A stretch of DNA of 64,000 bases from Actinacidiphila sp. DG2A-62. GTDB taxonomy: Bacteria; Actinomycetota; Actinomycetes; Streptomycetales; Streptomycetaceae. Below the pieces are notes generated by a model. That model was not told the origin of the DNA. It saw nothing but the letters and a program-made list of their open reading frames with translations, and searched no databases. Positions 1-64,000 of this stretch are shown here, piece by piece (position 1 is the stretch's first letter; the number at the start of each line of letters is the position of its first letter). Made by a program: the position numbers and the translations under genes. The stretch is taken from positions 3,725,001 to 3,789,000 of the forward strand of contig NZ_JAYMGI010000002.1 of NCBI RefSeq assembly GCF_035825295.1, written 5' to 3'.

Positions 1-760
1 CGTACACGGTTTCGGACGGCGCGCACCAGCCACCACTGGCCGCGAGGTCGCCCTTGGGCAGACGGCGCTGGTTCGCGGCGTGGAGCGCCACGGTGGTGCC
101 CTCGGGGGCACTGGAGGAGTCGGTGACGATCAGCGCCCGGTCGAACGGGTGCTTGTAGCTGATCACCAACCCGGTGCCGCCGCCGGCTGTCTTGAGGCTG
201 TTGGCGCGGCTGATGATGCCCGCGGTGATGTCCTCGAAGGCGAGCGAGGCACCGGGGGCGTAGCCGGGCACGTCGACCGCGGCGGTGATGACCGTGCCCG
301 GGGCCGGGGGCTCGGGCAGGACGCGGGGCTGGCGGCGGCGGACGCCGGACAGGTCCAGGGCCGGGCGGCGCGCGAGCGAGGCGGTGGCGTCCGGCGCGGC
401 TGGCGGGGCCGGGTCCGCCGGCGGGGCCGGGTCGGCGGGCGGCGTGCCGGCCGGGTCGGTGTCCGCCGCTGCCGGGTCCGGGTCGTCCGTCTCGGTGGTC
501 GCCTCGCCGCCGCGGACCTGGGCGGCCAGGGCGTCGATCTCGGAAGCGGCCTGCTGGGCTGCCTCCTGGCGCGCGTTCTGCTCGGTGCGGATCTGCTCGA
601 CCGCGGCGGCCAGCGCCCGCAGGCGGGTCATGTCGTCGCCGGTGACGACGGACGACGTCGACCGGGCGTCGAATGCGGCCACGGCCCCGTCGAGGGCTTC
701 CGCGAGGTCGTCGTCCGTAAGCGCGGTGAGATCCTCCGGGATCTCGAACTCTTCAGCCAT
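1..760 (-). CDS. Phage major capsid protein with fused N-terminal scaffold (partial)
   Basis: HK97-fold-type capsid subunit; the gene runs off the left edge, so only the first 253 residues are visible. The N-terminal ~95 residues are acidic and helical, like a delta/scaffold domain removed on maturation. A Pro/Ala/Asp-rich linker follows, then the capsid body starts around 'RRPALDLSGVRRRQPRV'. The stretch 'ASGGWCAPSETVY' is typical of actinophage capsid proteins. The ATG at 760 has AGGAGA upstream. It lies downstream of TerL, portal and MuF in normal late-gene order. Family from motif recognition; scaffold role inferred. Confidence 0.82.
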   Translation of the reverse strand, partial: MAEEFEIPEDLTALTDDDLAEALDGAVAAFDARSTSSVVTGDDMTRLRALAAAVEQIRTEQNARQEAAQQAASEIDALAAQVRGGEATTETDDPDPAAADTDPAGTPPADPAPPADPAPPAAPDATASLARRPALDLSGVRRRQPRVLPEPPAPGTVITAAVDVPGYAPGASLAFEDITAGIISRANSLKTAGGGTGLVISYKHPFDRALIVTDSSSAPEGTTVALHAANQRRLPKGDLAASGGWCAPSETVY

Positions 761-817
761 AGGGCCGTGTCTCCTGAGTCGTTCTAGGAGAGCTCGGCCC
801 AAAACCAGCAGCGCTAT

Positions 818-840
818 GCCGCCTAGCATAACCAGGCGGC
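818..840 (-). terminator. Short hairpin between HNH gene and capsid gene
   Basis: GCCGCCT pairs perfectly with AGGCGGC across a 9-nt loop, in the 100-bp gap upstream of the capsid gene. It could be a weak terminator or an mRNA processing structure for the leftward late transcript. There is no clear U tract, so the role is uncertain. Confidence 0.35.
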
Positions 841-859
841 ACCGCGTCAGCCGTTGAAA

Positions 860-1453
860 CTAATGCCGGTCGTCGGTCAACCAGCCCCACGTTTTACCAG
901 CGCTGATCTGGTAGACCGTTGACCCGCTCACGCCGAACCGGCGCGCGATCACCTCGCGCGGGACCTGGTCCCTCAGCAGCCGCCGGATCTCCTGCACCTC
1001 CGGCTCCTTCAGCTTGTGCATTCCGCTGCGCTCGCCGCGAGTGCTCCGCCCCGCCGTGACCATGTCGGCGATGTTCCGGCCGTTGTCGCCGAGGTAGAGG
1101 TGCCGGAGGTTGATGCACCCCTCCTCGCCCCGGTGGCAGGTGTGCAACACGTGCGCCTCGCCCGGGTCGCCGTTGGCGAGAATCCACACGGCGCGCGAGG
1201 CCAGCATCAGCGTGCCGTCCAGCTTGGCGACGGGGCGGGTACTCCCTCGCGTGGCGAGGATGATGCACTCGTTGGTCGTTGCCGCCCCGGCGGCCCGGAG
1301 TTCCGCGATCAGTTCGCCCTTGCCGCGCGTCGCGGTCGTGAGCGGGTCACCGTGGCGCAGGAACCGGGCGTAGTGCTTCTGGCACCAGCCGCGCATCCGG
1401 GCCGGTTTGCACGGGCCGTCCGTCTCCGCCAAGGCGCACGTACGCTTGCTCAT
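860..1453 (-). CDS. Free-standing HNH endonuclease with C-terminal HTH
   Basis: 197 aa. The N-terminal part has a Cys-rich fold ('CALAETDGPCKP', 'WCQKHY'). The centre carries an HNH-like core, 'HTCHRGEEGCINLRHLYLG', in which His/Cys and the N-x-x-H-L element are visible. The C-terminus has an HTH ('REVIARRFGVSGSTVYQI') expected to give DNA specificity. I chose the ATG at 1453, which has GGGAG six bases upstream, over an in-frame TTG at 1465. A lone HNH gene wedged between capsid genes is the usual setting of phage homing endonucleases; homing itself is inferred. Confidence 0.8.
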   Translation of the reverse strand: MSKRTCALAETDGPCKPARMRGWCQKHYARFLRHGDPLTTATRGKGELIAELRAAGAATTNECIILATRGSTRPVAKLDGTLMLASRAVWILANGDPGEAHVLHTCHRGEEGCINLRHLYLGDNGRNIADMVTAGRSTRGERSGMHKLKEPEVQEIRRLLRDQVPREVIARRFGVSGSTVYQISAGKTWGWLTDDRH

Positions 1454-1561
1454 GTCGACTCCCAATCAGTCGGCTTTCCCCCGCGCCGGTAGCCGCCGAC
1501 GCGGGGGATTCGTTTGCCCGATTCTACCCGTTTGTGCAGGTCACAGGGCAGGCCGGGCGGG

Positions 1562-1756
1562 TCAGGCCGGGGTGGTGGTCGGCTCGTCGGTCTTCGCAGT
1601 GGAGGTGGCCGCGCCCTTCTCCCGGACGGTGCCGCCTTCGTACCGCCGGGCCACGCCGTCCGCGCTCGGCTTCGACGCGCTGGTGTACACCACCTTGCCG
1701 GCGGCGTTGACGACCTCGTACATCTTGCGGTTCTTGTTGCCGCAGTTGCATCCCAT
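1562..1756 (-). CDS. Small Cys-motif phage protein next to capsid genes
   Basis: 64 aa, beginning MGCNCGNKNRKMYEV, with a CxC near the N-terminus, a beta-rich middle and a Thr/Ala tail. Small CxC proteins of this kind recur beside actinophage capsid genes, but I know of no assigned function. GGAGG lies 7 bases before the ATG. It follows the protease gene's stop at once and probably shares its transcript. Confidence 0.7.
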   Translation of the reverse strand: MGCNCGNKNRKMYEVVNAAGKVVYTSASKPSADGVARRYEGGTVREKGAATSTAKTDEPTTTPA

Positions 1757-1757
1757 G

Positions 1758-4700
1758 TCAGTGACCTCCGTTGACTGTTGCCGCCAAGCTGGCGGCGAGT
1801 TCGGCTCGCGCGGGGGCGAGCTGGTGGGAGAGCCGTTCGATCTCGGCTCGGGCAGAGGCGCGGTCGCTCATGCGCTGTTCGAGGGCGTCGGCCAGGGCGT
1901 CGAGCAGGTGGGGGTCGGCCAGAGCGGCGGCGGCGACGGCCGGGCGGTCGCCGGGCGCCAGGTCGCCCCGGCCGGACGCGTTGTCCGGGTATCCGGGCGG
2001 GTTGTCCTCGGGGGCGGACACGGCTGTGTCCGGTTGTCCGGGCGGGGTGTCCTGGCTGGTGATGGCCTGTGCAGCGGACGCGGCGAGCGCGAGGTTGGCG
2101 CGTTCGGCGACGGCCGAGGCGAGCAGCGGCGAGCTGTGTCCGGGGACAGGGACGGACAGCACCGCCCGCAGTTGCCACCGTCCGCCCGCGCCTTGCCGCA
2201 TGTGGTAGCTGGGCTGGCACGCCTGGAACACGGTGCGATCCCACGCGCTGAGCCAGGGTGCGGCGGCCCCGGAGAACCACATGCCGCCTTCGCTCATGCC
2301 GACCGTGACGATTCCCGCGACGGTGCGGGTGTCATCGAACTGACAGACCGACGTTTCGCACTCGGCGCCGTCGCGGTGATGGCCGACGTTCATGGTCATG
2401 GCGCCGGCGCGGATGGTCGAGCCGTCGTCCAGCCGGAACTTGGCGCGCAGGAAGTGCGTCAGGTCGATGGTGCCGAGCGACTCGATCGTCAGGTTCCGGC
2501 CGGGCATCCCGGCGTGAGGCTCGCCGGCCTGGGCGACCCACCCGAAGATCCGGCCGTCCTTGTGGTGCACCCCGCCCGATCCCGGGGGAGTTCGTCCGGG
2601 GTGGGCTCGCGGAACCACGCCGCGGGCATCGGCTCGGTGTCGCGCATCGCGGACCACGCGGACGCCTCCAGCTCGCGCATCTCGGCGTCCCCCGCCTCGC
2701 CCTGGCTGTCGCCACCGGACGCCGTGGTGTCGGGGCCTTCGGGGATGGTCGAGGCGCCGACATACAGGCCACGGGACAGGCGCACCAGGTGTCCGGCGGC
2801 GGTCGCGCGCTGGAGGTGCCCGCGGGCCTGCTCGATGCTGATCCCCAGTGCTTCGGCGACGTGCCGCGCGGTGACGGCGGTCGGGGACGACGCCACGTAG
2901 GTGATGACCTGGGCAGCGACGTCCGAGGTGGCGAGGACCGTCGGCTGTGGGCACGACGCGGTTTGGTCGGGGGCGTCCAGCACGATCCGCGCCCGGTCAT
3001 AGGCGGGCATGGCGACCAGCGTTGCGCCGCGGACCCGGCCGCGGGTGATCCGCATCAGGACATCGCCTGCGGACTCCGAGTGCACGACCTCGCCGCGCTC
3101 GGGGTCGTCGGGGTCCCCTGCGGCGGCGGTGATGCCCGAGGCCGTCAGGGCGGCGCGTACGACGTCGGCGGACACCTGGCCGTTCGCGGTGGTGGTCCAT
3201 TCGACGGTGCCGGTCGTGCGCAGCAGGGTGTTCCCGCTGGCGGTCCAATCGGTGGCCTTGTCGGCGCGGATCATCCACGCCCCGTCAGGGAGCTGCAGCA
3301 GGCTGGCGTGAGCCAGCGACGCGGCGAGCACGACTTCGGTGTACCCGGCTTCCTCGTCTTCGGCGGGGCGGCGGTCCACGAATTCCACGTCGACGTCGTC
3401 CAGGTCGACGGAGATCCCGAGCGGTGCCTCCTGCTCCAGCAGCATCACGGCGTCCGCGCCGGCCCACCGGTTGAGGTACAGGTCGCCGGTCGCGGTGATG
3501 CGGTCGCCGTCGCGGCCCATGGTGCGGATCGCGCCGGCCAGCTCGGCGCCTTCGTGGCCGGCCAGCATCTCGTCGGCGTACTGGAGGGGCCACGGCCCGC
3601 CCTCCCAGTACAACGACCCGGGGCTGAAGATTCGCCCGTCGCCCGTTTCTTGGTTCTCGAAGGCGATGGCGGTGTCGTCGGGGGTGGCCCAGGTGCGGAC
3701 GGGGTTCCACTCCTCTTCGGGCATCACGCCACCGGCGGCCGTGAGGGGGCCGAGGTGAATGTCGGTGGCGTCGCCTCCGAACACGACGCGCAGCCGGTCG
3801 AAGGTGACTGGGCCGACGCGGTCGGCCAGCGCGGGCAACAGTCCCGGGTCGTCGCTGTAGGCCGCGCAGATGTGGGACGCCCACGGGCTGTGCTGGGTGG
3901 GCACCATGTCGGGGTCGACGTTCGATCCGGCGACGGAGTCTGCGGCGACGGTGTGGAACTGCTGGAGTGTCGGGTATCCGTCGTCGGGGCGTTCGTCGGC
4001 GGGCAGGTCACCGACCGACCACACCCATGCGGGCTTGGCGCTGTCGGGGTTCCAGTGGGCGGCGCCGAAGGCCTTGGCGACGAACGGGCCGGTGAGGACG
4101 TGGCGGCCGTAGTGCGCCAGGTTGGCGATGATGCTGGCGCGCTGTTCGGCGGTGTAGGCCGCGCCGTCGTCGCCGAGGAACATCAGCGTCAGGTGCAGGT
4201 CTTCGGGGGTCTCGCCGCCGTCGACCGCGAGGCGCTGGGCGTCCTCGGCGGTGGGCATGAGCGCGATCATGCCGCCTTGCAGGTGAGAGTCGTCGGCGGC
4301 GGTGATCCGTCCGGCGGCCCGTAGTTCGTTAAGTTCGTCCACGAGAGTCACCTCATTTTGTGCGGCCGACAGGGCGGTTCCGCCTTGGTCTTCAAGGTCC
4401 TTGCGGGCGTAGCCGAACTCGGGCCAGCACCGGCAGTTCACGACGAGCTCGGGCGGGGCCGTGGGGTCGCCGGGCGCGTCCATGTCGACGCCGGCGACGG
4501 TGAACGGGTCGGCCAGCAGTTGGATCTGCCCGTTGACGTGCGCGTGAGCGGCCCGGGTGCGGTCGTCGGGGTGCGCCCGCCACTGCTTGACCACCGGCCG
4601 GTCTTCCTCGGGCATGTCGCGTGCGGCGGCCAGCTGCGCCCCGCACCACGCCGCGGACGCTTCGGTGCGGGCGATCCGGTCGGCACGGCCGGGGTCGAGG

Positions 4701-5191
4701 GGGCCGCCGTCGCGGGTGAGCGCGGTCACGACGCGCTCGGCCAGCTGGTCGCGGTCGTCCCCGGCGGCGAGGCCCGCCTCGAGCGCGGTCCGTGCCGCGT
4801 CCTGGAGGCGCGTCCCGATGTCCGCGAGCCGGTCGGTGGAGGTGTGGACGAGGTCGCGGACGCCGGACGGCAGGGTGTCGGGGTCGTTGTTGTCCCGTCC
4901 CGGCAGGTCGTCCCACCCGGGCGGCACAGCGACCCCTAGGCCGGTTGCCAGGGCGCGGGCGGCCGATTCCATCCCGGACAGCAGCGGGCGCACCAGGCGG
5001 GCGGTGCGGGCGTTCCAGATGGCGGCGATGGCGCCGACGCTGAATCGGCCGGAGGCGGTGAGGGTGTCGGCGGCGCGGACTTGGCGGGCGAACTCGGCGG
5101 CGACGTCGGCCAGGACCTCGCGGACCAACCGGGCGAGGTCGGTCTCCAAGGTGTCGCGGCCGGGCGGCGGACCCCCGGCGGGGGACGTCAC
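1758..5191 (-). CDS. MuF-like / 2H phosphoesterase / capsid maturation protease fusion (one frameshift)
   Basis: About 1144 aa when a one-base shift near 2584-2588 is repaired. There CTCCCCCGGG reads through if the C run is six, not five. Order: MuF-like domain, residues ~1-290 ('ARTEASAAWCGAQLAAARDM', ending 'NCRCWPEFGYA'); a 2H-type domain ~340-500 with HLTL and a variant second motif HICA; a prohead-protease-like region ~520-760 ('WNPVRTWATPDDTAIAFENQ', 'LGISVDLDDVDVEFVD'); a winged-helix segment ('ARHVAEALGISIEQARGHLQ'); and a large C-terminal domain including 'HHRDGAECETSVCQFDDTRT'. The GTG at 5191 overlaps the portal stop (GTGA). MuF-protease fusions are known in actinophages; the extra domains make this one long. 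Confidence 0.8.
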
Positions 5192-6885
5192 GCTGCCGCC
5201 AACAGGCACGGGCCGATCGCGGCCGGGACGTGCCCGTACTCGTACTCGACGCCGGCGGCCAGCAGCTCGCGCAGGTACATCTCCAGCGACGCGCGGAGGC
5301 AGTCGGCGTCGGCCCCGTAGCGGGTGGCGATCTCGGGGGCGCGGTCCAGTGCGCCGTCCAACAGGCCCCATTCGGTGACCTGGTCGCGGGTGACGGGCAG
5401 CAGGGTGTGCAGGGCGGCGGCGGACACCTGGTTGGCTTCGGCGCGGCGGGGGCGGGGACAGGCCGGGGTGCGGCGCAGCTTCTCGCCGGCGCGGGACAAG
5501 GCGTGCCAGATCAGGCCGTCCGCGGCGGCGAGGAGGCGTTCGTCCGGGGTCACCGAGGCGGGCAGGTCGGGCGGGATGGTGGTCTCGTCGGCGGGCAGGT
5601 TCGGGGTGATGGGCACGGTGTCCTCCCGCTGCGGGTTGTTGGCGGTGCGCCGTGCGATCTCGGCGGCGTCGGGTGCGTCTCCCTCGTCAAAGCCCGTCTC
5701 GCGGCGCAGCGCGGCGTCGGAGATCGCGCCGACTGCGTGGACGGCGATCGCGGTTTGTGGCTGGTTGGTGCGCACCCGCAGCAGGGAGGTGTCACCGCAC
5801 ACCATCCACTCGGTGGCGTTCGGGACCCTGTCGGCCTCCAGCAGCGGCTGAAGCCACTTGGTGGTGTAGGCGTGGGTGACGACGCCAAGCCTGGGTTCGA
5901 TCCCGAGGCGGATCGCCTCGCCGGTCAACTCCCACGCGCCCCAGTGGTTGACGTCGCCCATGCCCAACAAGAACTCGGCGGGGATGTCGGCGGCCGTGGC
6001 GAACCGGGTGATCAGCTCTTGCCGCAGCTTGATCGCGAGCTCGTCGAAGTCGGCTTGCATCGTGAGGTGCGTGATGGCCGCGATGCTCTCGGCCGGCACC
6101 TCCAGAATGATCGGGACGGTGGCCGCCGCCGAGTCCGGTTCACGGATCGCGGTCTCGGCCACCTCCATGAACACGTCGATCAAGTCATCTTCCGTGTCCC
6201 CCTCGGCGCCGGGCTTGGTGGGGAAGCGGGTGCCCTTGGGGACAAGCAGCACACCGCGGCCGGTGAGGCGGGACTTGGTGATGGCGCGGACGGCGGCGCT
6301 CAGCAGCCGCAGTTCCTCCAGCTCGTCCAGCGACGCCAGAACCGGGGAGTCTGCCTCCAGGTGGTTGTCGGGGGCCGGGTCCCATACGCGGATCGCTACG
6401 GGCGCCAGCGGGTCCGGGGTGGCCGCCGGGTCGTTCGCGGGGATCTTGACGGGCTCGCCGTCGATCGTGGCTTCCAGGCTGCCGCCCTTGGAGGACATCT
6501 CCAGCACGGACACGATGTGCCAGTCCTCGCCCCCGTCCGGGCGGGGGCGGATCACGGTCCACCCTTCGCCGGGGACCGCCAGGTGCCGGCCGTACTCGCG
6601 CAGGTGTTGTGACTGTCCGTCCGGGCCGCCTGCGATCCGGGCGACGTGAGCGGCGGCCGGGTGGTCGTCGGGGGCGCGCTCGATGGTGTTGTCCGCCAGG
6701 CGCCGCCCGGCGTACAGCGTCGCGGACGACATGGCGTTGCCGATCCAGTTCGCGTAGCTGCGGACCTCGGGCGTCCGGTAGAACTTCCACGCGGTGACCT
6801 GGCGGCTGTAGGCCGGGTTCTGGGCGGTGGTCTTGGCGGTGCGGGTGGTGTACTTCGCGGCGGCGCCGACCAGTTCGCGGCTCAT
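5188..6885 (-). CDS. Phage portal protein
   Basis: 565 aa, within the usual portal range. It forms the dodecameric DNA entry ring at one capsid vertex and binds the terminase. Supporting segments are the N-terminal 'VTAWKFYRTPEVRSYANWIGN', the central helices around 'LEELRLLSAAVRAITKSRL', and 'IPAEFLLGMGDVNHWGAWEL', typical of actinophage portals. The ATG at 6885 overlaps the upstream stop (ATGA). Downstream is the MuF fusion. Function rests on family resemblance and position. Confidence 0.9.
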   Translation of the reverse strand: MSRELVGAAAKYTTRTAKTTAQNPAYSRQVTAWKFYRTPEVRSYANWIGNAMSSATLYAGRRLADNTIERAPDDHPAAAHVARIAGGPDGQSQHLREYGRHLAVPGEGWTVIRPRPDGGEDWHIVSVLEMSSKGGSLEATIDGEPVKIPANDPAATPDPLAPVAIRVWDPAPDNHLEADSPVLASLDELEELRLLSAAVRAITKSRLTGRGVLLVPKGTRFPTKPGAEGDTEDDLIDVFMEVAETAIREPDSAAATVPIILEVPAESIAAITHLTMQADFDELAIKLRQELITRFATAADIPAEFLLGMGDVNHWGAWELTGEAIRLGIEPRLGVVTHAYTTKWLQPLLEADRVPNATEWMVCGDTSLLRVRTNQPQTAIAVHAVGAISDAALRRETGFDEGDAPDAAEIARRTANNPQREDTVPITPNLPADETTIPPDLPASVTPDERLLAAADGLIWHALSRAGEKLRRTPACPRPRRAEANQVSAAALHTLLPVTRDQVTEWGLLDGALDRAPEIATRYGADADCLRASLEMYLRELLAAGVEYEYGHVPAAIGPCLLAAA

Positions 6886-7223
6886 GCGTGCGCGTCCGGG
6901 CGGGTGTCGTCCCATCGGTTGAGCAGGGCTTGGCCTCCGGCGACGGCCCACCACTGGACGCCGTGGACGAGCAGCGGCGCGCTGTCCCATTGGCCGGCGG
7001 CGAGCAGGTAGGTGGCGAGGATCGCGCCGGACAGCCACCACCCGGTGCAGTACGGGCACGACAGCAGCGTGACCAGGAAGGTGCGGGGCCGGGAGGTGGG
7101 GCGGGCGGCGTGCCAGGCGGCGAGGCGGTCGCGGCCGGGATCGAGCAGCGCGTCGTGGACGGCGAACTGTGTGGCGCGGTAGGCGGCCAGGGCGAGGAGC
7201 ACGAGTGCGAGGAGCGAAAGCAC
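6882..7223 (-). CDS. DUF1360-like membrane protein
   Basis: 113 aa with a strongly hydrophobic N-terminus (MLSLLALVLLALAAYRATQF), then 'LSCPYCTGWWLSG' with a CxxC and a second membrane segment around 'ILATYLLAAGQW'. The CPYCTGWW signature is that of DUF1360. It sits between TerL and portal and overlaps the portal start by ATGA, so it is part of the late operon. Role unknown; holin-like activity is only a possibility. Confidence 0.75.
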   Translation of the reverse strand: MLSLLALVLLALAAYRATQFAVHDALLDPGRDRLAAWHAARPTSRPRTFLVTLLSCPYCTGWWLSGAILATYLLAAGQWDSAPLLVHGVQWWAVAGGQALLNRWDDTRPDAHA

Positions 7224-7332
7224 GGGGGCGGCCTCCCGAACGGGAAAATCTGCTGGTTCGGGGTTGATCGTAACGCTGAGACCGGAAATCGTCCGGTGTA
7301 GGAGGGTTTCACCGAGAGGATCTGCGGCCTGG

Positions 7333-8957
7333 TCACGTCCCTCCGGTGCCGATGGTGCGCCCGTACCTGCTCCCCGCCGCCGACCGCCCGGTCCGGTTGC
7401 GCGACGCCGGGGATTGGACGCTGGCCGCCGCCAGGTTCTCCGCCCACGCCGCCATGACCACGGCGTCCCCGTTGTCCGGAGAGCGCCCCAGACGTTTGAT
7501 CAGGTCCTCCTTCTTCTCCAACTGGATCAGCGGCGGGCGGCCCGTGGTGTGGGTCCACGTCGGGGCGGTCAGGTCCGAGATCAACAGGTCGTTCGGAGGC
7601 AGCATCACCTCGCTGTCGTACGCAGGGTCCAGCAGCTCGCGCATCCGCCAGTACGCGGCCGACCGGACGTTGGTGAACCCGAACTCGCCCTCGCGGGTCC
7701 TGGCCCGGGTCTTGGCCGCGCCGGTGTACGCCAGCACCGGCACCGCCAGCTCGCGCAGCCGGTCGACCACGCCGCCGCCCACGCCGATCGAGTCGACCAC
7801 CGGGACGATCACCCCGGACTCGCCGACCACGCCCTGGACGCGGGCGGTCGTCATCATCGTGTCCTCGCGGTTGTGGCTCTCCAGACCCGTAAACGCCTTC
7901 CCGACCCGCGAGGCGAACACGGTGGAGTCGCCGCCGGCGCGGGCGACGTCGACGCCGAGGTAGCGGCGGCCGGGCAGCTCGGCAGGCCCGCGGCGTCCCA
8001 CTCGTGCCACCGCTCGACCGCGGCCTCGACCCACGCCAGCGGGATCACCGAGTCTTCGTCGCTGGCGTGGAACTGCCCCAAGACGCGGTTGGCGTACAGG
8101 GCGGAGTCGGCGCCCCACTGCTTGCGGCGCTGGTCGGCCCACGCCTGGGAGATCCGCCCGGCGGCGACGGCTTCGGCGAGGGTGACGTGGCGGACGAACC
8201 AGTCCTCAAGGCCCGGCTTGCGCATGTGGATGTCGTAGAACCGGCCGATCGGTGCACCGGGGGTCGAGATCGCCAGGGCGAACGCTTCGGGGTAGCCCTC
8301 GGTGCGCCCGCCGGAGAACGCGCCCTCGATCGCGTCCCAGACCCCGTCTTGGACGATCTTGGCTTCGTCGATGAGGTACAGCAGCGAGTCGGCGTGCGCG
8401 CCTTCGATCAGCTCCGGCTTGCTCGACGCGACGGCGGAGGCGGCGCCTTCGGACAGCTTGAGGTTGAGCGCCAGCAGCTCGTGGATGGTGAACGGCGGCC
8501 GGCCGAGGACGTCCCACCGGATGCGGCGCGACCATTTGTGGATCTCGGGCCACAGGTAGACCGCGAGGTGGCGCCAGGCCGAGGCGGTCGTGATGACCTT
8601 CCAGTCCAGCCCGGCGGCTTCGCGGGTGGTGGCGAACCACAGCACGGTGATCGCGGCCGTGGCCGACTTCCCGAGACCGTGGGGGCCGCGTACGGCGACG
8701 CGGCGTTTGACCGGCAGCGCGGCCATGGTGTCTTCCTGGTAGGGCGCCAGGCTCTCGTCTGGGCCCCAGCGGATGACCTCGCGGGAGAACGCGACCGGGT
8801 CGTTCAGGTACCGGACCGCGGTGTTGGTGACCTTGCGGCGGTGCTGGGCGGCGCGCAGGACGTCCCGCAGCTCGCGCAGAGCGCGGACGTCGCCGGCGCG
8901 GACCAACGCCTCGACGCGCCGCTGTGCCAGCTTCAGGTCAGGAGGTGTCGCTGTCAC
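7333..8957 (-). CDS. Terminase large subunit (one frameshift)
   Basis: 541 aa after repairing one base near 7987-7989 (a run of three C that fits as four). The ATPase half has Walker A 'GPHGLGKSATAA', and 'LLYLIDEAKIV' as Walker B. The RNase-H-like nuclease half starts 'YLGVDVARAGGDSTVFASR', with its catalytic Asp, and continues through 'IVPVVDSIGVGGGVVDRL'. The shift lies between the two halves, and both retain full-length motifs. The GTG at 8957 overlaps the TerS 3' end by 20 bp. It packages phage DNA with TerS and portal. Confidence 0.85.
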
Positions 8958-9378
8958 CGGTGCCGTCACTGCCGCCCCCGCCGAGGTCGCCGATGATGCC
9001 CATGATCTCTTCGCCGAGGCGCTGTGCGTCGACGTTGATCCGCGTCGGCACTTCGGTGCCCTCGATCCTGCCTCGGTCCCGCATGATCCGCAGCACGATG
9101 TCCGCGGCCTTGGGGTCGCCCTTGACGGCCTTGCCCCAGAACGCGGACTGCATCCGGTCGTACCGGGCGATGGCCTTGCGGCGCAGCTCGTCAATGTCGG
9201 CGTGAGCGCGGTCGATGGACTCCTCGAAGGCCCGGTCGATGGCCTTCTTCGCGGCGCTGGCGTCGGCGTAGTGGAGCTGCTTGGCGATGGTGGCCAGGTC
9301 GATGCCGGCCAGGTGCAGCTGCAGGGCCTCGCGTCGGCCTTCGGCGGTGTTCTTCTTCTGGCGCTGGGACGGGGGCAT
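8938..9378 (-). CDS. Terminase small subunit
   Basis: 146 aa. The N-terminal HTH ('ALQLHLAGIDLATIAKQLHY') would bind the packaging site. A helical oligomerisation region follows, ending in 'GDPKAADIVLRIMRDRGRI', typical of actinophage TerS, and the tail is Gly/Asp-rich. It lies just upstream of TerL with overlapping ends. Assigned from HTH, size and position. Confidence 0.75.
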   Translation of the reverse strand: MPPSQRQKKNTAEGRREALQLHLAGIDLATIAKQLHYADASAAKKAIDRAFEESIDRAHADIDELRRKAIARYDRMQSAFWGKAVKGDPKAADIVLRIMRDRGRIEGTEVPTRINVDAQRLGEEIMGIIGDLGGGGSDGTGDSDTS

Positions 9379-9463
9379 GGGGCGACCTCGTCAACTCGGT
9401 GTGACTATTTTGTCCATATCCGGCTTTCAACTACCGGGGTTGTGGGGGTTGACCTGCTGATCT

Positions 9464-10138
9464 TCAGTCGAGCACACATGAGGCGGCTGCGGGCTGTTCG
9501 TCGGCGAGGAAGATCGTTTGCGCCATCATCTTGTAGCCGGTCATGCGCTCGCGGAACGTCTCGATGGACTCCTCGGGGTGGACGGAGTCGATGACGGCGT
9601 GCGGCCCGTGGGCGTTGAACTGGTGACTGACGCCGCGGGGGATCTGCATGTCCGCCCACGAGTTCTCGGGGACGACGAGGTTGTACCGGTCGCGGCGGTG
9701 GCCGGCGGGGACGTCGGGGGCGTCGTCCACGAACGTGGCGGGGGTCCAGGCGGTGACACCGGGGACGTCGGTAACGTGGATCGGCGCGAGGCTGGATACG
9801 CGGATGCGGGTGCCAGGGCCGGTCATCATCCGTACGAACCGCAGGCCGGTGTGCAGGTGCATCCGTGAGCAGATGTCGCGGTCGGTGACGTCGTAGAAGT
9901 CCATCAGGTACCGGTCGGCGAAGTACCCGTCGAAGGGGGCGCCGAGCATGTAGACCTCGCCCTCCTCGAAGGTCTGGGCGCGCACGATGCCGTCCGCGTC
10001 CGGGGTCGTGGCCGGGGCGGAGCGGTGGACGCTGGCGCGGATCGCGTCGACGTCGCCGACCTTCGCGTTCCCGGGATACGGCGAAAGGTCCTCCAACGGA
10101 ATGTCGGCGGTGCGGAGGTACGTAGCTGTATCGGTCAT
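9464..10138 (-). CDS. ParB-N-like segment fused to a cupin-like domain
   Basis: 224 aa. Residues ~12-40 read 'IPLEDLSPYPGNAKVGDVDA', close to the first conserved box of ParB N-terminal domains, but the catalytic GERR-like boxes are missing. The remainder looks like a double-stranded beta helix: 'YNLVVPENSWADMQIPRGVS' and then HQFNAHG. It is the first gene upstream of TerS on the late strand, with a 25-residue C-terminal variable tail. No function can be assigned. Confidence 0.6.
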   Translation of the reverse strand: MTDTATYLRTADIPLEDLSPYPGNAKVGDVDAIRASVHRSAPATTPDADGIVRAQTFEEGEVYMLGAPFDGYFADRYLMDFYDVTDRDICSRMHLHTGLRFVRMMTGPGTRIRVSSLAPIHVTDVPGVTAWTPATFVDDAPDVPAGHRRDRYNLVVPENSWADMQIPRGVSHQFNAHGPHAVIDSVHPEESIETFRERMTGYKMMAQTIFLADEQPAAASCVLD

Positions 10139-10255
10139 GACGCCCCTTTAGTGCTGCTTGGTGCTGCTCAGGGTAAGCAACAGCCCACCTCCACCCGGGG
10201 CGTACGGGGGTGAAGGTGGGCCGGTGGAGCGCCGCGCGGGGGGAGCCGCGACGGG

Positions 10256-10567
10256 TTACGCGGGCTTGCGCCAGCGGCGGTCGTCGGCGCCTCGCTCCGA
10301 GGCGGGGACGGTGGGGTCGGCGGTCGAGGCGACGGCGACGGAGTAGGCGATGGCTCCGGCGTGCGCGAGGCACGCGAAGGTCTGGTTCTCTTCGGCGGTC
10401 TCGACGAAGTACAGCACGGCGTCGCCGGGGCACATGGCGCACGGCGGGGCGGTCTCGTCCGGGTCGGTGCGGTCGACCAGGCCGACGTGCCCTTCACCGG
10501 TTCCGTACCCGCCGCTCGTGCGGCGGGCGATGTCCATGGGGGTCGGTCCGTCCACGGTGGCCTCCAT
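10256..10567 (-). CDS. Hypothetical phage protein with CxxC...C
   Basis: 103 aa. It contains 'PPCAMCPGDAVLYFVETAEE' and 'FACLAHAG', a plausible zinc-binding Cys/His set, with a hydrophobic helix around 'GAIAYSVAVAST'. It starts at ATG 10567. It is probably co-transcribed with the leftward genes upstream. No recognised family. Confidence 0.6.
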   Translation of the reverse strand: MEATVDGPTPMDIARRTSGGYGTGEGHVGLVDRTDPDETAPPCAMCPGDAVLYFVETAEENQTFACLAHAGAIAYSVAVASTADPTVPASERGADDRRWRKPA

Positions 10568-10637
10568 TCAGATCGCGACAAGGGTAGGGGCTCGGTCTGA
10601 CACCGGACAGGTGGCGGATCGAGCCCGGGGGCGGGGG

Positions 10638-10784
10638 TCAGCGGCGGGCGGGCTGTTGCTCGCGGCCGGCCGGCGCGGGGGCGGTGGCGGGGCGGGTCCA
10701 TCCGCCGGTGTTGGGGTCGTACTCGCGGGCGTGGGGTTCGTCGCCGGGGCGGTTGTCGCGGATCGGCATGGACGGCAGTGGCAC
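10638..10784 (-). CDS. Tiny hypothetical protein
   Basis: 48 aa from GTG 10784 (AGGA 9 bases upstream) or 43 aa from the in-frame ATG 10769. It is polar and rich in Pro and Arg ('HAREYDPNTGGWTRPA'). It lies between two other small leftward genes. Only its position in the gene string supports it. Confidence 0.4.
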   Translation of the reverse strand: MPLPSMPIRDNRPGDEPHAREYDPNTGGWTRPATAPAPAGREQQPARR

Positions 10785-10873
10785 GATGGGTTGTCCTGTG
10801 TCGCTCAACGGGATGGGTGGACCGGGGCGGCCGGGATGCTTGGCGGCTGTCGGCCGCCCCGGGGCATGGGAGA

Positions 10874-11110
10874 TCAGCGGCGGCCGATCTGGGGGTTGGC
10901 CGGGGGCCTGGCGGGTCGGCTCTCGTAGGTGGGGCGGAGCTGGACTCCGATCGCTTCGAGATCCCCGCCGTACACCTGCTCCCACAGGCCGGCGTCGGCC
11001 TCGAGGTAGCCGCGGCACACCTGGCACCACCAGTAGCTTTCGGCGTCGCGGAAGAGGGGCTTGCCGCAGTGGCGGGGGGTCGGGGCGCCGCCGGTTCGGG
11101 CTGTGGTCAT
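10874..11110 (-). CDS. Zinc-ribbon phage protein
   Basis: 78 aa. Two Cys pairs in 'RHCGKPLFRDAESYWWCQVC' suggest a single zinc site. The rest is short and polar. AAGGAAAG precedes the ATG, and the start is one base from the stop of the upstream membrane-protein gene, so the two are coupled. Function unknown. Confidence 0.6.
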   Translation of the reverse strand: MTTARTGGAPTPRHCGKPLFRDAESYWWCQVCRGYLEADAGLWEQVYGGDLEAIGVQLRPTYESRPARPPANPQIGRR

Positions 11111-11111
11111 G

Positions 11112-12104
11112 TCACTTTCCTTCGGGTTGTGGGGCGTGGAGTGGGCTCTCGGTTGGCCGAGAGCCGGGCCGAGAGTGGCCGAGAGTGGTCCGAGATTCGA
11201 GCAGGTCAGAAGGGGTAGAGAGTGGGAGAGAGAGCGGGTCGGGCGAGGCCTTGGCGACGGTGGGGAGCAGGGCCAGGACGTCGGCCCGGCGGACCCCCGT
11301 GCGACCACTGATTCCGCCCACCGTGAGGGACCGCGGCACGGCCACCCCGAACGCCCGCAGCAGGGCGCCGAGCTGGGGGCGCGGGACCGTGGCGAAGTAG
11401 GGGTGACGGGATGTGTGCAAGAACAGCTCGTCCAGGTGCACGCCGTTGCGTCCGCGGGTGACCTTCTCCAGCAGGTCGAGCAGGGCCGCACGGTCGCGCT
11501 CAACGAGGTCCTCGCCGTCCGGCTCGGAGGCGTCGTCGGCGGACTCGGCGGGGGGTTGTGCGGCGGCCGGCGCGGGGCCGGTGCGGCGCGGCTTGTAGTG
11601 GGGGTGGCGGCGCGCGGCGAAGTAGGCGGCGACCGACCACGCGGCGGCGAACAGCGCGACGGCGTCGAGGACGTGCCGGGCGGTCAGGTACGGCGCGAGG
11701 CGGTGCGCGAGGGGGCCGAGGAATCCGCCTGCGGCGGCGGCGACGGCGCCGAGGGTGAGCACGGCCAGGGCGACGGCTTCGCCGGTGTCCGCCTTGGCGG
11801 GCTTCTTCGCCGGTGCGGCCGGGGCCTGCTTCCCGGTCTGGGCTGGGGCCGCCGCCGCGGTGGTCGCGGCGGCGGTGTCGGCGGGCTCGTCGGACAGGCC
11901 GGTCTTGGCCGCAGGCGCGGCGGACGCGGCCGGGACCGGCGGGGCGGGGCGTGCTGCTGCAGCGCGGACCGCGGTGGTCACGCCGCGCCGGAGGTGCCTC
12001 GCCCCCGCGCGCACCAGGACGTGCGTCCCGAGGGCGATGTCCCGGCGGATCGCCTTGACCGGGACGCCGCGGAACAGGCCGGTGATCTCGTCGCGGACGG
12101 TCAT
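11112..12104 (-). CDS. Membrane protein with C-terminal winged-helix-like domain
   Basis: 330 aa. A basic N-terminus (~1-45) is followed by a low-complexity Ala/Pro/Lys linker (~50-110). Two hydrophobic helices follow ('AVALAVLTLGAVAAAAGGFL', 'VLDAVALFAAAWSVAAYFAA'), then an acidic stretch and a compact C-terminal domain, 'GRNGVHLDELFLHTSRH' and 'VRRADVLALL', that resembles a DNA- or protein-binding winged helix. The ATG at 12104 touches the upstream stop. It is the last of four consecutive membrane or NERD genes; joint role unknown. Confidence 0.6.
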   Translation of the reverse strand: MTVRDEITGLFRGVPVKAIRRDIALGTHVLVRAGARHLRRGVTTAVRAAAARPAPPVPAASAAPAAKTGLSDEPADTAAATTAAAAPAQTGKQAPAAPAKKPAKADTGEAVALAVLTLGAVAAAAGGFLGPLAHRLAPYLTARHVLDAVALFAAAWSVAAYFAARRHPHYKPRRTGPAPAAAQPPAESADDASEPDGEDLVERDRAALLDLLEKVTRGRNGVHLDELFLHTSRHPYFATVPRPQLGALLRAFGVAVPRSLTVGGISGRTGVRRADVLALLPTVAKASPDPLSLPLSTPSDLLESRTTLGHSRPGSRPTESPLHAPQPEGK

Positions 12105-12571
12105 CACGCCCCCGCCAGTTGGCCGATGGGGACGCGGATGAAGTTGACGAGGATGCCCCACACGCCGCCTGCGGTGCCGTAGGTGACCGAGGCGGCGATG
12201 CCGAACAGGGCGGGCCAGATCATCCTCTTGCCGCGGCCGGCGAACGCGCACAGCGTGAGGAACAGGGCGATGCCGCCCTGCTTGGGGTCGCCGAGTCCGC
12301 TGGAGGCGGAGAAGGCGGAGGTGGGGAGGCTGTTGATGGTGGTGGCCAGGTCGGCCCAGGTGCCTTGTGCCGCCATGCACAAGGTGCCGGTGACGATGCC
12401 CCACCACGCGGCCTTGTCCCTCGTGTCGATCTTGATGCGGGTGGAACCGCGCAGGCCGAGGATGAGGGCGGTCACGGCGCCCAGGGCCAGGCCGGACACC
12501 GAGATGGTGCCGAGGAACTGTCCGCCGTTGATGCCCCCCACGGTGGCGGGTGCGGCGAGGATCGGGTGCAC
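12104..12571 (-). CDS. Polytopic membrane protein
   Basis: 155 aa from GTG 12571, with about four hydrophobic segments, e.g. 'ISVSGLALGAVTALILGLRG', 'AAWWGIVTGTLCMAAQG' and 'LFGIAASVTYGTAGGVWGIL'. Hydrophilic loops are short. The 3' end overlaps the next gene by one base. No family recognised; it resembles small membrane proteins of actinomycete mobile elements only in general character. Confidence 0.55.
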   Translation of the reverse strand: MHPILAAPATVGGINGGQFLGTISVSGLALGAVTALILGLRGSTRIKIDTRDKAAWWGIVTGTLCMAAQGTWADLATTINSLPTSAFSASSGLGDPKQGGIALFLTLCAFAGRGKRMIWPALFGIAASVTYGTAGGVWGILVNFIRVPIGQLAGA

Positions 12572-12582
12572 GGTGGGGCCTC

Positions 12583-13716
12583 TCAGACGGTGTTGCCGGG
12601 GGCGTACAGGGCGGTGGCCAGGACGACGGAGGCCAGGGGGATGCGGGCGAGCCAGCGGGCGCCCCACCACCAGTTGGCGGCGACGGTGCGGCGGTCGATC
12701 AGCCACCACAGGCCGAAGGCCAGGCCGCCGCAGGTGAGCAGCAGCGAGACGGCGTGGGCGTCGAGGCCGTACCGGGTGCCGTACCGGTCGGGGTAGGCGA
12801 CGGCGACGGGGGCGAGGCGGCGGGCGATCTCGGCCGCCACGGCGGTGACGATCGGCCGGGTGACCTGGGCCATGGGCAGGTAGTCGCGGACGTACGGGAT
12901 GCGGGTGAAGCGCCACACCGCGACGGCGGCGAGCAGCGCCAGGACGGCGGCGATCGTGCCGGTGGCGGACTGGGCCGAGGCGGGGAGGTAGCGCTCCAGC
13001 CGGGGCACCAGGCCGAGGGCGTACCCGGCCCCGGCGGCGGTGCCGTTGAAGAACAGGAACCGCAGGCGGCCGTCGTCGGCCAGGTCGGAGTGTGCCCACC
13101 GTGCGGCCACGCCGGGCCGCTTGGTCACGTTCACCGGCGCGCCCGGTGCCGCCTCGCCGTCGTCGTCGGCGGCCTCGTCGACCGCGAGCTCGGGCGGCAG
13201 CGGCGCGGAGGCCGGCACGGGCGCGGCCTTGAGCAGCCGCAGGCGTCGGCGGCTCTTCGCGGGTTGCTCCGGTCCGGCCGCGTCCGAGGTGTCCGCGACG
13301 GTGTCCGCCGTGTCCGGGGCCGCGACGTCCGCCATGTCCGCCGGGGTGTCCGTGGCGGGCGGAGGCGGGGCGTCGGTGGGGGCCGCAAGGGTGATGTCCG
13401 CGAGGTCGCCGCGGCGCCAGTCCGGGTACCGTCCGCCGCCGCGCTGGACGCCGTCCGGGCGGGCGGACGCCCGGCGGACACGGGCGGTTTCCAGGCGGCG
13501 GACGGTGGCCTGCCCGCCGTGTCCGGTGCCGGTGTCCGCCGCGGGGGCGGCAGGCGGCGCGGGAGCGGCCGCAGGGACAGTGTCCGCCCGGGTGTCCGCC
13601 GGGGTGTCCGGGTGCCCGGCCGCGTGTCCGCGTGCGGCGTCGTGCGCGGTCGGCCCGTCCACGAGGCGGCGCAGGCGGCGGCCGATGCGGCGCTCGTCGT
13701 CACCGAGGGGGGTCAC
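12583..13716 (-). CDS. Membrane protein with long disordered N-terminal half
   Basis: 377 aa. The first ~200 residues are Ala/Pro/Asp-rich with repeated PADT/ADT units. The C-terminal ~175 have about four membrane segments ('GTIAAVLALLAAVAVWRF', 'AVSLLLTCGGLAFGLWWLID', 'IPLASVVLATALYAPG'). The GTG at 13716 overlaps the NERD gene stop. The ADT-type repeats may vary in number between relatives. No assignable role. Confidence 0.55.
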   Translation of the reverse strand: MTPLGDDERRIGRRLRRLVDGPTAHDAARGHAAGHPDTPADTRADTVPAAAPAPPAAPAADTGTGHGGQATVRRLETARVRRASARPDGVQRGGGRYPDWRRGDLADITLAAPTDAPPPPATDTPADMADVAAPDTADTVADTSDAAGPEQPAKSRRRLRLLKAAPVPASAPLPPELAVDEAADDDGEAAPGAPVNVTKRPGVAARWAHSDLADDGRLRFLFFNGTAAGAGYALGLVPRLERYLPASAQSATGTIAAVLALLAAVAVWRFTRIPYVRDYLPMAQVTRPIVTAVAAEIARRLAPVAVAYPDRYGTRYGLDAHAVSLLLTCGGLAFGLWWLIDRRTVAANWWWGARWLARIPLASVVLATALYAPGNTV

Positions 13717-14384
13717 GGGTTCCTCCGGGTGTACGGGGGCAGCAGGCGCTCGGCCTGTGCGGTGAGCTGGGGGTGAGGGACCGGGCCGGGGTCGGCGCCG
13801 AGGTCGCGCAGGAGCGAGCACAGCCGGTCGGCGGGGATGATCAGGACGCCGTCGTGGTGCAGCTCGCCGTACTCGACGGGCGCGCCGTCGATGACCGCGA
13901 CGGGAACGACGGGGACGCCGAGGAGTTCGGCGACGGCGGCGGCCTCGTACCGCAGGCCGGCCAGGCGGCGGGTGACGTCGAGGTTGCCGTGCAGGACCCG
14001 GCCCCGGACGACCCGCACGCGGAACCGGGACGACCACCGCTTGGAGTCGGGGACGAACACGGCGCCGCCGGGGGCGATGGCGAGGTGGTCGACGTTGGCG
14101 CGCGAGGCGGGCAGGGCGCGGTCGTGGAGGATCGTCCACCCGTCGCGCTCCAGCTCGGCCAGGCGGACGGCGGTGCGGCGCTCGCCGTCCGCGCCCGCCC
14201 GGTACTGCGCGGCCTGGCGGCCCCGGGCGGTGTTGATGCCGGCCAGCTCGGCCAGCCGAACCAGCGGGGTCCGCAAGGCGCGGGCGCGGGCCGCCGCCGA
14301 CGCGCCGGGACCGGGGCGGTTGGACAGGCGGCGGCGGACCAGGACGACGACCACGGCCACGGCGGCGAGTGCGAGCAGGGTCAT
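13713..14384 (-). CDS. Membrane-anchored NERD (nuclease-related domain) protein
   Basis: 223 aa. One N-terminal helix (MTLLALAAVAVVVVLV) is followed by basic residues, then a NERD-like domain. In it 'GADGERRTAVRLAELERDGW' and 'ASRANVDHLAIAPGGAVFV' lead to DSK, the Asp-x-Lys of PD-(D/E)XK-type nucleases. NERD proteins are predicted nucleases seen in actinomycete mobile elements. The start overlaps the upstream stop (ATGA). A defence or DNA-transfer role is possible but unproven. Confidence 0.7.
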   Translation of the reverse strand: MTLLALAAVAVVVVLVRRRLSNRPGPGASAAARARALRTPLVRLAELAGINTARGRQAAQYRAGADGERRTAVRLAELERDGWTILHDRALPASRANVDHLAIAPGGAVFVPDSKRWSSRFRVRVVRGRVLHGNLDVTRRLAGLRYEAAAVAELLGVPVVPVAVIDGAPVEYGELHHDGVLIIPADRLCSLLRDLGADPGPVPHPQLTAQAERLLPPYTRRNP

Positions 14385-15373
14385 GACGCGTTCCCCCGCC
14401 GGATGCGGCGCAGGGTGCGCGCGACGGTCTTGTCGAGGGTGTCGCTGTCGCCGTGGACCTCGCGGACGCGGGCGATGACGTCGGGCGTCTCGCTGATGCC
14501 GTGCGCGAGGCAGTCGCGGATGGTATCCGCGATGGACGGGCTGCCGGTGTCGAGCCGGGTCACGTTCGACGGCATCGGGCCGGGGGCCGGGGACGGCGGA
14601 ACGACCGGCGGAGCCGGAGGCGCGACCGGTGGGGCCGGGGCTTCGATCGGCACGGGCTTGGCCGACGGGTCCAGGTCCGCGCCCGTGGTCGCCTGTGCAG
14701 CGGACGCGGCCAGGTCCCCGAACACCGCGCGCGAGTACGCCTCGTCGGCCGCCAGGCGCCGCAGCTCGCCCGACAGGGCGCGCTGTGCGGTGACCTCGCG
14801 GCGGCGCAGCAGCAGCCACCCGCCAACGCGCTCTCCCAGCGGCACCGAGTAGTGCCGCAGGACGACGACCCACAGCCCCTTGGCGATGACGGAGACGGCC
14901 GCGCCGACGCTGCCTCCGACCGAGTCGCCGACGTCGACGCCGTGTGCGACGACCGCAGCGACGGCGATCACCAGCGCGGCCCACCCCGCGCCGCGAGCGA
15001 CGTTGGCCCGCTTGGGGTCGTACCGCTCCAGCCACTCCAGGGCCTGGCAGCACAGCCACGCCAGATCGAACACGCCGGCCACGCCGTAGGCGATGACGTC
15101 GGGGACGACCGGAGCGAGCAGCGCGCCGATCCCGGCCGTGGTCCACGCGACCGACAGGCCGGTCACGAGCACGGCCGCGCAGGTGACCGCGCGCAAGATG
15201 ATCCGGTCCATGTCCCGGGGAGGCACGGGCACGTCGACCTGGTAGGTCTCGGGGACCAGCCGGGTCTCTCCGTTGACGGTCTCGGGCACCAGCCGCTCAC
15301 GGGTCTCGGTGCGGTACCGGACCCCGGGGATTCGGGGCTGCGGGGTGTCCGGCGAGGTGCCGGGGGTGCTCAT
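14381..15373 (-). CDS. Multi-pass membrane protein, DUF2637-like
   Basis: 330 aa. A ~55-residue cytoplasmic N-terminus is followed by about four membrane helices from 'ILRAVTCAAVLVTGLSVAWT' to 'SVIAKGLWVVVLRHY', then a cytoplasmic tail with a Pro-rich linker and a small helical end domain. The layout resembles DUF2637-type proteins of Streptomyces elements; the resemblance is general. It heads the membrane/NERD group, and coupling of the four genes suggests one complex. Confidence 0.55.
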   Translation of the reverse strand: MSTPGTSPDTPQPRIPGVRYRTETRERLVPETVNGETRLVPETYQVDVPVPPRDMDRIILRAVTCAAVLVTGLSVAWTTAGIGALLAPVVPDVIAYGVAGVFDLAWLCCQALEWLERYDPKRANVARGAGWAALVIAVAAVVAHGVDVGDSVGGSVGAAVSVIAKGLWVVVLRHYSVPLGERVGGWLLLRRREVTAQRALSGELRRLAADEAYSRAVFGDLAASAAQATTGADLDPSAKPVPIEAPAPPVAPPAPPVVPPSPAPGPMPSNVTRLDTGSPSIADTIRDCLAHGISETPDVIARVREVHGDSDTLDKTVARTLRRIRRGNAS

Positions 15374-15511
15374 CGCGGTTCCTCCGTGACGGTTGCGGGC
15401 GGGTGGTCGAGCGGCCGGGGCCGGAGTCGATCCGGCGGCATCACGCCCGGGGCGCGGCCAGGTTGGGACCGGGCCCGCGAAGAGGCGCGGGCCCGGCCGG
15501 TCAACGGAAGG

Positions 15512-15649
15512 TCAGGAGCAGTCGGGGCAGCGCTGGGACGGCGTCTCGCTGGTGAACCAGGCGCCACACACCGAGCACTGCCAGTCGTTCGACGCGCGCG
15601 TCACCGCCCGGGCAACGGTGCGTGCGGCGCGGCGCAGGCGGGCGGTCAT
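15512..15649 (-). CDS. 45-aa zinc-ribbon microprotein
   Basis: A basic helix (MTARLRRAARTVARAVTRAS) is followed by 'CSVCGAWFTSETPSQRCPDC', a textbook CxxC-x12-CxxC ribbon. Its ATG overlaps the stop of the gene upstream on the strand (ATGA). It is likely a nucleic-acid or protein adaptor; function unknown. Confidence 0.6.
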   Translation of the reverse strand: MTARLRRAARTVARAVTRASNDWQCSVCGAWFTSETPSQRCPDCS

Positions 15650-15786
15650 CGCGGCCCCCGGTTCGCCTGGGCGGCCTCGGCGCCGGACGCGCGGGCGTCC
15701 GCGTCGGGGCGGGCCTCGGTGGTCCGCTGGGCCGCGCCCCTGGCGTAGTCGTCGCGGGCCTTGGCCTGCTCGTCGGCGGCGCTCAT
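15646..15786 (-). CDS. 46-aa hypothetical protein
   Basis: A highly charged Ala/Arg/Asp-rich helix (MSAADEQAKARDDYARGAAQ). Both ends overlap neighbouring genes by ATGA-type junctions, which is the main support for translation. Confidence 0.45.
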   Translation of the reverse strand: MSAADEQAKARDDYARGAAQRTTEARPDADARASGAEAAQANRGPR

Positions 15787-15944
15787 CCGCGCCTCCCCGG
15801 CTGGTAGAACCCGCGGCACCGCGAGCACACCCACTGGACGCCGTCCCGGGTCATCGGCCGGCCGCAGCACTGCGGCACCTCCTCCGAGGCGCGCGGGCCG
15901 GGGATGACGGGGATGACGCGGTCGTTCGCGTCGTCGCCCCACAT
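15783..15944 (-). CDS. 53-aa zinc-ribbon protein
   Basis: From ATG 15944 (or GTG 15947). 'PQCCGRPMTRDGVQWVCSRC' gives a CC...CxxC zinc site, close in style to the 10874 gene. The TGATG junction with the upstream small gene supports this start over longer in-frame options. Confidence 0.55.
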   Translation of the reverse strand: MWGDDANDRVIPVIPGPRASEEVPQCCGRPMTRDGVQWVCSRCRGFYQPGRRG

Positions 15945-16075
15945 CACGCACCGCCCGTCTTCTGGGTCGGCAGCGGGTGCTCGGCGAGGTGGCGACGGGG
16001 CGCGGCCTGCGACGGGTGCCTCACCTGCGAGCACAGCGGGCACGTCTTCGGGTCGTGGACTCCGGGGCCGTTCAT
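15944..16075 (-). CDS. 43-aa CxxC...H protein
   Basis: 'TCPLCSQVRHPSQ' followed by His residues in 'RRHLAEHPL' is compatible with a small zinc finger. The start at 16075 overlaps the stop of the promoter-proximal gene. Confidence 0.5.
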   Translation of the reverse strand: MNGPGVHDPKTCPLCSQVRHPSQAAPRRHLAEHPLPTQKTGGA

Positions 16076-16236
16076 CGCGCACCGCCCGTGGTGGTGGTGA
16101 CGCTGCGGCCGCCCTCGGGCGTGATCGTGACGGTGGTGGCGCGGCCGTCCGCCAACTTCCGGACGAAACCGATCACGGCGAGACGGCGCGTCGGGTCGCC
16201 GGACTGCGGCGAGGTCGAGGTGGAAAGATGCTGCAC
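16072..16236 (-). CDS. 54-aa first gene of the leftward operon
   Basis: Predicted short beta-rich protein ('RLAVIGFVRKLADGRATTVT'), Thr-rich at both ends. The GTG at 16236 has GGAGG six bases upstream, the best ribosome-binding site in this stretch. Translation of the small-gene string to 10.6 kb probably begins here. No family recognised. Confidence 0.55.
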   Translation of the reverse strand: MQHLSTSTSPQSGDPTRRLAVIGFVRKLADGRATTVTITPEGGRSVTTTTGGAR

Positions 16237-16340
16237 GGTCAGCCTCCTGGTAGCTCAGGTTTGTGCTGGCTGGCCCCGGTCGGTGTGTGAGAGCCCGGCC
16301 GGGGCCGTTGTGTCACAGGAGGCGGTTCCGTCGACCTCCC

Positions 16341-16376
16341 GTGTGGGGTACCCTACACGTGCAGGGTACCCCACAC
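16341..16376. promoter_or_regulatory. Perfect 13-bp inverted repeat in a divergent promoter region
   Basis: GTGTGGGGTACCC and its exact complement flank a 10-nt spacer. Each arm contains the 8-bp palindrome GGGTACCC. The element lies between the leftward operon (16236) and the rightward regulator (16421). It is best read as an operator controlling both directions. Confidence 0.65.
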
Positions 16377-16420
16377 AAGCGTGTCGCGAAACCGCGCTCA
16401 TGGTTCCGAAAGGTGCGAGC

Positions 16421-16723
16421 GTGGACAAATCGGGCAGCGAGAGAGACGAGGAGGTGGAGGCCTTGCTGGAAGCGATCAAGGCGCTCGGTTCGACCGAGCC
16501 GGCCGCCGTGCGAGCCCGTCAACTGACCCAGTTGCTCGACGAGTGGCCAACGCTGCACAGCGAAGTCCGCGCGCTGCGGCAGGAAGCCGTCGCGGAAATG
16601 AAGAACGATGGCATGAGCCTGCGGGCGATCGCCGCGGAGTTGGCGATCAGCTTCGGGCGCGTCCGGGACATCCTCCAAGGCGTGACCAAGCGGCCGAAGA
16701 AAGACGACGCGCAACAGCCCTGA
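16421..16723 (+). CDS. Small HTH regulator
   Basis: 100 aa from GTG 16421 (AAAGG 7 bases upstream); an ATG at 16400 would add seven residues but lacks a site. The N-terminal half is helical and acidic. The C-terminal HTH is 'GMSLRAIAAELAISFGRVRD', followed by a basic tail. It is rightward, against the surrounding genes, and starts 45 bp after the inverted repeat. It is probably an autoregulator of the divergent operon. Confidence 0.65.
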   Translation: MDKSGSERDEEVEALLEAIKALGSTEPAAVRARQLTQLLDEWPTLHSEVRALRQEAVAEMKNDGMSLRAIAAELAISFGRVRDILQGVTKRPKKDDAQQP

Positions 16724-16848
16724 CGGCGGGGCGCGTTGCTCCCCGTGTGCCAATCTCGGCGTTCCGGCATCCTGGGCGGGACGCCTCGCTACCGTGGAAG
16801 CACAGCCCGCGCCGTCCGGCGTCGACGGACCTCGGCGGACGCAGCGAT

Positions 16849-16999
16849 GTGCTCCCCGCACGGGCGGGGGTGAACCCATCAGCGGGATGACGCCGTGGAG
16901 CGCGGCCCCGTGCTCCCCGCGCGGGCGGGGATGATCCCGTGACGCCGAACGGAACGGTCATCCGGGCACTTTGCTCCCCGCGGTCGCGGGGATGAGCGT
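16849..16999. CRISPR. Orphan three-repeat type I-E-like CRISPR mini-array
   Basis: Repeats of 29 nt start at 16849, 16910 and 16971, exactly 61 bp apart, with two unrelated 32-nt spacers (16878-16909, 16939-16970). The shared core is GTGCTCCCCGCRCGGGCGGG, the actinomycete type I-E repeat; the third copy is diverged (TTG start, GGTCGC core), as at a trailer end. No cas gene lies anywhere in the window, so any activity would need host Cascade supplied in trans. Confidence 0.8.
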
Positions 17000-17002
17000 G
17001 CA

Positions 17003-17035
17003 GAAGCCCCACCCGTCAGAATCGGGTGGGGCTTC
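17003..17035. terminator. Strong hairpin terminator
   Basis: GAAGCCCCACCCG pairs perfectly with CGGGTGGGGCTTC over a 7-nt loop. It is placed just after the CRISPR array and before the 3' end of a leftward gene, so it could end transcription from either side. Confidence 0.7.
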
Positions 17036-17070
17036 CTGCTGTGCCGTGGCCTGTCTCGCCGGGGTCGAAG

Positions 17071-17409
17071 CTACCTCGTGATCACGACCAGGACGACGAC
17101 CAGCACGGCGAAGAACGCGATGGTGGCGAGGCGCTCGGCGCGGGCGTTGGCGGCCGAGGCGGCGCGGGCCTTGGCGTGCTGGCGGCGCTGGCCGGCGGCG
17201 GCGAGGTCGGCGAAGGCGCCGCGGGCGAGCTGGCCGAGCATGCCGGGGACGGCTTGGATCGAGTCGGCGGGGCCGTGGCCGAGGCCGCTGGGGGCGAGGC
17301 CGTGGTGGGCGCGGTCGCGGTGCGCGGTGCGGTCGCTGACGGCGTCGGCCCGGGTGATCCGGGGGTCGCCGATGACGCGGCAGTTGGGGCACTCGTAGAC
17401 ATGTCGCAC
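17071..17409 (-). CDS. Tail-anchored zinc protein
   Basis: 112 aa from GTG 17409 (an ATG at 17469 would add 20 residues). The N-terminal YECPNCRVIGD has CxxC. A His/Arg-rich middle follows, and the C-terminus is one membrane helix ('IAFFAVLVVVLVVI'). A small cytoplasmic-facing membrane protein; function unknown. Confidence 0.55.
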   Translation of the reverse strand: MRHVYECPNCRVIGDPRITRADAVSDRTAHRDRAHHGLAPSGLGHGPADSIQAVPGMLGQLARGAFADLAAAGQRRQHAKARAASAANARAERLATIAFFAVLVVVLVVITR

Positions 17410-17579
17410 GGCAGCAGGGTAGCGACTCAGCGCACCTTTTATGTGATTGATCAGTGATTGGTAGGTCAACGCTGAAGTCGTGGCGTCACGTTCGGAGTGA
17501 TTCGACGCGAACCGATCACGAGGGGGCGGGGTGTTCCGCTACCTTCTGTGCCTCCTGGTTCGCTTCCTGGAGGTTTCGC

Positions 17580-18062
17580 GTGTCCCGTCCTGTTCGTCTC
17601 GCTTCCGTGCTCGCCGTTGTCGCGGCGGTGTCGCTGACCGCGTGTTCGTCGTCCGGTTCGTCGGGAGGGAAGGACGCCGGCGCGCCGCCGAAGGCCTCGG
17701 CGGTGTCGTCGGCGGCCCGGCCGAGTTCGCCGACCGGCCACGCCGCGCCGGGGGCGGCGGCGGACGTGCGGATCGTGAAGGCCGGGTTCGAGGACGATCC
17801 GTACTTGGGCCCGCACATGTACTTTGTGCACTACGCGATCACCAACCACGCGACGGCGGCGGCCGATTACTACGTCGAGGTGGAGCTCCTGGACGCCGAC
17901 GGGGACCATCTGGGCACGATGACGTTGTCCGCAGAGAAGCTCTGGGTGGGCAAGACGAAAACCAGCGAGGAGCGGGCGACGGAGCTGAACGTCGAGAACG
18001 GGAAGATCGCCGACATCCGGTCGGTGCGCGTGTCGGAGGTTCAGCGGACCCCGGCGGCGTGA
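17580..18062 (+). CDS. Secreted lipoprotein
   Basis: 160 aa. The signal peptide 'VRLASVLAVVAAVSLTAC' ends in lipobox LTAC, then a Ser/Gly linker leads to a beta-sandwich-like domain ('MYFVHYAITNHATAAADYYV', 'VELLDADGDHLGTMTLSA') that resembles FxLYD/DUF4352-type extracellular domains. GGAGG lies six bases before the GTG. It is likely lysogenic cargo displayed on the host surface; a superinfection-exclusion role is a guess. Confidence 0.7.
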   Translation: MSRPVRLASVLAVVAAVSLTACSSSGSSGGKDAGAPPKASAVSSAARPSSPTGHAAPGAAADVRIVKAGFEDDPYLGPHMYFVHYAITNHATAAADYYVEVELLDADGDHLGTMTLSAEKLWVGKTKTSEERATELNVENGKIADIRSVRVSEVQRTPAA

Positions 18063-18156
18063 CCGGTCGCGGTTGCCGGACCCGTCGGCCCCGCCTGCGG
18101 CGTGGGTACGGCCAGACCGCCCGGCCTGCGGGCGGCAGCAGCATGTTGGAGTGATC

Positions 18157-18303
18157 ATGCGGAACGCCTTCGACCCCGGCTACACCGACTGTGGCGCCTG
18201 CACCGAGCAGGAGGTCGCCGGTATCGAGAACGAGGTCGAGACCGGGGCCATCAGCGAGACGGACGCCCGTTACCGGATCGCTCAGCTCACGGCCGACGAC
18301 TGA
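18157..18303 (+). CDS. 48-aa acidic hypothetical protein
   Basis: 'YTDCGACTEQEV' has CxxC near the N-terminus and the rest is an acidic helix. GGAG lies ~7 bases upstream of the ATG. It follows the lipoprotein gene on the same strand. Function unknown. Confidence 0.5.
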   Translation: MRNAFDPGYTDCGACTEQEVAGIENEVETGAISETDARYRIAQLTADD

Positions 18304-18384
18304 GACAGTCCAGTACGGCCGTCCGGGCGCACATCGGTTCGGAGGCGGGGTCGTTGTGCCTGGTGAGCGAGAGGGGTGGTTCAC

Positions 18385-18513
18385 GTGGCGGGTACGACGG
18401 CGTTCGTGTTCGTGCTGCTGGGGGCGGCGGTCGTGGCCGTCGTGGCGGTGATCGCGCGGGCCAAGGTGGAGATCGCGCGTATCAAGGCCGGGGCGAAGAC
18501 CGGCAAGGCGTGA
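18385..18513 (+). CDS. 42-aa single-pass membrane peptide
   Basis: A hydrophobic helix, 'AFVFVLLGAAVVAVVAVIA', is followed by a basic amphipathic tail ('RAKVEIARIKAGAKTGKA'). GAGAGG lies upstream of the GTG. The size and layout resemble holin or toxin peptides, but nothing proves either. Confidence 0.45.
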   Translation: MAGTTAFVFVLLGAAVVAVVAVIARAKVEIARIKAGAKTGKA

Positions 18514-18568
18514 GGGGGATTGTGCGGCCGGTGCCTGGCGGGTGAGCTGGGCGCCGGCCGCCGTGGTG

Positions 18569-18984
18569 TCAGGGCTCGGGGTGGGCGTCGGCCAGGTGGC
18601 CGGTGATGGCTTCCTGGATCCGGGCGTGCAGTTGCTCGGCGCGGGCGTCGGCGCGGGCGGTGAGTGCAGCGGTGACGTCGTCGGGGGTCGGGTCGGCCGG
18701 GACCACGATCCGGAGCGGGGCGCCGTCGTCGGTGGGCTCGTCGTGGAACCAGCCGCATCCGCGCGGGCAGGCGTAGCGGGCGGCAGGGCACGCCAGCCAC
18801 GGGCGCGAGGGGTCGCGGGGGAACGTGGGGGCCGGGATCACGTCCTCGGGCGGCTGCGGGGCGCTGGTGGCCGCGCGTTGGGCGGCGAGGAGCGCGGCCA
18901 GGTCGACCGGGGGAGCTGCGCGGTGGCGGCGTCCAGGAGGGCGTCGATGTCGTCGAGGCCGGGCGCGGCCGGGACGGCGGTCAC
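18569..18984 (-). CDS. Phage protein with Cys-rich segment (one frameshift)
   Basis: 138 aa if the GGGGG run at 18909-18913 is restored to six. It starts VTAVPAAPGLDDIDALLDAA, continues 'VDLAALLAAQRAATSA', then 'CPRGCGWFHDEPTDD' and an acidic helical C-terminus. The GTG at 18984 overlaps the stop of the truncated gene upstream. Unknown function. Confidence 0.55.
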
Positions 18985-19095
18985 GCGGCGCGTCCGGTGA
19001 GGACGAGGGACGTCGGCAGCGGCGGCCGGGCGAAGGCGCGGGCGAACTCGGCGACCATCGCGGCCACGGGCAGGCGGGCCTGGAGCTCGGCGCAC
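18981..19095 (-). pseudogene. 3' remnant of a leftward prophage gene
   Basis: Only the last ~35 codons are coherent, ending 'FARPPLPTSLVLTGRAA' and overlapping the next gene by GTGA, as intact prophage genes do. Upstream the sequence abruptly becomes the inverted terminase fragment, so the 5' part has been lost by a rearrangement near 19.09 kb. Confidence 0.5.
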
Positions 19096-19874
19096 TCGCG
19101 GACCCGAAGATCCGCACGAAGAACCGCCGGGCGCTCCTGGCCTGGTGGGCGGACGTGAAGGCGACCTCCAGCGTGCGGGACTGGCACTCGATGGCGCAGG
19201 GTGACCCGCAGCCGTCCGAAGGCGCGCTGGTCTCCCGCGACCTGCTGCGTCTCATCCGCGACCCCGGGGGCAGCGTCGAGCCGCAGAAGATCGCCGTCGC
19301 GATCGACCCGTCCGGTGGCGGCCGGGACGTCGCCGGCGTCATCGGTGGCTTCCTCGGCGATGACGGCCGCGTGTGGGTCACCCACGACGTGTCGAAGGCC
19401 ATGTCGTCGGCCGAGTGGTCCACCGCGGCATGCCTCCTGGCGTACGAGACGAACGCCAGCGTGATCTACGTGGAGTGGAACTTCGGCCGCGACATGGCAG
19501 TCCTGGCGCTGGAAACGTCGTGGGAGGCGCTACAGCGCGACGGGGTGATCCCCAAGAAACACCTGATGCCGCTGATCGACCCGGTGCGCGCCAAGCAGGG
19601 CAAGTTGCTGCGTGCGGCGCCCGTTGCCCAGCAGATGGTCCAGGACAAGGTGCGGCTGCGCGGCGCTTTCGTGGACCTCGAAAACGAGTGGGCAACGTGG
19701 CAGGACACCGACCCCGACAGCCCCGGCCGGATCGACGCCTCCTGCATCCTCGTCTACGGCCTGATCCCGGGAGCCAATCAAGGTGCCATCGTCCACGCCC
19801 CGCTGCCGACGTCGCCGGCGTCCCGGCAGCCCCCGCCGTCGGCCGGACCGTACGGGCGGAGGATCGGGAAATGA
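19092..19874 (+). pseudogene. C-terminal half of a second terminase large subunit
   Basis: About 260 codons opposite in direction to the resident TerL. It begins mid-protein at 'DPKIRTKNRRALLAWWADVK'. It holds the RNase-H-like nuclease domain ('VAVAIDPSGGGRDVAGVIG', 'VIYVEWNFGRDMAVLALETS') and ends 'GRRIGK' plus stop. There is no ATPase half and no start. It is clearly not a copy of the TerL at 7.3 kb, so it came from a different phage. Confidence 0.75.
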
Positions 19875-19902
19875 CGTACAGGGGCGGCCGGGCCCGCTAT
19901 CA

Positions 19903-19937
19903 TGGAGATCAGAAGCCGGGCTTCCCGGCGATCTCCA
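19903..19937. other. Long bulged hairpin downstream of the terminase fragment
   Basis: TGGAGATC pairs with GATCTCCA, and inside it GCCGGG pairs with CCCGGC over a CTT loop, with one 4-nt bulge. It may be the terminator of the old terminase gene or a leader structure for the next gene. Confidence 0.5.
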
Positions 19938-19983
19938 CGCTGCTGGTTGCGGGCCGGGCGGGAGACAACTCCACGGAGCTGTC

Positions 19984-20439
19984 ATGCCCCTTGATGTCCC
20001 CCTCGGCGGGTCTCACCGCGCCTACATCCGAGCCGTCGCCGCAGCACTCACCCAAGCCGGTATCTCCGTCGCCGACGTCGACTTCCTGGAAGACTTCTGG
20101 GACGACGGTGACCCGATCCGCTGCGCCCACATCGTCCTCGCCCGTCTCGCCACCATGCAGGTCTACGGCGACCGGCAGGTCTTCCTGTCGTGGACAGAGG
20201 AGAGCGGCTGGGATTTCCACGCCGACGCCCGCGACAGCCTCTTCGCCGGCCTGGCGTACCCGCTGTGCGACCAGCTGCTGCCCGCCCCGGCCGAGTTGCT
20301 CACCGACGTCCAGGCCGCGCTCGGCGAGCTGCCAGAGGCGACCGGCCGCCCTCGCCCGAGCTACCGGTTCTATGGTGACCACGACGAGACTCTTGAAGAG
20401 CAGCTCGATACCTACACGACACAGGAGGCCCGGCCATGA
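19984..20439 (+). CDS. DUF6292-like protein
   Basis: 151 aa. It starts MPLDVPLGGSHRAYIRAVAA and has 'RQVFLSWTEESGWDFHADA', a beta-rich core resembling DUF6292 of actinomycetes, with an acidic C-terminal extension. It is the first gene of the bracketed rightward cassette and ends in an ATGA overlap with the next gene. No known activity. Confidence 0.5.
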   Translation: MPLDVPLGGSHRAYIRAVAAALTQAGISVADVDFLEDFWDDGDPIRCAHIVLARLATMQVYGDRQVFLSWTEESGWDFHADARDSLFAGLAYPLCDQLLPAPAELLTDVQAALGELPEATGRPRPSYRFYGDHDETLEEQLDTYTTQEARP

Positions 20440-20920
20440 CCGCTGGGCTTTGGACGATGCCCGAATCATCGGCAAGGCCATCCGGCTCGGCGGCTCCCGC
20501 GAAATCATCGCCGCCCTGGACGCTGCGCTCACCGAAGGCCCGCTCACCCCGGACCGGATCGAACGGCTCGCGCATCCCGACTGGGACCGCGTCGCGTTCG
20601 AGGAAGAGGCCAGCGAGCCGGTATCCGAGGGTGCCGAGGCGGTCGGCCTGGCCCGCCTGTACGGGCCCGAGCAGACCAGCGCCCGAGGGCGCATCGCCGG
20701 ACGCCCGCCCTCGTGGGGCGTGGCCGCGTCCTGGTACGGATGGCTGCCCGGCATGTACGAGGACCGTACGGCGGCGCTCCTGGCGTACGGGTACGTCCTC
20801 GGCGGCGAGGGCGCGGGGCCGCTGGAGGAGCTGCGCAACCGGATCAACCGGGGCGAGCGCCGGCCGATCGGCACGAGCGACTTGGTCGTGTTCGCCGAGC
20901 GAGGTGCGCTAGACGCGTGA
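20436..20920 (+). CDS. Hypothetical cassette protein (frameshift after start)
   Basis: 161 aa if one base is restored just after the ATG, which overlaps the upstream stop. From 'ALDDARIIGKAIRLGGSREI' on, the frame is coherent to the stop. An acidic middle and 'GVAASWYGWLPGMYEDRT' are visible. Without repair a TTG at the fourth to sixth codon could serve as start. No recognised family. Confidence 0.5.
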
Positions 20921-21195
20921 GCGATGCCTTCGACTACATGATGAAGACCGGTCTCTACAAGGAGATCGTCCACACGCTCGCCTGGGCGCAGACGCAGTCC
21001 TCCAGCGACGACATCGAGATCTTCCTCAACCCCGACGACGCCGCCCACCTCACAGAAGACGTCGAGGACATTTCCGGCTTCACCGTCCTCGGCAGGCCGC
21101 TGCACCGGTCCGTTGGCGTGCCGCTCGGGAAATGCATGCTCTTCGACCGGACGCGCGGAAAGTACATCCGCCGCGACGAACCGATCGCTGACTAG
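20917..21195 (+). CDS. Hypothetical cassette protein
   Basis: 92 aa, GTG overlapping the previous stop. Mixed alpha/beta ('IEIFLNPDDAAHLTEDVEDI', 'GRPLHRSVGVPLGKCMLFDR'). It is the last of three translationally coupled genes between the direct repeats. Confidence 0.5.
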   Translation: MSDAFDYMMKTGLYKEIVHTLAWAQTQSSSDDIEIFLNPDDAAHLTEDVEDISGFTVLGRPLHRSVGVPLGKCMLFDRTRGKYIRRDEPIAD

Positions 21196-21314
21196 GCAGC
21201 GGCACCGTACGGGCAGAGGATCGGCAAATCCCGAGCGTCCTCGACCAGTGGCCGACTGACCCGGTTGCCCGGTCTGCTGTACGCGGCAGGCCGGGCTTCG
21301 TCACACTGGTTTGC

Positions 21315-21575
21315 GTGAAAATGCCCCGCGTCGAATGTCCGAACTGCACCCGGTCGATCGCGGCCGGCATGGTCGCCGGTCGCCTTAGCAAGGGCCGGAT
21401 CTGGCGGCACGACGCCCCCGACGCCCGCCGCGACGCCCACGGGCACCTGCTGTCGTGCGCCGGATCGCTGGAGATCGTGGACCTGCCCAACGGGCAGATG
21501 GAGTTGCCCATCCCCGAGCCCGAGCCCGCCCCGGAGCCCGACCAGGAGCCGGCCGACGCGATGGCCCTGTTCTGA
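21315..21575 (+). CDS. CxxC hypothetical protein
   Basis: 86 aa from GTG 21315. 'VECPNCTRSIAAGMVAGRLS', a later Cys in 'LLSCAGSLEIV', and a Pro/Glu repeat tail. Similar short proteins occur in actinomycete prophages; role unknown. Confidence 0.5.
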   Translation: MKMPRVECPNCTRSIAAGMVAGRLSKGRIWRHDAPDARRDAHGHLLSCAGSLEIVDLPNGQMELPIPEPEPAPEPDQEPADAMALF

Positions 21576-21593
21576 CCCCGGCGTGTTTTTGAT

Positions 21594-21799
21594 CTAAAAC
21601 CGGCCCTGACCTGCACGGATCTCGCCGGACACGCGACGCGCCGGCCCGCCCCGCGGGTGCACACGGGCTGTCCGTCCTCGAGCGCATGGGCGTTGCGGGG
21701 GTGGTGGCACATTGGGCACGGGGCGATGCCGGGGTGACGGAAGATCTGGCGGCGGGCACGGTCGACGTCGAGGTGGTGGCGGCGCGGGCGGTAGCTCAT
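21594..21799 (-). CDS. Small zinc-finger-like protein (probable frameshift)
   Basis: 'APCPMCHHPRNAHALEDGQP' followed by VCTRG forms a CxxC...H...C site. As printed the frame stays open into a neighbouring gene. Restoring one base in the C-rich run at 21645-21652 gives a natural stop at 21594 and 68 aa. Confidence 0.4.
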
Positions 21800-21824
21800 A
21801 GCGGACATTCTGACGGGTGCGCGG

Positions 21825-22817
21825 CTATCGGTCGTCGCCGAACGGCGGCAGGTCGGCGGGCGACAGGTCGGGGCGCAGCCGGGTCCATCGCACGCTGTGG
21901 CGCCAGGTGTCGCCGGACAGGCGGGAGACGTCGACGCTGACCTCGGCGACCGTGTCGGGTTCCACCAGGCGGACCGTCAGCTTGTCCTTCGACCCCCAGG
22001 AGGCGGCGAAGGTCCAGCCTTCCCAGGGGTGGCCGGGCGAGGCCGGCCGGAGCGCGGCGGCCACGGATCGCGCCTGGTCTTCGGCGAGCCGCGCGGTGCG
22101 GCCGAGGTACCGCAGTTGTCCGGCCTCGTCCCAGCGGCCGAGAAGGACGATGCCGGGCCGTCCGGGTGGGCCGGTCACGGCGGCGATGATGGCTTCGCGG
22201 GAGTCCCGCAGCCTCCATTTCAGCCACCCGCCGCGGTGCCGTCCGGGGCGGTAGCTGCTCCGGGTGGGTTTCAGGACCAGGCCTTCGACGTTGTCGGGCC
22301 CCCACTGCTCCAGCCACCCGCTCGCGGTCGACTCGTCGGTGGTCGACGGGCACAGGTTCAGCGGGGGGCGGGCACGGCCGGAAGCGAACAGGGCCTCGAT
22401 CACGGCGCGCCGGGCGCGGTACGGGCGGGCGTGATGCGGCGTGCCGTCCAGGTGGAGGACGTCGAAGACCATGAGGCTGGCCGGCTCGCGTTCGGCGAGC
22501 GCGGCGACGGTGCGGGGCGAGCGGTTCAGGCGGGCCGAGAGCCGGTCGAAGGAGATCCGGCCGCCGGACCACACCAGCAGCTCGCCGTCCAGCAGGCTGG
22601 CGGGCGCGAGCTGGGCGGCGAGGGCGGCGGCGATGTCGGGGAAGTACCGGGCGAGGTCGGTGCCGGTGCGGGAGCGGATCACGGGCGTGCCGTCGTCCAG
22701 GAGGCCGGCAAGGGCGCGGAACCCGTCCCACTTCGGCTCGGCGGCCACCGAGCCGTCCGGGGGCAGGGCCCAGGTGTGGGTGGGCGCGGCGAGCATCGGT
22801 TCGTCGGGGAGGTCCAC
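21825..22817 (-). CDS. ATP-dependent DNA ligase
   Basis: 330 aa from GTG 22817. Motif I is 'AAEPKWDGFRALAGLLDDG', with the adenylated Lys in KWDG. Motif III-like is 'SLLDGELLVWSGG', motif IV-like 'VEGLVLKPTRSSYRPG', motif V 'WLKWRLRDSRE'. An OB-fold region completes a minimal nucleotidyltransferase-plus-OB ligase without extra domains. It seals nicks in duplex DNA. It lies amid prophage genes, so it may serve phage replication; NHEJ-type ligases of the host share this architecture. Confidence 0.85.
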   Translation of the reverse strand: MDLPDEPMLAAPTHTWALPPDGSVAAEPKWDGFRALAGLLDDGTPVIRSRTGTDLARYFPDIAAALAAQLAPASLLDGELLVWSGGRISFDRLSARLNRSPRTVAALAEREPASLMVFDVLHLDGTPHHARPYRARRAVIEALFASGRARPPLNLCPSTTDESTASGWLEQWGPDNVEGLVLKPTRSSYRPGRHRGGWLKWRLRDSREAIIAAVTGPPGRPGIVLLGRWDEAGQLRYLGRTARLAEDQARSVAAALRPASPGHPWEGWTFAASWGSKDKLTVRLVEPDTVAEVSVDVSRLSGDTWRHSVRWTRLRPDLSPADLPPFGDDR

Positions 22818-22939
22818 GGGTCCAGCGTGGCCGGTGGGTTGCTCGTCGCGGTGGCCGCGTGGCCGTGGTGTGGGCCAGCTGGCGCACGCGACCGCGCCGC
22901 GCCCCGGGGGTGGGGGTGCGGCGCGCGGGGCGGGCCGGG

Positions 22940-23059
22940 TCAGGTGACGGTGTGGCGGGCGTTCCACAGCAGGTAGGCGGAGACGAGAAACCCGAGCCAG
23001 AAGCCGGGGCCGTTCATGGAGTCGCGGACGAGGTCGACCAGGTCGCGGAAACGGCGCAT
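22940..23059 (-). CDS. 39-aa membrane peptide
   Basis: A basic amphipathic N-terminus (MRRFRDLVDLVRDSM), then one hydrophobic segment 'GFWLGFLVSAYLLWN'. AAAGG lies seven bases before the ATG. Unknown. Confidence 0.45.
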   Translation of the reverse strand: MRRFRDLVDLVRDSMNGPGFWLGFLVSAYLLWNARHTVT

Positions 23060-23070
23060 CGGGGGGCCTT

Positions 23071-23580
23071 TCAGTGGGTGTTGATGTGGGCGGTGGTGCA
23101 GGTCGGGCACGGCATGCCGTGGCAGTGCCAGCACCGGGACGGCGGGGAGTAGCGGGCGGTGGAGGGGAGGAATCCGCGGGTGCAGGTGCACGTGTGGAGG
23201 CAGGGTTCGGGCGGGGCGACGTACCCCGGTGGGGCGGGGATGATCGCCACGAGGGCGGCGGCGTCCTCGGGGACGTGCGGGAAGGTGACGACGGCCGGGC
23301 CGGTGTAGCCGTTCATCCACGCGGCGCACGGAGCGCAGTCGGGGCGGAACGGGCCGGGCTGGGCGACGTATGGGGCGGCGATCCAGTCGCCGTGGCGAAG
23401 GTGTCCGGCGCGGCCGGCGCGGGCGCCGAGGTCGCCGACGACCAGGTCTCCGGGGCGGAGCTCGGCGGCGGGGACGAAGGTAAGGCGGGCGGCGTCGTAG
23501 GGGGCGGGGATGGGGCGCATGCCGTCGACGGTGGGGCGGGTGGTGGCGACGGCCAGGGCGAGGGTCACGGGGGTGGGCAC
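23071..23580 (-). CDS. Cys-rich hypothetical phage protein
   Basis: 169 aa. An SH3-like beta region around 'LRPGDLVVGDLGARAGRAG' is followed by 'RPDCAPCAAW' and a C-terminal 'CLHTCTCTRGF' and 'CWHCHGMPCPTC' (two zinc sites likely). Function unknown. Confidence 0.55.
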   Translation of the reverse strand: MPTPVTLALAVATTRPTVDGMRPIPAPYDAARLTFVPAAELRPGDLVVGDLGARAGRAGHLRHGDWIAAPYVAQPGPFRPDCAPCAAWMNGYTGPAVVTFPHVPEDAAALVAIIPAPPGYVAPPEPCLHTCTCTRGFLPSTARYSPPSRCWHCHGMPCPTCTTAHINTH

Positions 23581-23650
23581 GGGTTGCCTCCGGGGCGGTA
23601 GGTCGGGGGTGGGGCCGCCCGGCGTGGGGCGGCCCCGGGGTGAGGGAGGG

Positions 23651-24496
23651 TCAGACCTTGTCGGCGCACACGGGGCCGATGCCGCGTTCGATGCTGGCGG
23701 GGTCGGTGAGGGTCTTGCCGCACACGCAGCACGCGCCGATGCGGCGGCTGTAGGCCTTGGCGTCCTCGGCGGACATGCGGTGCTCGGGGCGCAGGTGGCG
23801 GATGGCGCCGGGGGCGAACTCGAAGCTGGGCGGGGTGTCGTCGTCGCCTTCGGCCCAGACCTTGGCGTACAGGCGGCCGGCCTCGGAGAGCACGACGCGG
23901 TAGACGCGGCCGTCGCGGGCGTACATGCCAGGCTCCAGGGCCGCGGCGGCCTTGGCTGCGGCCTGGTCGTTGGCGGCGCGGGCGGCGGCGGCCTCGGCGC
24001 GCAGCGCGCGGGCGGCGGGGATGAGGCGGTCGAGGTACGTCGACGCGAGGCGGAACGTCATGTCGTGGTTGGCGAGCAGCAGGCGGGCGTTGTCGCGGTG
24101 CGTGGCGGCCTCGCCGGTGGCGTCGGCCAGCTCGTCCAGGAGCCGGGCGAGGGTGGTCATCTGGCCCACGGTGGGAAGGTCGCGGCGGGCGGCGTCGACG
24201 GCCTCGACGGTGTCGACTACGTCGTGCAGCGCGGCCATGAGCGGGGAGGCGCCCGCCAGGCTGATGGAGTACGCGCGGTCTTCGGCGGCGCGGATGCACC
24301 GGCCGCAGTGCTCGTAGCCGAGCGTGGCGGCCTCCTCGACGTCGGTGTAGCGGGTGATCGCCTTGCCGCACAGGGTGTCGTCGGTGGCGGAGTAATGGAT
24401 GCGCTTGCCCTTGCCGACCACGGCGAGGCGGGTCTCGGCCCGGCGGTACAGGGGGGCCTCTTCGGTGGTGGCGGGGGCGGTGATGGTGGCGGTCAT
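23651..24496 (-). CDS. DUF6011-like zinc protein
   Basis: 281 aa from ATG 24496 (GGAG upstream). An N-terminal CxxC region ('YEHCGRCIRAAEDRAYSI'), a long coiled-coil centre rich in Ala, then a small C-terminal domain ending 'CCVCGKTLTDPASIERGIGP'. That ending resembles DUF6011, a zinc-binding module found in many phage proteins. It is the first leftward gene after the CTTGGCCAAG operators. Confidence 0.65.
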   Translation of the reverse strand: MTATITAPATTEEAPLYRRAETRLAVVGKGKRIHYSATDDTLCGKAITRYTDVEEAATLGYEHCGRCIRAAEDRAYSISLAGASPLMAALHDVVDTVEAVDAARRDLPTVGQMTTLARLLDELADATGEAATHRDNARLLLANHDMTFRLASTYLDRLIPAARALRAEAAAARAANDQAAAKAAAALEPGMYARDGRVYRVVLSEAGRLYAKVWAEGDDDTPPSFEFAPGAIRHLRPEHRMSAEDAKAYSRRIGACCVCGKTLTDPASIERGIGPVCADKV

Positions 24497-24562
24497 GTTG
24501 TGCTCCCTTGCTCCGGTGGGGCGGTTGGTTCGTCCCGACACCTCGTATATTACCCAAGAGAA

Positions 24563-24655
24563 CTTGGCCAAACTGAATTGGCCAAGAAGGTCTTGAGGGT
24601 GTGTCGTGCCCTACTCCGATCGAGGCGAGGTTCGGCCAGCCGGGCTTGGCCAAGC
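24563..24655. promoter_or_regulatory. Three CTTGGCCAAG-type operator sites
   Basis: CTTGGCCAA (24563-24571) and TTGGCCAAG (24578-24586) form an inverted pair, and a perfect palindrome GCTTGGCCAAGC sits at 24644-24655. All lie between the divergent genes at 24496 and 24678. The local sequence is unusually AT-rich (TATATTACCC) for this genome, which suits a promoter. Confidence 0.6.
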
Positions 24656-24677
24656 CGTTTTGTGTCATGCTCTCGGT

Positions 24678-24971
24678 ATGAGCACTGAGAACGCCGAGGA
24701 GGCGCCGGCCGCGTACGCGCCGAGCGAGCAGCTGCAGGACGCGCTGAAGGAACTGGGCAAGGCCGAGGAAGCAGTCGCGGCGGCCCGCACCGCAGTGCGG
24801 GCCGCCATCGCCGCGGATCTGCGCGCCTTCCCGTCGGTGACAACTGACGAGATGGCCGCGCACGTGCCGTACAGCAACGAGACGGTGCGCGGGATCGCGC
24901 GGGAGTACGACGTGCCGCGCAAGAGAAAACCCACCGTGCGGTCGATCGCGGAGCCGGAAAAGAAGTCATAG
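24678..24971 (+). CDS. Small HTH regulator
   Basis: 97 aa. A helical N-terminal half ('ALKELGKAEEAVAAARTAVR') is followed by an HTH, 'VTTDEMAAHVPYSNETVRGI', and a basic tail (RKRKPTV). Architecture and rightward placement parallel the regulator at 16421. Likely binds the palindromes just upstream. Confidence 0.6.
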   Translation: MSTENAEEAPAAYAPSEQLQDALKELGKAEEAVAAARTAVRAAIAADLRAFPSVTTDEMAAHVPYSNETVRGIAREYDVPRKRKPTVRSIAEPEKKS

Positions 24972-25025
24972 CGGCCTGGCCGGCCCGGACCGGGCAGTTT
25001 CACCTCTGCGGCGGCCTGTCTCAGC

Positions 25026-25840
25026 TCAGGTGCAGCGGCGAGCCAGGGCGACTAGGTCCGGCACCAGGTGTGGGTGGGCGCCGCGGCTGGCTGCCTGCAG
25101 CAGCTCGGTGGCCACGACGAGGAGGGCCTGTCGTCCGTCCGGGCTGTCGAGGATCTTGAACTCTTCGAAGATCCGCGCCGCTGTTTTCGGGGCGGTCAGG
25201 CTGTAGGCGTACAGCGTGGCGGCGTCGTAGCCGGCCGGCGCCATGCCGAAACCCTCCCAGTCCAGGATGGTGCCGTCTTGGGTCAGATTGGCCGGGTGGA
25301 AGTCGCCGTGCGCACACTGCCACGTGCGGATTTGCGGCGCCTCCTGGCTTGTCATCAGGGGGACCACGCGGTCGATCCACTGCTGCCGGACCGCGACGCG
25401 ATCGGTCACGGCCTGGTTGACGGTCCGCACGTCGGCGTGCAGCTGCTCGAGGAACTCCGGCGCGAGATCGAGTTCGGCGCTGAGTACCGGATCGGGCGAG
25501 AGCACGGGGGAACTGGTGTAGGCGGTGAGTTCCGCGCGGTATGCGATGCCGTCCGTCTGGTGGTCGTAGACGGCGTGCAGTTCGGGCTTGTGGACGGGGA
25601 AGAGAGGCCGGCCAGGGCGTTGCCCTCCCACAACTTTCCGTTGGCCCGTTCCGGAGGGGCGGACAGCAACCGTAGCCAGCACTCCCCGTGCGTGGGGTGC
25701 ACGGCGCGGCGGCCGACAGTACGGCCGTGCCAGCCCCAGGTCATCTGTCCTGTCGGGGCGACGCCAAGGGCGGATGCCGCCGCGGAGTGCGCGGCGATCA
25801 TCCGCCTGGTGTCTGTGTCATTCGACGGTGGCGAGTACAT
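25026..25840 (-). CDS. APH-fold phosphotransferase (one frameshift)
   Basis: 271 aa once one C is restored near 25615-25619. The catalytic loop 'CAHGDFHPANLTQDG' has HGDxxxxN, and the metal-binding 'TILDWEGFGMAPAGYD' follows. The start MYSPPSNDTD overlaps the aldo/keto reductase 3' end by 23 bp, so the two are coupled. The family phosphorylates antibiotics, small molecules or, in class V lanthipeptide pathways, peptide Ser/Thr. The context (peptide plus oxygenase plus reductase) makes a peptide or metabolite substrate more likely than resistance; that is inference. Confidence 0.75.
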
Positions 25841-26729
25841 CGAGCGTCTTTCGTAGGGCGGAAGCGGCGACCGGCTCATCGACGGCCGTCAGGGCTTCCG
25901 CCCAGTGTTTCGGATCTCCGGTCGACATCAGCACCTTGGAGAGTCCAGGGCAGTTCGCCACCGCCGTGATGCACGCCGCCGGGATGCTCGCGCCCGGCTG
26001 GATCAACTCGGCGAGTTCCGGGGTAGCGAGGGCCTTGAGCTCGCCGCCGTGCAGCGGCGCCGAAGCGTGGACTTCCCACCCCTGCCAGCCGGCCTGGACG
26101 ATCGGGCCGGTCCCCCGCAGCGCCATGTCGAAGGCTTCGGCCATGACGAGGCTGACGGGGAGCTGGATGGCGCGAAGATGGTGGGTGTCGCTACCTGCGG
26201 CTTCCCGGGCGAGCCGATCGAGGACGGACACGCTGAACGCGCCCTCGCTGAAACCTGTCCAGGTGGCGATGCCGTACGCCGCGATGTGCCCGGCGTCCGC
26301 CTCCTCCTCCAGGACGGTGAAGGCGTCCCGCAGTTCTGCCCAGAGCTCGCCGGGGCGGGCGGTGCGCTCCGGGTTGTGGAGGAACAGCATGTCGAGGCAG
26401 TCACGGCCGAGGGCAGCGCGGTTGTCCTCCGTCTGCCACCGGACGTAGGCGGCCCCGATGCTGTGCCGGGCGATCGCGTCTCGGCTGTCGATGACGCCGG
26501 CAGCTTCGGCGACGCGTGCGCGGGCCGAGTCCATGTAGCCCACCTTCGTTGCTACTCGGAGAGCGGGGTACTCCGCCAGCGCGGGGGCGAGCAGGCGGTG
26601 CGCGCGGCCATAGCAGTAGTTCGGGGCCGTGTCGATCCAGGCCGCCGGGGAGCTGGCGGCGCGCCGTGCGGCGTCCGTCAGGTGCTCCCCGGCGATCCGG
26701 TAGGTGCCCAGTGCCAGCGTGGGTTTCAC
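25818..26729 (-). CDS. Aldo/keto reductase family protein
   Basis: 303 aa from GTG 26729, overlapping the oxygenase stop (GTGA). 'LALGTYRIAGEHLTDAARRA' opens the barrel. 'WIDTAPNYCYGRAHRLLAPA' carries the active-site Asp and Tyr (DTAPNYCYG), 'RVATKVGYMD' the Lys, and 'DMLFLHNPERTAR' the His, so the D-Y-K-H tetrad is present. NADPH-dependent carbonyl reduction is expected. Substrate unknown; acts within the four-gene cassette. Confidence 0.85.
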   Translation of the reverse strand: MKPTLALGTYRIAGEHLTDAARRAASSPAAWIDTAPNYCYGRAHRLLAPALAEYPALRVATKVGYMDSARARVAEAAGVIDSRDAIARHSIGAAYVRWQTEDNRAALGRDCLDMLFLHNPERTARPGELWAELRDAFTVLEEEADAGHIAAYGIATWTGFSEGAFSVSVLDRLAREAAGSDTHHLRAIQLPVSLVMAEAFDMALRGTGPIVQAGWQGWEVHASAPLHGGELKALATPELAELIQPGASIPAACITAVANCPGLSKVLMSTGDPKHWAEALTAVDEPVAASALRKTLDVLATVE

Positions 26730-27919
26730 GCGGCCTCCGTCCGCACGGAGGCGGCTTTCGCCGCCAGAAGCTCCGTGACGACGGCGGCGGCCTGGCCGAC
26801 GCTCACCTGCGAGGCGTGCGCGAGGTCGCCGAGACTCCACCAGCCTCCGCTCACCAGGCATTCCAGCATCGGCGCGGCGGCGGGGGCGAGATCCACCTCA
26901 CTGCCGGCGGCGGCCAGGCGCACCAGATCGTGTCCTTCGTCGGTGACCGTCCGCAGCCTGGCACGCCCGCTGGTCAGCCGGACCTTCAGGTCCGGGTCGG
27001 CAGGCACGCCGTTGACGTACGGCAGGGACGGACGCAGCCGGCCGATGTCCTCCGCGTCGCGGGTCGCGGTGTACCAGTCCAGCGTGGCGGGGTCTTCGAG
27101 GACCCCGGCCACCTCGCCGGCCAGGCTGGCGAGGTACGCGCGCTTCTCGTCCGGTCCGGCGTGGATCGGGAGGTCGGAGCGGACGACGTCGCTGACGCGC
27201 AGCATCTCGGACATGAACCCGAGCAGGGCCGCTCCGGTGTGCGGGGTGATGCCGCACGTCAGGTGCAGGGAGTGCGTGCCCTGGTCCGCGGTGACGGCGT
27301 GCCACCAGCCGCGCGGCAGGTAAAGGATGTCGCCTGGGTCGAGGACGAGTTCGGCGACCGGGGTGTCCGGCGGGTCTTCCGGGGTTGCGACGTCCCGGAA
27401 CATCGGCTTGTGCCGGGTCGGGCCGAAGATCTTCCAGCGCTTCGAGCCCTCGATCTGGACCACGATCACGTCGTGGTCGTCCCAGTGCGTGCCGAATCCC
27501 TCGGTTGCGGTCCAGGAGGCGTAGGCGTTGACCTGGACGCTGGTGCGGAGCCAGCCTTCCAGCTCGGCGGCCAGGTCGCCGATCGGCTCGTGCAGCTCGT
27601 CGATCGCGTCGACCACGAGGGACGCACCTTCGGCGAGGCGCTGGTGCAGGTCCTCGGGGTGGACGCGCTGCCACACGGTGTGGCGCCGGGTCGTGACCGG
27701 CGCGGCGTATCGGTAGGGCGGGATCGGGTCGCCGTTCTGGTGCAGCCGCAGCCGAGGCGACTCCAGGCGGGCGGTGCCGATCACGTCGTTGAGGGTGTCG
27801 AAGGACACCAAGGCCCCCGGGTCCTTCACGGCGCCGGGGACGTGCAGGTAATCGCGGTTGTACGTCTGGGCCAGGAACGTGTCCTGGCCCAGACGCTCCG
27901 CGATGATCACTCGGGTCAT
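26726..27919 (-). CDS. JmjC/cupin-fold Fe(II)/2-oxoglutarate oxygenase
   Basis: 397 aa. The metal triad is visible: HWD in 'FGTHWDDHDVIVVQIEGSKR' and the distal His in 'LYLPRGWWHAVT'. 'KRWKIFGPTRH' supplies the conserved basic stretch. A C-terminal winged-helix-like region (~330-397) resembles ribosomal oxygenases (ROX/YcfD group), whose members hydroxylate ribosomal proteins. Here the neighbours are a small peptide (22 bp upstream) and two tailoring-type enzymes, so a peptide substrate is plausible. Confidence 0.8.
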   Translation of the reverse strand: MTRVIIAERLGQDTFLAQTYNRDYLHVPGAVKDPGALVSFDTLNDVIGTARLESPRLRLHQNGDPIPPYRYAAPVTTRRHTVWQRVHPEDLHQRLAEGASLVVDAIDELHEPIGDLAAELEGWLRTSVQVNAYASWTATEGFGTHWDDHDVIVVQIEGSKRWKIFGPTRHKPMFRDVATPEDPPDTPVAELVLDPGDILYLPRGWWHAVTADQGTHSLHLTCGITPHTGAALLGFMSEMLRVSDVVRSDLPIHAGPDEKRAYLASLAGEVAGVLEDPATLDWYTATRDAEDIGRLRPSLPYVNGVPADPDLKVRLTSGRARLRTVTDEGHDLVRLAAAGSEVDLAPAAAPMLECLVSGGWWSLGDLAHASQVSVGQAAAVVTELLAAKAASVRTEAA

Positions 27920-27940
27920 CGCAGCTTCACCAGGTTCCGA

Positions 27941-28084
27941 CTAGTCGTTGCCGTCGCCCTTGCCGGTGGACCCGCCGTCGGACGGGGTCGCGCCGCGCGT
28001 GCGGGCCGCGGCGATCTGCCGCCGGGCGACGACCAGGCCGGAGTCCGGCCCGTTGGCGGAAGCGTTCTCGATCCGTTCGGTCAT
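27941..28084 (-). CDS. 47-aa peptide, candidate precursor of a modified peptide
   Basis: Starts MTERIENASANGPDSGLVVA, continues 'RRQIAAARTRGATPSDGGST' and ends GKGDGND. A predicted amphipathic helix (leader-like) is followed by a flexible Gly/Ser/Thr/Asp tail (core-like). AGGAGG sits six bases before the ATG, the best site in the area, implying high expression. It is the first gene of the operon with the JmjC oxygenase, reductase and kinase. No known precursor family recognised; a regulatory microprotein is the alternative. Confidence 0.6.
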   Translation of the reverse strand: MTERIENASANGPDSGLVVARRQIAAARTRGATPSDGGSTGKGDGND

Positions 28085-28176
28085 TGCTGCCTCCTGCGAG
28101 GTGATCCGAAGCACGGCCACGGCTGCGGCCGTAGGGCAATCTCAGCGCCTGCGCCGTTGCGCCGGAAGACGCGAAC

Positions 28177-28249
28177 GGTTGCTCTCGGTTGCTCTCGGTT
28201 GCTCTCGGTTGCGGTGGGTTGCCGTGGTTGCTCCGGTTGCTCCGGTTGC
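28177..28249. promoter_or_regulatory. Eight phased GGTTGC repeats
   Basis: GGTTGC occurs at 28177, 28187, 28197, 28207, 28217, 28226, 28235 and 28244: four steps of exactly 10 bp, then three of 9 bp. The first copies are perfect 10-mers (CGGTTGCTCT). The array lies in the divergent region between the peptide operon and the XRE/TPR regulator, 90-165 bp from the peptide start, on one face of the helix. Confidence 0.75.
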
Positions 28250-28316
28250 CTTTCCCGTTCCGATCACGCCCCCGGGTCGACAACACTGTGATTCCAGCCG
28301 TTCGGAGGTTCTACGG

Positions 28317-29672
28317 ATGCACAACACCCACCCGCTCACGGTGCTGCTGGCGCAACGCGGTTGGACGTCGGAGTCCTATCTGCGGAGAGTGCGGGCGGAG
28401 TACATCCGGAGGGGGTACGGGCAGAACTTCGCCACCCGCAAGGAGAAGGTCAGCCGGTGGACCGCAGATGCGCGCCCGCAAGTGCCCACCCGGCCGACCC
28501 AGCTCGCGATGGCCGCCGTCCTTGGGATCTCGCCACGCGAGGTCCAGGCGCAGGGGTGGCCGAACTGGCTGCTGGCCGGACTTCAACAGAACGACGGTTT
28601 ATGGGAGTTGCCGTGGACAGCTGCGGGAACCATTCAGGCACTGGACCATGACGGAGGACCCGTGGACCGACGCCACATGCTGATCGCCTCGACCGGAACG
28701 GTCGCTGCGGTCATCGCCCAGTGGGCCACGGCTCACCCCTCGGATGCGCAGTCGGCCGGGCAGCGCATCGACGCGTCGTCGGCCGCCCGGATTGACGACA
28801 GGCTCACCGCGCTCCGGCATCTTGATGACGACCTGGGTGCCGACGTTGTCTACGACGCGGCCGTGGCCGAGATTCGTCTCGCCCGCCGTCTGCTCCGCGA
28901 TTTCACGTACAGCGAGGACGTCGGCCGACGCCTGTTCGCCAGCGCAGCGGAGGCAGCGCGCCTCGCCGGGTGGTGCGCCTACGACAGCGGGAGGCTGCAG
29001 CAGGCCGAGCGCCACTACCACCAGTCGCTCCGGGCCGCTGGCAGCGCCGGAGACCGGACGGCGGGTGCGGTGGCCGCCGCGTTCTGGTCGATCGTCCGAT
29101 ACTCCGGGACCAGCCAGGACTCCAGCAGCGCCTTGGACATGCTCGACAACGCCCTGTCGTACCGGGGCTCGATCACCTCGCCGCGGGTCGTGACGCTGCT
29201 CTACATCAGGCAGGCCCGCGCGCATTCGGTCGCGGGGAATTCGGCGGCTGCGTACCGGGCGGTCGACGCCGCGCTGTCCGCGTACGACCGCGGCGGTCCT
29301 CCTTCCGAGGACCTGGAGCGGATGTACTGGGTCAACGCCGGGGAGATCTTCCAGGCCGCTGGGTCTGCCGCACTGACGGTGGGTGATCCGCGGCGAGCGC
29401 TGGACTACTTCGATGCGGCGCTGACCCACGCCGACCCGTACGACGCCGGGTTGGAGAGGCGGGGCACCGCAATCTACGAAGCACGCCGAGCGGCTGCCTA
29501 CCTTGCGCTGGGCGACGTCGATGGCGCGGTGGAGACTGCCGAGCGGGCTGTAGAGCTGATGGGCGGGGTCTCTTCGGCTCGGGCCAGCGGCACGCTGGCC
29601 GGTCTGCGGAGGGACTTGGCCAGCCATCGGCGAACGCCGGTCGTCGCGGAATTTCTCGCTTCCACCGGCTGA
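28317..29672 (+). CDS. XRE-type regulator with TPR-like C-terminal domain
   Basis: 451 aa from ATG 28317 (GGAGG eight bases upstream). The N-terminal ~75 residues form an HTH-type domain ('TRPTQLAMAAVLGISPREVQ'). A linker follows, then helical repeats from ~residue 150 to the end ('AGWCAYDSGRLQQAERHYHQ', 'GDPRRALDYFDAAL', 'ARRAAAYLALGDVDGAVETA') typical of TPR. Actinomycete proteins of this layout control specialised-metabolite genes. It diverges from the peptide operon and probably binds the GGTTGC array. Confidence 0.75.
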   Translation: MHNTHPLTVLLAQRGWTSESYLRRVRAEYIRRGYGQNFATRKEKVSRWTADARPQVPTRPTQLAMAAVLGISPREVQAQGWPNWLLAGLQQNDGLWELPWTAAGTIQALDHDGGPVDRRHMLIASTGTVAAVIAQWATAHPSDAQSAGQRIDASSAARIDDRLTALRHLDDDLGADVVYDAAVAEIRLARRLLRDFTYSEDVGRRLFASAAEAARLAGWCAYDSGRLQQAERHYHQSLRAAGSAGDRTAGAVAAAFWSIVRYSGTSQDSSSALDMLDNALSYRGSITSPRVVTLLYIRQARAHSVAGNSAAAYRAVDAALSAYDRGGPPSEDLERMYWVNAGEIFQAAGSAALTVGDPRRALDYFDAALTHADPYDAGLERRGTAIYEARRAAAYLALGDVDGAVETAERAVELMGGVSSARASGTLAGLRRDLASHRRTPVVAEFLASTG

Positions 29673-29712
29673 GGAGCTGGCGGCCGGGTACCCCGCCGGA
29701 TCAGCGCTCGCG

Positions 29713-29976
29713 TCAAGGGTGGGTGACGCGTAACGCGGGCCGCTTCGCCTTCCCCCGCTCCGGGGTGACGGTGTACCCGCGGGTGCGGAGGGCGACCGCG
29801 TACAGGTCGAGTTGCGCCTGCTCGTCAGGTCCGTCGTGCCAGCACCGCACGGTACGGGGGCTGGCCTGGACGGCACGGTGGCCGGGCGTCCAGGCGGGGC
29901 CTCGGGTGGCGTCGGAATGCCCGGCGGCGGTGAGGTCGTGGGCGACGTCGCAGGCTCGAATGCGTCGGGTAGCCAT
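29713..29976 (-). CDS. Small conserved-looking phage protein
   Basis: 87 aa from ATG 29976. 'RRIRACDVAHDLTAAGHSD' and 'VRCWHDGPDEQAQLDLYAVA' give a compact alpha/beta domain. Small proteins of this type recur in actinomycete prophages. Unknown role. Confidence 0.55.
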   Translation of the reverse strand: MATRRIRACDVAHDLTAAGHSDATRGPAWTPGHRAVQASPRTVRCWHDGPDEQAQLDLYAVALRTRGYTVTPERGKAKRPALRVTHP

Positions 29977-30042
29977 ATCAGTCCAAACTTGATCGGATCG
30001 GTGCGGGGGCGTGTGGGGCGGCCGGACACGGGCCATTGCCCT

Positions 30043-30539
30043 TCAGCTGTCGTGCCCGCCGGCGACGATGGCCGCGGCGATGGCCACCCAGGTCTTGTGC
30101 CATGCCTGGTCGATCAGGGGCCGGCCTGGGGGTCGCGGGTGAGCCACCCGGTCTTGCCCGCCTTGTGGGCGGCGCGGACCAGCAGCGGGGCGTCCGGGCC
30201 GGTTTCGGCCCAGTGACCGGCGCACCGGTCCGCGACGTAGTGGGTGGCGGCGGACAGCGCAAGGCCGGCGAATGCGCGGCGCCGGTCCAGGCCGAGGCCG
30301 AGGTACCGGTCCGCCGCCCAGAGAGCCAGGGCCTGCGTTGCCGCGTATGAGGCGACATGTCGCGCGCATGCGGCGGCCCCTTGCGGGCCGGGGTCGCCCT
30401 TCTGTTTGGCGTCGGTGTCGCGCTGGACGAGGTAGTCACCAGCCTCGTGGGCGGCGGTGAGCGCGGCGTAGGCGGCGGCGAACCGGACGGCTGCGGCCAA
30501 GGTCACCTCGCCCCGGCGCGAGGTCAGGTGGGGAGTCAT
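30043..30539 (-). CDS. DUF3307-like membrane protein (one frameshift)
   Basis: With one C restored at about 30116 the frame runs 165 aa, joining 'KAGKTGWLTRDPQAGP' to 'LIDQAWHKTWVAIAAAIVAG'. His residues in 'LTAAHEAGDYLVQRDTDAKQ' and 'SAATHYVADRCAGHW', among hydrophobic helices, and a terminal DQAWH motif are typical of a membrane-embedded protein family common in Streptomyces prophages. The ATG at 30539 overlaps the HAD gene stop. Confidence 0.6.
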
Positions 30540-31084
30540 CGTGGCGGGTCCTCTCGATGGGGGGTGGCAGCGCCGAGCGCTTCGGTCACGGCGGCGCCAA
30601 GCTGGTCACGGGCAGGCGTGGTACGCAACGCGGTTCCACGGTGGGGCCAGGGGTGGGTGGTGGCCTGTAGCGGATTACTCACCTCGGCGGTGACATCGGT
30701 CACGGCCTGGCGCCAGTCGGTGAAGCGGATCGCACGGTCGTCCAGGTACACCCGAGCGGGGAGCTTGCGGTTGGTGACGAGCAGCTGGTCGCGCAGCTCC
30801 CAGAACGGCAGGAGGCGCGAGCCGTGGCAGGCCGGGCACGCGGGGTCGGCCGAGCGCAGGCAGGTGGCGCACCGCTCGTCGATCGTGACGTCGAAGCCGT
30901 AGGACTCCAGCCAAGGCATGACCTGTTCGGGCTCGCGGCTGGTGAGGATGAACACCGAGTCGAGGGCGAGCAGGGTCCGCAGGCCGGCCAGGGCGCCGGG
31001 CATGGGCGGGTCGTAGATCGTGCCGTCCGCCCACCCGCGGCCGTACCGGTGGAGGACGCCGTCGAAGTCCACGGAGATCGTCAC
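30536..31084 (-). CDS. HAD-family phosphatase
   Basis: 182 aa. Motif I 'VTISVDFDGVLHRYGRGW' (DFDGV), motif II 'SVFILTSREPEQVMPWL', and motif IV-like 'VYLDDRAIRFTDW'. A CxxC-CxxC insertion ('CATCLRSADPACPACHG') suggests a zinc subdomain. Relatives include phage polynucleotide 3'-phosphatases, but there is no kinase domain. GAGGGAG precedes the GTG. Confidence 0.75.
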   Translation of the reverse strand: MTISVDFDGVLHRYGRGWADGTIYDPPMPGALAGLRTLLALDSVFILTSREPEQVMPWLESYGFDVTIDERCATCLRSADPACPACHGSRLLPFWELRDQLLVTNRKLPARVYLDDRAIRFTDWRQAVTDVTAEVSNPLQATTHPWPHRGTALRTTPARDQLGAAVTEALGAATPHREDPPR

Positions 31085-31434
31085 CGGCTGCTCCCTCGGC
31101 GGGTGCGGGCGGGGCCGTGGGGAGACTGCCAGGCGGGCCGTTCGGGGGATGGCCGGGGCGCGGCTTGCATCGAGGCGGCGGCCCGGGTGGCGGCTTGGCC
31201 GAGGGTGGCGAAGGCGCGCGCGAGGGTGGCCAGGTGGTGGTTCACGGCGGTGGTGAACTCCAGCAGCAGGGCGTGGGCTTCGGCGTGCACCAGCTCGGTG
31301 TGTTCGTCGGGGATGCCGAGGGCGGCGCGGCGTACAGCGAAGTGGGCTTCGAGCAGTCCGAGGCCGTGGCGGTCGGCCAAGCCTCGGACGAGCAGGTTGT
31401 GCGCGCGGCTGGTGGGTGAGCAGTAGGACGGCAC
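31081..31434 (-). CDS. Helical phage protein
   Basis: 117 aa, mostly alpha-helical, His- and Ala-rich ('HTELVHAEAHALLLEFTTAV'), basic tail. Coupled to the HAD gene by GTGA overlap. No family recognised. Confidence 0.5.
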   Translation of the reverse strand: MPSYCSPTSRAHNLLVRGLADRHGLGLLEAHFAVRRAALGIPDEHTELVHAEAHALLLEFTTAVNHHLATLARAFATLGQAATRAAASMQAAPRPSPERPAWQSPHGPARTRRGSSR

Positions 31435-31437
31435 GGG

Positions 31438-31614
31438 TTACGACTCCTTGGGGTGGGTGGGGCGGTGGAACAGCGGAACGAGCGCGCCGGCCACGGCCGC
31501 GCAGCGGCGCGCGGCCAGGGCACGGAGGGTGGACACGAGGGGGACGGCGGCCTCGATGGCGGCGGTTGCTACCTGGCGGATCGGCCGAGGACGGTTGGGG
31601 CTGGCAGCGCTCAT
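31438..31614 (-). CDS. 58-aa hypothetical protein
   Basis: 'IRQVATAAIEAAVPLVSTLR' is a probable amphipathic or membrane-associated helix; the tail is basic. ATG 31614 overlaps the upstream stop. Confidence 0.4.
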   Translation of the reverse strand: MSAASPNRPRPIRQVATAAIEAAVPLVSTLRALAARRCAAVAGALVPLFHRPTHPKES

Positions 31615-31847
31615 CGCGTCCCGTCCTTGTTCTCGGCGCCTTTGCGGATCGAGCGGGCCATTCCTTCGAAGGCGTCGAGTGCGCGGGAGTCGAAGCGTCC
31701 GAACCGGGCCTGGATGTCCTTGCCGAGCTGGTCATAGAGGTGGGTGGCCTCGCGGTATCGGCCCTGCTGTTCGGCTCGTTCGGCTTCTGCCATCCGGCGT
31801 TCGGCTTCTGCTGGCGTGAGGTCATGGGGGTCGGGCGTCTGGATCAC
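31611..31847 (-). CDS. 78-aa helical hypothetical protein
   Basis: A strongly helical, charged protein ('AERRMAEAERAEQQGRYREA') from GTG 31847, which overlaps the preceding stop. AGGA lies upstream. Unknown. Confidence 0.5.
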   Translation of the reverse strand: MIQTPDPHDLTPAEAERRMAEAERAEQQGRYREATHLYDQLGKDIQARFGRFDSRALDAFEGMARSIRKGAENKDGTR

Positions 31848-32796
31848 GGGGTGTCCTGTCGTGGGTCGAGAGCGGCGGCGAGTTCGGCGAGGCGGACGTC
31901 CCACCACCGACTGATGCTGGTTCCGAGCGACGGGGGCCGGCGGCGAGCCAGCGGTTGAGCAGGTCGCGGACAGCGGCGGACGTGTCCGTGTCCGGGTTTC
32001 CGGGGGCGGGCATATCGAAGGCGCGACTGATGGCGTGGCGGACGCTGTTGCGCCTGGTCGCGGGGGTGTCCTCCGTGCCCGGACAGGTGCTGTCCGCGTG
32101 TCCGCCGGTGGTGTCCGGGTGGGGCAGGGCGCATCCGCCGGGGCCGGTCTCGCCGACGACCAGGCGGGAGCGGACGGTGCCGCCGGTCGCGAGCGGCCAC
32201 AGGCTGGCGGCGCGCAGGGCTGTTTCGGCGGCGTCGGCTCGCTCGTAGACGCGGCCCCATGCCTGGATCGCGGGGTGCCGGGTGGCGAGGTGCTCGACGG
32301 CGTCGGCCGCCAGGTCCAGCGAGAGCGCCAGGCCCCACAGCTCGGCATCGTGGTGGTGCTTGACGGCGTCGGCGCGGGCCTTGAGGCGTTGGGCGGCGGT
32401 GCGGATCTGGTCGGGCAGCGAGCCGCGGGTGAGCGTGGGCGGGTCGGCTGCGGGCACGTCGGCAGTGACCAGGGCGCGCAGGGCGACGGTGGCCATGGCG
32501 GCGGAGTGCTGTTCCGGGGACGCCTCGATCCGTTCGCGGGCGCGGCGGTAGTGCTCGGTGGTGATGGCGAGGGTGACGTGTCGGTGCAGCACGTCGTCCG
32601 GGTGGTGCGGGCCGGGTGCGGGCGCGGCGAGTTCGAGCAGGGACGCGGCGGCGTCGGGTTCGGCGCAGTCGACGCGGCGGCACGTGAGGTAGCCGCCTTC
32701 GGCGACGAACAGGGAGTTGCCGCCGCAGGCGGGGCAGCGGCCCTTGACGTCCGGGTACGGCGCTGGGGGCCGGCCGGTGGTGGGGGTGGTGGTCAT
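31844..32796 (-). CDS. Zinc-ribbon phage protein (one frameshift)
   Basis: 317 aa with one C restored at 31932-31936. The N-terminal ribbon is 'GRCPACGGNSLFVAEGGYLT' plus CRRVDC. Helical middle 'AQRLKARADAVKHHHDAELW', and C-terminal 'GTSISRWWDVRLAELAAALD', reached only in the repaired frame and ending in GTGA overlap with the next gene. AAAGG precedes ATG. Similar N-terminal ribbons occur in phage primase-like proteins, but no primase motifs are present. Confidence 0.55.
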
Positions 32797-33005
32797 CGGG
32801 TGCCTTTCGGTGGTGGGGTGACGAGGTGCAGGCGGGCCAGGCCGAGGCGGACGCACCGCAGGGCGAGGGAGCGGGCGGCGCCGCGGGGGTGGGCGGCGTA
32901 GCCGGCGCAGATCGCGGGGGCCGGGGTGTCGAGCGTGGAGTGGCACACGATGTGCCCTTCGGCGTCGATGGCCGCGCCGAGGAGTTCGGCCAGGCGGCCG
33001 GTCAT
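32793..33005 (-). CDS. 70-aa hypothetical protein
   Basis: 'ICAGYAAHPRGAARSLALRC' and a helical C-terminus. Overlaps both neighbours by ATGA-type junctions. Confidence 0.45.
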   Translation of the reverse strand: MTGRLAELLGAAIDAEGHIVCHSTLDTPAPAICAGYAAHPRGAARSLALRCVRLGLARLHLVTPPPKGTR

Positions 33006-33322
33006 GGGCCGGGCCGGGGGACGGTGTCGAACCCGTCGGCGGCGAACACCGCGCGGACGTCGGCCATGGGCAGGCTCGCGAAGCGGAGCCAGCACGTGAG
33101 GCACGGCCCGTCGTCGGGGACGGGGGCGGCGCAGTACCGGCACGGGTCGCCGGGGGCTTCGGTGCCGTACGTGCACGGGCTGTCGTGGTCGGGGTGGCCG
33201 GGCAGGGCGCACCGGCCGTCGCGGAAGTTGGCGCAGGGGTGGCACAGGCCGGAGGCGTCGGGAGCGGCCCAGTGCGGTTGGTAGGTGTCGGTGCACCGGG
33301 GGCAGCGGAACGGCGCGGTCAC
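33002..33322 (-). CDS. Cys-rich protein with multiple zinc motifs
   Basis: 106 aa with four Cys pairs: FRCPRC, LCHPC, 'CRYCAAPVPDDGPCLTC' and single Cys/His residues between. Likely two or three zinc sites. Function unknown; typical of the dense Cys-rich gene string here. Confidence 0.5.
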   Translation of the reverse strand: MTAPFRCPRCTDTYQPHWAAPDASGLCHPCANFRDGRCALPGHPDHDSPCTYGTEAPGDPCRYCAAPVPDDGPCLTCWLRFASLPMADVRAVFAADGFDTVPRPGP

Positions 33323-33333
33323 GGGCGGGTTCC

Positions 33334-33561
33334 TCACAGGTAGTGGCCGGTTCGCGGGTCGGGGGCGGGACCGGTGGCGTCCTTGTCGGCCGCGTCGGCG
33401 AGACGTTCGGCGCGGGCGGCCAGGGCGCGGTACAGGTCGCGCTCGCGTTCGTCGGTGACCGCCTCGGTGTCGACGGGGATGCGGCGGCCGGCGCTCGTGA
33501 CGTAGATCAGTGCCGGGCCGCGCTCGCGGTCGCGGACTTGTGGGCGGTTGGCGGGCGTCAC
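33334..33561 (-). CDS. 75-aa hypothetical protein
   Basis: Charged, from GTG 33561 overlapping the upstream stop. 'ALIYVTSAGRRIPVDTEAVT' is a short beta region, followed by a helix. Unknown. Confidence 0.45.
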   Translation of the reverse strand: MTPANRPQVRDRERGPALIYVTSAGRRIPVDTEAVTDERERDLYRALAARAERLADAADKDATGPAPDPRTGHYL

Positions 33562-34037
33562 GGGCGGGTGTCCGGGGTGTCGGTGTCATCGGGGCCGGGC
33601 TGGTAGGTGACGGCGAAGCCGGGCAGACCGAGGCCGAAATCGGGGTCGGAGCTCGCGGGCCGCAGCGGCGCGATGAGTTCGGTCTCGGTCAGGTTGCACG
33701 TCGGGTGGGCGGAGGATAGGCCTGCCCGTACGCCGGTCCACCGGAACGGTTCGGCGCAGGCGGAGCAGGCGACGGTGATGGTGGCGCTGAACGCGATCGG
33801 GGGGCCGTCGTCGGTGGCGGTGATGCGGGCGACGGATACGAAGGCGTCGAAGTCGGGGTGTGGGCACGGCAGGTCGGGGTTCATCGGTGGGTGTCCTTGA
33901 GCCGGGGTGGGGTCGGTACCGCAGGGAAGGGCGGTACTGGCGTCGAGGCGGGCCAGCGCCCGCCCGAGCAGGACGGCCAGGGCGGTTGCGCCGGTGAGCC
34001 AGGCGGCCAGTACGGCGGCGATGGCGGCGAACGTCAT
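33558..34037 (-). CDS. Phage protein with Cys-pair domain; possible N-terminal membrane extension
   Basis: The conserved part begins MNPDLPCPHPDFDAFVSVAR (ATG 33884). It includes 'FSATITVACSACAEPFRWTG' and 'GLSSAHPTCNLTETELI', a family I have seen in actinophages, without function. The frame also extends in-phase to ATG 34037, adding a membrane helix ('AAVLAAWLTGATALAVLLG'). Either one 159-aa protein or a separate small membrane peptide fused by the absence of a stop. Confidence 0.5.
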   Translation of the reverse strand: MTFAAIAAVLAAWLTGATALAVLLGRALARLDASTALPCGTDPTPAQGHPPMNPDLPCPHPDFDAFVSVARITATDDGPPIAFSATITVACSACAEPFRWTGVRAGLSSAHPTCNLTETELIAPLRPASSDPDFGLGLPGFAVTYQPGPDDTDTPDTRP

Positions 34038-34073
34038 GGGCTCAGTCCTGGGGTCGGGCGGGCGCCGGGCTGG

Positions 34074-34535
34074 TCAGTGGCGCTTGCTGCTGCTGGACTT
34101 GGTCGACGTCTTCGGCGGCGCGGCTGCCTTCGGGGCGGGCGCGACCTTGACCAGCGAGTGCGCGGTCTTGGCCGGGGTCTTGGTTGGGGCCTTGGGCGCG
34201 GTCGCCGCCGGGGCCGGGGTCTTGGTCCAGTTCGGGCGCGAGGTGGGCGCCGCGTGGCCGGCGGCCGGGGTCGGCGTGGTGCGGCGCGGCACGGGTCGGC
34301 GAGTCGGGGCGGGGGTGGTGAGGATGCACGGGCGGTACCCGGCCGGGACGTAGGCGCCGCCGGTCCGGTAGTGGCTGACGTGCGCGCACACCGGCGTGCC
34401 GTGGCTGTGGCTGTGGGTGTGCTTGGTGCTGGCCGAGCAGCCAGCCAGGGCGAGGACGGCGGCCAGGGCGAGAGCGGCCGGGGCCAGGAGGCGGGGGTGG
34501 TTCATGGTGCGTTCCGTTCGGTTGAGGCTGGTCAT
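34074..34535 (-). CDS. His-rich prophage lipoprotein
   Basis: 153 aa from ATG 34535 (ATGA overlap) or 143 aa from ATG 34505. The signal peptide 'LLAPAALALAAVLALAGC' ends in lipobox LAGC, followed at once by STKHTHSHSHG and two Cys. The remainder is a long Pro/Thr/Lys-rich linker, as in cell-wall-spanning proteins. It could bind metal; a lysogenic surface protein is plausible. Confidence 0.6.
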   Translation of the reverse strand: MTSLNRTERTMNHPRLLAPAALALAAVLALAGCSASTKHTHSHSHGTPVCAHVSHYRTGGAYVPAGYRPCILTTPAPTRRPVPRRTTPTPAAGHAAPTSRPNWTKTPAPAATAPKAPTKTPAKTAHSLVKVAPAPKAAAPPKTSTKSSSSKRH

Positions 34536-34750
34536 GGGGTGATCGAGATGTCGGCCAGCGGCACGCCTGCGGCGAGGCTGGCGCGCAGCTCGCGGAGCCG
34601 GGCGAAGGCTTGGCCGTCGCGTCGGTCGAGTGCGTCGCGGGCGGCGGCGGGCAACTGGCGCCAGCAGGCGGGGCACAGGTAGTGCCGGACCGGCTTGGGG
34701 GTGCGGCACGACGGGCACGGGGTGGCGGTGTAGGCGCCGGCCGGGGTCAC
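34532..34750 (-). CDS. 72-aa zinc-ribbon protein
   Basis: 'TPCPSCRTPKPVRHYLCPAC' gives a CxxC-x11-CxxC ribbon, then a helical tail. From GTG 34750, coupled at both ends. Confidence 0.55.
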   Translation of the reverse strand: MTPAGAYTATPCPSCRTPKPVRHYLCPACWRQLPAAARDALDRRDGQAFARLRELRASLAAGVPLADISITP

Positions 34751-35130
34751 CGGGGCAGGCCCAGGTCGACGCGGAGCCGGTGAAGGCGGGGCGAGGGCCA
34801 GTGCCGGAATGTGGGCGCGGTGGCGGCCTTGCTCACGACGTCGTCGTACGTGCCGTACGCGGCGGCGAGCAGCCGCAGCACGTCGACGTGGGTCCACACG
34901 GTGTCGGCGTGGCCGTGGCACGTCTTGTTGTCCGGGTGCTGGAGGCGGGTCGGAGGGCATCCGACCTCGACCAGCGCGCCGGACACCCGGCCGAGCACCA
35001 GGTCACAGCCTTCGTGGCCCTCGACGCCTTCGGAGAGTTGGCCGATGACGTTGTCTGCGGAGCGGCCCCAGTCGGACACGAGGACGGCCGGGTCGTGGGA
35101 CAGGCACAACAGGGTGTAGGTGCTGCTCAC
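34747..35130 (-). CDS. Hypothetical phage protein
   Basis: 127 aa from GTG 35130 with GGGGGAG upstream. Begins VSSTYTLLCLSHDPAVLVSD. 'CPPTRLQHPDNKTCHGHADT' looks like a metal site. Function unknown. Confidence 0.5.
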   Translation of the reverse strand: MSSTYTLLCLSHDPAVLVSDWGRSADNVIGQLSEGVEGHEGCDLVLGRVSGALVEVGCPPTRLQHPDNKTCHGHADTVWTHVDVLRLLAAAYGTYDDVVSKAATAPTFRHWPSPRLHRLRVDLGLPR

Positions 35131-35363
35131 CGCTCCCCCTCGGTGGGCTCGCAGGTGTGGCCGTAGACCAGGCGGCGGGCGTCGGCTTCGCCGAACGGGC
35201 CCGAGCCGTGCAGGTCGTAGGCCAGGGAGGTGCGCAGGCCGCACGCGGGATGGACGAGGTGGTGGAGGGACCACCAGCCGGACGCCGGCTCGGCGTCCCA
35301 GTCCGCGGGGAGCTTCACCGGGCGGCCCCGTTCGCGTGGCCGGAGCGTGCCGGGTTGGGGCAT
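35127..35363 (-). CDS. 78-aa hypothetical protein
   Basis: 'WWSLHHLVHPACGLRTSLAY' is the recognisable core. The 5' part overlaps the 3' end of the frameshifted gene upstream. Unknown. Confidence 0.45.
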   Translation of the reverse strand: MPQPGTLRPRERGRPVKLPADWDAEPASGWWSLHHLVHPACGLRTSLAYDLHGSGPFGEADARRLVYGHTCEPTEGER

Positions 35364-35907
35364 TTTTGCGGGCGGGGGTGTCCGGGTTGGCGAGGTGCTT
35401 GACGGTGCGGCGGTTCACCGACCGGGCGAGGAACGCGTACGCCAAGCCGTGGCCGCAGTGGGCGGTGAGGGCGGTCGCGGGCACCGGGGGCTTGGCGGCG
35501 GACACCAGGAAGATCCGGCTGGTGCTGATCCACTTGTCGTCACCGGGCTCGGGGCGGAAGCCGCCGCCGCCGCGCTCGACGCGGATCTTGACCTTGCCTC
35601 GGCCGAGCTGGATCACGGGGCCGCTGATGGTGCCTTGGTAGCGGCCGGAGGTGGTCGCTCCGACGACGTCGCCGGAGTAGACGCGGCGGCCGACCGCGTC
35701 GAGGACGTGCGGCCGGTCCGGGTCGGCGGCCGGGTTCGCCGGGGAGAGCAGGCCGCGGGCGGCGAGTTCTTCGGCCATGGCCCAGTACAAGGCGGAGGGT
35801 CGGCGGCCGGCGGGGCTCCACGACAGGCCGACGTGGGCCAGGGCGCGGGCGACGTCGGCGAGGTGCTGTTCGTCGGCCGGGGTGCGGTCGGTGGTGGGGA
35901 TAGTCAT
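35315..35907 (-). CDS. Hypothetical phage protein (probable frameshift)
   Basis: 197 aa if the T5 run at 35363-35367 (A5 on the coding strand) is really six. 'VGRRVYSGDVVGATTSGRYQ' and 'GRGKVKIRVERGGGGFRPEP' form a beta barrel-like region. The extreme C-terminus (CPNPARSG) is reached only in the repaired frame. Unknown. Confidence 0.45.
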
Positions 35908-36099
35908 TCGTGGTTGCTCTTCCTCGAGGGGCCGCCCGGCCCGGGGTGGGGCCGGGACGGCTGTGACGGTGTGCGTTCGGGTGGTGCCTGGTTGTGACCG
36001 CCTGTGGCCGTCAGGGAGCCCGGTAGCGGATCGGTGGACCGTCCGGGCCCAGGCGGCGGGCAGGGCGCGGAGAGGGGCGCTCAGGGGCGTGCGCGGGGT

Positions 36100-36456
36100 C
36101 TATCCGTGGCGGGCCGGTCGTGCGTCGCGGCTGGTGGGCGGGGCGTCGACGGGCACCCATCGCATGACGGTCTCGGGCCGCTGCTCGACCTCGACGGTGG
36201 CGATGGCGTCGCCGTGCCAGCCGTGATCGTCCGGGCCGGGGCCGGTCTCGTAGTCCCCGGCGTCGACCGGGGCCTCGTACTGAACGCCGTACATACGGCC
36301 GTCGTCGGCGCGGAACACGCACCGGCGCGACTGGCTGTACTTCAGCGTGCACAGCGCCTCGTCCAGCAGGACGGTGTCGCCGTCGACGTCGCCGGGGCGG
36401 TCCGGCGGCACGCCGTACGCGGCGAGTTCGGCGCGGGTGAACGTGCGGTTGCTCAT
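36100..36456 (-). CDS. Hypothetical phage protein
   Basis: 118 aa, ATG 36456. Mixed fold with 'YSQSRRCVFRADDGRMYGVQ' and 'IATVEVEQRPETVMRWVPVD'. The 190 bp between this gene and the one at 35907 shows nothing recognisable. Confidence 0.5.
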   Translation of the reverse strand: MSNRTFTRAELAAYGVPPDRPGDVDGDTVLLDEALCTLKYSQSRRCVFRADDGRMYGVQYEAPVDAGDYETGPGPDDHGWHGDAIATVEVEQRPETVMRWVPVDAPPTSRDARPARHG

Positions 36457-36526
36457 CTCGGTGTTCCTTGCGGTAGAGGGTGGGGGTGCACGGCCGCCCT
36501 GATTCGGACAGGGCGGCCGTGCGTCG

Positions 36527-36940
36527 TCACGAGCGGGCCGAGGCGTCGGTGAAGCCGAAGGCCTCGCCGAACACCCGGACCTTGGGCGCGCCGTACTCGG
36601 GGTACTCGGCGGCGTCCATCGCGGCCACGACGTCGTCGCGGCCGGCGAGCCAGGCGTATTCGCGGAGCTTGATCACGGACCGGTCGGCGGAGATGCCGCG
36701 CTGGTCGGCGATCTTGTCCAGGGCGAACAGGTAGTAGGCGCGGGCCGCGGACTCCAGGGCGGCGGCGTCGGACCGGGCGTCTGCCCAGTCCTGTTCGGTC
36801 GTCTCCGCCTTGAGGAACGGGCGGACGGCGTCGAATTCCAGGTACGGCAGCAGGACCTCCAGGGTCCAGCCGAACGGGTCGGCCGGGTTGGTGGCGCTGG
36901 CGCGGGCGGTGATCTCTTCGGCGGTGCGGGTCAGTTGCAT
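36527..36940 (-). CDS. Helical hypothetical phage protein
   Basis: 137 aa, AGGAGA before ATG 36940. 'ALESAARAYYLFALDKIADQ' and 'SVIKLREYAWLAGRDDVVAA' are strong helices. No family recognised. Confidence 0.5.
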   Translation of the reverse strand: MQLTRTAEEITARASATNPADPFGWTLEVLLPYLEFDAVRPFLKAETTEQDWADARSDAAALESAARAYYLFALDKIADQRGISADRSVIKLREYAWLAGRDDVVAAMDAAEYPEYGAPKVRVFGEAFGFTDASARS

Positions 36941-37368
36941 CGGGTCTCCTCGGTTGGGGTGGTGCTCGGGTTGGGGTGGGGCTTGGCCGGTCGCGTGCGG
37001 TGGCCGAGGGCCAGGGCACGGGTGACGGCGTGGCCGCCGTACTGCTGGGTGGCGGCCTGTTCCCCACGGGCGTCGATCGCGGCGAGCACGACGGCGGCCG
37101 TGGGAGGTTCGAGGGAGCGGGCCGGGGCCGGGCGGCGGGTGCGGCACAGCAGGCACGTGCCGCCTCCGGCCGGGTCGACCGGCCCGCCGGGGTGGCGGGT
37201 GCACCGGTTGGCGGCGGCGTTGCCTCGTGCAGCGGCGACCAGCGCGCGGGCGCGGTCCAGCTCAGTGGCGATGTGCGCGAGCGTCGCGTCGGTGACGTCG
37301 CGCTGTGTGGTGAAGGCGCCCAGCTTCCGCAGCGCGGCGCCGAGCTCGGGCAGGAGGTCGCGGTTCAC
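36931..37368 (-). CDS. Helical protein with CxxC knuckle
   Basis: 145 aa from GTG 37368. A coiled-coil N-terminal half, 'NRCTRHPGGPVDPAGGGTCL' plus LCRTR gives a zinc knuckle, then a basic C-terminus. The same knuckle ('HPHGPVDPEAP' and CLLC) recurs in the next gene, so the two may be paralogous. Confidence 0.5.
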   Translation of the reverse strand: MNRDLLPELGAALRKLGAFTTQRDVTDATLAHIATELDRARALVAAARGNAAANRCTRHPGGPVDPAGGGTCLLCRTRRPAPARSLEPPTAAVVLAAIDARGEQAATQQYGGHAVTRALALGHRTRPAKPHPNPSTTPTEETRCN

Positions 37369-37922
37369 GTCGGGTCCCCGTCCTTGCGGGCGGCCTTGTC
37401 GGCGCGGGCTCGGGCGAGTGCGGCGGCGTGTGTGCGGTCCTGGTCGGCGCGGCGGTGCACGAGGATCGGGCTGTCCAGCACCGGGGGGTGCTGGGCGGCG
37501 GGCTCGCGCCACTCGGCGGCCTCGGGCGGCGAGGGTTCGCGGGCGGTCTCGACGCTGCGGCGCGGTCGGTTGATCTCGGCGGTGGCGCCGGTGAGGGGTT
37601 GGCCGTGGATCTCGCGGGCCTTGACCTGGCCGATGCGGCGGCGGGAGTTGCACAGCAGACACACGCCCCACCCCTCGGGCGCCTCGGGGTCGACGGGGCC
37701 ATGGGGGTGCTCGCGGCACCCGGTGCGTGAGGCGCGGGACGCCAGGGCGGCGGCGATCCAATACGCCTCGTGCAACGCCTCCATGACCTCGGCAAAGTCG
37801 TCGGTGTCGGAGGTGAGTTCCAGGTGATAGGCCAGGTCGTTCGCGGTCGCCATGCGGGCACGGAGATCCGTCAGGCCGACGACGCGGCCCGCGGGTACGC
37901 GGTAGGTCTTCTGTCGGGTCAT
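37365..37922 (-). CDS. Helical protein with CxxC knuckle, paralogue-like
   Basis: 185 aa. 'TGCREHPHGPVDPEAPEGWG' then VCLLC matches the knuckle of the downstream gene. A long charged C-terminus follows. GTGA/ATGA overlaps join it to both neighbours. Confidence 0.5.
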   Translation of the reverse strand: MTRQKTYRVPAGRVVGLTDLRARMATANDLAYHLELTSDTDDFAEVMEALHEAYWIAAALASRASRTGCREHPHGPVDPEAPEGWGVCLLCNSRRRIGQVKAREIHGQPLTGATAEINRPRRSVETAREPSPPEAAEWREPAAQHPPVLDSPILVHRRADQDRTHAAALARARADKAARKDGDPT

Positions 37923-39289
37923 CGCAGGTCCTCGAACTGGGCGGTCTTGGCGGCGGCGTGGTCGGCGCGCCACTGGCGGTACTCGTCGTTGGGGGCCGTG
38001 GGCATGTACGGGTCGGCGTCGTCCTGGTTGTCCGGCTCGTCGACCGCGGGGATTCCGAGGAGGAAGGCCGCGCCCCGGTCGAGTTCGGCGCGGCACAGGC
38101 CGCACAGCCGGTCGTCGGGGACGTTGCCGGGGAACGGCCGGTCGCACACGTCGCACTGCTCGCGGTCGCGGTATAGGCGCGGCGGCCGGTGCGTCGGCAC
38201 CACGCGCCCGGCCTTTCGGTCTCGCTTGCGGCGGGCGACGCGCTCCGAGCACGGGGTGCACGGCTGGCCGGTGAGCACGTGCATGCCGTCCTCGCACTCC
38301 GGGGCGGGGCAGTACGGCGTCGGCCGCAGCAGTTCCTCCACCACGCCGATCGGCGACCGCAGGACGCCGTCGAAGTGGTCGCGCTCGTAGCCGTACGAGA
38401 TCCAGCGGCGCGCGGCCCGTTCGGCAAGCTGCTCCGGGGTCCGGGTCTGCAACGCCTGGGCGGTCACCTGGCGGTTCACGTTGGGCAGGTGGCCGTGCGG
38501 GAGGATCACCGCCAGCGCGGCCCGCAGCGGGGCGGGGAGAAGCGCCTCCGTGGCGTAAATCCGGTGCCGGACGTCCGCCGGGAACGGGTTCGGCTTCCGG
38601 CCGCCGCGCGGCCCTGGCACCTTCCCCCTCGGAGCGTCGGCGACCGGGCCGCCGTCGTGCCCCTGCTCACTCTCAGCAGCAACGGGATCAGGTGTTTCCG
38701 TCGCGGCGGAGCCGTTGAATTCGTCTCGCGCGCTACTACCTGTAGTGGTCCTACGGACGTCATCGGCGCTACGCGCCGGAGGCGCTGCCTGGTCTTCTGT
38801 CTTCTTGATCTTCTTAGAGTTGGTCTTCTTAGGTGGGGGATCTGCCCACGTAGGTTCGGCCAACGTAGGGAAATCCGACGTTGGGCCCGACGTGCTGTTT
38901 TCCGGCGTGTCGGGCTCGTCGGACTCTTCGGCCGGCCAGGGCGCAGCCTCTTGCAGGTCCAGGCCTTCCGGCATGTCCGAGACGAGGTACACGGCTTCGC
39001 CGAGACGCCCCGTCTCCAGGTCGCGCTCACGCCTGCGGTGCAGGTAGCCGTACCTCTCCAGTTCGGCGAGGGCCGCCCGGATCGCGTCCCGCCCCTCCGG
39101 GCCGCCTTCGATCAGTCGCTCGATCGACACGCCGTAGCCGTCGCGGTGCGACAGCAGTTCCACGAGCAACCCGCGCGCACGGCGGCTCAGGCGCCGGTCC
39201 CGCACCGCGGCGTTGAACACCTGGGTGAAGTTCCGGCCGAGCACGTCGGCCGCGATCGGCCCGCGTTTGATGCGGGCGGCCCGGCTCAC
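37919..39289 (-). CDS. Helix-turn-helix replication-initiation-like protein
   Basis: 456 aa from GTG 39289. The N-terminal winged helix ('VSRAARIKRGPIAADVLGRN', 'RRARGLLVELLSHRDGYGVS', 'AALAELERYGYLHRRRERD') matches the DnaD/replisome-organiser-like domain of actinomycete phage proteins. A long acidic linker, a second helical domain, then C-terminal zinc clusters ('CDVCDRPFPGNVPDDRLCGL'). Expected to bind the phage origin, often within its own gene; no iterons are obvious. Confidence 0.65.
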   Translation of the reverse strand: MSRAARIKRGPIAADVLGRNFTQVFNAAVRDRRLSRRARGLLVELLSHRDGYGVSIERLIEGGPEGRDAIRAALAELERYGYLHRRRERDLETGRLGEAVYLVSDMPEGLDLQEAAPWPAEESDEPDTPENSTSGPTSDFPTLAEPTWADPPPKKTNSKKIKKTEDQAAPPARSADDVRRTTTGSSARDEFNGSAATETPDPVAAESEQGHDGGPVADAPRGKVPGPRGGRKPNPFPADVRHRIYATEALLPAPLRAALAVILPHGHLPNVNRQVTAQALQTRTPEQLAERAARRWISYGYERDHFDGVLRSPIGVVEELLRPTPYCPAPECEDGMHVLTGQPCTPCSERVARRKRDRKAGRVVPTHRPPRLYRDREQCDVCDRPFPGNVPDDRLCGLCRAELDRGAAFLLGIPAVDEPDNQDDADPYMPTAPNDEYRQWRADHAAAKTAQFEDLR

Positions 39290-39405
39290 CAGGCACCCCC
39301 GCAGATGCCCCGCGACGGCGCGGCGCGCACGTCGCGGCCCGTCCCCATGGCCGTGAGCAGCTGGGGTCCCTGGTGTGGGTCCCACGTCACTGCGTCGGTG
39401 GTCAC
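39286..39405 (-). CDS. 39-aa leader-like protein
   Basis: VTTDAVTWDPHQGPQLLTAM continues to a Cys/Trp end. It overlaps the HTH gene by GTGA, so it probably promotes that gene's translation. Confidence 0.4.
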   Translation of the reverse strand: MTTDAVTWDPHQGPQLLTAMGTGRDVRAAPSRGICGGAW

Positions 39406-39548
39406 GGCGCTCTCTTCTCTCGCGTCGGTCGGTCGGACAAGGGGCTGCGCCTCATCGGAAGGCGCGCAGGCACGGCAAGTTCGCTGGATCAGCGACGCCG
39501 GGCGTCCGTGATCTGCACCCTGCCGGAATCTTTAAAGATTGGCAAGAA

Positions 39549-39590
39549 TGGTCAGTATGGAAAAACTGGTCATGTCTTACACTCTGACCA
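39549..39590 (+). promoter_or_regulatory. Promoter with three TGGTCA sites 18 bp apart
   Basis: TGGTCA at 39549 and 39567, and its complement TGACCA at 39585, are exactly 18 bp apart. A good -10 (TACACT, 39578-39583) sits seven bases before the ATG at 39590, implying a leaderless transcript. The last operator overlaps the start codon. Confidence 0.55.
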
Positions 39591-39826
39591 TGCCTGCTGA
39601 GCCTGAGCCCCACATCGCCGAGGACGGCGTCCAGGAAGTGCCGCTGACCATCGCTCGCCGTCTGCTCACGACCCTCATCGAGCAGGCGCGGGAAAGGCAG
39701 TTGGTGAGTGCCTTCACGGTGCGCAAGCGACGGCGCGCCTACCTGGTGACGCCCGAGTTCTACGACCGCGCGGTTCTCGCCTTCAGCCAGACCTCGCCGA
39801 CAGCCGGCGGCCAGCGGGACGCCTGA
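39590..39826 (+). CDS. Small regulator-like protein
   Basis: 78 aa from a probable leaderless ATG. 'EVPLTIARRLLTTLIEQARE' and a basic segment 'VRKRRRAYLVTPEFYDRA' suggest DNA binding (ribbon-helix or antitoxin-like). It is rightward against its neighbours, next to the replication gene promoter. Alternative upstream in-frame starts (39539, 39572) ignore the promoter. Confidence 0.5.
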   Translation: MPAEPEPHIAEDGVQEVPLTIARRLLTTLIEQARERQLVSAFTVRKRRRAYLVTPEFYDRAVLAFSQTSPTAGGQRDA

Positions 39827-39834
39827 TCTCCGCC

Positions 39835-40047
39835 TCACGCCGCGCCGTCCTCGGGGAGCACGGCCACGCCGACATGCCCGGCCGCCGGTTCGTCGCGCCG
39901 CGGGGTGAAGTCCATGACGCGCCCGATCTCCTCGATGAGCGACGCCGTCGAGTAGCAGTCCACGCACAGCGCCCGCACCAACGCGTCCCGGCGCGAGCGG
40001 TGCGCGAACAGGTGCCGGTCCCGGCGGCACACCAGGCACCGGCCCAC
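39835..40047 (-). CDS. 70-aa zinc-ribbon protein
   Basis: RCLVCRRDRH and LCVDCY form a CxxC pair set; the tail is acidic. From GTG 40047. An ATG at 40066 overlapping the upstream stop is out of frame with it. Confidence 0.45.
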   Translation of the reverse strand: MGRCLVCRRDRHLFAHRSRRDALVRALCVDCYSTASLIEEIGRVMDFTPRRDEPAAGHVGVAVLPEDGAA

Positions 40048-40062
40048 GGCGCGGCCACCGGC

Positions 40063-40266
40063 TCATGACCGGCCCTCGTGCCACGACGTCTTGGACCGGA
40101 ACACCGTGCCCGCCTCGGCAAGCAGCTGGTGCACGGTGCCGTATGCCCGCCCGTCTTCCTCGACCAGGTCGCGGATGCTCGCGCCCGCGTCGTACTTCTT
40201 CCGCAGCGCCGCCGCGTGCGCCTCGCGCTCCGCGCCCTCCAGCCGGGGCGTGTAGTGGCGGGTCAC
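40063..40266 (-). CDS. Small HTH protein
   Basis: 67 aa. 'LRKKYDAGASIRDLVEEDGR' and 'AYGTVHQLLAEAGTVFRSK' are the two halves of an HTH of a family common in actinomycetes. Basic ends. Coupled to the upstream gene by ATGA. Confidence 0.65.
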   Translation of the reverse strand: MTRHYTPRLEGAEREAHAAALRKKYDAGASIRDLVEEDGRAYGTVHQLLAEAGTVFRSKTSWHEGRS

Positions 40267-40691
40267 TGGGCCACCACCTCGTCAGCGATGAGGCTGATGC
40301 TGGCGACCGCACCGAGCAGCGTGCAGGCGGCGGCCAGGACCTCGCTCCGGCCGCGCTCCCACATCACCGCGAACAACGTCCGGGTCATCGTGCTGTCGGC
40401 GTTGGCGTGCGCGACGAGGAACCAGATCGACCACAGCAACAGCGGGTCGTCGGTGTGGCCGCCCGGCGCCCACAACTCGCCGGCCGCCGGGTCCGGCTTC
40501 ACGCCGCCGTGCGCGCGGACCGTCGCCACCGTCCCGGCCTCGGCCATCGCCTTGCACACCCGGTAGGAGTCCGGCTCGGTCAGGTACGGGAACGCGTCCC
40601 GCAAGATGTCCACCGCGGTCCCGCACCGGTCGTGCTTGGCCGCATACAGGGCGTCCTCGACCAGCAACGTCAAGGGCGAGTCGTCGTACAT
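40263..40691 (-). CDS. Hypothetical phage protein
   Basis: 142 aa from ATG 40691 (GGAG eight bases upstream; ATG 40709 has none). Mainly helical ('LVEDALYAAKHDRCGTAVDI'). The C-terminal 'EVLAAACTLLGAVASISLIA' may be membrane-associated. Unknown. Confidence 0.5.
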   Translation of the reverse strand: MYDDSPLTLLVEDALYAAKHDRCGTAVDILRDAFPYLTEPDSYRVCKAMAEAGTVATVRAHGGVKPDPAAGELWAPGGHTDDPLLLWSIWFLVAHANADSTMTRTLFAVMWERGRSEVLAAACTLLGAVASISLIADEVVAQ

Positions 40692-40835
40692 GAAGGTCAC
40701 TCCGTGCATGAGGTGATCAGCGAAAAAGGGCTTGGGAGGGGCCGCGCGCCGGCGTCAGGGAGGGGCGGCAGCGCGCGGCCCCGTGGCCCGGCCCGGGGCG
40801 ACTGGCAGTGCGCCGGGGCCGGGCCGGTCAGGGGG

Positions 40836-41273
40836 TCACCGGGCGGCGTTGTGCATGTCCCGCGTCCGCTTGGCGCTCTCGGCCCGCCGGAACTCCGCAT
40901 CGGTCGGATACGCCGCGAAGTCCTCATCGAGCAGCAGCGCGGCCTGCCTCGGGCCGCCGCCGACTTCGTCGAGCGTTCCGTCCATCCGGCGCGCCCGCCA
41001 CATCGCGGCCTTGGCGCGCAACAGCGCGTCCTCTTCCTGCTTGGTCTGTGCCGGCTCGGCCGCGGTGACCCGCAACTTCACCCGAGGCGGCTTGTCCTCG
41101 CTCTCGGCGTGGCCGGTGTAACTGACGCTGGTCAGCTCCATGATCGCCACGACCGTCCGCCCCGGGTACTCGAACAAGTCCCGGCGCTGGGCCAGCGTCA
41201 GCACGTGCTCGAACAGCGAGGCGGCGCTGTCGAGACGGACCTCGATCTCGGAGTCAGCGGGCAACTTCGGCAT
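40836..41273 (-). CDS. Hypothetical early phage protein
   Basis: 145 aa from ATG 41273. Beta-rich first half ('GRTVVAIMELTSVSYTGHAE', 'PPRVKLRVTAAEPAQT') and helical second half. Located in the recombination block; unknown. Confidence 0.5.
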   Translation of the reverse strand: MPKLPADSEIEVRLDSAASLFEHVLTLAQRRDLFEYPGRTVVAIMELTSVSYTGHAESEDKPPRVKLRVTAAEPAQTKQEEDALLRAKAAMWRARRMDGTLDEVGGGPRQAALLLDEDFAAYPTDAEFRRAESAKRTRDMHNAAR

Positions 41274-41354
41274 CCGTGATGTCCTTCCGGTAGGCATCGG
41301 CCAGAGCGGGCGAAGACGGCCGCCCTGGGGGTCGGTGGGGGGCGCCGGGCCGGG

Positions 41355-41756
41355 TCATGCCGCCCCGCTTTCCGCGGCGGCGGCAGCGGCCTTCTTGGCG
41401 GCGCGCCGCGCGGCCTGCCGCAACCGGTTCGCCTCGCGGCACTCGTCGTCCACCGGCTCACCGCGCTTGATATGCCGGTCGTACGCGGCCTGTGTCCCGC
41501 ATGGCTTGACCTGGCGTTCCATCCGCACCGGCTTGACGCCCTGGTGGCGCCGGTCGGCCGCGCTCGTCCCGCCCCACACGCCGTACTCGACGCCGACCTG
41601 CATGGCCCACGCCCGGCACTCGGCCTCGACTGGGCACGTCGCACAGACCGCCTTGGCGTCGCGGGCCTGCTGGCCCCCCGAGTGCTCGGGGAAAAACAGC
41701 TCGGGGTCCTCGTCGGCGCACGCGGCTTGCAACCGCCAATGCGTGGTCGCGCTCAT
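41355..41756 (-). CDS. WhiB-family transcription factor
   Basis: 133 aa. The four Fe-S cysteines are visible: C in 'QAACADEDPELFFPE', then C and CxxC...C in 'AKAVCATCPVEAECRAWAMQ', followed by GVWGG. WhiB proteins bind a redox-sensitive 4Fe-4S cluster and act with sigma factors. Phage copies (e.g. mycobacteriophage TM4 WhiB) are known and can block host WhiB function. The basic C-terminal Ala/Lys tail would bind DNA. Confidence 0.85.
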   Translation of the reverse strand: MSATTHWRLQAACADEDPELFFPEHSGGQQARDAKAVCATCPVEAECRAWAMQVGVEYGVWGGTSAADRRHQGVKPVRMERQVKPCGTQAAYDRHIKRGEPVDDECREANRLRQAARRAAKKAAAAAAESGAA

Positions 41757-41956
41757 CCCAACCTCCCCGCGTCATAGGTCGAGGTCACGGACCGCAGACG
41801 GGTGGCGAGCTTGAGTTCGGCGCACACCTTGCACGACGGCCGCCCGTCGTCATCCCGCAGGTGAACAGGGTTGTGGCAGTGTCTGCACGGCTTCGGCGTC
41901 CAGGACCAGTGCGCGGGGCTGCGCCAGTCCAGTAGCAGCGTTGGACAGTTCGTCAC
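41753..41956 (-). CDS. Small zinc protein
   Basis: 67 aa. 'PCRHCHNPVHLRDDDGRPSC' plus KVC forms a CxxC...CxxC ribbon. Overlaps WhiB (ATGA) and the RusA-like gene (GTGA), so probably expressed with both. Confidence 0.5.
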   Translation of the reverse strand: MTNCPTLLLDWRSPAHWSWTPKPCRHCHNPVHLRDDDGRPSCKVCAELKLATRLRSVTSTYDAGRLG

Positions 41957-42522
41957 AGCTCGCTCACGCCCCAGTCGGGCCAGCGCTCCCCGGGCTCCAG
42001 GCCACGCAGGATCAGCACAGCCTGGCCGTGCTTGACCTTCCGCCCCAACCGCATGTCCGGGCCGTCGACCCGGGTGTGGTCGTCGTCCTCCAACACGCCA
42101 GCGTCCACGACGCCATCGAGCATCGCTTTGAACGTCGGGTACCAGTTCGCCGGGTCACGTCGGCCCTTGGTCGCCGGCCGCAACACCCCAAGGACGTGAG
42201 CACGGTGGAACACCGGCCCCGGCCGGGCCGCGTCCAACGCCGCCGCCAGCTCGCGCGACTCGACCACCGCCGCGGCGGCAGCCTCGCGCAGATCAGCGGT
42301 GATCACACCCTTGGGCCGATGGTGAAGTCGCTCGTTCGCGTTGAGCAGCCGCATCCCCGGCGGCAACTCGATGACGTACAACGGCCCGTTTCCGCCACGC
42401 CCCGCGGGGGCCGCCGGCCCGGCCGGAGCCGGGTCGGCGGGAACGACGCGGGGCGCCGCCGCGCCCGGCCGGGTGGCCGGGGCGGCGGGCTCCACATCGA
42501 ACAGGGCGAGAGCGCCGGTCAC
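41953..42522 (-). CDS. RusA-like Holliday junction resolvase
   Basis: 189 aa. After an Ala/Pro N-terminal extension, 'MRLLNANERLHHRPKGVITA' opens a RusA fold. 'DPANWYPTFKAMLDGVVDAG' followed by VLEDDDHTRVDGPD supplies the conserved acidic residues. RusA enzymes cut branched DNA during phage recombination or packaging. The GTG at 42522 overlaps the upstream stop. Confidence 0.8.
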   Translation of the reverse strand: MTGALALFDVEPAAPATRPGAAAPRVVPADPAPAGPAAPAGRGGNGPLYVIELPPGMRLLNANERLHHRPKGVITADLREAAAAAVVESRELAAALDAARPGPVFHRAHVLGVLRPATKGRRDPANWYPTFKAMLDGVVDAGVLEDDDHTRVDGPDMRLGRKVKHGQAVLILRGLEPGERWPDWGVSEL

Positions 42523-42941
42523 GTCACCACGTCCCGCGCCGCGAGGTACTTCCGGCCCGCCTCGGTCACCAGCAGACTCGCGCCGTCCGTCGTGACGTAC
42601 CGCCACGTCTGAAGCAGTTGCAGCGCGTTGCGGCTGAAATCCTCCGCCGCCCCGGCCGCGACGCTGCGCAACAGGAACTCCGCAGTGCCCGCGAGGGGAC
42701 GTTCCACGGCGTGGCGCTCGGCCCGCAGCAGGGCCGCCGCGTGCGAGGCGGTCCCCGGCGTGGTGTCGGCCGAACACGGGCACCCCCGCACCAGCACTTT
42801 GGCCTCGGCGTTGGCGAATCCCTCGCACTCGAACGGGTGGGCACGGCCCTTCTCGCACAACCGGGCCGTACAGCACGAACAGTCGGGGCACTCGATCTGA
42901 GCAGGCCGAAGGTGCTCGGCGTTCATGGCCGGATAGGTCAC
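42519..42941 (-). CDS. Cys-rich hypothetical protein
   Basis: 140 aa from GTG 42941. N-terminal zinc cluster 'IECPDCSCCTARLCEKG', CxC at 'RGCPCSAD', then a C-terminal winged-helix-like region ('LLQTWRYVTTDGASLLVTEA'). Coupled to both neighbours. Confidence 0.5.
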   Translation of the reverse strand: MTYPAMNAEHLRPAQIECPDCSCCTARLCEKGRAHPFECEGFANAEAKVLVRGCPCSADTTPGTASHAAALLRAERHAVERPLAGTAEFLLRSVAAGAAEDFSRNALQLLQTWRYVTTDGASLLVTEAGRKYLAARDVVT

Positions 42942-43246
42942 GACCGCTTACCCCCGCCCGCGCCTGCCGCTGTCTCGGCGTCGGGCAGGCGCCGCATGGC
43001 GTACGCGAGATCCGGCCCGAACCCGGCCTTGACGATCACCTCGTGCAGCGTCGACGTCGGCGCCTGGCGGGCGATGTGCTCGGCGAGCGCGCTCATGAGC
43101 ACGGCCTGTCGCTGGGCGGTACGGGCGTTGCGCCCGGTCGCCTCCGCCACGGTTCCCCGCAACAGGTCGATCTGCCGCGCCCGCGAGAACGCCAGCCGTT
43201 CCAGCCGGTCGTTGTCGGCCCGCAGCCGCAACCATCGCCGGATCAC
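42938..43246 (-). CDS. Basic helical hypothetical protein
   Basis: 102 aa. Basic N-terminal helix ('VIRRWLRLRADNDRLERLAF') and an amphipathic middle. GTG 43246 overlaps the exonuclease stop. Confidence 0.45.
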   Translation of the reverse strand: MIRRWLRLRADNDRLERLAFSRARQIDLLRGTVAEATGRNARTAQRQAVLMSALAEHIARQAPTSTLHEVIVKAGFGPDLAYAMRRLPDAETAAGAGGGKRS

Positions 43247-43974
43247 GCGGGCACCCCCTCGGCCCGGAACGGCACGAGCGGCCAGTCCCGCAGCACGCCG
43301 GCCGCGCGGTGCTCCTTGCCCGGAGTCCGGGCGAAGTACGCGGCCCGGTCGTCGGCCAGGACGCGCGCCCAATCGGCTTGCCGGTCGTGCAGGAACTCCG
43401 GCGTCGCGGTGCCGATCACGGGCTCGCGCTTGACGATCGCGCGGACGACGTCGACGGCCGCGACCGCGTCGGCCGCCGCGTCGTGCGCCTTGCCCAACGG
43501 CACGCGGTAGTGGCGGCACAGGTCTTCCAGCGTGCGGCCACCGCGCCGGTACCGGTCCAACTTGCGGTCCAACACCCACGGGTCGACTACCCACAGCCGG
43601 TCGCCGACCAGGTCGACCAACGGCGTGATCCCGTGGCGGCGTGCCTCGCGGTCCAACACGGTGAAGTCATAAGTCGCGTTCATCGCCACCACCGGCACGC
43701 CCTCATCGGCGTACGTGGCCAGCAGCGCCACCAGTTCCCCGACGACTTCCTCGGGCGAGATGCCCTCGGCCCGCGCCCGTTCCGTGGTGTACCCGTGGAG
43801 CTTCGCGGCCCCGGCCGGGATCTCCACCCCCGGGTCGGCCACCCACGTCACCGGCCGCGCCGGGATCGGGCCACGGTCGACCAGCGCGGCCGTCACGATC
43901 CGCGCCGACTCCACGTCAACGCCGGTCGTCTCCAGGTCGAACCCGGCCAGGTGCTCGTGCCACGCGCCCCTCAC
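43243..43974 (-). CDS. DnaQ-like 3'-5' exonuclease
   Basis: 243 aa from GTG 43974. Exo I 'LAGFDLETTGVDVESARIVT' (DxE), Exo II 'VVAMNATYDFTVLDREAR' (D), Exo III 'LGKAHDAAADAVAAVDVV' with HxxxxD, so the DEDDh set is complete. A single-domain proofreading-type or processing nuclease likely used in phage recombination or replication. Overlaps the upstream gene by GTGA. Confidence 0.85.
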   Translation of the reverse strand: MRGAWHEHLAGFDLETTGVDVESARIVTAALVDRGPIPARPVTWVADPGVEIPAGAAKLHGYTTERARAEGISPEEVVGELVALLATYADEGVPVVAMNATYDFTVLDREARRHGITPLVDLVGDRLWVVDPWVLDRKLDRYRRGGRTLEDLCRHYRVPLGKAHDAAADAVAAVDVVRAIVKREPVIGTATPEFLHDRQADWARVLADDRAAYFARTPGKEHRAAGVLRDWPLVPFRAEGVPA

Positions 43975-44528
43975 GCGATACCCCCCACCGGGACCTCCAG
44001 CAGATCCGCGATGCCGGCCAGCGAGCGCAGCCCCTCCAGGTGCGCCAGCTCCCCGGCGTGCCACCCTTCGGCCACAGCGGCGGCGTCCAGGCTCCGCACC
44101 GAGTGCGACCCGCCCCGCGCCGACCGCAGCTCCACCCCGGCAACCGTGATCGGCCGGGTGCGATCACCCACGATCGCCCGCGTCGACCCGGCCTCCGTGA
44201 GCTGGCCGAGCAAGGCCTTGGTGTACGCCGGGCGCACCGTCACCGTCGTGACGGTGTTGTGCGGCACGTGCTTGGCCGCCCACTTCGAGAACCGGGCCTC
44301 ATCCGTCACGACGGCCGCAGGCTTGGACGGCTCCGAGCGCGAGATCACCGCGACCTTCCGGCCGCCCATCATCGCGTCGACCCGGCCGACGCCGGTCTTC
44401 TGCAGCTCGGCCCGCAGCTGCTTGTTCACCTCGGCCCGACGCTCGGTGACCAGCTTCAGCCGGGCCTTGACCATCTCCTCGATGGCCTTCAACGCGGCCT
44501 CTTCGAGTGCGAGTTCTTGCAGGTTCAT
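43971..44528 (-). CDS. Phage protein upstream of the exonuclease
   Basis: 185 aa. N-terminal coiled coil 'LKAIEEMVKARLKLVTERRA' and a beta-rich centre ('GRKVAVISRSEPSKPAAVVT'). Position between Rad52-like and DnaQ-like genes suggests a recombination accessory protein; a Gam-like role is only a possibility. Confidence 0.5.
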   Translation of the reverse strand: MNLQELALEEAALKAIEEMVKARLKLVTERRAEVNKQLRAELQKTGVGRVDAMMGGRKVAVISRSEPSKPAAVVTDEARFSKWAAKHVPHNTVTTVTVRPAYTKALLGQLTEAGSTRAIVGDRTRPITVAGVELRSARGGSHSVRSLDAAAVAEGWHAGELAHLEGLRSLAGIADLLEVPVGGIA

Positions 44529-44593
44529 CGCGCTTCTCCTCGGTGCCGGGGCCGCCCGCCGCGCACGGGGGCGGCCCCAAGTCGGTGCAGTGG

Positions 44594-46042
44594 TCAGGCG
44601 GCGGTGCCGCGCAGCTCTTCGGTCAGGCGGCGGATCGAGTCGGCCGACGCGTCGTCCAGCGGCAACCCCCACCGCGCGAAGGCCTCGGCGTCGATGTCCG
44701 CGATGCCTCGGTCCGCGGCGGCGGCCGTCAGCTCCTTCACGGCCGCCGCGTGGTCGCTGTCCGCGTACGCCTCGCCGCCCGCATCCCCGTCCGGAGCCGG
44801 ACCGCCGGGGGGCGGTGACGCCCACGGGTCGGTACCGGGCTCAGCCGCCCACGACGCACCGGGCGCGGCGTCCCACCCGGGGGCGGGCTCGCCGTCGACG
44901 TCCTCTCCACCCGCCACCGGCCCGGACACGTCGCCGGACACGTCCGGGGCGGACACTGGGGGTGCGGACACGTCCGGCGCGGACGTGTCCCCCCACGGTG
45001 ACCTGGTGTCCTGCGGCCCGGCGTCCGCCGTGTCCGCCCCGGCGTCCGCCGTGTCCGCCGGGGCGTCCGGCAGGGCGGACGCGTCAGCGCCCGTGTCCGC
45101 CGGGTGTCCGGCCACGGTGTCCGTGTCCGCCGGAGCACCCACGGCCGGGTCGGCGGGCGGGGCCACCTTGGGCTTGGTCCGCGCGACGGCCGCCAGCTCG
45201 TCCAGGTACGGCCGCGCCGCCCCGGCCTTGCTCGCCTCACGCCGGATGCCCCATGCCGTCGCCGCGTCCGGCGCGTCCCGGATCTCCGCCAGGAAGTCCC
45301 GCTGCGGGGCCTCGGCTTCCGACGGCGGTTCACCCCCTGCGGCGGGGGCCGGGGCCGAGGTCTGCGGCGCGCTGGCCGGCGCGGGCACCGCCGCCTCGTC
45401 GCCGCCCTCGTACCGGATCTCGTACGGCGCGGCGTACCGCACCACCGGTCGGATCGACCCCTGGTCGTACAACGACAGCCCGAACTGGTCGCCCAAGTTC
45501 ACCGCCGCCCGCTTGAGCGACTGGGAGTCGGCTTCCTTCACCGCGTTGTCGTGCGCTTCGGCCAACGACGCGACGTTGAGCGCCGCCCCGGTCGCTACGC
45601 CGTCGTGCGACGACAGCGGCGCCCCATGGATGTCCTTGACCGTGAGGCGCTGGTGCACCCGGTAGATCACCGAGAACGAACGCGGGCCGTGCGGCCCGGC
45701 CGGAACGGTGCCCTCGCGGACGACGTCCACCGCCAAGATCTCGGTGTCGAACCCGCCGAACCCGAACACCCGCAGCAGGGTCCGGCGCACGTCCCACTGC
45801 TGGAGGTGAGAGAACCCCTCGGGGGTCTTGCTCACCCGGTCCCATGCCAGCGCGCCGAACAGCTCGTGCAGCTGCCGGTCGGTCAGTCGCCGGGAAAGCC
45901 CAGGATGGGCCGTCTGCGTCATCACGGCCGCCGCGTCGGGTGTCGGGTCGGCGGGGGCGGCCGGGGCCGCCTGTGCCGTCTTCGCGGCCCGCTTCGCCGG
46001 TGTCTTCGCCGCCGCCTTGCGGGCGGTCTTCGGGGCGGTCAT
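44594..46042 (-). CDS. Rad52/Rad22-like single-strand annealing protein
   Basis: 482 aa. After a basic Lys/Ala tail, the annealing domain spans ~45-200: 'ALAWDRVSKTPEGFSHLQQW', 'VRRTLLRVFGFGGFDTEILA' and 'EADSQSLKRAAVNLGDQFGL' with the terminal SLYD. The C-terminal half is a long acidic low-complexity region with ADTADAG-like repeats and a final helical bundle. Binds ssDNA and pairs complementary strands with the nearby exonuclease and resolvase. Confidence 0.8.
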   Translation of the reverse strand: MTAPKTARKAAAKTPAKRAAKTAQAAPAAPADPTPDAAAVMTQTAHPGLSRRLTDRQLHELFGALAWDRVSKTPEGFSHLQQWDVRRTLLRVFGFGGFDTEILAVDVVREGTVPAGPHGPRSFSVIYRVHQRLTVKDIHGAPLSSHDGVATGAALNVASLAEAHDNAVKEADSQSLKRAAVNLGDQFGLSLYDQGSIRPVVRYAAPYEIRYEGGDEAAVPAPASAPQTSAPAPAAGGEPPSEAEAPQRDFLAEIRDAPDAATAWGIRREASKAGAARPYLDELAAVARTKPKVAPPADPAVGAPADTDTVAGHPADTGADASALPDAPADTADAGADTADAGPQDTRSPWGDTSAPDVSAPPVSAPDVSGDVSGPVAGGEDVDGEPAPGWDAAPGASWAAEPGTDPWASPPPGGPAPDGDAGGEAYADSDHAAAVKELTAAAADRGIADIDAEAFARWGLPLDDASADSIRRLTEELRGTAA

Positions 46043-46392
46043 GCCCGCGCCTCCCAACTCGACAGCGCGGCGTCGAACTCGCCGGCCTCGGACCACCGGA
46101 CCTCGCTGGACAGCGGGTCGAACCCGTCGAGCAACAGGGCAACGCACGTGGCCACGGCCGCCGGAGACGCCGCTCGGTCCAGGTCCAGGGCGCCGCCGGA
46201 GTGCGGCGCGTCGTGCTTCCACCCGTCCAGGTGCGACCACTGGACCGTCACGTCCGGCCACTCGAACCGGGCCAGCAGCTCGCGGCCGTCCGTCGACGTC
46301 GCCTCGACCCGGGCCGGGGGCTGCCCGGCCGCCGCGAGCGTGGCGTGGACCGCGTCCACGTACCGCAGGTGCGGGTAACCCGTGGTGGTCAT
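46039..46392 (-). CDS. Hypothetical early phage protein
   Basis: 117 aa. 'TVQWSHLDGWKHDAPHSGGA' and a helical C-terminus. ATGA overlap with the annealing-protein gene. Confidence 0.5.
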   Translation of the reverse strand: MTTTGYPHLRYVDAVHATLAAAGQPPARVEATSTDGRELLARFEWPDVTVQWSHLDGWKHDAPHSGGALDLDRAASPAAVATCVALLLDGFDPLSSEVRWSEAGEFDAALSSWEARA

Positions 46393-47132
46393 CGGCCCTC
46401 ACCGCCGCGTGCGATCAGGCGGGTGATCGCGCCCGGGGCCGTCCCGGTTACCGCGTCGTCCAACGACCGCGTCCACACCTGCCGCGCGTGGTCGGCGTCG
46501 GTGTCGATCCAGTCCCACCCTTCGGTGTGCGCCTCGCTGCGGGCGAAGTCGTCGCACAGCTCGCGCGCCGCTTCCTTGGTGGCGAACAGCTCGGGCTCGG
46601 CGCCCTCGTACTCCGCCAGCCACCACGACGACCCCGGCCCGGCCGACAACCGCGCCTCCGCCTCGGCCAGCCGGATGCGCAGCTCCCGGTTCTTCTCCTC
46701 GGCCTCCCGGCACCGCTTCGACCACGCCGTGATCGACTCGTCCCGACGGCCGACCTCGCCGGCCAGCTCCTCGACCCGCGCCCGCGCCCGGTCCCGGTCG
46801 GCCATCAGCACCCGCGACACCGGGTCACGCCGCGCCCGATGGGTGAACCACGCCCCGTTCAGGGCGTCGCGGTTCTCGTCCACCTCCAGCCACGCCGCCA
46901 CGGCGGCGCGGGCCTCGGCCGAGGCGGTGTCCGACACCCACCCGCCGGACGCCTTGACCGCCGCGTCCAGCACGTCGTTCCACTCGGCGTCGCGTAGCTC
47001 CTCGTACCGGCCGACGTCCAGCAGGTACGACACCCGCGCCACGTCCGGAATCTCCGCGATCACCTGGCACTGCTGCTCGCCCGGGTGCGCGAGGTCGTAC
47101 GACCCGCGCCGGACCTGCACGTTGAGCGTCAT
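46389..47132 (-). CDS. Coiled-coil early phage protein
   Basis: 247 aa. An N-terminal folded region is followed by a long heptad-rich segment ('RARARVEELAGEVGRRDESI' to 'NRELRIRLAEAEARL') and a C-terminal aromatic domain. Possibly a structural or partner protein; no family. Confidence 0.5.
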   Translation of the reverse strand: MTLNVQVRRGSYDLAHPGEQQCQVIAEIPDVARVSYLLDVGRYEELRDAEWNDVLDAAVKASGGWVSDTASAEARAAVAAWLEVDENRDALNGAWFTHRARRDPVSRVLMADRDRARARVEELAGEVGRRDESITAWSKRCREAEEKNRELRIRLAEAEARLSAGPGSSWWLAEYEGAEPELFATKEAARELCDDFARSEAHTEGWDWIDTDADHARQVWTRSLDDAVTGTAPGAITRLIARGGEGR

Positions 47133-47482
47133 GCCGCGCCCGCCTCTCGCTGCGACGGGAGCGCCACGACGACCCCGTTGTTGGCCTCGACCGCCGCCTC
47201 ACGGGCGAGTCGCTGTACGTCTTCCGCCGACAGCGCCACCACGGGCGCGTTCATGTGCGCGGTGCTCTCGATGTCCGCGACCAGCTCGTCAACCACCCGG
47301 CCTTCGCAGTCGTCCGGGTCGCGCACCTCGTGGATCAGTGCGTCGAGCGCGTTGCGCACGTGGGAGTCGGGGTCGTCCCGCAGCGCGGCCGCAAGCTGCG
47401 TCAAGGTGTCGCGGCGGATGCGTTCGGCCTTGAGCGCCGCGCGCCGTCCCAGGACGCCGGGGATGATCTCGGGGCGGCTCAC
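47129..47482 (-). CDS. Hypothetical early phage protein
   Basis: 117 aa, helical, acidic centre 'EVRDPDDCEGRVVDELVADI'. Coupled by ATGA to the gene before and after. Confidence 0.5.
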   Translation of the reverse strand: MSRPEIIPGVLGRRAALKAERIRRDTLTQLAAALRDDPDSHVRNALDALIHEVRDPDDCEGRVVDELVADIESTAHMNAPVVALSAEDVQRLAREAAVEANNGVVVALPSQREAGAA

Positions 47483-47694
47483 TGGTCCTCACCGCCGACC
47501 GGCCGCATCGGCGCGCCGAAGGTGGCTTCCAGCTCCGCGCGGGTCGACATGACCCACGACGGGCACGACGCCGGGGCGCCGTCGATGTAGTACACGGGCT
47601 CGCCCGCACGGTCGGTGTCCGACCGGTGCCAGACGGTTCCCTTGGGGTCCAACAGGTCCCCGTCTCGCCGGGGCTGGGTAGGCTGTGGAGTCAC
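47479..47694 (-). CDS. 71-aa early phage protein
   Basis: From GTG 47694. 'DPKGTVWHRSDTDRAGEPVY' is a beta hairpin-like start. First gene of the leftward early operon after an 84-bp gap. Confidence 0.45.
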   Translation of the reverse strand: MTPQPTQPRRDGDLLDPKGTVWHRSDTDRAGEPVYYIDGAPASCPSWVMSTRAELEATFGAPMRPVGGEDQ

Positions 47695-47778
47695 GTGCCT
47701 GCCTCGCTTTCTGCGTGTCTCGGTAGGTGCTCCAAGGGGTCGCCCGGCCGGCTAGCTGGGGCGGCCCCGCGGTTTGGG

Positions 47779-48024
47779 TCAGATGGCGCCCGGAGCGTCG
47801 GCGAGCTGGAGTGCTCGCAGGACGTCGGCGCGGTTGACCTTCCGGCTGCGGCCGACCGTGAAGGTCGGCACCGGCAAGTCCTTCTCGGCCAACAGGCGGT
47901 AGTACGTCGCGGGGCTGATCCCCCACACCGCGCAGATGGTCCGCTCCGCCGGGAGGACCGCTGGCAGGGCCCGAATTTCCTCGGGCGTCAGCGTCCGGCG
48001 CTTTACGGCGGTCCCGGTCGTCAC
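47779..48024 (-). CDS. Helix-turn-helix / excisionase-like protein
   Basis: 81 aa from GTG 48024. 'AVWGISPATYYRLLAEKDLP' then 'TFTVGRSRKVNRADVLRAL' is the MerR/Xis-type winged HTH used by excisionases and AlpA-like regulators. It follows a Cro-like gene with GTGA overlap. Candidate recombination directionality factor. Confidence 0.7.
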   Translation of the reverse strand: MTTGTAVKRRTLTPEEIRALPAVLPAERTICAVWGISPATYYRLLAEKDLPVPTFTVGRSRKVNRADVLRALQLADAPGAI

Positions 48025-48293
48025 GCCGGTTCCCGGGCCGGGTCCGGCGCGACGACCGGGACCGCCGTGGGCCTCACGGTCGGCAACAGGTCGTTGACCT
48101 CCAGCCCGTACGCCCGCGCCAGCTTCAGCAAGGTCCCCGCAGATGGGGATCCCTTGCCATGGCGCAGCCGGAACAGAACGGATTGAGACAACCCGGTGCG
48201 CTTCGACATCGCGTACCGGCTGCGGTCGCCGCACGCGGCCGCAGCTTCTTCAAGTCGGTCCCACTGGATCACTGCGGGGTCCACGACATGCAC
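48021..48293 (-). CDS. XRE-family Cro-like regulator
   Basis: 90 aa from GTG 48293. HTH 'YAMSKRTGLSQSVLFRLRHG' and 'PSAGTLLKLARAYGLEVND' fit the XRE fold. Upstream AAGGAAGG serves both as ribosome-binding site and as part of an operator. It diverges from the XRE gene at 48468. Confidence 0.75.
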   Translation of the reverse strand: MHVVDPAVIQWDRLEEAAAACGDRSRYAMSKRTGLSQSVLFRLRHGKGSPSAGTLLKLARAYGLEVNDLLPTVRPTAVPVVAPDPAREPA

Positions 48294-48447
48294 TTCCTTC
48301 CTTGGAAGGTGACAGGGCTTCCTTCCTGCGAAGGAGAGTACAGACCTCTGTTACTTCCCGCAAAGGAAGTTTCACACGCCGGCGTGTCTCAGTTGTCCAT
48401 GTCTGAAAGAAGTAGGGGCGTCCACCCGTGCTTCCTAGGGCGGAAGC
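48293..48447. promoter_or_regulatory. Lysogeny switch operators, CTTCC-N6-GGAAG
   Basis: Sites at 48293-48308, 48353-48370 (ACTTCC-N6-GGAAGT) and 48430-48447 (GCTTCC-N6-GGAAGC) share CTTCC-N6-GGAAG. A fourth, degenerate one, CCTTC-N4-GAAGG, lies at 48321-48334. They cover the starts of both divergent XRE genes. The last lies 8 bp upstream of the -10 (TACCTT) of the rightward gene. Confidence 0.75.
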
Positions 48448-48467
48448 AAAGCGCTACCTTGGGCCCT

Positions 48468-48807
48468 ATGAGCACCGGCGAGCACCGCACCCAAGGCGAC
48501 GACACCGACGCCCGCGCCCGCCGGGCGCGGAAGTTCGGCGAGGTCACCACCACCGCTGCACGGGCGGCCGGCTGACGACGTCGACCGCCCCCGCGGCGGC
48601 GGCAAGAAGAAGCTCGCCGATGCGGCCGGCATGTCCTTCGCCTCCACCAGCCGCATGCTCGCGGGCAAGGCCGTCCCCGACCCCGAGTTCTTCCCCGGGC
48701 TCGCGAAAGCTTTGGGGATACCGCTGCGGCAGCTGCTGATCGAGGCCGAACTCGCCACTGCCGAAACCCTCATCCCCGACACGCCCCCCGCGACCGCATG
48801 CCGCTAA
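48468..48807 (+). CDS. XRE-family repressor-like protein (interrupted frame)
   Basis: Begins MSTGEHRTQGDDTDARARRA and stops at TGA 48573. The HTH continues in another frame ('KKKLADAAGMSFASTSRMLA', 'FFPGLAKALGIPLRQLLIEA') to TAA 48807. Removing one G at 48574 restores AAGYDVDRPRGGGKKK and a 112-aa protein. The -10 TACCTT seven bases before the ATG implies a leaderless mRNA. Likely the phage immunity repressor. Confidence 0.6.
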
Positions 48808-48941
48808 CCGAGGCCGCCGCCCGCATCGGCCTCCGCAACCCCACCAACGTCCGCCTGTTCGTCGCCTTCGCCCAAAGCCTCCTGGCCGAAGAGCACAACC
48901 CCCCTGACCGACAACGGGCCGCGCTGCCCGGAAAGGACTGA
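48798..48941 (+). CDS. 47-aa protein before the integrase
   Basis: MPLTEAAARIGLRNPTNVRL continues as a helix. An HTH-like first half could make it DNA-binding. Overlaps the repressor end and stops two bases before the integrase GTG. Alternative excisionase candidate. Confidence 0.45.
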   Translation: MPLTEAAARIGLRNPTNVRLFVAFAQSLLAEEHNPPDRQRAALPGKD

Positions 48942-48943
48942 CC

Positions 48944-50598
48944 GTGGTCCAGGCTCGACGCGCCGGAAGCGTCTCCCGCCGCTGCGAGTGCCGCGGCCCC
49001 GACGGCAAACGCCTCAGCCAGAACTGCCCCGACCTCGCTAAACGCACCCACGGGACCTACCAAGTCCGCCAGGAACTACCCCCGGATGCCGAGGGCCACC
49101 GCCGCACCTTCCGCCGTACCGGCTACACCACCGTCACCAAGGCGAACAGCGACCTGGCCAACGTCCAGGCCGTCCTCGACCTGGCGCAAGAAGACGAGGC
49201 CGACCTGCAGCGCGTCGGCGACTTCCTCGCCGCCATCTCCCGCGACCGCAGCAAGGCGATCCCCGCGCCGGCCGACGTCGCCAAGAAGCTCGGCCTGGGC
49301 GTGCCGCTCGACGGCAAGATGACCGTGGCCCAGTGGCTCGACCGCTGGCTCGGCCGCAAGAAGACCCGCGCCACGACCAACCACGGCTACCGCTCCCACG
49401 TCGAGTACCACCTCAAGCCGCGCATCGGTCACTACCGCCTGGACCGCCTCAGCGTCGGCCACCTCGTCGCGATGTTCGACGCCATCGCCGACGACTCGGA
49501 CGTGATCCGCGCCGAGAACCGCGCGCGCCGCGAGCAGGAAGCACGGTGCCGGTGGACCCTGCCCGGCCGCCCGCCGGCCAGCCAGGCCGAGCGCCTGAAG
49601 GCCGAGCGGGAGAAGCTGGCCGCGATGCCGCCCTACCGCAAGACCAATGGCCACGCGACCCGCCAGGCGATCCGCCGCACCCTGCGCACCGCGCTCAACG
49701 CCGCCATCTCCGAGCAACTGATCACCTTCAACGCCGCAGCCCACGTCGAACTCACCGCCTCCCCCGCCCCAAGGGCCTGCTGTGGACGGACGAGCGCGTC
49801 GCACGCTGGCGCAAGACCGGCGAGATCCCCGGCAGCGTCATGGTGTGGACCCCCGCCCAGCTCGGCAGGTTCCTCGACGCCGCCGAGTCGCACAGGCTGT
49901 ACGTCGGCTTCCACCTCATCTCCCACCACGGCCTGCGCCGCGGCGAGGGCTGCGGACAAGGCTGGGACGACACCCACCTCAACGCCAAGCCCCCGCGGTT
50001 GGACGTGCTCCGTGAGCTGGTGGTCGACGGATACACGCCGATCGAGACCGCGCCCAAGACCGACAGCTCGATGGCCGCCGTCGTCATCGACCGCGGCACC
50101 GTGGCAGTCCTGCGCGAGCACAAGAAGCGCCAGAACGCGGAGCGCAAGGCGTGGAACGCCGAGGCCGCCGAGCGCCGCGCCCGCGGAGAGGAAGCCCACG
50201 ACTGGATCGAGACGGGCAAGATCCTCACCGCCCAAGACGGAAGCTGGCTGCACCCCGACGTGCTCAGCCGGGAATTCGTGAAGCTCTACGAACAGGCCGA
50301 CCTGCCGCCGATCAACCTCCGCGACCTGCGCCATGTCGCAGCGGCATTGGTAAAGGCTGGCGGTGGCGATATTCACGATGCGAAGGCGAAACTCAGGCAC
50401 GCCAATATCGCATTGACCTCGAATACGTATATGTCGCTGTTCGAGGAATACGAGGAGGATCTGGCGGAGCGGTCGGCGGCGGCCGTACCTCGGGCGGGGA
50501 AGAAGACGCCCGGCCCCGAGGACACGCCCGAGGAGGCGGAGGAAGCCGTACAGGACGGCGAGGACGGCGCCGAGGGCGCCGAGGAGAGCGCAGCGTGA
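48944..50598 (+). CDS. int: Tyrosine recombinase / phage integrase (one frameshift)
   Basis: 551 aa when one C is restored around 49760-49770; everything downstream then stays in frame. Arm- and core-binding regions: 'DGKMTVAQWLDRWLGRKKTR', 'YRSHVEYHLKPRIGHYRLDR'. Catalytic domain: Arg I in 'ISHHGLRRGEGCGQGWDDTH', box II as 'INLRDLRHVAAALVKAGG', then 'LRHANIALTSNTYMSLFEEY' with the nucleophile Tyr. Box II reads RDLR, not HxxR. AAGGA six bases before GTG. It abuts the tRNA-Lys, its likely attachment site. Confidence 0.85.
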
Positions 50599-50672
50599 GG
50601 CGATCTGGGACCATCGTTGAGGCCCTGCTGACCTGCGAGTTGAGGGGCCGTCTGCTCGCCCGGTGCTCGCCC

Positions 50673-50779
50673 GAGAGCGTGAAAGTCACTGAGAGTTGCC
50701 GAGAGTCGGCGGGAGGAACGGCGCTCCGCGCGGACTCCCAAAGACCCGCTGACCAGGGCTAATGAGAGCGCGTGAGAGT
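50673..50779. repeat. Five GAGAGY motifs, candidate integrase arm sites
   Basis: GAGAGC or GAGAGT at 50673, 50691, 50701, 50764 and 50774, two pairs exactly 10 bp apart, between int and the tRNA gene. Position and phasing suit arm-type binding sites. Confidence 0.4.
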
Positions 50780-50813
50780 AGCTGATAGAATGTGACAACG
50801 CAAGAAAGTACGC

Positions 50814-50886
50814 GGGCCGTTAGCTCAATTGGCAGAGCAGTGGACTTTTAATCCATTGGTTGTGGGTTCGAGTCCCACAGGGCCTA
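50814..50886 (+). tRNA. tRNA-Lys (anticodon TTT), probable attachment site
   Basis: 73 nt. D-arm AGCTCAATTGGCAGAGCA, anticodon loop CTTTTAA, T-loop TTCGAGT with five-pair stem. The acceptor stem has one G-G mismatch (G6) and a G-U end pair: the 3' strand is AGGGCCT where ACGGCCC would pair fully. That fits a hybrid gene made by integration. No encoded CCA. Confidence 0.85.
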
Positions 50887-50892
50887 CCTACT

Positions 50893-50927
50893 GGAGCCCT
50901 GGTCAGGGCACATCTGACCAGGGCTCC
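50893..50927. terminator. 14-bp perfect hairpin after tRNA-Lys
   Basis: GGAGCCCTGGTCAG pairs with CTGACCAGGGCTCC over seven bases. A 12-bp piece of it (CTGACCAGGGCT) also occurs at 50749-50760, on the other side of the tRNA. Confidence 0.7.
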
Positions 50928-51088
50928 GGGTCATTTATAAACGTATACATGACCGTGCTCGCTCACTGCTCGCTCATCTGCACACCACCCACCGGCCCAT
51001 GATGCCCCGCCGGACGCCCCCTCACCCTCCCTCTACCGCTCCGCATAGCTCCGCCCACCTCTCACCCGCCATCCCTCACCGGGGTGAA

Positions 51089-51765
51089 ATGCCCCTTTAC
51101 TGTCCACCCGGATTGTCCTCACACTGGCGACTCTGCTCGTCGCGGTTGGCTGTGCTCTCGGCTTCATCGGCCTCCATCCCGCCGTACAGAACCCCGCCCT
51201 GGTCCGCCTCGGCATCCTTCTGGAGCTGAGTTCCCTGCCACCTTGGATCGCCATTCTGGGCTGGCACAACCGGCAGGTCAGCGACGCTCAGCTGCGCGAC
51301 GCCCGACTGTCCGGCTACGCCACCGCCATGGGCCAGAAGCGCGAAGACCTCCGGATCAGCGCCGACATCGTCATCCGCGTCCCACAGCAAGGCCGGCGCA
51401 AGCCGCGCTTCCCGTGGGCCACCAAGACCGCTCCCGCCTCGCCGACGGCCCCGGACCCCAACAGCTCCCCGGAGCGCCATACGCCCCCGCGGGGGCCCTC
51501 CCGCATTTCCCCTACGCTCGCTTCGGCCGCGCACACACCGCCGGGCGGCAGCGCCCGCTCCGTCCAGGCGCTCCCGGAACCGCCGCGGCGCGTCCGGGGT
51601 GATGGTGGCCAGCGCGACCATGCTGCTCATGATCACGTCGCACAGCTCGGCCTCGACGTCCTCCCACGTATGGCTGTGGCCCCTGCACTGGTTGGCGTTG
51701 ACGGCGCCCATCGTCGCCTGCGCGACCTCCCCGACCTTTTCCTGCACCTTGAGCAGCCGCAGTAG
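51089..51765 (+). CDS. Small membrane protein of mobile-element type (frameshift, uncertain end)
   Basis: With one T restored at 51096-51098 the start is MPLLLSTRIVLTLATLLVAV, followed by 'GFIGLHPAVQNPALVRLGIL' and 'WIAILGWHNRQVSDAQLRDA', a pattern of two membrane helices and a soluble tail. GGGGTGAA lies upstream. The frame stays open to 51765, but its last half is antisense to the MazG-like gene, so it probably ends earlier. Confidence 0.45.
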
Positions 51766-51866
51766 CAGCGCCTGGTCCGGCGTCGCGTTGTCCTTCTCGT
51801 CCAGCCAGACCTTCAGCCGTTCAATCGTTGCCCAAGTGCCCTGCTCGCGGTCCGGTTCGGGGTCAT
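51512..51866 (-). CDS. MazG-like nucleotide pyrophosphohydrolase (frameshifted, end uncertain)
   Basis: Restoring one C at 51859-51862 gives MTPEPDREQGTWATIERLKV. Core: 'LLKVQEKVGEVAQATMGAVN' with ExxE-like residues (two of the family's acidic residues read K and Q), then 'SHTWEDVEAELCDVIMSSMV' with the ExxxD pair. A stop at 51512 needs a second shift; as printed the frame stays open to 51097. MazG-like enzymes hydrolyse abnormal NTPs or alarmones. Confidence 0.55.
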
Positions 51867-52260
51867 GCGGGAGTGGCTCTTTGCGACGGGTTCGACGGAC
51901 CGCGGTAGTGGCTGTTACCGACCCCGGCGAGTGCGGCAGACGTGATCTGCTCGGAGGCCGCGGCCGGGGAGGCGCCGCCGGCGTCGATGACGAGGACGGG
52001 CACGCCCATGCCGCGCAGCAGCTCCGCTGCTGCCCCGTACAGCGCGACGTTCCGGGCCGGGAAGGACGGGTCGCGGTTGAAGCGGTGCGTCGCGCCGCGA
52101 CCAAGTTCGCTTTCCGGCGGCTGTCGTCGGCTAGGTACGGTCTTGCGGCAGGAAGCGCCGGTCCAGGGACAGGGCGTTGATGTCGGGCTCAGCCAGTGCC
52201 GGCGCGTGGCGTCATCCGGCTCGATGCCCTCGGCGACGGTGCCGAGCTCCGGTCCCGCCA
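51863..52260 (-). pseudogene. Degraded gene(s) upstream of the MazG-like gene
   Basis: The 3' part ('NVALYGAAAELLRGMGVPVL' to a stop overlapping the MazG ATG) looks coding. An upstream segment ends in another frame as 'LAEPDINALSLDRRFLPQDR'. At least two reading-frame breaks. No function assignable. Confidence 0.35.
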
Positions 52261-52373
52261 CCGGTCCCCGGCAGCTCGGTGCGCCGGTTGACGCCGTCCA
52301 GCAGGGCGGCTACGCGGGTCTCGCCCTCGCTCACACCCAGATTCCGGGAGAAGTAGCCGAGAGGTACCGCAGG

Positions 52374-53030
52374 TCACGGGGTTGGGTGCGACACCCGTCC
52401 GTCAGGCCCCTGCGCCGGCCCCTGGCCGAGGACCAGCACCATGGCCGCGTGATCGGTCAGGCCGAGCTTCACCGGCCCATGCTCGTACGCGCGCAGGCGC
52501 ACCAGAGCCTCATGCCGCGCGGTGACGAAGGCGTAGGCAGGTGCGTCTCCGGCCTGGCCGGCGGTGAGGACGAACGGCAGCGGCCGACACCGGCCGTCGG
52601 CCGCGAAGTGGATCTTCGTGGTCAGTCCGCCGCGGGACCGGCCGATGGCGTGGTCGTCCGGCTCGCCGGCCGGGGCGGGCCCCGGCAGCGTGCTGGTGCG
52701 CGCGCACGATGGTGGAGTCGACGGACACGACCCAGCTGATGTCTTCGTCCGCGTCGGCCTGGGCCATCAAGGCAGTGAACACCCGCTCCCACGTGCCGTC
52801 GACGGCCCCATCCGCGGCCGGTTGAAGACGCCTCGCCAGTTGCCGTACTTCTCCGGCAGGTGCGCCCACTCGGTAGCGGTCCGGGACTTGAAGGCGATTG
52901 CGTCGAGCACCTCACGATGGTCATGCCAGCGGCCACCCCGCTTCGGCGTCCGGTCCGGGAGCAACGGCTCGATCCTCGCCCACTGCGCATCAGTCAACGA
53001 CACACCCGGACCAACGACCGGCTGACTCAT
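52374..53030 (-). mobile_element. Truncated IS5-family transposase
   Basis: N-terminal part in frame from ATG 53030: 'VSLTDAQWARIEPLLPDRTP', 'GGRWHDHREVLDAIAFKSRT'. The DDE domain continues in other frames ('VSVDSTIVRAHQHAAGAR', 'GRSRGGLTTKIHFAADGRCR', 'PFVLTAGQAGD'). The last third is missing; after ~52545 the sequence is unrelated. Terminal repeats not identified. Non-functional. Confidence 0.75.
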
Positions 53031-53047
53031 ACGAAACCGCCTAGCGG

Positions 53048-53368
53048 TCAGGGGCACCAACCTTCCCCGATAGGCGGAGTCCCCAAGTCGACCAGGCCAC
53101 CGCCATAGACGGTCTGCGCGCAGAAGTTGACCGGCGTTGTCGGGGTGGGCGGCGTGCAGTTCAGGCCGGCGTATGTACCGGGGGGAGCCACGATTCCCAA
53201 GAGCCCAAGGAGAAGTGATATCGCTGGGGTGTCGGTCGTTCCTACCGAGGCGCAATGCACGGGTGTGGAGGTCGCGGCGTGCGCGGGAGCGGCGATAGCC
53301 ACAGTTCCCGCGAGAGCCAGGGCACCAGCGCAGGCCAGCGGTGTGAGACGGGCGAGAACGGTTGTCAT
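53048..53368 (-). CDS. Small secreted hydrophobic protein
   Basis: 106 aa. Signal peptide ('LACAGALALAGTVAIAAPAH' with AHA cleavage). The mature part has four Cys and a hydrophobic stretch 'AISLLLGLLGIVAPPGTYAG'. AGGAG lies five bases before ATG. Size and Cys pattern recall surface-active proteins of sporulating actinomycetes, but it is not a chaplin. Confidence 0.6.
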   Translation of the reverse strand: MTTVLARLTPLACAGALALAGTVAIAAPAHAATSTPVHCASVGTTDTPAISLLLGLLGIVAPPGTYAGLNCTPPTPTTPVNFCAQTVYGGGLVDLGTPPIGEGWCP

Positions 53369-53499
53369 GGTGCTCCTGTCCACGAGGGTGGCCGAAGACG
53401 AAATGGTCTTCTCCGGTTGCCCCAACCTCCATGTAGGAGCAACCGGACGACAGGGCGCAGGGGCGGCGTACTTGTGCTCCGCGGGGGCGCTCACGGCGC

Positions 53500-53858
53500 A
53501 CTCAGGGAGCCACGGCGACGGCGTGGACGGTGACCCCGGTGCGGCCACGCCAGGGCCGAAAACGCTGATCCCGAGCACAGTGACGCCCGTGGTGACCAGG
53601 ACCTCGAACGTCGTCGCCGCCGGGTCGTAGGCCGCGCCGTCCCCGGCGGAGAAGCACGTCCAGACGTCGGCGCACTCACGTCCCGTAGACGTCGTACGGG
53701 TCCGCGCTCGTGCCGGTACCGGTCAGGGTGAGGTTGACAGTGAAGGTGTCGGTGACGCCGGGCGGCGTGCGCTCTGTTAGTGCGGACGATGGGGGCAGTG
53801 AGGCGAAGAGCCCCGCCGGACGACGGGAGTTTGCAGAAAGACCGGGTACCGCAGGCAC
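53500..53858 (-). pseudogene. 3' part of an interrupted phage tail-fibre-like gene
   Basis: 'VTDTFTVNLTLTGTGTSADP' followed by YDVYGT, and in another frame 'DVWTCFSAGDGAAYDPAATT' with FEVLVTTG. These are repeat types of actinophage tail-fibre proteins. The matching N-terminal piece lies 1.7 kb away (55462-55725), beyond a monooxygenase gene. Confidence 0.5.
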
Positions 53859-53981
53859 TGGACGGAACAGCAGAGTGCGTGATCATCCGATATACACTCC
53901 GCCGAAACGTGCCACTGCGCGGTTTGTTGACCGTCGTGCGCGACCACCAGGCGCTGGGCCGAGAGATGGTGAGGACCGCTG

Positions 53982-55517
53982 GTGAATGACCCGATCATTG
54001 TTGTGGGAGCCGGTCCGGTCGGACTGACCGTCGCGGGTGAGCTGGCGCGCCGGGGCGTGCCCGTGCGGGTCATCGATAAGCTGGAGGAGCCGACCGATGA
54101 GTCGCGGGCGATCCTTGTGCACGCACGGAGTCTGGAGATGTTCGAGACGATCGGGGTGGTCGAGGAACTCATCGCGGCGGGCGTCCGTACCGACGCGATG
54201 GAACTGCGCTCCGAAGGGCGGACGGTCGCTCGCGTCGGCTTCGGCGTGGTGGACAGTCCGTTCCCGTACTCGGTGACCATCGCACAGACCGATACCGAGC
54301 GGATCCTCACCGAGGCGCTGGCGCGGCACGGCGTCACGGTGGACCGGGGTGTCACCCTGACTGGGCTCGACCAGGACGCTTCGGGGGTCCGGGCGCGGGT
54401 GCGGCGACCTGACGGGTCCGAGGATGTGCTCGCCGGCTCGTGGCTGGTGGGCGCGGACGGCGCGCACAGCGACGTGCGGCACCTGGTCGGCAGCGCGCTG
54501 GCCGGGTCGTTCACGGGTGAACGGTTCCTGATGGGCGACGTGCACGCGGCCCACGACCTCGATCCGCACACCATGTACACGTACTTCTCGCGGCACGACG
54601 GTCCCCTGCTGGCCTTCCCGATGAAGGGTGACCGGATGCGGCTGATCGCGCAGGTCCCGTCGGACGCAGTGGGCCCGGCGACTCAGGAGTGGCTGCAGGA
54701 GGTCGTCGACCAGCGCTCCGACCGGCGCCTGCGGATCAAGGACTCCCTGTGGCTCACGACCTTCGAGGTCCACCACGCGCAGGTGCCGCAGTACCGTGTG
54801 GGGCGGGTGTTCCTGGCCGGGGACGCCGCGCACGTGCACAGTCCGGCGGGCGGTCAGGGCATGAACACCGGCACGCAGGACGCGTTCAACCTCGGATGGA
54901 AACTCGCACTCGCGGCCGGCACCCAGGCAGCCGAAGGGCGGGCTCTGCTGGACAGTTACCACGCGGAACGCCACCCGGTCGGCGCCAAGGTGATCGAGTT
55001 CACCACCGACCTCACCCGCGTCGGAGCCTTCACCAGCCCGGTCGCGCAGAAACTTCGCAACGGAGCGATGCACGCGATGACCGCACTCGCACCGGTGCGC
55101 CTGGCGCTGGCGGACAAAGTCGAGGAGACCGCGCTTTCGTACCGGGACAGTCCGCTCGTCGTCCCCTCCGGCGACCGTGCACATCTGGCCGCCGGCGATC
55201 ACCTGCCCACCCACCACCCCGGAGTGCGCGCCGCACTCGCAGACGGGAAGGACCACGTGCTGCTCACCCTTGCACCCGGCAGCGAGACCCCGGCGGCAGC
55301 CGCGTCGGGCTTCCGGCAGATCCTCGTCACCGCCGACGACGCGGAGCGTGACGGCTACGACACCGTGGTTGCCGACCCGGCCGCTGTCGTCGCCATCCAC
55401 CTCGGGCTGACGGGCGGCGGACGCGTCCTGGTCCGGCCGGACGGCTACGTCGGGGCGGTCATCACCCTCGGCAACGACGCACCGCTGCGGGTGTACGAAG
55501 CGCTGTTGCTGTCGTAG
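53982..55517 (+). CDS. FAD-dependent aromatic monooxygenase
   Basis: 511 aa from GTG 53982 (GAGGA seven bases upstream). FAD dinucleotide fold 'IIVVGAGPVGLTVAGELARR', DG motif 'LVGADGAHSDVRHLVG', GD motif 'FLAGDAAHVHSPAGGQGMNT', and a C-terminal thioredoxin-like domain of the phenol-hydroxylase group. Family members hydroxylate polyketides, phenols or rifamycins. It sits alone between two halves of a tail-fibre-like gene, with an AT-rich promoter (TATACA) ~90 bp upstream. Confidence 0.88.
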   Translation: MNDPIIVVGAGPVGLTVAGELARRGVPVRVIDKLEEPTDESRAILVHARSLEMFETIGVVEELIAAGVRTDAMELRSEGRTVARVGFGVVDSPFPYSVTIAQTDTERILTEALARHGVTVDRGVTLTGLDQDASGVRARVRRPDGSEDVLAGSWLVGADGAHSDVRHLVGSALAGSFTGERFLMGDVHAAHDLDPHTMYTYFSRHDGPLLAFPMKGDRMRLIAQVPSDAVGPATQEWLQEVVDQRSDRRLRIKDSLWLTTFEVHHAQVPQYRVGRVFLAGDAAHVHSPAGGQGMNTGTQDAFNLGWKLALAAGTQAAEGRALLDSYHAERHPVGAKVIEFTTDLTRVGAFTSPVAQKLRNGAMHAMTALAPVRLALADKVEETALSYRDSPLVVPSGDRAHLAAGDHLPTHHPGVRAALADGKDHVLLTLAPGSETPAAAASGFRQILVTADDAERDGYDTVVADPAAVVAIHLGLTGGGRVLVRPDGYVGAVITLGNDAPLRVYEALLLS

Positions 55518-55725
55518 GCCGCAGGCCGAAGGGCTGCTCTTCAGCGGAGCCGTCGCCGGGGAGCGCGGTCGGCTGCGCCGCGTCCGAGCTGACGATGCAG
55601 GGGTTGGTCGGGCTGCCGTTGCCGTCAACCGTGATGCCAGGACCGGCGGCCACGGCGCACGTGCAGCCGTTCGCGCCGCAGCACTTGGCCATGGGGGGCG
55701 CGAGAATGCTGCTGCTCGCCGACAT
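55462..55725 (-). pseudogene. 5' part of an interrupted phage tail-fibre-like gene
   Basis: MSASSSILAPPMAKCCGANG continues 'CTCAVAAGPGITVDGNGSPT' and NPCIVSSDAAQ, a common actinophage fibre start. Homology-like sequence fades near the monooxygenase stop; the printed frame runs on antisense to that gene. Confidence 0.5.
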
Positions 55726-55755
55726 CGTTCCCCCGCCCCGCGGGGGCGCCACCCC

Positions 55756-56262
55756 ATGAGGCCCACCCCAGCCGGCCCGGAAGCCTGGAACGCCTACCTC
55801 GCCGAGGGCAACGCCATGCAGGCCCGCAAGCGCGTCTCCGCGGACGTCCTGCTGCGCGACGAGGAGGGCCGCGTACTGCTGGTCAAGCCGACGTACAAAC
55901 CGGGCTGGGACCTGCCCGGCGGCATGGCCGAGGCCAACGAGTCGCCCGACGACGCCGCCCGCCGCGAGCTGAAGGAGGAACTCGGCCTCGATGCCGTCCT
56001 GCGCGGCCTCCTCGTGGTGGACTGGGTTCCGCCGCACGGTCCCTGGGACGACCAACTCGCCTTCATCTTCGACGGCGGCACGCTCACGTCGATTCAGGCC
56101 GCCGGGCTGCGGCCGCAGGACGGTGAGCTCGCCGAGGCGCGATTCGTCCCGCCCGATCAGGCGGCCGACGCCCTCCGCGAGCGCCTGCGGAAGCGCCTCC
56201 GCGCCGCACTGTCCTCGTGCGCGGACTCGATCCCCCGATACCTGAACGACGGCAGAAGCTGA
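55756..56262 (+). CDS. NUDIX hydrolase
   Basis: 168 aa. The Nudix box is 'GGMAEANESPDDAARRELKE' plus ELGL (GX5EX7REUXEEXGU pattern). N-terminal 'RKRVSADVLLRDEEGRVLLV' and C-terminal beta strands complete the fold. Cleaves nucleoside diphosphates linked to another moiety; the substrate cannot be read from sequence. Followed at 96 bp by a SLOG-like gene. Confidence 0.88.
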   Translation: MRPTPAGPEAWNAYLAEGNAMQARKRVSADVLLRDEEGRVLLVKPTYKPGWDLPGGMAEANESPDDAARRELKEELGLDAVLRGLLVVDWVPPHGPWDDQLAFIFDGGTLTSIQAAGLRPQDGELAEARFVPPDQAADALRERLRKRLRAALSSCADSIPRYLNDGRS

Positions 56263-56358
56263 AATCGGCGTCGTCCCAGGCGCCCGACCGGCGCTTACGG
56301 GCTCCCGGCGGGCCGACACTCTCCTCCACCGACCGCACTCCGAGAGGAAGCCGAACCC

Positions 56359-56850
56359 TTGACCGTCCTCGCCGTCACCGGCCATATGGATCTCACCGTG
56401 GACTCGGTGAGCTTGGTCCGAGAGGCGCTGCGCGAGGTGGTGGCGCGGTACCGCGGCCCCGAACTCGTCGGTGTCTCCTGCCTGGCAGCGGGTGCGGACA
56501 CCCTCTTCGCGGAAGAAGTCCTAGCGGCCGGGGGCGAGTTGGTCGCGGTCATTCCGTCCCGCGACTACCGGGCGGAGAAAGTGAAGCCCGACCACGCTCC
56601 CGCGTTCGACCGTTTGGTGCGGGATGCCACCGAGGTGGTGACCGCGCCGTTCACCACGGCCGGGCGAGAGGCATACGAAGCGGCGAACCGCGTGCTCCTG
56701 GACCGCGCGGACCGCTTGGTCGCCGTGTGGAACGGCCAACCGCCGGGCGGCAAGGGCGGCGGCACCACTGACGTGGCCCTGCGAGCGCGCGCGGCAGCCA
56801 TTCCGGTGGACGTGGTGTGGCCGCCCGGCGCCGAGCGCGCCGCGGCGTAG
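56359..56850 (+). CDS. SLOG/Rossmann nucleotide-binding protein
   Basis: 163 aa from TTG 56359 (AGAGGAAG upstream). 'MTVLAVTGHMDLTVDSVSLV', 'VGVSCLAAGADTLFAEEVLA' and 'DRADRLVAVWNGQPPGGKGG' follow the SLOG (YspA/DprA-like) pattern of Rossmann strands and glycine-rich ligand loops. SLOG domains sense or make nucleotide-derived ligands and pair with Nudix enzymes in some conflict systems. Confidence 0.7.
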   Translation: MTVLAVTGHMDLTVDSVSLVREALREVVARYRGPELVGVSCLAAGADTLFAEEVLAAGGELVAVIPSRDYRAEKVKPDHAPAFDRLVRDATEVVTAPFTTAGREAYEAANRVLLDRADRLVAVWNGQPPGGKGGGTTDVALRARAAAIPVDVVWPPGAERAAA

Positions 56851-56913
56851 GACGCCTGCACGTGGGCATCCGGGACCTGACCGCTTGCGCCCCCAGAGCG
56901 CCGCGCCCGCGGG

Positions 56914-57096
56914 TCAGGTGGTGATGAATGCGCGGACAGGGCGTTGCTCCCCCGTGCCGGTGCAGGCGCGGCATGTGGTCCCGCGTTGAAGCCCAGTCCC
57001 GGTGCAGGGCTCGCACGCCGAGGATTGAGCTGCGGCCTGCGCCCGGCGGAAGCGGGCAAGCGTCCGCGCGTGGCGCGGGTCGGTCCACTCGGTCAT
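56914..57096 (-). CDS. 60-aa DnaJ-type zinc-finger protein
   Basis: 'SACEPCTGTGLQRGTTCRAC' plus TGTG is two CxxCxGxG-like motifs as in DnaJ. GGAGG lies five bases before ATG. Similar stand-alone proteins occur in Streptomyces; role unknown. Confidence 0.6.
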   Translation of the reverse strand: MTEWTDPRHARTLARFRRAQAAAQSSACEPCTGTGLQRGTTCRACTGTGEQRPVRAFITT

Positions 57097-57121
57097 GAGC
57101 GCCTCCTTCGTCACCGGCAGG

Positions 57122-57628
57122 CTACGCCGCCCCGTCACCGCCCGAGGTGCAGTGCGACGCACAGCCACCCGGGTTGATGGGGCCGCAGCCGCCCGGCTTG
57201 GGAGTGTGGGAGCAGTCGGCCGCGACGCCCACGATCATCTCCAGGGGGCGGGTCCACAGCTCCAGGTCGGGGGCGTGGCCGGCTTCACGAATGAGGGCGA
57301 GGGTGCGGTCCATGACGCCGTCCTTGTGCCGGGTGGGGTCCGGCCGCTCGGGGTAGTGGTGCACGAACCGTCCAAGGCGTTCGCACAGGCGGGCGTAGAG
57401 GGCCGTGTGCAGGATGAGGGCGTGCCAGCCCTCGTCGACGGTCCGGGACGGGGAGAGGTACACCCCGGGGTTGCGCGCCGCGGCGGTGACGTAGGCCAGG
57501 GCGTCGATGACGATCCGCTCGGCGGTCGCCTGTTCCATGCCCGGGTTGTTGCCCAGGACGGTGGCGCTGACGTCGGCCATCTCATGGTTGGTGAGTAAGC
57601 CTCGGACATCGATGAGGGTCGCGTTCAC
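57122..57628 (-). CDS. Glycine-rich-domain family protein with Cys/Gly tail
   Basis: 168 aa from GTG 57628 (GGAAGG upstream). 'VYLSPSRTVDEGWHALILHT' and 'ALYARLCERLGRFVHHYPER' match a family found widely in Streptomyces, of unknown function. The C-terminus ends 'CSHTPKPGGCGPINPGGCAS' and HCTSGG, an unusual Cys/Gly-rich peptide. Confidence 0.6.
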   Translation of the reverse strand: MNATLIDVRGLLTNHEMADVSATVLGNNPGMEQATAERIVIDALAYVTAAARNPGVYLSPSRTVDEGWHALILHTALYARLCERLGRFVHHYPERPDPTRHKDGVMDRTLALIREAGHAPDLELWTRPLEMIVGVAADCSHTPKPGGCGPINPGGCASHCTSGGDGAA

Positions 57629-57898
57629 GAGTGGTGCCTTCCAGTCGTTAGGGCGTGGCCACCGCGCGCCGACGCTGAGGCGTTCAGTGCTCACAACGAG
57701 AGCGCCCCCATCGTGTGAGCAGTCGGGGCGCTTCTCTGCCGACGCTACGAGCAATGCGCGCACGCCAACTAGTCGTGTGCAGATTTGTGCTTGATATGCG
57801 GTCACACCTCATGGGTGCCGTAGACGCGCCTTGACGCTGCCTCCCAGAGGAGCGACAGTGCTGCACACAACTGCACGCCCATCTAAGGGGAGATCGAC

Positions 57899-58159
57899 GT
57901 GTCACTACGATTCATCGGCATCGACCCCAACACCGGCGACGAGGAAAGTCCCACCGTGTGGGTGGACGAAGAAAAGCTCGACATCGTCTTCCAGGGCTGG
58001 GAGGACGAGGCGACGTCCGCGGAGGCCGGTGCCTTCACTGTTCCGGGGCATGCCGTCGGTGTCCCGGCGGGCGAGGCCGTGATCCGTATCCCGGCCCGTA
58101 TGGTGCCGATGATCAGGGAGGCGTGTGATGTCGTCGAGCAGCGTGCCCGGCTTCGCTGA
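57899..58159 (+). CDS. Small partner protein of DUF6879 locus
   Basis: 86 aa from GTG 57899 (GGGGAG six bases upstream). MSLRFIGIDPNTGDEESPTV is the typical start, and 'AVIRIPARMVPMIREACDVV' the typical end, of a small protein that precedes DUF6879 and XRE/DUF5753 genes in Streptomyces. Overlaps the next gene by 32 bp. Confidence 0.7.
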   Translation: MSLRFIGIDPNTGDEESPTVWVDEEKLDIVFQGWEDEATSAEAGAFTVPGHAVGVPAGEAVIRIPARMVPMIREACDVVEQRARLR

Positions 58160-58658
58160 ACTTCTCAGCCAGGCCCAGCACTCCGCCGTGCACCTGGAGA
58201 TGCGCGACGCCTACTCCGTCGACCGCGAGAGGGAGAGCTTCGCCAGGTGGCGGGCGGGACACCGGCTCGACCCGGACGACCGCGCCTCGTGGTGGCGGCC
58301 GTGGCTCGACCTGATCTCCGAGACCGTGGCCCGCAACGTTGTCGTCCGCCGGGCGCGCATCGTGTCCGAGCCCGTCAGCGAGTACATCCGCTACGAGCAC
58401 TCGGGGACCTTCACCAACGTCGCCGCAGGCGAACAGGTCCGTTGGCTGCCCCGGCGCCGCGCCTCCGACATCGCCCTGCCAGGAAACGACTTCTGGCTGT
58501 TCGATGGCGCCCTCGTGCGCTGGAACCACTTCACCGGTGATGGCGCATCCGCCGGCCCCGAACTCACCGACGCCCCCGCCGCAGTCAAGCTCTGCGCGAC
58601 CGCCTTCGAGTCAGTGTGGGAAAGAGCCGTCCCGCACGACCAGTACGAGATCCACTAG
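58128..58658 (+). CDS. DUF6879 family protein
   Basis: 176 aa. 'FAELLSQAQHSAVHLEMRDA', 'YIRYEHSGTFTNVAAGEQVR' and 'GNDFWLFDGALVRWNHFTGD' are the family's marks. GGGAGG lies seven bases before ATG. Forms a conserved trio with the genes on each side; these trios act in developmental regulation in some Streptomyces, but the biochemical role is unknown. Confidence 0.8.
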   Translation: MSSSSVPGFAELLSQAQHSAVHLEMRDAYSVDRERESFARWRAGHRLDPDDRASWWRPWLDLISETVARNVVVRRARIVSEPVSEYIRYEHSGTFTNVAAGEQVRWLPRRRASDIALPGNDFWLFDGALVRWNHFTGDGASAGPELTDAPAAVKLCATAFESVWERAVPHDQYEIH

Positions 58659-58678
58659 CCAGGAGCACCGGCCGGTTC

Positions 58679-59533
58679 ATGCCCGTGTCCCCGTCGTCAT
58701 CCGCCCAGGCCGCCCGCATAGCAGTCGCCCATCGTCTGCGAGAGCTGCGCAGGAGCGCCGGACTGACGATCGTAGAGCTGGCCGACCGGTGCGGCTGGTC
58801 CCATCCGAAGACGTCCCGCATCGAAAACGCCAAGACCGCGCCGAACGCGAAGGACATCCGGGCCTGGTGCAGTGCCGTCGGCGCACAGGACCAGGCAGAG
58901 GACCTCGTAGCACAGTCTCTGCACGCCGAGTCGCTGTACGCGGAGTGGCGACACGAGGCGCGCCGCGGCCTGCGGGAGCTGCAGAGCAACTCGGCGAAGC
59001 TGTTCCGGGAGACGGCCCTTTACCGCGTTTATTCCTCGTCGCTCGTCCCCGGTCTGCTCCAGACCGAGGGCTACGCCGCGGCGGTCCTGCGCGTCAGCGC
59101 GAAGTTCAGGAACCTGCCGATCGACGACAGCGCGGACGCCGCCCGGGCCCGCGTGGAGCGCTCGCGCATCATCTATGAGCAGGGACGGCGCTTCCTCCTG
59201 CTCGTCGAGGAGGGCGTGCTCTACCACCAGATGGGCGATGCCGACGCGATGGCCGCCCAGCTCGGATTCCTGTTGACCGCCGGCGCGCTGCCCGCGGTAT
59301 CGCTGGGCATCATCCCGAAGGCGACCGCGGACCGCGCGCAGTGGCCACGCGAGACGTTCCACGTCTACGACGACAGACTGGTGTCGGTCGAGCTGGTGAG
59401 CGCGCGGGTGCGGATCAACCAGCCCAGCGAGACCGCTCTCTACGTGGCGGCGTTCGAGCAGCTGCGCGGCATGGCCGTGTACGGCGCGGACGCCCGCGCG
59501 CTGATCGTGCGGGCGATCGAGGCTTTGCGCTGA
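58679..59533 (+). CDS. XRE-family regulator with DUF5753 domain
   Basis: 284 aa. HTH 'AGLTIVELADRCGWSHPKTS' (residues ~25-80), then DUF5753 with 'YRVYSSSLVPGLLQTEGYAA' and 'RFLLLVEEGVLYHQMGDADA'. It matches the WhiJ-like family. Third gene of the DUF6879 trio. Confidence 0.85.
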   Translation: MPVSPSSSAQAARIAVAHRLRELRRSAGLTIVELADRCGWSHPKTSRIENAKTAPNAKDIRAWCSAVGAQDQAEDLVAQSLHAESLYAEWRHEARRGLRELQSNSAKLFRETALYRVYSSSLVPGLLQTEGYAAAVLRVSAKFRNLPIDDSADAARARVERSRIIYEQGRRFLLLVEEGVLYHQMGDADAMAAQLGFLLTAGALPAVSLGIIPKATADRAQWPRETFHVYDDRLVSVELVSARVRINQPSETALYVAAFEQLRGMAVYGADARALIVRAIEALR

Positions 59534-59624
59534 TCCCCATCGTCCGCACCGGGGGTTGTCCCCACCCAGGAGGGGCGGGGTTACCGGCTGGGGGTGTGGG
59601 GTGGGGCGGCCCAGCGTCGGCGGG

Positions 59625-60918
59625 GTGAACAGGAAAATGATCCTTCCGGCCGTCGCGCTCGCCTCCGCGGGGCTCCTCGGGTCCGGATGCGCGAGCACGC
59701 ACTCCGCGGCGTCCGCGGCCCACGCGGCGCACACAGGCGGGGGCGTCGGTGCGACGCCCGCCGCGTCCAGGGGGTCGAGGGCGCGGGCGGCGCTCGCGCC
59801 GACCGGGGCCAGGTCGTCTCCGCGCAGCGCGTCGCGCACATGTCCGCCGCGGCCACCGGCCGCTATCTGAGCGACGGCGGCTACGACGCGCCCGCGCCGC
59901 GCTACGGCGTCGACCAGTACCGCCTCGTCTACCGCACGGTCGACGCGGACGGGCGGGCGACCACCGCGAGCGGGCTGGTCGTGCTGCCGGACAGCGGCGC
60001 CCGCACGCTGCACACCGTCGCCTACGAGCACGGGACGCTCGTCGCGAAGTCCGACGCGCCGTCCGTGGACGAGAGCGACGCGCGGGTGTCCCCGACGCTG
60101 TTCGCCGGGCGCGGGTACGCCGCCGTCGCCCCCGACTACCTCGGCCTGGGCGAGGGCCCCGGCGTCCACCCGTACATGGACACCGCGACGGAGACGACCG
60201 CCTCGGTGGACATGCTGCGCGCCGCCCGCGCGTTCGCCGCCGGCCGCGGCCGGACGCTCGACGGCCGGGTCCTGGTCACCGGCTTCTCCCAGGGCGGCAC
60301 GGCGGCCACGGCGCTGGCCCGCGCCCTGCAGAGCGGCGTCGACCCGCACTTCGAGCCGGCCGCGCTGGCCCCGGTCAGCGGCCCGTACGACGTCCAGCAC
60401 GCCGAGATCCCCGCCGCGTTCGGCGACGACCCCACGCTCGATCCGAAGGAGGCGGCCTTCTACTTCGCGTACTGGACCGTCGCGATGAACCGCCTGCACC
60501 ACTTCTACGACGCGCCGTCGCAGGTGTTCGCGCCGCCTACGACACCACCGTGGAGGCGCTGTTCGACGGGCTGCACAGCCAGCAGCAGGTCTTCGCCCGC
60601 CTGCCCGCGACACCCGAGCAGGTGCTCACCCCGGAGTTCGTCCGCCGGCTCCGACACCCCACCGGGCCCCTGCTGGAGGCCATGCGGGTCAACGACACCA
60701 CCTGCTCGGGCTGGACCCCGCGGGCCCCCGTCCACCTCTACGCGGCGCGCGGCGACAAGGACGTCGCGATCGCCAACTCCCGCCACTGCCAAGCGGAGTT
60801 CGCCGCCTCCGGCACCACCGCGGCGCTCACCGACGTGGGCGACGTCGGCCATTTCGTCTCCCCGCTGCGGTCCATGCCGCTGATCGCCGCGTGGTTCGAA
60901 CACCTCCTGCCGGCGTAG
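59625..60918 (+). CDS. Secreted lipase / alpha-beta hydrolase (two frameshifts)
   Basis: 431 aa after two one-base repairs (between 59760 and 59830, and near 60534); the repaired length is a whole number of codons. The N-terminal signal 'MILPAVALASAGLLGSGC' is lipoprotein-like with an imperfect lipobox. Nucleophile elbow 'VLVTGFSQGGTAATALARAL' (GFSQG), Asp in 'YAARGDKDVAIANSRHC', His in 'VGDVGHFVSPL'. Similar to secretory lipases (LIP family). Start GTG 59625. Confidence 0.75.
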
Positions 60919-60952
60919 CGGCCCCGGGCGCCGCGCCGGACATCGCTCCCGC

Positions 60953-60986
60953 CCGGACAGGGCTCCCACCCGGACAGGGCTCCCAC
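60953..60986. repeat. 17-bp tandem duplication
   Basis: CCGGACAGGGCTCCCAC occurs twice head to tail in the gene-free stretch 60919-61294. Otherwise that stretch holds only the octamer repeats at 61013 and GC-rich sequence; I see no gene in it. Confidence 0.7.
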
Positions 60987-61012
60987 CCGCGGCCCGGGTC
61001 GCGCTGCCAAGC

Positions 61013-61060
61013 CGCGCGCCCGCGCGCCCGCGCGCCCGTACGCCCGTACGCCCGTACGGC
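61013..61060. repeat. Six tandem octamers (CGCGCGCC x3, CGTACGCC x2, CGTACGGC)
   Basis: A VNTR-like tract with perfect 8-bp period in the intergenic region upstream of the tRNA genes. Probably replication slippage; the CGTACG units are palindromic. Confidence 0.7.
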
Positions 61061-61294
61061 ACGGCGGCCCGTGCCGGCACAGCGGCCCGCGCCGGCGCGG
61101 ACGGCCGCCCGCTCGCGTGTCCGGAGCGGCCCCCGGGGTCTGCTACGCTGATCCAGCGACATCGGCCCGCCGAAATGTCCGCCTGATCCGCAGAACCGCA
61201 GGTCGGGGGCAGCACGGCGCGGAGGTCGCGCAAACCCGTGTGAGACCGGTGTCCGACATGTGCGACACTTGTCCCGCGCGGAGCGCACGAGCAA

Positions 61295-61369
61295 GGTCCT
61301 GTGGAGCAGTTTGGAGTGCTCGCCACCCTGTCAAGGTGGAGGCCGCGGGTTCAAATCCCGTCAGGACCG
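61295..61369 (+). tRNA. tRNA-Asp (GTC)
   Basis: 75 nt with a seven-pair acceptor stem GGTCCTG/CAGGACC, anticodon loop CTGTCAA, T-loop TTCAAAT and discriminator G, the Asp identity base. Confidence 0.92.
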
Positions 61370-61373
61370 CTGC

Positions 61374-61447
61374 GGCTGGGTAGCTCAGTTGGTACGAGCG
61401 ACCGCCTGAAAAGCGGTAGGTCGCCGGTTCGACCCCGGCCCCAGCCA
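61374..61447 (+). tRNA. tRNA-Phe (GAA)
   Basis: 74 nt with acceptor stem GGCTGGG/CCCAGCC, anticodon loop CTGAAAA, T-loop TTCGACC and discriminator A. Five bases after tRNA-Asp, so one transcript is likely. Confidence 0.92.
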
Positions 61448-61451
61448 CCGC

Positions 61452-61492
61452 ACGACGCGGGGCCCGTCTCATCGAGGCGGGCCCCGCGTCGT
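61452..61492 (+). terminator. 15-bp hairpin after the tRNA pair
   Basis: ACGACGCGGGGCCCG pairs perfectly with CGGGCCCCGCGTCGT over an 11-nt loop, followed by TCT. It ends the tRNA transcript. Confidence 0.8.
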
Positions 61493-61547
61493 TCTCCGGC
61501 GGAACGACTGCCGCGCACGGCGGCAGGGGCCGCGTCCCCCGCGCGGC

Positions 61548-62597
61548 TCAGCGGCCCCCCGGATGGCGGTGCCGCCAGACCCAGAACACCGACGTCGCCA
61601 CCGCCGCCCACGCCGCGAGCACCGCGAACGGGAAGACGTGCTGGTGGCCGCCGAAGTACACCGCCGTGTGCTGCGCGTTCACCGAGGCGCCCGGCGGCAG
61701 CCACTGCCCGATCCGGCCGAGCAGCGACGGCAGCAGCGGCCAGGACACCGCGCCGCCGGACGAGGGGTTGCCCAGGAGCACCATCAGGCCCCAGGTCGGC
61801 AGCATCGCCCAGCGGCCGAAGAGCGTGTTGAACATCGTGAAGACCATGCCGGACGTGAACATGGTGAACGCCAGGATCGCCCACGACTCCGCGAACGGCA
61901 GGTCGAGCGCGCCGAGCCCCCAGTCGACCACCGCGGCGATCGAGAACGCGCCGAGCATGGACATGGCCAGGATGAAGCAGATCCGCTCCCACGGGAGCAG
62001 CCCGCGCGCGTGCACGCTGAGCTGGATCGCGCCGACGAAGCCGAGGATCACCGCGGCCAGCGAGATGTAGAAGATCGCCAGGCCGCGCGGGTCGCCCTTC
62101 TGCAGCGGGTTGATGTCCCGCACGGTGACCCGTACGCCGATCGAGGCGCCCACCCGGGGCGCGGTCTCCGCGAGCAGCTGTGCGACGCTCGCGCCCGAGG
62201 CGGAGGAGATGTAGAGCCGGGGGCCGGGCTCGGGGCCGGGCTCCTGGAGGATCGCGAACACCTTCTGCGCCTCGACGGCGTCCCGCGCGGAGGCGTAGTC
62301 GTCGTAGTGGTGCAGCTTCAGCGACGCGCCGAGGGCCTGCTCCATGCCGGCGACGAACTGCGCCCGCTTGACCTGCGAGGTCGGGATGCCGGTCACCGCG
62401 GTGGGGATGCGGCGCGGGGTGGGGTTGGCCATGTTGTACGTGTACGACCCGGCGAAGAGCCCCGCGGCGGCGGCGATCAGCAGGAGCAGCACGCAGGCGG
62501 GCAGGAACGGCGACCTCCTGAACGCGTCCCACCTCGACGCCCGCGCCGCACTCGCCCCGTTCTCCGCCACAGCGCCACGGTATGCGGTGTACGTCAC
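61548..62597 (-). CDS. DUF3533/ABC-2-type membrane protein
   Basis: 349 aa. One N-terminal membrane helix ('[20 protein letters not shown]'), a ~150-residue extracellular domain ('[20 protein letters not shown]', '[20 protein letters not shown]'), then five C-terminal helices ('[20 protein letters not shown]' onward). Layout matches the YhgE/Pip-like DUF3533 family. An exporter or envelope role is likely. Start at ATG/GTG 62597; a later in-frame GTG is possible. Confidence 0.75.
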
Positions 62598-62707
62598 ACT
62601 CGCCTGTCGGCGCCGGGCGCCGGCACACCGGCGGTGCGGCCCCCGGCGCCGGGGGGCGCGAAACGTGTTCGCCGGGAGCGCGCCCCGGATGCGATGCTGG
62701 GGTGCGT

Positions 62708-64000
62708 ATGCCTACCGACCAGCGCCCCGCCGACCGGGCGGAAGACCACACCGCGAGCCTCCCGGCCCTGGCCGGGAGGCTCCCCGCGCTCACGTTGCGC
62801 GACGAGCAGCGCCTGGGCCGGCGCCTTGAGGGCGCCCGGCGCATCCGCAAGCCCGAGGCGCGCGCCGCGGTGCTCGCCGAGATCGGCGCGGAGATCGACA
62901 AGGCCGAGCAGCGCACCGCGGCGCGCGCGGCGGCCGTGCCGCGGATCACGTATCCGCAGGAGCTGCCGGTCAGCAAGAAGAAGGACGACATTCTCGCGGC
63001 GGTCCGCGATCACCAGGTGGTGATCGTCGCGGGCGAGACCGGCTCGGGCAAGACCACGCAGATCCCGAAGATCTGCCTGGAGCTGGGCCGCGGCGTGCGC
63101 GGCCTGATCGGGCACACCCAGCCGCGGCGGATCGCCGCCCGCACGGTCGCCGAGCGGGTCGCGGAGGAGCTGCGCACGCCGCTGGGCGAGGCGGTCGGCT
63201 GGAAGGTCCGCTTCACCGACCAGGTGGGCGACTCCACGCTGGTGAAGCTGATGACCGACGGCATCCTGCTCGCGGAGATCCAGACCGACCGCGACCTGCG
63301 CGCCTACGACACGATCATCGTGGACGAGGCGCACGAGCGCAGCCTGAACATCGACTTCATCCTCGGCTACCTGGCCCAGCTGCTGCCGCGCCGCCCCGAC
63401 CTGAAGGTGATCATCACCTCGGCGACGATCGACCCGGAGCGGTTCTCCCGGCACTTCGGCGACGCGCCGATCGTGGAGGTCAGCGGGCGTACGTACCCGG
63501 TCGAGGTGCGCTACCGGCCACTGCTGGAGGAGGGCGGCGACGACGCGGACCGCGACCAGGTCACCGCGATCTGCGACGCGGTCGACGAGCTGCAGGCGGA
63601 GGGGCCGGGCGACGTCCTGGTCTTCCTGTCCGGCGAGCGTGAGATCCGCGACACCGCGGACGCGCTGAGCAAACGGCAGCTGCGGCACACCGAGGTGCTG
63701 CCGCTGTACGCGCGGCTGTCCTCGGCCGAGCAGCACCGGGTCTTCCAGCGCCCCGGCGGCAACGCGGTGCGCCGCGTGGTGCTGGCCACGAACGTCGCCG
63801 AGACGTCCCTGACCGTGCCCGGCATCCGCTACGTGGTCGACCCGGGCACCGCGCGCATCTCCCGCTACAGCCACCGCACCAAGGTGCAGCGGCTGCCGAT
63901 CGAGCGGATCAGCCAGGCCAGCGCCAACCAGCGCAAGGGCCGCTGCGGCCGCACGTCGGACGGCATCTGCATCCGGCTGTACGACGAGGAGGACTTCCTG
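62708..64000 (+). CDS. hrpA: HrpA-type DEAH-box RNA helicase (partial)
   Basis: 431 residues visible; the gene continues beyond the window. Motif I '[20 protein letters not shown]', motif Ia '[20 protein letters not shown]', motif II DEAH in '[20 protein letters not shown]', motif III '[17 protein letters not shown]', motif V '[20 protein letters not shown]', motif VI '[20 protein letters not shown]'. ATP-dependent RNA helicase of the HrpA/Prp22 group. A host chromosomal gene. Confidence 0.93.

Follow-up and report, generated by a model that had tools for sequence, protein, structure and literature searches.

A JmjC hydroxylase acts on a RiPP precursor in the biosynthesis of biphenomycin (PMC12707348, PMC12257519), and the biphenomycin-type pathways (BipG, BpmG and PbsQ, which are JmjC/cupin-like ornithine hydroxylases) resemble the locus described here in that a JmjC-type 2OG oxygenase and a ribosomal precursor belong to a multi-enzyme pathway found in actinomycetes and other organisms. 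Their clusters, however, hold genes for an MNIO, a B12-radical SAM enzyme, an arginase and a TldD-type protease, none of which recurs with the present cassette, and their cores are aromatic or Arg-containing, whereas the core here is rich in Ser, Asp, Gly and Asn. In cacaoidin biosynthesis the precursor is phosphorylated by an APH kinase (PMC9486802), and class V lanthipeptide clusters (cacaoidin, lexapeptide; APH-like LanK) likewise encode an APH-fold kinase together with the precursor in actinomycetes; unlike them, the present cassette has no HopA1 lyase, no cysteines in its listed family A precursors and no decarboxylase among its conserved neighbours. Bregman et al. (2025; PMC12710340) reported that fish and algal PF08007 JmjC proteins carry legitimate folds resembling RiPP recognition elements (RREs), and that the closest bacterial homologues of these PF08007-RRE proteins lie in RiPP-like genomic contexts; for such JmjC-RRE fusions, the text of the paper names neither a precursor, nor an aldo/keto reductase (AKR)/APH cassette, nor a product. 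The ribosomal oxygenases NO66, MINA53 and YcfD have the same fold as the JmjC protein described here, including the C-terminal winged helix, at roughly 16-21% identity, but their genes stand alone, whereas the JmjC genes of the cassette are linked to a dedicated peptide, an AKR and an APH. The PQQ and mycofactocin pathways, which employ radical SAM enzymes, likewise have a short precursor with a fixed core that suggests one product, and the RRE-type PqqD is a structural neighbour of the RRE-like C-terminal domain of the JmjC protein, although their precursors and enzymes are unrelated to those of the cassette. A survey of the open-licence literature, which can give only weak evidence of absence, returned no published account of the precursor or of the JmjC-AKR-APH combination, and the terms JmjC, cupin and aldo/keto are all absent from the main text on decRiPPter; the cassette is apparently not yet described.

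The window that we analysed is a stretch of 64,000 nucleotides from Actinacidiphila sp. DG2A-62, in which the genes of the cassette lie on the minus strand and are transcribed in the order 47-residue open reading frame (ORF), JmjC oxygenase, AKR and APH-fold kinase. The precursor-like peptide gene (27941-28084) begins with an ATG behind a GGAGG sequence and its stop codon is separated by 21 nt from the ATG of the JmjC gene (26726-27919), in agreement with the preliminary description of this DNA, which had singled out a 47-residue peptide with a good ribosome-binding site. The JmjC gene overlaps the AKR gene (25818-26729) by 4 nt, and the start of the frameshifted APH gene (25026-25840) was placed by homology inside the end of the AKR gene. 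The prophage setting proposed for the locus is borne out by genes in the window for portal-type proteins, a terminase, a DNA ligase, a recombinase and an integrase. This integrase is split over two frames (48944-50598, plus strand), its N-terminal part being encoded by the ORF at 48944-50281 and its C-terminal part by the ORF at 49333-50598. The adjacent tRNA-Lys region (50812-50925) has a 114-bp copy, 92% identical, about 93.5 kb upstream (G000:C2:3682145-3682258), and this duplicate is possibly an attachment pair that bounds a large element. A defence system was ruled out, as PADLOC returned no match for the JmjC, AKR, APH or regulator proteins.

No Pfam or NCBIfam model matches the peptide (MTERIENASANGPDSGLVVARRQIAAARTRGATPSDGGSTGKGDGND), which consists of a variable N-terminus, a leader (LVVARRQIAAARTR) and a conserved tail (SDGGSTGKGDGND). 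When it is compared with its homologues, which we call family A, the first 10 to 25 residues vary freely, the leader follows the hydrophobic pattern LVVAxxxIxAxRxR and the tail SD(GG)xTGxxDxND is near-invariant. Nine columns do not vary at all among 59 distinct homologues: the leader Leu, the R-x-R, the S-D, a G, a D and the terminal N-D. The peptides of Streptomyces mostly end in ND, with one to four further residues in those of Actinomadura and Nocardiopsis, and neither a Cys nor an obvious secretion signal is found in the listed family A precursors. By analogy the precursor resembles those of the PQQ and mycofactocin type more closely than that of a diversified antibiotic, because conservation within the family is highest in the C-terminal segment. 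The ratio dN/dS was uninformative on this peptide owing to the divergences and GC bias, and we relied on linkage and on conservation across genera.

A scan of genome contigs with the JmjC protein returned 80 loci and a scan of IMG/VR one more, from which we counted the 72 loci where JmjC identity was at least 38% in the best tblastn segment. The complete cassette of peptide, JmjC, AKR and APH, with its order kept, is present at 66 of these, and three of the remaining six are contig ends; the hosts include Streptomyces, Kitasatospora, Actinacidiphila, Actinomadura, Actinocorallia, Nocardiopsis and their allies. A profile built from 20 peptides was then run on 395 Streptomycetaceae genomes, and its matches were set against those of a JmjC search made separately on them. 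The profile matches 74 of these genomes, roughly one in five of those sampled, and 83 of its 87 matches lie directly upstream of a family A JmjC gene, while the four without this link are among the weakest scores; conversely, the peptide is present at 83 of 89 family A JmjC genes. Conservation of the peptide from genus to genus, and its linkage to JmjC in so large a share of the profile matches, show that it is not a chance reading frame. The preliminary description had staked its case on whether homologous triads are preceded by a conserved peptide, and these counts show that they are. It had also seen no lyase, protease or transporter in the locus, and no such family recurs among the neighbours of the homologues, going by the most recurrent clusters.

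The cassette occurs on chromosomes, on linear Streptomyces plasmids and in a second prophage, and most copies are chromosomal or plasmid-borne. A viral contig from IMG/VR (L083) carries it beside terminase- and tail-like phage genes (judged by eye), whereas in a phage collection the JmjC matches were all weak, covered half the length and came from cyanophages. The suggestion that the cassette is prophage cargo therefore holds for the window, which does lie in a prophage, but prophage-specific cargo is ruled out as a general rule, with one true relative in IMG/VR and most copies on chromosomes and plasmids. For three plasmid copies the gene tables list the peptide as a 'hypothetical protein'. 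One genome has a cassette close to both ends of its single contig (G658:C1:21967 and G658:C1:8478909), presumably in terminal inverted repeats.

A diverged set of loci, which we call family B, encodes JmjC proteins of about 28-38% identity and peptides in which the leader pattern recurs (LVVAVExLxxVxxR) and the SD mostly does too, but the tails differ (SDSDGSDG, SDSSTSGGGDGHGSSGGDGLNIPES and others). When the family A profile was run against 7074 stop-to-stop ORFs of the family B loci, the family B peptides ranked first, and the best fourteen ORFs were all situated just upstream of JmjC. AKR- and APH-like genes are present at many of these loci, the APH gene often on the opposite strand. The genome that contains the window also has such a sister cassette (L149, G000:C2:3952500-3963500), with a JmjC protein of about 28-31% identity, an AKR, an APH gene on the opposite strand and a 54-residue precursor ending in SDPPPDGGGDNPWPDGDSLNHPA. 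The conserved leader and variable core that had been anticipated are thus found between the families, where the leader is kept and the tails differ, but not within family A, where the tail is invariant.

The JmjC protein of the window matches PF08007 (JmjC_2; E 2e-29) and its HxD...H iron triad (H145, D147 and H207), recognized already in the preliminary description, is invariant in 47 homologues. Its structure was modelled with a mean pLDDT of 92.7, and in VIA comparisons the model matches NO66, MINA53 and YcfD over its whole length with Z of about 20-25. For the C-terminal winged-helix domain (predicted fold; encoded at about 26729-27004, minus strand), Foldseek returned the equivalents in ribosomal oxygenases first and then many RREs, including those of McbB, ThcOx, PqqD, TbtB, lasso B1, TruD and TbiB1, with E-values for the RRE matches that are weak (0.01 to 1). 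VIA placed PqqD at a moderate Z of 7.3, with TigE, PbtF and MccB also among other winged helices. The modelled RRE-like domain supports binding of the leader, in a fold also common to housekeeping oxygenases; since ribosomal oxygenases have the same RRE-like fold, the domain alone is no proof of such binding. In a phylogenetic tree the JmjC proteins of the family B cassettes form one group and those of family A nearly do, with peptide-less relatives between them, and the protein of the window is nested in family A beside Streptomyces copies. JmjC relatives of 34-42% identity in one other actinomycete family (L122-L135) have no peptide, AKR or APH nearby, and would seem to be stand-alone ribosomal-oxygenase-like proteins.

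The AKR matches PF00248, and the catalytic D-Y-K-H tetrad that had been read from its sequence (D33, Y38, K62 and H118) is invariant in 27 homologues; its nearest solved relatives are AKRs of the IolS type. The APH protein of the window (PF01636) contains HGDxxxxN and LDWEG, and the catalytic motif is invariant among its homologues. An APH profile found no match among PDB sequences. Here the preliminary description was right about the fold and the motif, but the 218-residue ORF that it took for the whole gene (25026-25682, minus strand) encodes the C-terminal part only. As comparison with homologues makes clear, the N-lobe lies in another frame (ORF 25406-25879), with the shift between frames falling near 25600-25625, whereas at the 70 homologous loci where an APH gene could be measured this is a single uninterrupted ORF of about 272-297 codons; HGDxxxxN and the metal-binding D are therefore united in one intact two-lobed protein in the homologues but not in the window. 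Because the APH and integrase genes are both split between frames, the element must be in decay or else its assembly contains indels, and judged from its sequence the APH copy of the window is probably crippled or mis-assembled. A programmed frameshift is not favoured: none of the homologues examined has it, and the element contains a second gene, that of the integrase, that is read in two frames. With its kinase gene frameshifted, the pathway is probably incomplete in the prophage copy unless assembly introduced the frameshift.

The divergent gene (28317-29672, plus strand), which had been described as a TPR regulator, is indeed one, and belongs to the NsdA family (NF053720; E 3e-82, 277.4 bits against a curated cut-off of 75); it probably controls the operon. 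Regulator-like genes of several unrelated kinds lie within 2.5 kb upstream at 42 of 75 JmjC loci. Between the divergent genes of the window is a tandem array of a 10-bp unit (CGGTTGCTCT; 28176-28249, 7.7 copies), a possible operator. The preliminary description had counted this array as completing the locus; it exists as described, but it is private to the window copy and its absence from homologues rules it out as a component of the conserved locus. Palindromes of the form TTGC...GCAA lie between the peptide gene and the divergent regulator gene at seven other loci (L003, L004, L005, L007, L012, L090 and L091) and are candidate operators, and the array unit of the window contains TTGC in their place. 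A divergent gene resembling the RibD C-terminal reductase family was seen upstream of JmjC at ten loci (L046-L053, L071, L082, L019 and L044 are listed), and six of the ten have another short gene as well, which by eye resembles SLOG; these are possible extra pathway genes.

Taken together, we think it likely that the locus is one instance of a RiPP-like cassette widespread in actinomycetes, in which the JmjC protein binds the leader and oxidizes the tail, and the AKR and APH act on the same peptide. A short precursor is genetically encoded in linkage with modifying enzymes, and the leader is kept while the core differs between sub-families A and B, both of which are hallmarks of RiPPs; the existence of a new JmjC-led, RiPP-like family is well supported by these sequence comparisons. 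In the proposed mechanism the leader would dock on the JmjC protein, most likely through its RRE-like C-terminal domain, and the oxygenase would oxidize at least one residue of SD(GG)xTGxxDxND, for which the likeliest sites may be the invariant Ser-Asp pair, which the sister family retains, and the Asp-x-Asn-Asp end. The AKR would then act on a carbonyl and the APH on a Ser/Thr or newly made hydroxyl of the same peptide, such that an attractive order is oxidation, reduction of the carbonyl and phosphorylation of the resulting hydroxyl, under the control of the divergent regulator. The invariant tail and the absence of an exporter or protease suggest one conserved, cofactor-like or signal-like product that is probably intracellular. 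The bolder proposal, that the RRE-bearing JmjC, AKR and APH constitute a new RiPP class that turns the invariant tail into one conserved cofactor or signal, that prophages and linear plasmids have spread this class through actinomycetes and that a sister class combines the same leader with other tails, seems to us evenly poised between right and wrong.

It is also conceivable that the substrate of the enzymes is a small molecule or a ribosomal protein, and that the peptide serves only as a leader that is translated or as a partner to which the JmjC protein is not covalently joined. The closest solved folds of the JmjC protein are ribosomal oxygenases, and close JmjC relatives (L122-L135) without peptide, AKR or APH nearby are consistent with such a role, yet the peptide has a leader/tail architecture and an amino-acid sequence that is conserved from genus to genus, and in the sister family the tail has changed and the leader has been retained, a pattern for which a translational leader or attenuator would have no need; we regard this explanation as unlikely. 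A peptide serving mainly as a signal for the neighbouring TPR regulator, in an RRNPP- or arbitrium-like circuit on mobile elements where the enzymes tune the signal, would account for the divergent regulator beside the window cassette, the regulator-like genes upstream at 42 of 75 loci, the C-terminal position of the conserved segment and the copies on prophages and plasmids. Such a circuit is nevertheless hard to reconcile with regulators of unrelated kinds, with the 33 of 75 loci that are without these families while the three enzymes are constant, and with peptides that, as listed, have no obvious secretion signal, and we consider it quite improbable.

Phosphorylation of Ser/Thr by the APH for elimination and ring formation, as in class V lanthipeptides, is suggested by the activity of APH-fold kinases on class V precursors (PMC9486802), but this has a negligible chance of being correct: a HopA1-type (LanY) lyase is absent from the whole genome (no PF17914 match) and from the conserved neighbours, and the listed family A precursors have no Cys, so that we rule it out.

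If the preferred reading of a leader-guided, JmjC-led cassette is true, these loci would constitute a compact and testable RiPP system with a ribosomal-oxygenase-like JmjC protein at its head. Its carriage on prophages and linear plasmids suggests that the cassette is a transferable trait. Because human NO66 and MINA53 share the same C-terminal fold with RiPP recognition elements, the system would also bear on the kinship between peptide-recognition domains and protein hydroxylases.
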